Positions 1-24,339 of a stretch of DNA of 24,339 bases are shown here, piece after piece. Location: positions 1-24,339 of the IMG/VR virus record IMGVR_UViG_3300033146_003317, one strand, 5' to 3'. The stretch's first letter is position 1. Every line of letters begins with the position of its first letter. The position numbers were made by a program, and so were the translations under genes. This stretch comes from a virus. A model generated the notes under the pieces. It was not told where the DNA came from and did not search any database. It saw nothing but the letters and a program-made list of their open reading frames with translations.

Positions 1-1717
1 GCTCGGATTCAGGAACATTAGCAAACTCCAATTGTCCAACTTGTAGGTACCTTGAGGTTCCCTTGAAATACCTATCATTCAAATAACTTATAAGATATGC
101 TAGGTCGCTAGTTAAATTAGTAGAAGCAAATTGAATAATGTGAGGGCTGGGGGAGGAGCGGGGGCGGGGGGAGAGTGTAATTTGCGGGACCGCGACTGGC
201 AGCGGTTCCGCCGAGGAAGCTTCATTTGCTTCATTTAAAGCATTAATAGCAACTTGTTCTCTAGCATCTAGGGCTTGTTTGGCTACGTTTATAGCCTCAT
301 GTACGAAGGTCGGTTGAAAAGGGTCCCCTGAATCAACGCTAAGAGCATACGCTCGGATGCCTAGAGGCGCGTTAACTGAAGAATCATCGTCTGGAATCGT
401 TGCAGCCCATGCAAGCCAATCAACCGCATAATCCCAAGCTTTACCTTGCACTTGTGATTTATATGCATCGCTAACGGCGTAGAAGTACTTTTGCTCTAAT
501 ACAGTATCTAATTGAGATGTAGTTAATTGAGTTTGAGCAATACCATTATTATCCTTAAATACTAAAATGTAATAAGGGGCCGTATTCATAGGTACAGGAG
601 AACCGTTATTAGAGGGCATAACTAAAGGGCTACCATCAGTTCTCGTACCATCATTAATAAGAACCTCCTCTGTGTACTCGTTAGCAGCTAAAACAGCATT
701 AGATGCTGTCTGGGGGTCAACATGGGTTTGGTTAACAGCCGTACCTTGGTTAGGAGCGCCTGTACCTTGATTAGGAGAAGTGGTTCCAATGGCTGCAGAA
801 CCTTGGTTAGGGTCTTCATTGGTTTCAATTGCATAACTAGGAACCAGCCCAAACGGAGCGAAGAACTCCTTTAAGGCGTCAAGAAGTATTAGGCTGCCTT
901 TCTGGTCAGCATTAAAAATACTGGTTCGGTCAGGATAACTCAACGACTCCATAGTTTCCAGTGTAGGCAAAAATCTGGTATATTCGTTTTTAATACCTTT
1001 AGCTAGCAATCCCCTTCTCAAATCTGCATGTATAATTTGAAACTGGTCGTCGGTCCATTTAGAATAACCCGTATAATTATCATGAGCGGCTAACAATTGC
1101 ATAATAACATCTTGTAAAATATCACCAGCCTCTCTGACGCCACCGTAACTATCCGCTAGAGGAAACGTAAATAAACGCTCTTCAGATACGAAACTTGGGT
1201 CTGTATAATAAAGCTCCCACATATTAACAAGAGTTAGCGTTATTATTTTATCCCCTTTATCGGATATCTGATAAGCCATATCCAACAACCTAAACTTATG
1301 GATATGAGATAGGGCGCCTTCGGCAGCGTCCGTGAAAGGGACCGAAGAATCAAGCCCTATATTTGGAACTGATTGATACCCCCATCTAACATAAAAATCA
1401 GCCACCTCTTGGACATTCGCCGTAAGCTCCTCGATAGTGTAATTTCTTTCCTTGGTTACCCAAGAACGTGGGGACAAGGCAGCATACCATGAAAATAACT
1501 TGTCCTCGAGAGCAACTCCAGGATTAATCATTACAATCTTTCCTAGTCCCTTCCTATCTTGGTCGAAGCCGAACTCCCAGCTTACAAAAGTATTCTTTAA
1601 ATCTAGAGGGTCTTGGTACGTTGAAAAGTTACCACTACCCATATCTAACTCATCTTTATTAAAAGAGACGAATAAATTGGGGGGGGATGTCCCCCTATAG
1701 CCAGGATAACTTTTCAT
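1..1717 (-). CDS. Large virion/baseplate protein of unknown identity, C-terminus beyond the left edge
   Basis: The frame is open from an ATG at 1717 to the left edge, giving at least 572 residues with no stop, so the gene is partial at its 3' end. The protein begins MKSYPGYRGTSPP. It has a globular N-terminal half with beta-rich stretches (for example DKGDKIITLTLVNMWELY near residue 150). A low-complexity patch follows at roughly residues 300-340 with three degenerate PNQGT repeats, and a Pro/Arg/Ser-rich patch lies near residue 530. The start lies 4 bases after the stop of the gp53-like gene, so it is probably in the same late operon. No Shine-Dalgarno sequence precedes it. Its place after gp53 matches T4 gene 5, and a hub or wedge component is possible, but I see no lysozyme motif and do not recognise the family. 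Confidence 0.75.
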   Translation of the reverse strand, partial: MKSYPGYRGTSPPNLFVSFNKDELDMGSGNFSTYQDPLDLKNTFVSWEFGFDQDRKGLGKIVMINPGVALEDKLFSWYAALSPRSWVTKERNYTIEELTANVQEVADFYVRWGYQSVPNIGLDSSVPFTDAAEGALSHIHKFRLLDMAYQISDKGDKIITLTLVNMWELYYTDPSFVSEERLFTFPLADSYGGVREAGDILQDVIMQLLAAHDNYTGYSKWTDDQFQIIHADLRRGLLAKGIKNEYTRFLPTLETMESLSYPDRTSIFNADQKGSLILLDALKEFFAPFGLVPSYAIETNEDPNQGSAAIGTTSPNQGTGAPNQGTAVNQTHVDPQTASNAVLAANEYTEEVLINDGTRTDGSPLVMPSNNGSPVPMNTAPYYILVFKDNNGIAQTQLTTSQLDTVLEQKYFYAVSDAYKSQVQGKAWDYAVDWLAWAATIPDDDSSVNAPLGIRAYALSVDSGDPFQPTFVHEAINVAKQALDAREQVAINALNEANEASSAEPLPVAVPQITLSPRPRSSPSPHIIQFASTNLTSDLAYLISYLNDRYFKGTSRYLQVGQLEFANVPESE

Positions 1718-1721
1718 TATT

Positions 1722-2024
1722 CTATGTTATAGGAATTTTTATCTGCTTCCCTGCAGGTAATTCTGTATTAGGGTCAATTATACTATTTGCAGTACATATT
1801 AACCACCACAAATCAACAGACCCATACGCAGCGAAAGCGATGATATCGGGACGGAACTCCATACTAACAGGGATTATAGCTATATTATACGAGGTGGTCC
1901 CTAAACCTTCAACCAAGAACTCTTTCCACTGCTTAGAGCTAACTAAGTTCTTAAAAGGGAGACTGCGGTGCGTTGTATCCAAAGCATCGTAAGTGTTAAA
2001 CCGAGAGGGGCGGAGAGAGGGCAT
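1722..2024 (-). CDS. 53: Baseplate wedge protein, gp53-like with a LysM-like C-terminal domain
   Basis: This 100-residue protein has an N-terminal half resembling phage wedge proteins (PSRFNTYDALDTTHRSLPFK). Its C-terminal 40 residues carry the LysM-like pattern of the gp53 family: a YGSVDLWWLI stretch, then N-x-I-x-DP, then L-x-AGKQIKIP. In T4, gp53 is a wedge component that joins wedges into the hexameric baseplate around the hub, and its family is known for a LysM fold. Location supports this, because it directly follows the tube-cap-like gene with only 2 bases between (stop TAA, then ATG). The T4 protein is longer (about 196 residues), so this is a reduced version. No Shine-Dalgarno site is visible; the start follows an AATTAATT stretch. 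Confidence 0.7.
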   Translation of the reverse strand: MPSLRPSRFNTYDALDTTHRSLPFKNLVSSKQWKEFLVEGLGTTSYNIAIIPVSMEFRPDIIAFAAYGSVDLWWLICTANSIIDPNTELPAGKQIKIPIT

Positions 2025-2026
2025 AA

Positions 2027-3433
2027 TTAATTAGGGTTCCTTTTGCCTGCGCTACGGTCAGAGTTAATAGAGTCATTTTGAAAGTTAAGCTCTATGATGC
2101 TGGCTGCGTTTTTAACATTCTCCTTTATATTACCGTGATGACTCCCATGAGTTTGCCTGAACTCCTCCATAACAAGACTAAATTTTACCTGCCTAGGAAG
2201 CAATGTCCTTACCTCGTACCCAGACTGGGTAGAGTAGTCAATATTCATAGAGGTTATAATAAAGGGGGCTTCGTTAAACGCGGTACCGTGCCTAAAACGT
2301 ACTAGAGGAGGGCCTACCATCATATTCCCATAATTTAAGTCATCTCCGACGACTGAGGCCCTTAAAGTATCAATAACAAACTGAGTGTAGTACGTGGCAA
2401 CTGCGTCTGGAGTATCGTTACTCGCACCCGTACCGGGTAGGGACCACGAATTAACTAACCTTTGTATAAATGTGTCAGGGCCCTGTTTAATCACTTCCAT
2501 TCCATCTTTATCAGTCACCATATTTCTATTCTGCTCATAAAATCTAGGACCTGTTTTACTAGGGTTAAGCATGCTTACAGTACTGCTATTAGTATTAATA
2601 TTAAGGCTACCAAAAAACTTACTAATGGTTTCTGCCGTAAATGCACGCCAAGCATTTAAATTAGTTTTTTTTGGAGTATCGTTTAAACCGCCTAGAGACC
2701 ACCAGGGCTTTTTCGCTACTTCAGTGGAAAACCCAGCAGGAAGAGCGCCCATCATAGAGAAGAAAGCCTCAACGTGAGGTAGAGTATAAGTAAAAGAAAG
2801 ATTAACTTTTCTCGCGTCTGCTCCTACAAAAAGACGGACGGGTTCGTTCCTTCCAACGACGTGCTTACTTGCATATTTAGGAACCCGCTGTTCTGTGATT
2901 TTAGGGTTCTCAAAAAACACTACTCTACGCCGTCCAATATTAGAGTTAGGGAAGTAGAAATCCAAGTAAGAACGCTCTTCTAGAACCGCATTAACTCTAG
3001 CGGTATTTTCTTTAATAACGCCTCCCCACTCCTCTTGAGCCCCATGAAGACCAAGGCGCTCCTCCCTATATAAGCCAACCTCGTCAGGGGCTCCATCGTT
3101 AATAGTCTTGCCTACCCCTAGAGAGGCGCGGTTAACATTAGTAGGGATTGGTATAAAACCCACAAAGCCGCCGTGGTCATATTCAATATGAGAGGTAGGG
3201 GGAAGCCCTTTAACCCCAACACCTCCAGGATAATAATTCCAGTTAGGATATAACTCATTAACCTCATGAAGACCTTTGGGCAAAGGGTTGAACTGCTGGT
3301 CGGGAGCGCCAAAGGTGGGTATCCACCCCAGCCCCTTGTCCAGTATCTCGTTAATACCTTTAGTAATCCCTGTAAGTATACCTCCCGAATTCCCGAAGGA
3401 ATCCTTCTTTTCCATGATTTCACTTATACCCAT
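2027..3433 (-). CDS. Tail tube cap / baseplate-to-tube protein (gp48 or gp54-like)
   Basis: This 468-residue structural protein has a C-terminal third with the tube-fold pattern of contractile tail initiator and cap proteins: a PPLVRFRHGTAFNEAPFIIT strand pair, an MNIDYSTQSGYEVRTLLPR segment, then FSLVMEEFRQ. This resembles the '...G...PxIIxSxxxxYs...G.P' pattern of tail-tube-like baseplate proteins. The N-terminal half is rich in Pro and Gly and has no motif I recognise. It lies 3 bases downstream of the tape measure gene, as T4 gp48 follows gp29, and just upstream of gp53. It is one of few genes here with a clear ribosome site, GAGGAGG about 7 bases before ATG, formed by the last codons of the tape measure gene. 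In the virion it would sit between hub and tube and nucleate tube polymerisation. Whether it is the gp48 or gp54 counterpart is undecided. Confidence 0.6.
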   Translation of the reverse strand: MGISEIMEKKDSFGNSGGILTGITKGINEILDKGLGWIPTFGAPDQQFNPLPKGLHEVNELYPNWNYYPGGVGVKGLPPTSHIEYDHGGFVGFIPIPTNVNRASLGVGKTINDGAPDEVGLYREERLGLHGAQEEWGGVIKENTARVNAVLEERSYLDFYFPNSNIGRRRVVFFENPKITEQRVPKYASKHVVGRNEPVRLFVGADARKVNLSFTYTLPHVEAFFSMMGALPAGFSTEVAKKPWWSLGGLNDTPKKTNLNAWRAFTAETISKFFGSLNINTNSSTVSMLNPSKTGPRFYEQNRNMVTDKDGMEVIKQGPDTFIQRLVNSWSLPGTGASNDTPDAVATYYTQFVIDTLRASVVGDDLNYGNMMVGPPLVRFRHGTAFNEAPFIITSMNIDYSTQSGYEVRTLLPRQVKFSLVMEEFRQTHGSHHGNIKENVKNAASIIELNFQNDSINSDRSAGKRNPN

Positions 3434-3436
3434 AAT

Positions 3437-5620
3437 TTATCCTCCTCGTTGAGTTGATGCTACATCCGCATCTCTATAATAAGCGTGAGTCGTTCTCGGA
3501 GAAAAATCATCACTAGCTATATGCGCTAGAAGTGAATTAGTAAGAAGCATACTTCCTGCTATAGCCCCTAAAACTTTCACTTGTTCTTCTTCGATTTCAA
3601 GAGCAGCGCTTGAATTTCTAACCAAATCTTCATCTTTAGATTTCGTTTCAGCTTCCTTAGACTCTTTTTCAACTTGAATCTCCGCTGCTTTCTCTGCTTC
3701 TTGCCGTTTAACGAAGTCTGTATCAATGGAATCATGAACAACTTTACCAACTTCTCCAACACCCCAAGCGCCGAGGAGACCACCGATAAGAGCAAGCACT
3801 GGAGACGCGACAGGTGCGGCTGGGCCGAAAGCGAGCCCAGCCATGCCGCCAGCATACGCGCCGCCAGCAAACCCTGCGCCTTCAGACACTCCTACGGTAA
3901 CTGCTCTAGATACATCTCGGTTCTCGGCAAGCTCAAGCGCGCCTCCTACAAGAAAACTTGCTGGTCCAGCGACCTTAGCGACCTTACCCATCACACTCGC
4001 CGTCTTACCCAACCCCTTTAAAGCCTTAGAGGTAGTCTTAGTACTGGGGGCTTTTGGGTCGAGGTGCGTGGGGAACCCCGCTTGGGCCTTGGGGACGGGC
4101 TTAGGGTTAATCTGAGGCGTGGGGAACCCCGCTGGCCTCGGCGCGGGGGTAGGAGTTGGTATCTTTCTAAACTTTCCTCCTTTTGAGAATGCCTTTTTTA
4201 ATACTTGACCACCCTTCACGAGGGCTCCGCCAGCTACTAGCTTTGCAATAACATCGCCTATACCTCCAAGACCTAGCTTGTCCGCTGACTGCAACGCCGA
4301 TTCTACTGCAGCGGCGTCCCCCATCGCAGTAGCTAATTCAGAAGTCGCGCCCTTTAAGTCATAAAAGGAAGTTCTTAATAAATCCGAAACTTCAGCAAGA
4401 CCTGCCTGAACAGTGTTTAGACCTGCTGTTTCAATGGCCCAGTTTTTCATAGCGTTGGAGGCGGCTATAGAGTTTTGAGTTATGCCCGTAGAAAGTTCTT
4501 CATCGGTTTTTATAGGAATTTTCCCTCCCTTCATTGCCGCTATAAGACCTGAAATACTACCAGCCTCGTTCATTGCGACATTAGCCGTCTGAATATCTGC
4601 AAGAGTAATACCAAACTTTCCAAAACGATGCTCGATAAACTGGGCACCTTGCCTTACCGTCATTCCAGCGATTTGCTTAGAAGCCCTTGATAAAGCGGCG
4701 ATAAAGTTCGCAGTATGCCTCCTGGGGTCGTCTCTGATTCCCTCAGAGTTAAAGGTTCCTCCAAACATACCCCCTAAAATATCTAGGTCAAGGAGACCCT
4801 TAACTGTTGTAGGCGCAGCTTTAGCAATCAATGCATTCATGCCGCCACCTGGAATGAGAGCGTCTAAACCTCCCACAATTTTTTGAAACTCTGTTGCTAT
4901 ACCACCCCCAAAGATAACTTGTTGGGCCTTAGTATTAGCTTCAAATGCGGCAACTGCGGCAAAGATAGAATCACCTAACATCCCGTTTGATAACGCAATA
5001 TTTTGCAAGTCCGTGCCTAGAGACAAGGTCTCATCCATAGACTTACCTAGAATATTTGTATTGGCGGCTAGGAATTTAGTGTTAGTCGCTGTCGATGTAC
5101 CTAAACCTGCAGAGCGTGCCAAGAAATTTTGAGTGTTCTTACCAAGACCTTTAACGTTTGCTCGCATAGCACTATCAAGCATAGCACCTTGCTGCAGAAT
5201 ATCGAAACCAAAGTGACCGAACTTTTCGGCTAGATTGTCCCCATTCATCAAGAAGGATTGGTTTGTAGCCGCAACCCCTCTAGCCATAGTATCCCCGTAC
5301 GCGAGCATATTAGAAGCGTTCTGAGCTAGTAGCTGGCGAGTCGCTCCAAGGACACCTTTAGCGACCCCGACAACCTTGTTTAGTGACCCTTTTTGGCCTG
5401 CACTTCCACTACCTCCTCCACCTCCACCATCATCATCTTCCCTGATAGCCTTCTCAAGAGGCTTTACAGCGTGAGAGAATTCTGCCCCTATAAGCTTTAC
5501 AGTTTTAGCGTCTAGAGATAAAGATGCGCCTTTAAAACCACCTTCAATGGCTTTATTTATACCTTTAGCGAGGTCTGAGTTTAAACCTTCAAAAAAGCTA
5601 TGGTCTTCGGGTGTAGGCAT
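3437..5620 (-). CDS. Tail tape measure protein (gp29-like)
   Basis: The 727-residue product has tape-measure composition: long Ala/Gly-rich helical stretches throughout, a poly-Gly hinge at about 65-73, and a Pro-rich hinge at about 490-530 with a twice-repeated AGFPT motif. A glycine-zipper hydrophobic block follows at roughly 550-635 (GAGFAGGAYAGGMAGLAFGP), then a charged coiled-coil Lys/Glu segment. Such proteins set tail length, sit inside the tube and leave first during DNA injection; the hydrophobic block may insert into the host inner membrane. T4 gp29 is 590 residues. At about 1.5 angstrom per residue, the general rule for tape measures, the tail would be near 100 nm. Its ATG lies 2 bases after the upstream stop, without a Shine-Dalgarno site. 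Confidence 0.75.
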   Translation of the reverse strand: MPTPEDHSFFEGLNSDLAKGINKAIEGGFKGASLSLDAKTVKLIGAEFSHAVKPLEKAIREDDDGGGGGGSGSAGQKGSLNKVVGVAKGVLGATRQLLAQNASNMLAYGDTMARGVAATNQSFLMNGDNLAEKFGHFGFDILQQGAMLDSAMRANVKGLGKNTQNFLARSAGLGTSTATNTKFLAANTNILGKSMDETLSLGTDLQNIALSNGMLGDSIFAAVAAFEANTKAQQVIFGGGIATEFQKIVGGLDALIPGGGMNALIAKAAPTTVKGLLDLDILGGMFGGTFNSEGIRDDPRRHTANFIAALSRASKQIAGMTVRQGAQFIEHRFGKFGITLADIQTANVAMNEAGSISGLIAAMKGGKIPIKTDEELSTGITQNSIAASNAMKNWAIETAGLNTVQAGLAEVSDLLRTSFYDLKGATSELATAMGDAAAVESALQSADKLGLGGIGDVIAKLVAGGALVKGGQVLKKAFSKGGKFRKIPTPTPAPRPAGFPTPQINPKPVPKAQAGFPTHLDPKAPSTKTTSKALKGLGKTASVMGKVAKVAGPASFLVGGALELAENRDVSRAVTVGVSEGAGFAGGAYAGGMAGLAFGPAAPVASPVLALIGGLLGAWGVGEVGKVVHDSIDTDFVKRQEAEKAAEIQVEKESKEAETKSKDEDLVRNSSAALEIEEEQVKVLGAIAGSMLLTNSLLAHIASDDFSPRTTHAYYRDADVASTQRGG

Positions 5621-5622
5621 AA

Positions 5623-6114
5623 TTACTGTTGTCCATCAAGAGATTCCTCAAGATAACTTCTATAAGTATCTAGGTTCACCTGCTTCAGAGACCTTAACTT
5701 GCTCCCACGAACATCGTACTTTCTAAATATAGTATCTTCTGTACTCGCGGGCAGGTCTAGGTGACTTTTAATATCCAGATACGAAAACTCTACACCTGGG
5801 TTCTCTGCAAACACCTCGTTAAGTTTCTCTATTACCCTTAACCTTCTCCTAGAGGGTAAGTAGTTAAGATTAAACCCGTAAATGTAGGACTTACCATTTC
5901 CAGCCCTCCAAACTTTTCTACCTCGCCTAGTAGCAAGTAACAACAACGGTCTTATATCAATGTTATGGCTTTTTTTAAGATTCCTTGGACCCCAGCTAGT
6001 GTACTGGAAAGTGTATAGCTGCCCCTTATAACGTGCCATATTCTTTATAGACACCATAGTCTTTCCAGGGGTATTCTTACGGAAAGTTAAACTTGCTTGG
6101 ATTTTTTTCTTCAT
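5623..6114 (-). CDS. Small basic phage protein upstream of the tape measure gene, function unknown
   Basis: I place the start at the ATG at 6114 (MKKKIQASLTFRK), giving 163 residues; a GTG three codons upstream (6123) is also possible. The protein is strongly basic. Its central motif, IRPLLLL followed by IYGFNLNYLPSRRRLRVI, resembles the 'GxNxxYLpxxxR' pattern of small proteins common in T4-type phages, whose role I cannot name. A second basic YDVRGSKLR segment follows. It is immediately upstream of the tape measure gene (2-base gap), so it probably belongs to tail or baseplate assembly, in the slot near T4 genes 27/28. The start region is shared with the divergent gene at 6157. Confidence 0.7.
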   Translation of the reverse strand: MKKKIQASLTFRKNTPGKTMVSIKNMARYKGQLYTFQYTSWGPRNLKKSHNIDIRPLLLLATRRGRKVWRAGNGKSYIYGFNLNYLPSRRRLRVIEKLNEVFAENPGVEFSYLDIKSHLDLPASTEDTIFRKYDVRGSKLRSLKQVNLDTYRSYLEESLDGQQ

Positions 6115-6156
6115 TATCGACACGCGCTCGACTTTAATCTTATATATAATTTAAAA
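6115..6156. promoter_or_regulatory. Divergent start region with TATA-like element
   Basis: The 42 bases between divergent starts contain CTTATATATAATTTAAAA running into the plus-strand ATG at 6157. TATAAT is followed by six bases and then ATG. If this hexamer is a -10 element, transcription would begin almost at the start codon, giving a leaderless or nearly leaderless message. No Shine-Dalgarno site is present for either gene, and no convincing -35 element is visible. Confidence 0.4.
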
Positions 6157-6465
6157 ATGCTAGAACAAAACTTAGATGATAAAACTGAACTCTCAGAATT
6201 CCTAGAACAAGTAAACTATGCCTTATCCTTAGAGTTCAAAGAACGCTGGAGACATAGATTCTCTGAAAGCTTCATAACAATCTTCCAGGAATGTATACTT
6301 AAATCCTTTCAGACGCAGAAGGCTATAAAGCTTTCAGGGTTAATGTCACAGTTCATTAAGAAACACAAGTATGATGAATCCTTAGTTAAGGACTTCCTAT
6401 CTTGTATAGATATAACTCTTTACTATCCTCTAATATATAGAGATAGAACTAAGAAAACTTCCTAG
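6157..6465 (+). CDS. Small helical protein, function unknown
   Basis: The start is taken at the ATG at 6157 (MLEQNLDDKTELSEFLEQ), giving 102 residues. An in-frame ATG at 6097 would lie inside the divergent gene and place the TATA-like element within coding sequence. The sequence is almost entirely helix-forming, with charged N- and C-terminal ends and no Cys pairs, membrane segment or catalytic motif. It is an isolated plus-strand gene between minus-strand tail genes, has its own putative promoter and is followed by a rho-independent terminator, so it is probably expressed alone, perhaps early. Small regulators such as the T4 late-transcription co-activator gp33 have similar size and helicity, but I see no sequence support for that. 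Confidence 0.65.
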   Translation: MLEQNLDDKTELSEFLEQVNYALSLEFKERWRHRFSESFITIFQECILKSFQTQKAIKLSGLMSQFIKKHKYDESLVKDFLSCIDITLYYPLIYRDRTKKTS

Positions 6466-6479
6466 GAGGATTTATGCCC

Positions 6480-6524
6480 TTAGGTCTTAGGCTTAGTGCC
6501 CAGCCTCACCTTTTTTGTCCACAT
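6480..6524 (-). CDS. Possible 14-residue ORF duplicating the nuclease C-terminus
   Basis: ATG at 6524 is preceded by AAGGAG at 8-base spacing, one of the best ribosome sites in the window. It opens a 14-codon frame encoding MWTKKVRLGTKPKT. The last ten residues are identical to the end of the nuclease encoded at 7047-7859. The coding bases are the reverse strand of the terminator hairpin at 6482-6516. It may be a remnant 3' end left by a duplication or cassette insertion rather than a functional gene; a translated micropeptide cannot be excluded. Confidence 0.25.
   Translation of the reverse strand: MWTKKVRLGTKPKT
6482..6512. repeat. 31-bp hairpin direct repeat, copy 1 (partner at 7049-7079)
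   Basis: The sequence beginning AGGTCTTAGGCTTAG and ending CAGCCTCACCTT matches 7049-7079 at 30 of 31 positions; the only difference is G at 6498 versus T at 7065. The copies flank a 536-bp segment holding the cupin gene and the 43-residue membrane ORF. Copy 1 acts as a plus-strand terminator because a T tract follows it. Confidence 0.8.
6482..6516 (+). terminator. Rho-independent terminator after the 6157-6465 gene
   Basis: A hairpin with inner stem AGGCT (6489-6493) / AGCCT (6502-6506) and outer stem AGGT (6482-6485) / ACCT (6508-6511) is followed by six T residues (6511-6516). It lies 16 bases after the stop of the plus-strand gene. The same hairpin sequence recurs at 7049-7079 without the T tract. 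Confidence 0.65.
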
Positions 6525-6528
6525 TTAC

Positions 6529-6660
6529 TTATCTCCTTATTTTATTATAGAGCCATCTCAGGCATTCTCTAACTGATTCTCCTTCTCCTTGAAGTGCTGC
6601 TATTCCTAGCATCGCTACAGGGATTGCTATTAACGCCACCAAGATACTGCTTACATCCAT
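6529..6660 (-). CDS. 43-residue putative single-pass membrane microprotein
   Basis: The frame from ATG at 6660 encodes MDVSSILVALIAIPVAMLGI, then a polar tail AALQGEGESVRECLRWLYNK ending in IRR. Residues about 5-23 form one hydrophobic helix with very few charges before it, and the tail is amphipathic and basic. It begins 12 bases after the cupin stop codon on the same strand, so it is likely co-transcribed with the cupin gene. No ribosome site is visible. Small membrane proteins of this kind in phages can be lysis or superinfection factors, but nothing here identifies the role. The hydrophobic run with a matching polar tail in a 132-base frame argues for a real gene. Confidence 0.45.
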   Translation of the reverse strand: MDVSSILVALIAIPVAMLGIAALQGEGESVRECLRWLYNKIRR

Positions 6661-6672
6661 TTGACTTTTTGG

Positions 6673-7011
6673 TTACTCTGAGTCTCCTGTTCTATCGTAG
6701 TCATCTTGGCATATTACCACATCGTCTATCTCAGGCGTAGATACTTCTAACACGACTGTATTAGTATATGCCACCAATCTATGTACCTCTTCTGGGTAGA
6801 TGGTGTATTCTTCTCCTATCGTCATCAAGATACTCTTTCCATTCTTTACTAGGTCACAAGTGCCACTCTCTAGTACCATTGTTTCCATCTTCTTCTTATG
6901 GTATTGAAGTGAGAGTCTTTCATTCTTATCTATATAGAGTTTCTTTAGGCAATATTTATCATTGACCACTAGCCACTCCTCTCTTCCCCAAGGTTTTTTC
7001 ACGGTATGCAT
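6673..7011 (-). CDS. Cupin protein, mannose-6-phosphate isomerase type II-like
   Basis: This 112-residue single-domain cupin starts with KPWGREEW, the usual N-terminal signature of the isomerase domain found at the C-terminus of ManC/AlgA. Cupin motif 1 is RLSLQYHKKKMETMVLESG (about 32-50), with Gln36, His38 and Glu43 as likely metal ligands. Motif 2 is YPEEVHRLVAY with His77. The C-terminus VLEVSTPEIDDVVICQDDYDR matches the family ending. Such enzymes interconvert mannose-6-phosphate and fructose-6-phosphate; stand-alone phage copies may instead act in sugar modification. It has a good ribosome site (GGAG, 8 bases before ATG). With the downstream microprotein gene it forms a cassette between the two 31-bp repeats. 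A link to the glycosyltransferase at 17317 is possible but inferred. Confidence 0.75.
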   Translation of the reverse strand: MHTVKKPWGREEWLVVNDKYCLKKLYIDKNERLSLQYHKKKMETMVLESGTCDLVKNGKSILMTIGEEYTIYPEEVHRLVAYTNTVVLEVSTPEIDDVVICQDDYDRTGDSE

Positions 7012-7046
7012 ATTAATTACTCCAGAACTCTAAAGTGTATGTGTCA

Positions 7047-7859
7047 TCAGGTCTTAGGCTTAGTTCCCAGCCTCACCTTCTGCTTAGTGGCTTTATTAGC
7101 CGCTTTAGCTTCTTCCAGCATTTTATCAGTCCCTCCGAATTTAGGACAAAGCTGCTTGTATCCGCACCAGTCACAGAACTGGTTAAGGCGAGGCTTGAAG
7201 TCTTCAGCCTTCTTTTTTCGGATTGCCCACTTTTTTTGGTCAACTTTCTTTAAGAAACTTGCAACGTGGGAGGGCATGTATCGTATAGATACTAAGTTCC
7301 CAGTGAGGGGGTAGTAGTGGGCTACCGTAACATCTGAAATCTTACACTCGTACATCTGAGCGATTGCAGCGGTGTAAATCATGAGTTGAGGGTCGTTGTA
7401 AAGTTCCCTCTTAGTTTTCTCACGTTTTGAGGTCTTGTAGTCTATTACAAGATACTTCCCCGTCTCACCCTTTACCACGCGGTCGATAATCCCGTTAACC
7501 TCAAGGTCGGGGAGAACCTCGATTTTAAACTTCATTTCAGTAGAAACACTTTCCGTCAAATTGTTGTTGAATCGAAAGAAGTTTTTAATGCATTTAAGAG
7601 TATCGTCTGACCTTCCCGTAAATTTATACCTCGGTCGAAGCCGAAGGGCGTGCTCTTTAAGCTCCTCAATCGACTCCGCTTCGACTCCATCCTCAAGAAC
7701 CTTGTGAATATATGAGCCATACTGTAAAGCTTCCTTCGATAAGCCCTCGTTATACTTCTCAGGGAGGTAGTGGACGTAGTATTTATACGCAAAATTCAGC
7801 GTAAATAGAGTTTTTGGCGAGGAATTTACCATTAACTCCATCTTTATGGATGATGACAA
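7047..7859 (-). CDS. PD-(D/E)XK nuclease, Cas4/RecB-like
   Basis: The 270-residue protein has the RecB-family nuclease motifs in order: GSYIH (about 48-52), GIIDR with Asp126, VIDYKTSK with Asp140 and Lys142, and the QxxxY motif at 158-162. A C-terminal Cys cluster CDWCGYKQLC (C229, C232, C238; C-x2-C-x5-C) matches the iron-sulfur cluster end of Cas4 and AddB-type nucleases. The fourth, N-terminal cysteine of that cluster is absent: the expected spot reads NFAYKYYV. It probably acts on DNA ends in recombination or replication. The start could be ATG at 7859, 7841 or 7832; the last has GGAG three bases before it. The 5' end overlaps the divergent primase gene by 14 bases if 7859 is used. The 3' end carries the 31-bp hairpin repeat. 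Confidence 0.75.
   Translation of the reverse strand: MSSSIKMELMVNSSPKTLFTLNFAYKYYVHYLPEKYNEGLSKEALQYGSYIHKVLEDGVEAESIEELKEHALRLRPRYKFTGRSDDTLKCIKNFFRFNNNLTESVSTEMKFKIEVLPDLEVNGIIDRVVKGETGKYLVIDYKTSKREKTKRELYNDPQLMIYTAAIAQMYECKISDVTVAHYYPLTGNLVSIRYMPSHVASFLKKVDQKKWAIRKKKAEDFKPRLNQFCDWCGYKQLCPKFGGTDKMLEEAKAANKATKQKVRLGTKPKT
7049..7079. repeat. 31-bp hairpin direct repeat, copy 2, within the nuclease 3' end
   Basis: This copy encodes the last ten residues and stop of the nuclease on the minus strand (KVRLGTKPKT, TGA). It keeps the AGGCT/AGCCT and AGGT/ACCT stems but lacks a T tract on either side, so it is a stem-loop at a gene end rather than a clear terminator. Confidence 0.8.
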
Positions 7860-8736
7860 GATGAAGCTTTCCGTTAATATGGAGACTGGTCTGTGGCAAG
7901 ACTTTAAGGCGCATGAAACTGGTAACTTTCCCCAGCTTGTATCTGCAATAGAAGGTATTCCGTACGAAGCAGCCCTTAAGTTTCTACGTTCTAAGCTGTT
8001 TGACTCCCCCGAGCACCTGTTTGATATCTCCTCGATTCGCGTAGAGTTACAAAAGCCTGCTAAGCATAACGCAGTATCTGAAATATTCTCTTCTTTTTCT
8101 AAGTTTGACTTGAATCACTCAGACCCTACCAGTATGACTGATAGGTTAGCTAGGAAGTTCATACTTTCTAGGAAATTACACAAGTTTGATTTTTATATCG
8201 CTAAGAATGGAAGGTACAGCAACAGGCTTATTATCCCGTATGCTTATGGTGACAGCGAGCCTTTCTATTTTCAGGCTCGTAACCTGAGCGTTCTAGGTAC
8301 TAAGTATCTAAACCCCTCGCGTGAAGTAACAGGGGTTAAGTCTTCAGATATCCTATTCCCTTATAAGGAGGATGCGGATTATATCTTTATGACTGAAGGG
8401 CCTTTAGATGCTATTAGCCTACAATTGAACGGTCTTAACGCCACTTGCACTCAAGGTAGTAACCTTTCCGTATCTCAGGCAGATAAATTAAAAGATAAGC
8501 AGATTGTGTTTGCCTACGATAACGACGAAGCTGGTCGGGAGGGTGTAGTTCAGGCGCGTAATATGATGCTTATGAAAAATAAAAATCACTTCATGGTAGC
8601 GAAGCTCCCTAATGGTATAAAGGATTGGAACGAGTTACATGTCAGGTGCACTAAATCTGCCGAGTTCAAATCCTGTATCACTAACGGGCTACAAGAGGTA
8701 GATTTCTCTTATGAGGTTACCGAAGCACTAAACTGA
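7846..8736 (+). CDS. DnaG-type DNA primase (TOPRIM), gp61-like, zinc finger not present
   Basis: The 296-residue product carries a TOPRIM domain at about 178-262: IFMTEGPLDAISL with Glu184, then FAYDNDEAGREG with Asp225 and Asp227, then a KDWNEL segment. N-terminal residues 8-50 (KLSVNMETGLWQDF...GNFPQLV) match the segment that follows the zinc-binding region in phage primases, but no Cys/His zinc site precedes it. The frame stays open upstream to about 7780 (ending EEFTINSIF before Met1) without ATG, GTG or TTG. The true start may therefore be non-canonical, or the zinc finger has been lost or lies elsewhere. It would make RNA primers for phage lagging-strand synthesis. It lies head-to-head with the nuclease gene and its last 20 bases overlap the convergent gene at 8717. 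No Shine-Dalgarno site is seen. Confidence 0.8.
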   Translation: MDDDKMKLSVNMETGLWQDFKAHETGNFPQLVSAIEGIPYEAALKFLRSKLFDSPEHLFDISSIRVELQKPAKHNAVSEIFSSFSKFDLNHSDPTSMTDRLARKFILSRKLHKFDFYIAKNGRYSNRLIIPYAYGDSEPFYFQARNLSVLGTKYLNPSREVTGVKSSDILFPYKEDADYIFMTEGPLDAISLQLNGLNATCTQGSNLSVSQADKLKDKQIVFAYDNDEAGREGVVQARNMMLMKNKNHFMVAKLPNGIKDWNELHVRCTKSAEFKSCITNGLQEVDFSYEVTEALN

Positions 8737-9637
8737 ATTCTTCGCTGATAAATGTCTGTTCTAGGAGAGTGTACTTACATTGAACGTAATAATCCCCCAC
8801 CTCCATAGTAGTGGTATCCCAGTTATAAGTGATGGTGTTCTCTGAGGTAACTCCAACCCCTGAAGATTCCCATCCCCCTGCGACAGGGATAATATCGGTA
8901 ACCAAACCCGAAGTTCTAGGGTTACGCCTCCTAATCCTAATCTCGGCGTTATCAATTACTTGAGCCCTCCAGATATCCTTTTGGTCCCTAGACATGTTCC
9001 TGTTGGCTAAGAACACGTTAGTCGTAATTCGCAATGTAGGGATTGAGCTTAGCTGAAGGTACTTTTGGGATAGCTTATTATTAGTAGTGACTTGGTATGG
9101 CTCCGTGAACGTTACAATACGGTCACTGAAGACTTCGAACTTGTTCCAATATAACTGCCATCCAGCGGATGCATCCACTGCGGAGAAATCCTTAACAAGC
9201 CATACGTCAAAATATTTACCCACCGCTGAGAAGTTAGGGAAGGTTACCCCCTCCAATACCGTTTGGTAATGTCCAGGGTCGGCGGCGGTGGTTCCGCTGT
9301 AGATTCCACTCGCGCTACTCGTACCCGCACCAGAGTAAGTGGACGGGTTTCTATCTATAAGGTCTATGTCCCCTCCGAATGTAGCTAGGACGGAGGATAC
9401 GCTGGACGTGTTCAATAGCCCATACAATGGAGTGCCTATATCACTAACCTGACGGTTAATATAGATATCAGGACTGCCATTAGTTATGGAGGTATCTGGG
9501 AGGATATAAACAGTGCTTACGGTATAAGGTTTAAAGTAAGTACCGTTATTCGTAAAGAAGGTCTCTAAGAGCGTCTTCATGAGAACGCTCGGCCTATTCC
9601 ACCGTTTAACGACGGAGAAGTTATTGAAGTCTGCCAT
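8717..9637 (-). CDS. Virion structural protein, function unknown
   Basis: This 306-residue protein is rich in Thr, Ser, Asn and aromatic residues, with few charges and a beta-rich look typical of phage tail, neck or fibre proteins. The C-terminal 60 residues (GVTSENTITYNWDTT..., ending EEFSLVLR) look like an Ig-like or fibronectin-like strand set. A Gly/Ser/Ala-rich loop lies at about 95-120. Its ATG is 8 bases after the stop of the frameshift extension of the gp26-like gene, preceded by CTAAATAC rather than a Shine-Dalgarno site, so it belongs to the same late operon. By T4 order this is the slot of gene 27, but I see no gp27 resemblance. Confidence 0.65.
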   Translation of the reverse strand: MADFNNFSVVKRWNRPSVLMKTLLETFFTNNGTYFKPYTVSTVYILPDTSITNGSPDIYINRQVSDIGTPLYGLLNTSSVSSVLATFGGDIDLIDRNPSTYSGAGTSSASGIYSGTTAADPGHYQTVLEGVTFPNFSAVGKYFDVWLVKDFSAVDASAGWQLYWNKFEVFSDRIVTFTEPYQVTTNNKLSQKYLQLSSIPTLRITTNVFLANRNMSRDQKDIWRAQVIDNAEIRIRRRNPRTSGLVTDIIPVAGGWESSGVGVTSENTITYNWDTTTMEVGDYYVQCKYTLLEQTFISEEFSLVLR

Positions 9638-9645
9638 AAAAGTAT

Positions 9646-9840
9646 TTAGTGTTTCCTTTGAGCTTGCTCCAACTCTTCATTTTGTTTGGAGCGCTCTTCC
9701 TTTAACAGCTTTATATACGTGCTTCGTTCTAGTAAAGTTAGTTTGTATACGTCAGAAAGACTTAAATTTACATGCTTCACGAGGAAATAGGCTTGTCGTT
9801 CTAGCCCATCATCTTTCCAGCCCTCCTTCAGCTCGCTGTA
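9646..9840 (-). CDS. -1 frameshift extension of the gp26-like protein, gp51-like helical tail
   Basis: After the T7 slippery run, the -1 frame stays open for 64 residues: YSELKEGWKDDGLERQAYFL, then a VNLSLSDVYKLTLLERSTY segment, then a charged helix ending EQAQRKH. The segment resembles the small proteins that follow gp26 in T4-type phages (a 'S-x-x-[DE]-[VIL]-x-x-L-x-x-x-E-R' helix pair followed by a Glu/Lys-rich tail), in the position of the T4 hub assembly catalyst gp51. The frame has no ATG. The only GTG is 20 codons in and lacks a ribosome site, and a CTG overlaps the upstream stop. The likely product is a 348-residue fusion, 284 residues of the gp26-like protein plus 64, in the manner of G/GT tail chaperone pairs. 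Confidence 0.6.
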   Translation of the reverse strand, partial: YSELKEGWKDDGLERQAYFLVKHVNLSLSDVYKLTLLERSTYIKLLKEERSKQNEELEQAQRKH

Positions 9841-10691
9841 AAAAAATTCTCATTCAACTGAATGTCAACCTTGTTCTTTGTGCTGCACCCCGCACATGTA
9901 TAAAAGAAATGGTTTTCCATTCCATACTCAGGAGCGAAGATTCTATTTCGTAGAGTGTCGATATCACGCACAGTAGTCTTATGAATAAACGCCTCGATAA
10001 TTGTCTTGTCGGTGATATTACCCACGCGGTATACGAACATATGCATGTTGTTCATAAGGTTAGAGTTATTGGTGTAAAGATGCTCATCTTGCATTCTAGG
10101 CAACTTAATCTCGCATTCCTGCTCGGAGTCAGGTAAAGTAAATACCATATGCTCTCGCGTAAGATTCGTAGTAGTTAAGCTCTTAATAGAAAGCTCTAGT
10201 TTGCTTGTAATGCTGCACTTATCGCAGTCATGCGCTACTTCATACCCATCGCCATAAGAGATACCCCTCAAGCGGTAAAGAACGTAAACCCTGTCATGGG
10301 GAGTTAACTCTCCAACTTCCAACCCATCCGTTGCATTACGGAGCAATCGCTCAATAACCGCATCAGGGTCCTTTATCCCGTCCATACTTTTTAGAATTCT
10401 CTCGTCTTCGAAAGTGAAGGGCCGAATCCTTATCGTTTTTTGACCGTCAGGGTACAAAAGACCTTGAGAAGGTAAAACAATCTCGCTCCACGCCATTTTG
10501 CTTTTTACTTTCCCTAAGAGCGCCTCTAACGCCGCCTCAACGTTCTTATCTACAGGGATGTTCTCGGACATCATCTGAGCTTTGCGGTCTACAGCGCCCT
10601 CCTGAGAGGTCTTAGGGGCTTCCTGCGGAGAACCGCCTGGGTTTCCCGTTTGGTGTTGTTTCACTAGGTCAACAATTGATTCTTGATTCAT
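9828..10691 (-). CDS. 26: Baseplate hub protein, gp26-like (T4 baseplate family)
   Basis: The start is taken at ATG 10691 (MNQESIVDLVKQHQTGN), giving 287 residues. An upstream in-frame start would cross the intergenic poly-T tract and add a hydrophobic stretch. A disordered Pro/Gly/Gln N-terminus of about 60 residues leads to the family core: VLPSQGLLY, then IRIRPFTFEDERIL. Two CxxC pairs (C156/C159 and C266/C269) suggest a zinc site. In T4, gp26 acts in assembly of the central baseplate hub. The gene ends at TGA 9828, but a T7 slippery run four codons earlier predicts a longer form. The start follows AATAAATAC, similar to the T4 late promoter TATAAATA, with GGA further upstream. It starts 49 bases from the divergent helicase gene. 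Confidence 0.75.
   Translation of the reverse strand: MNQESIVDLVKQHQTGNPGGSPQEAPKTSQEGAVDRKAQMMSENIPVDKNVEAALEALLGKVKSKMAWSEIVLPSQGLLYPDGQKTIRIRPFTFEDERILKSMDGIKDPDAVIERLLRNATDGLEVGELTPHDRVYVLYRLRGISYGDGYEVAHDCDKCSITSKLELSIKSLTTTNLTREHMVFTLPDSEQECEIKLPRMQDEHLYTNNSNLMNNMHMFVYRVGNITDKTIIEAFIHKTTVRDIDTLRNRIFAPEYGMENHFFYTCAGCSTKNKVDIQLNENFFTAS
9840..9846 (-). promoter_or_regulatory. Slippery heptamer T_TTT_TTT for -1 ribosomal frameshifting
   Basis: On the minus strand the gp26-like frame reads GAG AAT TTT TTT ACA, placing seven T residues exactly in the X_XXY_YYZ register. The zero frame stops four codons later at TGA 9828; the -1 frame continues 64 codons. Only weak pairing (CAGC with GCTG) is visible downstream, and no strong pseudoknot was recognised. 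Confidence 0.6.
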
Positions 10692-10740
10692 GTATTTATT
10701 CCAAAAAAAAAAGATACTTTTAACTATAATAGTAGTATAA
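10692..10740. promoter_or_regulatory. Divergent promoter region between gp26-like and helicase genes
   Basis: The 49-base gap has a run of ten A residues (10703-10712), then TAACTATAATAGTAGTATAA directly before the helicase ATG. TATAAT ends ten bases before ATG, so a plus-strand transcript would have a leader of only a few bases. On the minus strand AATAAATAC precedes the gp26-like ATG and resembles a T4-type late promoter. No Shine-Dalgarno site serves the helicase. Confidence 0.45.
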
Positions 10741-12075
10741 ATGAAAATTATTGTAAAAAATGTAACTTCTTTCCTAAAAACGGAAAATAAAGAGCTCATA
10801 ACAATACTGCGTAAGAAGTACAGTGCGAAAATTCCAGGCGCAAGGTACAGTAAAGCTTACAAGTATGGTTGGGATGGGTCCAAATATTTTATTACAGAAA
10901 AAGGCCAATTTGGCACAGGACTTCTCCCTTTTATCGAGAACGATTTAGAGTTAGCCGAGCTTGAGTATTCTGTTGTAGATGAACGGGACCCTTTTATGAG
11001 TAACTTTGTTATCGAAGTAGAAGGTATTGAGTATCGTGAATACCAGGAAAAGTTAATATTACAAGCCTTGAAGGCGGGTGTAGCGTTAATCGAAGCCCCC
11101 ACTGGTGCTGGTAAAACTATTGTACTAGCTGGCCTACTAAAAGCGTTAGAAGGGAAACGAGGTTTAATCTTTTTTACTCAGAAATCCTTGTTAGAGCAAA
11201 CCTACGAGTTCCTAACCAAGTACGGGTTTGATGTCGGTAGGGTTTATGGTGATGGGACGGATATTAAACCTGTAACCCTATGTACCGTACAGTCTGTCCA
11301 TAAGGTATTAGACTCTCATTTAGACTCTTCTGAGTTTATTGTATTTGACGAGGTCCATGAATTTTCAAAAGGAAAACTAACTACAAAGGTTATTAAAGCC
11401 TTTCCTGCTGCAAATTACAGGTTCGGCATGTCTGCTACAATGCCCCGAGATAAAATGGCTAAACTAAACTTAGTTTCATGTTTAGGAGGTGTTATTTCAG
11501 ACGTAGACGTTCAAGGTTTAGTAGAGGATGGATTTTTAACTCCTCCCGTAGTAACCTTCGTGAATCTCCCAGAATACACCGACCACTCGCTACTAGACTC
11601 AACCTATGTTGATATCTACGACTCTCATATTATTAATAACGTTACGAGGAATAGGAAGATTAAAAAAATATGCTCTAACGTTAAGATAGGTAAAATACTT
11701 ATCCTTGTTAAAAACCTTAAACACCTGGAAATTCTTAGAGGTCTAATCCCTGAAGCTCTCACCTTGGAAGGGAAGGATGATATTACTACCCGAAAGAATA
11801 CTATCGAAACGTTTAAGAGTACTAAGCACTCAGTTCTAATAGGAACTAAAATCCTTCAAACGGGTATAGATATACCTGAGATAACTCACCTTATCAACGC
11901 ACGCGGGTTAAAATCGGAGATTGCCACTCTTCAGGCTCTTGGTCGCGCTCTAAGAATTCACGAGTCTAAGACTCAAGTAAATATCTACGACTTCAATGAC
12001 ACTGTGCCGTATCTAAAAGAGCACGCTGCTTCTCGTAGACGGGCATACAAATCCCTTAAAATAAAAGTATTATGA
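10741..12075 (+). CDS. uvsW: UvsW-like superfamily 2 ATP-dependent DNA helicase
   Basis: The 444-residue protein has the SF2 motifs in order: REYQEKLI (about 99-106), Walker A APTGAGKT (119-126), DEVH (203-206), SAT (231-233) and motif VI QALGRALR (398-405), with a second RecA-like domain between. The first 80 residues (GARYSKAYKYGWDGSKYF...TGLLPF) match the small N-terminal substrate-binding domain of T4 UvsW, which is about 503 residues long. UvsW unwinds branched DNA and R-loops, clears origin R-loops and drives the switch to recombination-dependent replication. It is an isolated plus-strand gene among late structural genes; its stop overlaps the next gene (ATGA). No Shine-Dalgarno site is visible. 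Confidence 0.85.
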   Translation: MKIIVKNVTSFLKTENKELITILRKKYSAKIPGARYSKAYKYGWDGSKYFITEKGQFGTGLLPFIENDLELAELEYSVVDERDPFMSNFVIEVEGIEYREYQEKLILQALKAGVALIEAPTGAGKTIVLAGLLKALEGKRGLIFFTQKSLLEQTYEFLTKYGFDVGRVYGDGTDIKPVTLCTVQSVHKVLDSHLDSSEFIVFDEVHEFSKGKLTTKVIKAFPAANYRFGMSATMPRDKMAKLNLVSCLGGVISDVDVQGLVEDGFLTPPVVTFVNLPEYTDHSLLDSTYVDIYDSHIINNVTRNRKIKKICSNVKIGKILILVKNLKHLEILRGLIPEALTLEGKDDITTRKNTIETFKSTKHSVLIGTKILQTGIDIPEITHLINARGLKSEIATLQALGRALRIHESKTQVNIYDFNDTVPYLKEHAASRRRAYKSLKIKVL

Positions 12076-12302
12076 TTAAAAACAAAAACGACATTATTAA
12101 ATCCCTTAGCAAGATGCAACCCGCAGACAGGGAAGACTTGAAGTACGCGGTAGACTCCCTACAAAAAATTATAAACTCTTCTAAAGTATCAGAAGAGTCT
12201 ATCAAAGAAATGTATAATATAACTAGCTTACTGCTAGGATTACAAAACAGGTTTGTGTTTTATAATATTATGTGGTTGAAGCAAGGCTTTATGGAAGATT
12301 AA
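12072..12302 (+). CDS. Small helical protein coupled to the helicase, UvsW.1-like by position and size
   Basis: The ATG overlaps the helicase stop (ATGA), indicating translational coupling. The 76-residue product is charged and helical (MIKNKNDIIKSLSKMQPADR, then a second helix from about 40). T4 has a 76-residue helical protein, UvsW.1, in exactly this place after UvsW, so homology is plausible; I base this on context, length and helicity rather than recognised residues. The stop codon lies in a TTAA shared with the stop of the convergent acidic protein gene, a 4-base tail-to-tail overlap with no room for a terminator. Confidence 0.65.
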   Translation: MIKNKNDIIKSLSKMQPADREDLKYAVDSLQKIINSSKVSEESIKEMYNITSLLLGLQNRFVFYNIMWLKQGFMED

Positions 12303-14074
12303 GTTGATTCGTCTTCAGAGGGGGTACCTACATCTTCGTCAGATGATTCATTGGGAGTACGTTCGGTCATGCCATCGCCATAATCATTCCCATCAATGTC
12401 CTGGGATTCGTCTTCTTCACCCTCTTCTTCTTCATCCTCAGCGATGGCACTCCAATCAATCTCTTTAAAGAGTTCGTCGAGTTCCGACATTAGTTCGGTC
12501 ATTCCTTTATCGTCTAAACCAGAATTAAGGGCTTCGTCTTCTTCAGGCTGTGCGTATTCGGTAGCTTCATCGTATGCGGTTTGGTCTGCGGCTGCGTCGG
12601 CATCCTCGTCATCTAAACCTCCACCCTTTTCAGGCTTTTTACCCTTCTTGCCTTTCTTGCCTTTCTCTAAGGTCTCCTCCTCCTCTTCTTCTTCGGCGTC
12701 AACCTTCTCAAAGTCTTTCGTCCCAGGCTTAGTTTTAGAATCATCACCTTTACGAGCCCCAGAGGTAAAATCAGGCTTGTCTCCTTTCTTGTCTTTCTTA
12801 TCGGATAAAACCGCTTCAACGACGGAATCAAGGTCCATGTCACGGTAGAACTCAGATTCAGTAAAGATTCCTGCTTCGGTAAAGACCTCAGTAACAAAAT
12901 CGTTTAAATCTAAGGTTTCAATCCCGTTCTTTTTACGTAGAACTTTGGACATATCAAACAGTACGTCTTTAACTACGGTCTCCTTTCCTCCAATCTTAGA
13001 AAGCGCTTCAAACATTACTGACTGAGCCTTTGAAAGGTTTGCGAAAGAGGGGACAAACTTAAGATTTTGAACGTTAATACCGTAAGACTCATTAAGTTCT
13101 TTGATTATCTTAGATTTGAGAGGCTTCTTAAATTCAAAAATCCGTGCAACGTACTCACGGATATCTTTTTGGGAAATATTGGCAACGTCAGAAGACTCAT
13201 AAATCGAAGCGAACACTTCCTTAATGTCCGCCTTACTCGCAAGAGCCAGATACGGAACACCGCCGATAGCCTCCTCTAGAGCTGTGGAAACCTGAGCATC
13301 AGTATTATAAATGCATGAAGCTAATTTAGAAATTTTAGGGTTTTTAACCCAAGACTGCGCGAAGTTCTCTTTAGATTCGGTAAGCTCACTTCTAATTAGC
13401 TCCTGAGTGCAAATCATTTCGTACACAGTTTTCTTCGAATCGTAAGGCACAACCATCTGCCCATCCTGAACAACTTCGCTCCAATTCTTACGCTGGGAAT
13501 TAAATGCTTTGGCTAGAGCGTTTGTAAGCCTAACGGAGTTAATAACATCTTCGTACTCCAGTAGAGATTCCTTGTTATCCCGTAAAAACTCAACCAGATG
13601 CTCTTTAACCTCGCCCAATTTAATATACTCGGGAGTACTTAGGATATCTTGCGATTCCGTGAAATGTCCACGGCGACGTTCTAATTTTGCGCGAGCCTCA
13701 TTAATCCTTGAACGGTCCTCAAAAGCGCTTAGGAGGTCAGAGAAGCCCTCTTCGGCCCCTCCATACTCGCCAACCTTGAGACTATCAATAAACTTAGTTA
13801 CAAACCCATCAACGCCCTCGTCAATCTTTTTGTTTGAGAATAAGTCACTAGCCTCGGCAACTTCGACATCTTTTAAAGAAACGTTGCTGCCTTCTGTGAC
13901 AACAACGCAAGTAACTAATTTATCAGAATTAGTAAGGAAAGATGTTTTTCCTGTATGAGAATCATAATCAAAAATAGTCATATTTTCTCTTACGAGACGG
14001 CTTAAATAATTCATTGCCATATTAACTTTAGCAATGCTTTGGTCTCGATTAAAAAATATATTTGTGATGTTCAT
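12299..14074 (-). CDS. Large acidic virion or prohead protein, function unknown
   Basis: I choose ATG at 14074 (MNITNIFFNRDQSIAKVNMA), preceded immediately by TATAAT; a TTG three codons upstream could add three residues. The 591-residue product has a mostly helical N-terminal 420 residues with many Lys/Glu pairs. A low-complexity tail follows: KKDKKGDK, an EEEEEE run, KKGKKGKK, then an Asp/Glu-rich segment to the end (ESSDEDVGTPSEDEST). It lies directly downstream of the portal gene, where T4 carries gp67, gp68, protease gp21 and scaffold gp22. Acidic helical proteins in this slot are often prohead core or scaffold components, so that is the leading guess. I see no Ser/His protease motif. No homologous family is recognised. 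Confidence 0.7.
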   Translation of the reverse strand: MNITNIFFNRDQSIAKVNMAMNYLSRLVRENMTIFDYDSHTGKTSFLTNSDKLVTCVVVTEGSNVSLKDVEVAEASDLFSNKKIDEGVDGFVTKFIDSLKVGEYGGAEEGFSDLLSAFEDRSRINEARAKLERRRGHFTESQDILSTPEYIKLGEVKEHLVEFLRDNKESLLEYEDVINSVRLTNALAKAFNSQRKNWSEVVQDGQMVVPYDSKKTVYEMICTQELIRSELTESKENFAQSWVKNPKISKLASCIYNTDAQVSTALEEAIGGVPYLALASKADIKEVFASIYESSDVANISQKDIREYVARIFEFKKPLKSKIIKELNESYGINVQNLKFVPSFANLSKAQSVMFEALSKIGGKETVVKDVLFDMSKVLRKKNGIETLDLNDFVTEVFTEAGIFTESEFYRDMDLDSVVEAVLSDKKDKKGDKPDFTSGARKGDDSKTKPGTKDFEKVDAEEEEEEETLEKGKKGKKGKKPEKGGGLDDEDADAAADQTAYDEATEYAQPEEDEALNSGLDDKGMTELMSELDELFKEIDWSAIAEDEEEEGEEDESQDIDGNDYGDGMTERTPNESSDEDVGTPSEDEST

Positions 14075-14145
14075 ATTATACAATAGCTCTATGTAACCGT
14101 ATATACTACGCCAAGTTAGCTTTTTTTACAAAAATTTTGTAATAT
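14075..14145 (-). promoter_or_regulatory. Intergenic region with AT-rich inverted repeat and TATAAT before the acidic protein gene
   Basis: The 71-base gap after portal contains a perfect inverted repeat TTACAAA-AAT-TTTGTAA (14126-14142). No T tract follows on the minus strand, so it does not look like a terminator. Further on are TAGTATATAC and, directly before the ATG at 14074, GTATAAT. These could be a late promoter or an A/T-rich translation start region. Confidence 0.35.
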
Positions 14146-15849
14146 TTAGGATTTTACGTTACCTGGCTTACCTATAGAGGTAGTGCCTGGAGGAGCTTGG
14201 TCTGCATCAAGCTCTTCCTCTCCCGCCTCTTCAACCCCAGGGTCAGTACCATCCTCAAGACCATCCATTGGAGGCATTCCTTCGCCACCCATACCCATCG
14301 GGTCCTGTTGGGGTTGCTCCTCAAACTGCTTCTTCATGCGGTCCTTCATATCATCAACTTCAGAGTCAGTCATGCCGAAGTAAGTTTTGTAAAGATACTC
14401 ATCATCAAACAACATCAAACCTTTGACGGCTTGGACAATACGCACTTTCTGCTCATCCACTTCAAGTCGGCGCTTCTCAAACATATCCGAAGGAGAAGTG
14501 AGGCTTATTTCAACCGATTCGATTAAACTCTTAGGAAGCCCTCGTAAAGTAAGGTGACGTTTCAGAAGCACATTTAAGCTTCGCTCAACGTCTGCCTGCA
14601 AGCGGTGTACCGCCTTGGCGAATTTAACGTCAAGCTGAGAGAGATTAGCTTTGCGCTCGGGAGAGTTGTCCTTTTCTACAATAAAATCCTTGGGAACTTT
14701 AAGAGCTGCAAGAAGTTTATCTCGGAAATATTTAACGTCATCCGTCTCACCTAGGTTTTGTGCACCAGGGAGAACCTCAATTTTAGTACCTTGCCCGTTT
14801 CGAATAGGGATAAAGAAATCCTCGTCCACGGTAAGTGGGTTGTAGTTATAATCTATGGTGTTTTGAGCCGCATTCCACATAGGCTGCTTCTTGAACTTAG
14901 CTTTAATCCTTTCGACGAAAGCTTCAACTTTAGATTGAGGGAGGTTACCTGTCTCTAGGTAGAACGCACGCCTTTCAGGAGCACGTTGGATACGGTAGAT
15001 AAGCATCGCATCCTCCATTAGCATTAGAGATTTAAAGACTCGCACGCCATAAGCTAAGATTCCCTTACCGTAAGGGTAATAGTTAGCATCCGAGGTCATA
15101 CGGCGGAAGTGTACAATCTGGTCCTTATTAAGCGTAATGTAGTTTTTCTTTTTCTTATCGGGAAGAAAGCTTTGAGATAAATCCGTAGTTTGATTTGCAC
15201 GGCTAGGGATTTCCTGTAAGAACTCTTTCAAGTATCCATACTTATCTTCAACACGGAAAATATAGTTAGGGTTGAGAATCTTAAGACGTCGGATGCCTTG
15301 GTCAATGTTGTTAAGGTCTACTACGTTCTCAACGAAGCAATCCCCGTACTTAGCTGTATTTCGGACAATATCCCAGATGTACTTCTCTAGCTTGGTCTGC
15401 TTAACAAACCTCTCCACCTCACGCTTAAGAACCTCATTGTCTGTGTCAAGCTCAAACATTTCCTTTTTCGTGTTCTCCTGCGTAGCATCATCGGAGTAAA
15501 TATCAAGTGCCGCGCCGACTTCTGCCTCAAGGTCCATTCGCTCGTAATCCGCATAACGCCTGCGGCGTTCCTGCTCAACGCGAGGCATTCCATAACTAGT
15601 CCCTTGTTTGCCGTATCCCCCAGCGAAATCCTCAAAGGTCTCGTCTGCGGGGCTTTTAGCATCTCCAGCTAAAGGTTGTGCAAGAGGTGGGCGTCCACGC
15701 TTCTTCTTTCCACCAGTACCGAAGTTCTGCCAGAACGCGGAGAACCTTCCTCTATATCCAGGAGCGTCCTTTCCGTACGTGTGCGAGCTAGGGAACTCTG
15801 TTGCGCCCATGTTCTCGTCCACTTTATCGTTGTTTACATTCTCATCCAT
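14146..15849 (-). CDS. 20: Portal vertex protein, gp20-like
   Basis: This 567-residue protein matches T4-type portals across most of its length. Recognisable segments are YADYERMDLEAEVGAALDIY followed by SDDATQ, the KYGDCFVENVV region, LKILNPNYIFRVED, QIVHFR, LAYGVRVFKSLMLMEDAMLI followed by YRIQRAPERR, and LGETDDVKYFRDKLLAALKV. The dodecameric portal forms the DNA entry channel at one capsid vertex, docks the terminase and nucleates prohead assembly. T4 gp20 is 524 residues. The N-terminal 60 residues include KKKRGRPPL (about 48-56), an AT-hook-like motif not typical of portals. The acidic C-terminus is rich in Met, Gly and Pro. The gene overlaps the end of terminase by 16 bases, and the ATG has no Shine-Dalgarno site. 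Confidence 0.9.
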   Translation of the reverse strand: MDENVNNDKVDENMGATEFPSSHTYGKDAPGYRGRFSAFWQNFGTGGKKKRGRPPLAQPLAGDAKSPADETFEDFAGGYGKQGTSYGMPRVEQERRRRYADYERMDLEAEVGAALDIYSDDATQENTKKEMFELDTDNEVLKREVERFVKQTKLEKYIWDIVRNTAKYGDCFVENVVDLNNIDQGIRRLKILNPNYIFRVEDKYGYLKEFLQEIPSRANQTTDLSQSFLPDKKKKNYITLNKDQIVHFRRMTSDANYYPYGKGILAYGVRVFKSLMLMEDAMLIYRIQRAPERRAFYLETGNLPQSKVEAFVERIKAKFKKQPMWNAAQNTIDYNYNPLTVDEDFFIPIRNGQGTKIEVLPGAQNLGETDDVKYFRDKLLAALKVPKDFIVEKDNSPERKANLSQLDVKFAKAVHRLQADVERSLNVLLKRHLTLRGLPKSLIESVEISLTSPSDMFEKRRLEVDEQKVRIVQAVKGLMLFDDEYLYKTYFGMTDSEVDDMKDRMKKQFEEQPQQDPMGMGGEGMPPMDGLEDGTDPGVEEAGEEELDADQAPPGTTSIGKPGNVKS

Positions 15850-17303
15850 TGGTGGTATTGTTGTATCTCGTCGTCGTCAGCATATTTAGTACTTACTATA
15901 GGCATTGCCATGGATTTATTATCGTCGCCTGATGTTAAAGGTTCAGGACTTCCACGGTAAATATCATCCATTGAGTGAGCCGCTAACGCTAAGCTCATTA
16001 CTAAGTCATCATTATACCCGTCATCTGCTTCCACCTTACCAGTGTCTGCATTTATAATAAAAGTTAAAAGTTCTTCAACTGTGCGCGATGAATTGATTTT
16101 TATTTTACCTTTTCTCAGGCAATCTTCCAAATCCGTTAAAACAACTTCACGACTTTTAGTTGTCAGCATCAAGCCAAATTCGCCCTTATCATCCATGATA
16201 AGGTTATCATACTCTAAAATCTCCCATAACTGTTCGATAAGAGCCAGTCCAAGCCCGTTACGTTCCACTTGAACATATGCAGTATTGTAATGGTATCCTT
16301 CTTTCCTGATAATCTCCGCGAATTTACTGATGGGAGTGACGTTAGAGTAGAATTCTGCTACCTGCTCGCCATTATATAAATTAATAATATGGAAAGCGGA
16401 GTGGTCACGCTCACGGCCATAAGAGGCATCCACCGTCAGTAGGTAGTTGTAATAAGGCTGAGGCTCTTCCCACACGCGCATACGGTGAGTGTACTTGGAA
16501 CTCCACTCTTCTGAGCAGGATTCTTTCATAGTTACTAGGGTGTGCCTATCAATGAAGGTGTCTCCCGTGCCTAGGAACTCGCATTCGTACTCCTGAAGCC
16601 AAGCTTTGTCCGACATGTTTGGTCGGGTCTCAGCATACCATTCAGGGGTATACCACGGGTGCTCTTCCCATTGAATATCTACGATGTGAAACTTGTTTAT
16701 TTTCTCTATCGCGCCTTTGTAAAGCTCATAGTAAAGATTGCTCATACCATTAACCGTAGAGATGATGCAAGCGGAACCACCCGTACTAATCGTAGGGTAG
16801 ATTGCCATCCAGAACTCCCTCATCTTATCTACGAAAGCAGCCTCATCCACAATAAGGAGAGAGACCGACTCACCGCGACCCGCCCCAGCAGGCTGTGATT
16901 TAATCTGCGAACCTGTAGAGAGCTTCAGGACGTGCTTGTTACGCATTACCTCCTTAGGCTTCAGCCATGCAGGTAAGTCATCATACATAGTCACAACGCG
17001 TTCTAGGAAGGCTCGCGACTCCCTATCACCAATGGACACTACCATAACGTTCTGATGGTCAAAAAAGATAATTTTCCACAGAGAGTATGCAGCAGAGAGC
17101 GTAGTAATTCCCGCCTGACGGAACTTCCTTACTAAAGTAAAGCGATTCCCATTAATCTCACCAATCATACGTTCCTGAAACGGAAAAAGCTTAAAGGGTA
17201 CAACCCCCTTAATAGGGTGAATAACATTTACATACGTCTTGATGAAATAGACGGGGTCAGTCGCACATTTCTCTAGTTCGTCTAAAATTTCTTCTCTCTT
17301 CAC
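15834..17303 (-). CDS. 17: Terminase large subunit, gp17-like DNA packaging motor and nuclease
   Basis: I prefer the GTG at 17303 (MKREEILDELEK), giving 489 residues; an ATG five codons upstream overlaps the divergent ATG. The ATPase domain has a Walker A-like RKFRQAGITT (about 59-68) lacking the usual GK[ST] lysine, Walker B SLLIVDEAAF (about 148-157) and coupling motif ACIISTVNG (about 178-186). The nuclease domain has LLTVDASYGRERDHSAF (Asp292), VQVERNG (Glu347) and YNDDLVMSLALA (Asp432/433). The terminase translocates DNA into proheads through the portal and cuts the concatemer. It lacks the roughly 110-residue N-terminal extension of T4 gp17 (610 residues). Portal follows directly with a 16-base overlap; sheath and tube genes, which separate them in T4, are elsewhere. 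Confidence 0.92.
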   Translation of the reverse strand: MKREEILDELEKCATDPVYFIKTYVNVIHPIKGVVPFKLFPFQERMIGEINGNRFTLVRKFRQAGITTLSAAYSLWKIIFFDHQNVMVVSIGDRESRAFLERVVTMYDDLPAWLKPKEVMRNKHVLKLSTGSQIKSQPAGAGRGESVSLLIVDEAAFVDKMREFWMAIYPTISTGGSACIISTVNGMSNLYYELYKGAIEKINKFHIVDIQWEEHPWYTPEWYAETRPNMSDKAWLQEYECEFLGTGDTFIDRHTLVTMKESCSEEWSSKYTHRMRVWEEPQPYYNYLLTVDASYGRERDHSAFHIINLYNGEQVAEFYSNVTPISKFAEIIRKEGYHYNTAYVQVERNGLGLALIEQLWEILEYDNLIMDDKGEFGLMLTTKSREVVLTDLEDCLRKGKIKINSSRTVEELLTFIINADTGKVEADDGYNDDLVMSLALAAHSMDDIYRGSPEPLTSGDDNKSMAMPIVSTKYADDDEIQQYHQWMRM

Positions 17304-17319
17304 GCTATTATATAGCATG
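17301..17319. promoter_or_regulatory. Shared divergent start element of terminase and glycosyltransferase genes
   Basis: Read on the minus strand, TATATAATAGCGTGAAGA runs into the terminase GTG. On the plus strand TATTATATAGC leads directly into the glycosyltransferase ATG. Almost the same block occurs at 18496-18514. There is no Shine-Dalgarno site on either side. Confidence 0.45.
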
Positions 17320-18015
17320 AACCGCTACGTAATCATACCCACGCGTGAATCAATGACTGATTGCGAGGATAAAACTACCACGGTAGGAAAATTAAACGCT
17401 TTTTTGACGGGTGCGGGGTGGGAAGTTCACTTTATTAAGCATGCGGAGTCCATGCTGGCAGCTTTAAGGAGCGGAGTTGAAGAGTGTGGTGTATTGGCGG
17501 AGGATTACGTTATTTTTTGCCATGATGACATCGAAATCTTAAATAATATCGAGTATTTTAACGGGATTTTGAATTCTAAGCTGTCGGACCCCACTACAGG
17601 GTTCACTGGCATTGCAGGAACTGCCGTCCTAACCTCAATAATTAATTGGTTTGCGTGCAGCCAACAGCATAATAGTGGGGGCGGCGTGGTGTATCATGGA
17701 AAAGACTACGAAACCATGTACATAACCCCTTTTGGGGGGGCACGAAATGTAGTTACGTTAGACGGGTGTTTTTTAGCCACTAAGGGTTCCACTTTACACT
17801 CAATTTCTTTGCGAGCGCCCGCGTCTTGGAAGAGTGCATGGCATCATTACGATACCTTTTTAACCCTTCAATGTTTTATAAAGAAGAAAGTTAACAAGAT
17901 TTCCCCCATATCAATCCGCCATGCTTCGGGGGGTGACTATAACGCCTTGTATCAAGAGGATATTCCTAGAGTTGCTGCGTCATTCGCTAACCATTTGCCC
18001 GCCATCGTAAACTAA
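17317..18015 (+). CDS. Glycosyltransferase-like protein, StrF-type (GT-A fold)
   Basis: The 232-residue product matches the StrF-like glycosyltransferase 2 group: N-terminal YVIIPTRE strand, VIFCHDDIEILNN with the DDI acidic motif at about 70-72, TGFTGIAGTAVL, then a GGGVVYHG loop. VVTLDGCFLATKG follows as the acceptor-side motif, then WHHYDTFLTLQCF and a closing SIRHASGG. These enzymes typically transfer a sugar from a nucleotide-sugar donor; substrate and acceptor are unknown. It may modify a phage structural protein (a Ser/Thr-rich candidate lies at 18771-20126), DNA or host surface sugars. The start shares a CATG with the divergent terminase side, and the 3' end overlaps the convergent gene by 36 bases. 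No Shine-Dalgarno site is present. Confidence 0.65.
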   Translation: MNRYVIIPTRESMTDCEDKTTTVGKLNAFLTGAGWEVHFIKHAESMLAALRSGVEECGVLAEDYVIFCHDDIEILNNIEYFNGILNSKLSDPTTGFTGIAGTAVLTSIINWFACSQQHNSGGGVVYHGKDYETMYITPFGGARNVVTLDGCFLATKGSTLHSISLRAPASWKSAWHHYDTFLTLQCFIKKKVNKISPISIRHASGGDYNALYQEDIPRVAASFANHLPAIVN

Positions 18016-18498
18016 CTCCCACAAGTTCATGTGAGGTACAGCGGAACAGGTTTTTTCCATAAAGGAACGGTAAGAATTAGTCGTATCCTTGCTGTAGAAA
18101 AACACGATAGCATCTGAAACCCTACAAAGAAACTCTACAGAGTCCTCGTAAAGGTTCTCTCCATCTTTCCTTGTGACGGGAACCTTAGATTCCATTAAAA
18201 CAAACGACTTAGCTTTCTCCATCGCTTGCCGTATGCATAGCTTATCTACAAGTTTAGCGTTATTGTAGAAATTAGGGTAAGGGGAAACCATAATATAAGG
18301 GATTTCTAATATAGAACATAGAACCCCTACGAACGAGCAGGTCCCCACAGTAGGCATAATGTAAACCAAGTCGGGTTGAGTCTGCTTAAAAAACTCAACT
18401 AGCAGGTCCACGGACTCTTGCCTCTTACGAGATGACCAACCTACACCCCCTTTCGGGAAAAATTCATCTCCAAATATTGACAAAACTTTTTTCTTCAC
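17980..18498 (-). CDS. Small Rossmann-like protein, possibly SLOG/YpsA-like
   Basis: This 172-residue protein starts at GTG 18498 (MKKKVLSIFGDEFFPKGG). It alternates strands and helices: VLSIFGDEF, then PDLVYIMPTVGTCSFVGVL, then IPYIMVSPYPNF, a Met/Lys helix, and SDAIVFFYSKDTTNSYRSF. The layout of a Gly-containing loop after the second strand, followed by 'iPyi..v.P' and later 'sDaivff', recalls SLOG-superfamily nucleotide-binding proteins such as YpsA/DUF1273, but key residues are not clear. It lies upstream of terminase on the minus strand, separated by the opposing glycosyltransferase gene whose 3' end it overlaps. Function is unknown. The start element is nearly identical to that of terminase. 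Confidence 0.6.
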   Translation of the reverse strand: MKKKVLSIFGDEFFPKGGVGWSSRKRQESVDLLVEFFKQTQPDLVYIMPTVGTCSFVGVLCSILEIPYIMVSPYPNFYNNAKLVDKLCIRQAMEKAKSFVLMESKVPVTRKDGENLYEDSVEFLCRVSDAIVFFYSKDTTNSYRSFMEKTCSAVPHMNLWELVYDGGQMVSE

Positions 18499-18514
18499 GC
18501 TTTTATATACTATG
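18496..18514. promoter_or_regulatory. Shared divergent start element, second copy
   Basis: On the minus strand TATATAAAAGCGTGAAGA matches the terminase start element at 17 of 18 positions and contains the GTG start. On the plus strand TTTTATATACT leads directly into the ATG at 18512. Only 13 bases separate the two coding regions. Confidence 0.45.
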
Positions 18515-18790
18515 TCTACAAAGAATTACTATACTGTTTGGTCCTGGCTCGATACCCCCTATGCTATTAGAATGTCTTCTCCATTGGAAGAGGACGGTAC
18601 ATGGATAGTTAGGATAGAGCCTGGGTACGGCTTCCCGCACGAAAATCTTTCAGTTGTAAATCGCCCTAATTGGGAAGTAAAGCAAAAAATAATTGATGGT
18701 AGGTGGTATGCTTTTATTAAAGACCCAGAGAGTTTATTGTGGCCTGAATTTGACTCAGCTCAATTTGATTTTATGAACCAACTCCGTTAG
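18512..18790 (+). CDS. Small beta-rich protein, function unknown
   Basis: This 92-residue protein is rich in aromatic residues, with six tryptophans (YYTVWSWLDTPYAIRM, GTWIVRIEPGYGFPHENLSV, GRWYAFIKDPESLLWPEF). It looks like a compact beta sheet without Cys, signal peptide or membrane segment. It is a single plus-strand gene with its own TATA-like start region, and its last 20 bases overlap the convergent fibre-like gene. I do not recognise it. The coherent length and shared start element support a real gene. Confidence 0.6.
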   Translation: MSTKNYYTVWSWLDTPYAIRMSSPLEEDGTWIVRIEPGYGFPHENLSVVNRPNWEVKQKIIDGRWYAFIKDPESLLWPEFDSAQFDFMNQLR

Positions 18791-20126
18791 TAAATTGAGT
18801 TGAGTTGGCAAAAGTGTTAGGTGATGAGTATTCTGCTTCACTCTCATTATGGAAAATGGCAAAAATGTAGGGGTAATTACTGTGACCAGTGTTAATATCA
18901 TCAACGAGGTCCTCAATAGCGTCTGTCCCAGTCTGTCCGTTGTAACTGGCTATGCCTGTCCCTGCAGAATTAAATAGCTTTAAGCCATAGCTGTATGGAC
19001 CAGGGCGCGACCCCTGCCTATTGAGACCATGGTAAATGCTATTTCCAGCAGTACCAGCTATTTCTCCTGGTCCTGGCGGGTCGGGTTCATCCGAGGGCAT
19101 AGCATAAATAGTTAGTACATCAACACCCGTATCGGGGTCAACATATACAAACCAAGGAGTCTGTAGGGCCTCAGTCGTAGTCGTTGTTGTAGTTGTTGAA
19201 GTGTTACTAACGGTTGTAGTCGAGGTTGTAGTTGAAGTTGAAGTGCTTGTAGTTGAAGTTGTAGTGCTAGTTGAAGTTGTAGTGCTAGTTGAAGTTGTAG
19301 TCGAGGTTGAAGTTGTAGTAGTGGTTGCTGTAGTGGTTGAAGTAGTGGTTGTTGAAGTAGTGGTTGTTAAAGTAGAGGTTATTGGTGTTGTGGTTGAAGT
19401 AGTGGTTGTTGAAGTAGAGGTTGTTGAAGTAGAGGTTGTTGAAGTAGAGGTAGAGGTTGTACTAGTCACAGTTGTCATTGTTTGAGTAGTAGTAGTGACG
19501 GTAGGTACGAAGGGGGACCTGTCTTCGGTAAAGTTAAGGGTCCAACGTATCATTAAAGAGAAGTAGTCTTCTTTCTGAATGGGTGTAATATGCCTGTAAG
19601 CAGCCAAAAGGTGCCCAGGCTCTTCTCTAGGGGAAGTATCAACCGTAGAGTTTGAAGGTGAGTTTCCCCCTAACCCAAGTTGATTTGGATTATTAGTAGG
19701 TGCCTGCTCTAATTGAGACGCCTGACCTTGTACGAGGAATGGGTTGTCTACAAAAAGACCTACCTCGTTAATAGTCGTACCATTAGCTGTCTGTTCATCG
19801 AGAAATACTACACTTACAAGAGATGAAGTTCCTAGCTGGCCTTGGTGTGTAAGAGAAACGAAGTCCTGGTCTGTAAAGGGTACACCTTCCCTAATGTAAA
19901 GCGTTGCACTCGTTACGTCTACACTTCGAAGAACTCCGCCATATTCCTCATCGGTAAGGGGTGCGCCTAAAGATATAACAGAGGACGCTTCTACTACTGA
20001 GGAAGCTCCTTGACCTACTTGAAAATGATTTATTTGGTAGGGAGAGATATCACATTCACCCCTAACATTGGATTGACCTGTTAGAGTTCCAGGAAAACTT
20101 ATGTCTATAATATCGTCAAATTCCAT
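18771..20126 (-). CDS. Fibre-like structural protein with mucin-like Ser/Thr linker
   Basis: The 451-residue protein has three parts. The N-terminal 200 residues (LTDEEYGGVLRSVDVTSATL, TTINEVGLFVDN, LLAAYRHITPIQKEDYFSLM) resemble the N-terminal attachment domain of phage tail fibre or collar proteins, which often has an 'INEVGLF...aaYr.i.pi.K' pattern. Residues about 209-318 are almost only Ser and Thr. The C-terminal 130 residues (ALQTPWFVYVDPDTGVDVLT..., SIYHGLNRQGSRPGPYSYGL) form a separate beta-rich, Gly/Pro-rich domain, probably the tip. It follows the cysteine-rich gene by 6 bases, with GGAG ten bases before ATG. The Ser/Thr linker may be a flexible stalk and could be glycosylated; the repeat also invites length variation. 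Confidence 0.7.
   Translation of the reverse strand: MEFDDIIDISFPGTLTGQSNVRGECDISPYQINHFQVGQGASSVVEASSVISLGAPLTDEEYGGVLRSVDVTSATLYIREGVPFTDQDFVSLTHQGQLGTSSLVSVVFLDEQTANGTTINEVGLFVDNPFLVQGQASQLEQAPTNNPNQLGLGGNSPSNSTVDTSPREEPGHLLAAYRHITPIQKEDYFSLMIRWTLNFTEDRSPFVPTVTTTTQTMTTVTSTTSTSTSTTSTSTTSTSTTTTSTTTPITSTLTTTTSTTTTSTTTATTTTTSTSTTTSTSTTTSTSTTTSTTSTSTSTTTSTTTVSNTSTTTTTTTTEALQTPWFVYVDPDTGVDVLTIYAMPSDEPDPPGPGEIAGTAGNSIYHGLNRQGSRPGPYSYGLKLFNSAGTGIASYNGQTGTDAIEDLVDDINTGHSNYPYIFAIFHNESEAEYSSPNTFANSTQFTNGVGS
19173..19502 (-). repeat. Low-complexity Ser/Thr-coding repeat tract
   Basis: About 330 bases built of GTAGTTGAAGTT-like units (plus-strand reading) encode roughly 110 residues of Thr and Ser in the fibre-like protein. 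Several near-identical 15-18 base units sit in tandem (for example around 19253-19310 and 19322-19440), so slippage and assembly errors are likely here. Confidence 0.85.
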
Positions 20127-20132
20127 TAGTTA

Positions 20133-20945
20133 TTAACTCCCGCAGCAAGCTTTAAATACAGGCTTCACTACATTTCCTCCGAAAGAATAATCACTCTCAA
20201 TAGCACTTTGAGTCAATGCTATGGTCTGCGCCGCCTCCACGGGCACGCTCATGTCTCCAGAAGGTACAGTACCAGTAACCGTATAAGTTTTTGCAGTAGA
20301 AGCATCAGGACATGGTCCCTTGCAGCACCCTGCTTTTTTCCATGTAGTATCACGAAACTGCATTAGCCCTCCTACGGTCCACGTACCATTTAGTGTGCTA
20401 TTCCAATGCATTCCGCCTAGGCCGTTGGTGTACTCTATCACTTCCGCGCAAGTCATCATATGTGGCCCCTGGGGCCACCCGTCTGGGTTGACGTCTCTTT
20501 TACCTTCACACCACACATGCAAGCACTTGGTAGTGGCTCTAACTTGTATTGTACCCGTGTAAGTCTGTGAAGTACGGCTGGCAGCCTTAAAAGTTAGAGA
20601 GCCTACTATAGCTAAGATGTTAACGCAACAGTTTTCCCTTGTACCGCTCGCTGCAGCAGCCGCAAAAGATTCTGACCAGTCCGCTGATTCACGGAGTTGG
20701 TTCTCGGTTCCTTCAGGGACAATAGAAGGTCTGGGCCCGTAACGCTGGGAGTCGGGAAGGCATGAACTCGTTGAGGGGGTTAGGTTATAACATCCAGACG
20801 CCGTCATAAACTGGGCAATACTCTGTCCGAGTCCGCTCGTAATAACGTTATGGTCATCGAACAATACGGTTTCTTCACCTGTTTTGTTATCTATCTTGAT
20901 AACCTCTAGATGTCCCGTGAGTTTTATCTTTTCGTTGAAGTCCAT
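20133..20945 (-). CDS. Cysteine-rich virion structural protein
   Basis: The 270-residue protein starts MDFNEKIKLTGHLEVIKIDN, then KTGEETVLFDDHNVITSGLG, a pattern common at the N-terminus of phage tail and fibre-associated proteins. The remainder has twelve cysteines, including three CC pairs (NCCV, GCCKGPC and the near-terminal ACCGS), with many Gly, Thr and Trp. No secretion signal is present. A metal site or late-forming disulfides could stabilise the particle outside the cell. It is followed by the fibre-like gene with a 6-base gap, so the two are probably partners. It starts after ATACATA without a close Shine-Dalgarno site. Family unknown. Confidence 0.65.
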   Translation of the reverse strand: MDFNEKIKLTGHLEVIKIDNKTGEETVLFDDHNVITSGLGQSIAQFMTASGCYNLTPSTSSCLPDSQRYGPRPSIVPEGTENQLRESADWSESFAAAAASGTRENCCVNILAIVGSLTFKAASRTSQTYTGTIQVRATTKCLHVWCEGKRDVNPDGWPQGPHMMTCAEVIEYTNGLGGMHWNSTLNGTWTVGGLMQFRDTTWKKAGCCKGPCPDASTAKTYTVTGTVPSGDMSVPVEAAQTIALTQSAIESDYSFGGNVVKPVFKACCGS

Positions 20946-21001
20946 TATGTATGCGTGCGCTCCCGCCCCGCACTCGCGCTCTTATTATCTAGGGTAGATA
21001 C

Positions 21002-21038
21002 AAAAAAAAGCCATGATGAGTATTAACCCACCATGGCT
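21002..21038 (-). terminator. Strong rho-independent terminator after the lipobox membrane protein gene
   Basis: On the minus strand a 13-bp stem (21026-21038 pairing with 21009-21021, including two G-U pairs) with loop TAAT is followed by a run of eight T residues (21009-21002). It lies 19 bases after the stop at 21058 and separates that gene from the downstream structural operon. Between it and the ATG at 20945 lie about 55 GC-rich bases with no evident gene. Confidence 0.8.
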
Positions 21039-21057
21039 CAAATTAAAAAAAGAGAAT

Positions 21058-21468
21058 TTAGTCTTCGACTACCTCAGACTCAGCGCAAGCCTCTTCGGCT
21101 ACACACTCTCCCTCGTCAGCAGGCATTACAAGCTCGACGGTTTCAGTAATAGCACCTTCAGCCACGCCATAGACGCCTTTAACGGTGGGAGCTACAAGCT
21201 CAACCGTTTCAACGACAGCGTTTTCAGCTACGCCGTACACTCCTTGAACCACGTTTGAAGGAATGGCATAAACAGCGCCCACAAAAGGCACATCACGCAT
21301 AGCCTCATCAACGGATGTAAGTCCCGCCTTTGTATCATCAATGGCACGACAGCCAACAAGACCGCCCAAGACAAAGAGACCCAAAAGAGAGCCAAGAATG
21401 AACCAAACTAGTTGGCTCCAATTTGCAAGCAAACTTGCTTTGATTTTAGTTAGAATTTGTTTCCACAT
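21058..21468 (-). CDS. Membrane-anchored or lipoprotein-like protein with 22-residue tandem repeats
   Basis: The 136-residue product has a basic amphipathic N-terminus (MWKQILTKIKASLLANWSQ), a hydrophobic segment at 20-39 and LVGC at 37-40, which fits a lipobox with Cys40 as the lipidated residue, although the region before it is long. Residues 73-94 and 95-116 are two tandem copies of a 22-residue unit with core GVYGVAE and ETVELV. The C-terminus is acidic with two cysteines. It is expressed alone: a divergent TATA-rich region lies upstream and a strong terminator downstream. Possible roles are lysis (outer spanin-like) or modification of the host envelope; neither is proven. The start follows TTATATATAACT. 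Confidence 0.65.
   Translation of the reverse strand: MWKQILTKIKASLLANWSQLVWFILGSLLGLFVLGGLVGCRAIDDTKAGLTSVDEAMRDVPFVGAVYAIPSNVVQGVYGVAENAVVETVELVAPTVKGVYGVAEGAITETVELVMPADEGECVAEEACAESEVVED
21121..21252 (-). repeat. Two tandem 66-bp units encoding a 22-residue repeat
   Basis: The units at 21187-21252 and 21121-21186 encode VVQGVYGVAENAVVETVELV and TVKGVYGVAEGAITETVELV, each plus two more residues. The DNA has diverged mostly at third positions, so selection appears to maintain the protein repeat. Confidence 0.8.
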
Positions 21469-21563
21469 AGTTATATATAATAGGCAATCGAGTACAGAAA
21501 TGACCCGCTAAGTTCTATTATGTAGTGCATGTCCCTCGGTACGCCTCGTCAAAACTAAAAACA
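21469..21563. promoter_or_regulatory. Divergent promoter region between membrane protein and ribonucleotide reductase genes
   Basis: TTATATATAATAG (minus-strand reading TATTATATATAACT) directly precedes the membrane protein ATG at 21468. Towards the right, TTCTATTATGTAGTG precedes the possible upstream ATG at 21525. No Shine-Dalgarno site is visible for either gene. Confidence 0.35.
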
Positions 21564-23468
21564 ATGAGCAATTTCGAACCCACAGGCTTAGGCCATAAAA
21601 TATTTATGGAAAAATACGCCTTCCCTGGCGAAAGTACATGGAAGGAGTGTGCCAAGAGAGTCGCTTCCCACGCAGCAGGCGCAGAGGGGGATGAAAAGAG
21701 AGTCTCTATAGAGAAGAAATTCTATGATTCTATCCGTTCAGGGGACTTCTGCCCTGGAGGTCGCATTCTTTTCGGGTCGGGACGCTCTCATCAGAACCTT
21801 CTTAACTGTTATGTTCTGGACCCGAAGGATTCAGTAGACAGTATTGGTAAGACTATATCCGATATGTATAGAATCTCATGCGGAGGTGGTGGTATCGGCT
21901 TCAACTTTAGTAATATTAGACCTAAAGGAAATGACATCGGGAACATTAAGAACAGTGCCCCAGGTTCTATCTCCGTTATGTGTATGATTAACGAGATTGG
22001 TAACCACGTACGCGCAGGTAAGAACCGCCGTACTGCTTTAATGTCCATCCTAAACATCACTCACCCTGATTTTCTAGAGTTCCTTGACGTAAAGTTAGAC
22101 CGTCATGAGCTTACAAACTTCAACATTTCGGTTGCTATAACCAAAACTTTCGTTGAAGCAGTGGAAAATGATGCGGAGTGGTACTTTACATGGGGTGGAC
22201 GTCACCAAAAATTCTATCAATATGAAGTAGACCGTATTTCCGAGGAAGGTAATGACAAGGTTAAAGTGGTTGCTTTTGACGAAGAGGATGCGATTGGACG
22301 CGCAGCTATGTTTTGCAAGAAGCATTTCAACGATTCCTTTGAAAATTCAGTAAAAATCTACATTTCAGCTAAAGATTTGTGGGGTCGTATCGTTGAAAAT
22401 GCAATTGAATCAGGTGAACCTGGAATTTTTAACATTGATTTTGCAAATGAGTTCACAAATGTCTCGTATTTCGAGTACATGCCATCAACAAACCCCTGCG
22501 GAGAGGAAGTTTTGCCAAATTACGGTAATTGTTGTCTCGGCCACGTCAATCTTTCCAATATGGTGTCGGATGAAGGCGCAGTTGACTGGAAAAAGTTGGC
22601 TAGGACAGTGCGTTTGGGCGTGAGATTCTTAGATAACATACTTTCGGTTAATCACTTCCCAATTACGGAATGCAAAGACGCTGGATTGAAGTCTAGACGA
22701 ATCGGTTTGGGTATTACGGGGCTTCACTACTTCTTAATCAAGGCTGGTTACCGTTATGGTTCGGATAATTGCCTTGAATTCCTTGAAAGGTTGTTTGGAA
22801 CCATTCGAAATGAAGCCTACAAAGCGTCTTCTGAGCTAGGAGATGAGAAAGGCTCGTTTCCTGCTTATGACTGGACCCAATTAAAAGATGAAAAGTACTT
22901 CCAAACACTCCCCTCTCGACTTCGTAACGATATCAGAAATAAAGGGCTTCGTAATGCTGTGCTGCTTACTGTTGCTCCTACTGGTACAATTAGTATGGTT
23001 CTCGGTACTAGCACTGGTCTTGAGCCTATCTTCTCTCCTGTGTATAAGCGCAAATGGCGTACAGGTACTGATGGGGTATGGAATGAAGCGTTTGTTGTGG
23101 ACGCGCTCTTCAAAAAGCTCTACTTGGGTGGGCGGGACCTCAATCACTGTGTTGGAGCATATGATGTTAGTCCAGAGGAACACATCAAAGTACAAGCAGT
23201 CGTACAGTCGTTCATTGATTCGGCTGTTTCAAAGACATGTAACTTGCCTAACAATTATAAAGCAACGGAAGAGGTCAAAGAACAGCTTGCAGCATACGCA
23301 AACGAATTGAAAGGGTTCACCTTTTACCGTGCAGGGTCCAGAGGTAACGAGCCTCTAACCGCCGTGGACTGGACTTCGATTAACCTGGACAAGCTTATTA
23401 GTGAAGGGAAGTACGAAGAACGGTCAGATGGGATTGATACTTGCAGGGATGGGGTATGCGAACTTTAA
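21564..23468 (+). CDS. nrdJ: Adenosylcobalamin-dependent (class II) ribonucleoside-triphosphate/diphosphate reductase
   Basis: I prefer ATG at 21564 (MSNFEPTGLGHKIFMEKYAF), 634 residues; an in-frame ATG at 21525 would add 13 residues. Class II features: PGGRILFGSG and LLNCYVLDP with Cys82, SCGGGGIGFNFS, the active-site STNPCGEEVLPNYGNCCLGH (thiyl Cys312, Glu314), LLTVAPTGTISMVLGTSTGL followed by EPIFSPVY, VSKTCNLPNN, and a C-terminal redox tail TCRDGVCEL (C-x4-C). No N-terminal ATP-cone is present. The enzyme makes deoxyribonucleotides for phage DNA using a cobalamin radical, independent of oxygen and of a small subunit, and needs host or environmental B12. No NrdB-like gene is in view. No Shine-Dalgarno site is seen. 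Confidence 0.9.
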   Translation: MSNFEPTGLGHKIFMEKYAFPGESTWKECAKRVASHAAGAEGDEKRVSIEKKFYDSIRSGDFCPGGRILFGSGRSHQNLLNCYVLDPKDSVDSIGKTISDMYRISCGGGGIGFNFSNIRPKGNDIGNIKNSAPGSISVMCMINEIGNHVRAGKNRRTALMSILNITHPDFLEFLDVKLDRHELTNFNISVAITKTFVEAVENDAEWYFTWGGRHQKFYQYEVDRISEEGNDKVKVVAFDEEDAIGRAAMFCKKHFNDSFENSVKIYISAKDLWGRIVENAIESGEPGIFNIDFANEFTNVSYFEYMPSTNPCGEEVLPNYGNCCLGHVNLSNMVSDEGAVDWKKLARTVRLGVRFLDNILSVNHFPITECKDAGLKSRRIGLGITGLHYFLIKAGYRYGSDNCLEFLERLFGTIRNEAYKASSELGDEKGSFPAYDWTQLKDEKYFQTLPSRLRNDIRNKGLRNAVLLTVAPTGTISMVLGTSTGLEPIFSPVYKRKWRTGTDGVWNEAFVVDALFKKLYLGGRDLNHCVGAYDVSPEEHIKVQAVVQSFIDSAVSKTCNLPNNYKATEEVKEQLAAYANELKGFTFYRAGSRGNEPLTAVDWTSINLDKLISEGKYEERSDGIDTCRDGVCEL

Positions 23469-23517
23469 TTTTAAGTAATATTTCAATTAAAACCTGAAAA
23501 ATTATCTATAATATACC
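23469..23517 (+). promoter_or_regulatory. Putative promoter of the secreted beta-helix gene
   Basis: The 49 AT-rich bases contain TATCTATAATATACC directly before the ATG at 23518. TATAAT is followed by five or six bases and then ATG, again predicting an almost leaderless transcript. A weak AT-only inverted repeat follows the reductase stop but lacks a T tract. Confidence 0.4.
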
Positions 23518-24339
23518 ATGAAGAAATTTATTTTAATTACGCTATGTCTTATGGGGGTAATCTCCTCCGCATTTGCCACTGACATTACTATTGATGGTAC
23601 TGTTGTTGAGAATCAAACTTTCACTAGCCAAATCTCGGTGAAAGCTCACAATGTTGTTATCAGAAACTGTGAGATTCTTATGCCTCCTAATTCTAATAAC
23701 GGTTGGTATGGAATCAGTAATGTTTATAACGATGCTAATGGACAGCCTCGCTCTACCAATCTTCTGATTGAGAATTGTGTTGTCCGTGGAGGAACTACTG
23801 GTATTTATGTTCAATACGCTACCGTTAAGAACTGCAATATCCAAGAAGTAGGTAAGGACGCTATGAAAGTTTCTACCAAAGGGCATTGTCGAATCTTGGG
23901 GAACTATGTTGCCCGTCTTGGCCTTATGCCTGGGTCTCACGCTGATGGTATTCAGTTGGTAGGTGGAACCCATGTGATAATTGCTGGGAATACCTTTGAT
24001 ATTCCTGTTAGCTTTGCAGATGCAAATGGGTATGGAAGTAATGCTTGTGTTATGATTCACAACCAGCACATGGATGTGGCTAGAATTATTATTGTTAACA
24101 ACTATATGAATGGTGGTAGTTATTCTGTTTACCTCACAGTAAAGAATGGAAGCCCTTGGGCTGACCCTACTTATTGTCGTATTACTAACAATGTCTTTAC
24201 TACAGACTACAGGTTTGGGGTTCTTAGTTGGGAGCCTGACCCTTGGATTCAGATTAACGGGAATAGATGGGATGACGGTACTCTTATGAATACTGGTCAA
24301 TGGGATATTAACACTTGGGACAGTTGGCCCAATCAATGA
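23518..24339 (+). CDS. Secreted right-handed parallel beta-helix protein
   Basis: The complete 273-residue gene ends with TGA at the window edge. The N-terminus MKKFILITLCLMGVISSAFA is a textbook Sec signal peptide with likely cleavage after SAFA. The mature part shows repeated beta-helix coils: NVVIRNCEIL, NLLIENCVVRGGTTGIYVQY, ATVKNCNIQEVGKDAMKV, HCRILGNYVARLG, HADGIQLVGGTHVIIAGNTF, and later ARIIIVNNYMNGG and CRITNNVFT. This fits a pectate-lyase-like fold found in polysaccharide lyases, hydrolases and tailspikes. Asp residues in HADGIQL could be catalytic, but no family-defining site is certain. A tailspike would not normally carry a signal peptide, so export to the periplasm or outside is expected. 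It lies downstream of nrdJ with its own TATA-like element. Confidence 0.75.
   Translation: MKKFILITLCLMGVISSAFATDITIDGTVVENQTFTSQISVKAHNVVIRNCEILMPPNSNNGWYGISNVYNDANGQPRSTNLLIENCVVRGGTTGIYVQYATVKNCNIQEVGKDAMKVSTKGHCRILGNYVARLGLMPGSHADGIQLVGGTHVIIAGNTFDIPVSFADANGYGSNACVMIHNQHMDVARIIIVNNYMNGGSYSVYLTVKNGSPWADPTYCRITNNVFTTDYRFGVLSWEPDPWIQINGNRWDDGTLMNTGQWDINTWDSWPNQ

Follow-up and report, generated by a model that had tools for sequence, protein, structure and literature searches.

A probable gp26/gp51-type tail assembly chaperone gene with a predicted −1 frameshift at seven Ts in an uncultured marine phage

How is an open reading frame expressed when it has no plausible start codon and overlaps the end of a gp26-like gene at a run of seven Ts? 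The question arises in a 24,339-nucleotide stretch of phage DNA (IMG/VR record IMGVR_UViG_3300033146_003317, a 24.3-kb piece; hereafter the window). The original prediction, made from the letters alone, was that a programmed −1 frameshift fuses a gp26-like hub protein to a gp51-like tail. Comparative evidence strongly supports such a fusion, and the phage seems to produce its chaperone in two lengths through a slip at the seven Ts. The features of the locus are as follows.

10691–9828, minus strand: gp26-like ORF, 287 aa plus stop, read as the short tail assembly chaperone (TAC-N; PF12322, phrog_150)
9846–9840, minus strand: slippery heptamer T_TTT_TTT, coding the invariant Phe-Phe (residues 283–284; from the letters and relatives)
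9830–9828, minus strand: 0-frame stop TGA, end of the short product (position identical in all near relatives)
9840–9646, minus strand: gp51-like C-terminal extension in the −1 frame, 64 codons and then TAA (phrog_634, dN/dS)
10691–9646, minus strand: predicted long fusion (TAC-NC), 348 aa (the virtual fusion aligns with the cyanophage fusion)
9637–8717, minus strand: next downstream gene, 306 aa, no family match (start kept in relatives L002–L004)
5620–3437, minus strand: probable tape measure protein, 727 aa, inferred chaperone client (from its length and its place between tail genes)

The layout of the site is as first described. The gp26-like ORF ends GAG AAT TTT TTT ACA GCG AGC TGA, with the Ts in exact −1 register and the TGA as the fourth codon past the second TTT of the heptamer. 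The −1 frame stays open for 64 codons to the TAA at 9648–9646, and the ATG of the next gene (9637) lies 8 bases beyond. The window's main ORFs (7,774 codons) hold eight in-register all-T or all-A slippery heptamers; none of the other seven lies as close as 10 codons to a stop. The extension was said to have no usable start. It does lack ATG, its GTG is late (codon 21) and none of its possible starts is conserved; however, a TTG (codon 57) and one of two CTGs (codons 4 and 45) had been missed. Relative L003 lacks the GTG, and ATG, GTG and TTG are absent from the first 12 shifted codons in 26 of 27 loci of the window's type, the exception (L104) carrying a TTG at shifted codon 4. The locus has both features by which a G/GT-type frameshift is recognized, a slippery site near the 3′ end and a start-less overlapping second ORF, each of them conserved.

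Near relatives indicate that the extension is translated. In three IMG/VR relatives, heptamer and stop are conserved, the extension again lacks a start, and the ATG still follows it. All three also have in common an unchanged 24-nt block, GAGAATTTTTTTACAGCGAGCTGA, which spans the heptamer and the 0-frame stop. L003 shares 82% protein identity with the window, and synonymous divergence in its gp26 gene is ∼1.9 substitutions per site, yet the block is still identical. Compared with L003, the extension has a dN/dS of 0.22 in the −1 frame and ∼1 in both other frames. It thus evolves as protein in the −1 frame only which, with an identical block despite synonymous divergence, indicates translation.

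The same arrangement extends far beyond these relatives. We scanned IMG/VR with gp26 profiles and obtained 175 scorable gp26-like genes with Phe-Phe near their end; counts from this survey are of contigs, not of independent events. The Phe-Phe (F283 F284) is invariant across 41 aligned sequences. All 27 window-type loci carry T_TTT_TTC (16) or T_TTT_TTT (11), a stop 3–4 codons past the Phe-Phe and a −1 extension. Likewise, all 81 cyanophage-type loci carry T_TTT_TTC, a stop one codon later and a −1 extension. The shift site is also present in cultured Syn33 and Vibrio phage nt-1, and a junction peptide around ...ASFFRIALLHTNLR is predicted for cyanophages such as Syn33, S-CAM8 and Syn9. After clustering at 70% identity, a T precedes the Phe-Phe codons in 35/35 clusters with a −1 extension. 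The comparison across genomes that the original prediction called for thus came out in its favor, and it is conservation, rather than the T run as such, that makes the case for a frameshift convincing. Eight further loci (L129, L130, L134 and their relatives L131, L137, L158, L159 and L176) have a −1 extension, most of their shift sites reading AAT TTC TTC TGG, in which AAT TTC TTC is a poor, non-classical heptamer. In Synechococcus phage S-SCSM1 (L013, 3675–3700), an 11-nt insertion just past an intact T_TTT_TTC places the extension in the +1 frame.

Other explanations of the second frame fare less well. One is that the extension is a separate small gene, translated from a non-ATG start or by termination-reinitiation with no frameshifting. 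Cyanophage records do give it its own CDS, and a TAATG stop-start overlap occurs in Cygsa01 and Vibrio phage nt-1. We nonetheless find a separate gene improbable: nt-1 retains the heptamer too, no start codon is conserved among the window-type loci, gp51 of T4 is a natural fusion, the shift site itself falls within both the region of coding constraint and the invariant block, and T_TTT_TTY in 108/108 loci would be left unexplained. An SD-type independent start was also considered and rejected; the window has a downstream AGGAGG, but the ATG that goes with it lies in the 0 frame, opens a stretch of just three codons and is missing from L003. Marginally less credible again is slippage by RNA polymerase rather than the ribosome, for which seven consecutive Ts would be a suitable substrate. 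However, in 16/27 window-type and 81/81 cyanophage-type loci the run is six Ts and then C, in codon register; because of these relatives, tandem tRNA slippage suits the data better and polymerase slippage is disfavored as the main mechanism. Finally, a sequencing error or recent frameshift mutation (a pseudogene whose parts truly share one frame) comes to mind with any homopolymer in a metagenome assembly, but has next to no chance of being right: a one-off run of 6 or 8 Ts, which the original prediction had named as fatal to it, is ruled out by the block common to three relatives, and independent assemblies with as little as ∼25% protein identity, as well as sequenced isolates, preserve the split, the heptamer and the stop, so conservation already refutes this reading.

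We return to a single tail assembly chaperone gene with two decodings, a short gp26-like product and a −1 fusion with a gp51-like end, which we hold to be very likely. The family of the short protein is clear. The gp26-like ORF matches Pfam T4_baseplate PF12322 (E 3.9e-17; 63.1 bits against a cut-off of 24.5; profile positions 10–218 of 219) and phrog_150 (baseplate hub; E 2e-20), and 41/41 relatives (set A9) match PF12322. The extension, searched against gp51-type profiles as had been proposed, matches phrog_634 over residues 17–63 with a modest score (E 7.9e-4), and this family is that of the ‘baseplate hub assembly catalyst’ (gp51). Homology of the single extension protein is modest; extension profiles built from the cyanophage group and from a third, +1 group (see below) both match it, and shuffled decoys score no better than 0.045. 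Structure prediction for the window protein (pLDDT 86.7) gave a model that retrieves viral proteins named gp26 and gp51, and a gp51 model retrieves gp26 proteins. Against the PDB, a fold search with the window model gave no significant match to a solved chaperone (Bacillus YqbN, 3klu, came up at a non-significant E 3 and TM 0.35 on the target), and a sequence search returned nothing relevant. Among the Pfam matches listed, none was to the lambda-type tail assembly chaperones. The short protein (9828–10691, minus strand) also contains two CxxC pairs (C156/C159 and C266/C269), and several relatives weakly match zinc-ribbon profiles; the short chaperone may bind zinc.

The T4 proteins themselves point to the same two forms. 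T4 gp26 and gp51 match each other (BLAST E 2e-6; profile E 1e-15). T4 gp51 matches phrog_150 over its whole length (E 2.6e-84), its C-terminal part matches phrog_634, and it aligns end to end, through the junction, with the cyanophage virtual −1 fusion (E 2.9e-12). In turn, the window-type virtual fusion matches its cyanophage counterpart, again across the junction (E 7.8e-13); aligned directly, T4 gp51 and window-type fusions match weakly (E 0.005), and the link runs via the cyanophages. By these alignments, T4 gp26 and gp51 are divergent paralogues. Because gp51 aligns with the fusion through the junction, we read gp26 as the short form and gp51 as the long form, with the predicted shift doing here what gene duplication does in T4. 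The ‘gp51-like tail’ of the original prediction hence needs qualification: the extension does match a gp51 family, but T4 gp51 corresponds to the whole fusion (paralogue plus extension), and we rejected an equation of the extension alone with T4 gp51. Similarly, ‘gp26-like hub protein’ names the right family, but the product is better read as a short tail assembly chaperone. Genes 26 and 51 were described as separate neighbors in T4; they are indeed two genes, but are divergently transcribed, whereas the window phage would use one gene with a −1 shift. We saw no separate full-length long-form gene among the scanned proteins of the window, a 24-kb piece.

By what mechanism would two products arise? 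Most likely, a ribosome slips back one base with tandem Phe-tRNAs. Most ribosomes would stop at the TGA and release the short chaperone; a minority would slip on T_TTT_TTT with both Phe-tRNAs and yield the 348-aa fusion with its 64-residue gp51-like end. What we observe is the sequence, its register, conservation, coding selection and homology; we infer the slip, its efficiency and the chaperone role. RNAalifold found no conserved downstream RNA structure in 7 near relatives, all 27 window-type loci or 28 cyanophage loci, so no stimulator was identified; single-sequence folding downstream of the window heptamer gave a z of about −1.8.

The chaperone role is suggested by homology and by analogy with lambda G/GT, where each form, short or long, binds the tape measure protein and is absent from the virion (PMC5009743). 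If the analogy holds, both forms would bind the tape measure protein here as well, with tail tube subunits brought in by the extension of the rare long form. T4 would obtain the same short form from gene 26 and the same long form from its paralogue, gene 51; a published account lists both products among the hub assembly chaperones, and the T4 particle lacks gp51 (PMC3004832). The window locus resembles G/GT in its short product, its predicted rare −1 extension from a start-less overlapping ORF, its heptamer near the 3′ end and its tail gene region. It differs in its heptamer, in its protein family (T4 gp26, PF12322; none of the Pfam matches listed is to a lambda-type chaperone) and in not lying directly before the tape measure gene. 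The original prediction had likened the arrangement upstream of the tape measure gene to G/GT. This needs correction: the probable tape measure gene (3437–5620; weak family matches only) lies ∼4 kb downstream, with several genes between, some on the opposite strand. In SP-15 and LIS04, the homologues are located between the tail tube and tape measure genes, adjacent to the latter in LIS04 and essentially so in SP-15. Primase-like, exonuclease-like and cysteine dioxygenase-family genes (7846–8736, plus strand; 6673–7859, minus strand) stand amid the window's tail genes, between the chaperone gene and the one that probably encodes the tape measure protein.

Frameshifting is not a new idea for this family, as the original prediction had supposed it might be. 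A 2016 review of recoding described the G-T frameshift as widely conserved ‘except T4’. Vladimirov, Gautam and Davidson (2022; Virology 566:9–15), as reported by papers that cite it, identified the tail assembly chaperone (TAC) genes of T4-like phages. The PRFect paper cites it for one short and one long, fused gene in these phages, and the Adele paper (2025; PMC12846349) cites it for poly-T slippery sites in their TAC-N genes. By these accounts, short and long chaperone genes in T4-like phages were already published. The Vandenendeviridae TAC (Adele, PMC12846349) likewise has a conserved −1 shift at a poly-T site (GTTTTT) near the end of TAC-N and an extension often missed in annotation; it belongs to another myovirus lineage and is likened here by site layout. 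The cyanophage (Kyanoviridae) gp26–gp51 pair shares with the window the stop just past the Phe-Phe, the −1 extension and the poly-T heptamer, but has T_TTT_TTC rather than T_TTT_TTT and one codon from heptamer to stop rather than three, and its parts are annotated as separate genes, the bare extension as ‘gp51: baseplate hub assembly catalyst’. In all, 515 phage records match the cyanophage extension, and many of them probably contain a shifted gene whose two pieces were entered separately or left unannotated. These results support a view of gp26 and gp51, which have long figured among the little-understood factors of the baseplate hub, as the short and long tail assembly chaperones of the T4 family.

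A third group of 44 loci, among them those of SP-15, LIS04, a Streptococcus phage and many IMG/VR contigs, shares these Phe-Phe codons, mostly as TTT TTT TGG, but has its homologous extension in the +1 frame. Its extension profile matches window-type extensions (best E 1.4e-13, against 0.085 at best for decoys). A T precedes the Phe codons in 3/44 of these loci but in 108/108 loci of the two −1 types (Fisher p 6e-34, not corrected for relatedness); at 70% identity, 35/36 clusters with a +1 extension lack it. Asp or Asn codons preceding the Phe-Phe end in C in 17/18 cases, whereas in the rest of these genes ∼70% of such codons have T as their last base. These patterns suggest selection against T ahead of the Phe codons in the +1 group. 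On balance we favor, with some reserve, a chaperone family that switched frameshift direction at the same Phe-Phe: −1 at T_TTT_TTY in the window and cyanophages, and +1 elsewhere (mostly TTT_TTT_TGG or TTT then C), selecting against the T that makes the heptamer, with T4 having dropped shifting by gene duplication. We found no description of the +1 branch or its T avoidance in the literature covered, in which Vladimirov 2022 is represented by the papers citing it. The −1/+1 contrast at a common site offers a natural experiment on the evolution of ribosome slip direction.

Some individual loci add detail. A +1 extension follows TTT TTT TGG or TTT C.. in L125, part of L128–L182, L005, L008, L009 and L096–L100. 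In Prevotella phage Lak-B5 (L011, 3920–4330), the gp26-like ORF ends GAT TTT TAA and a +1 extension follows, with TAG read as Gln; a +1 shift at TTT_TAA is possible there. Elsewhere in the window, an ORF of 451 aa (18771–20126, minus strand) contains an extended low-complexity repeat of Thr/Ser-Thr and has no PHROG match.
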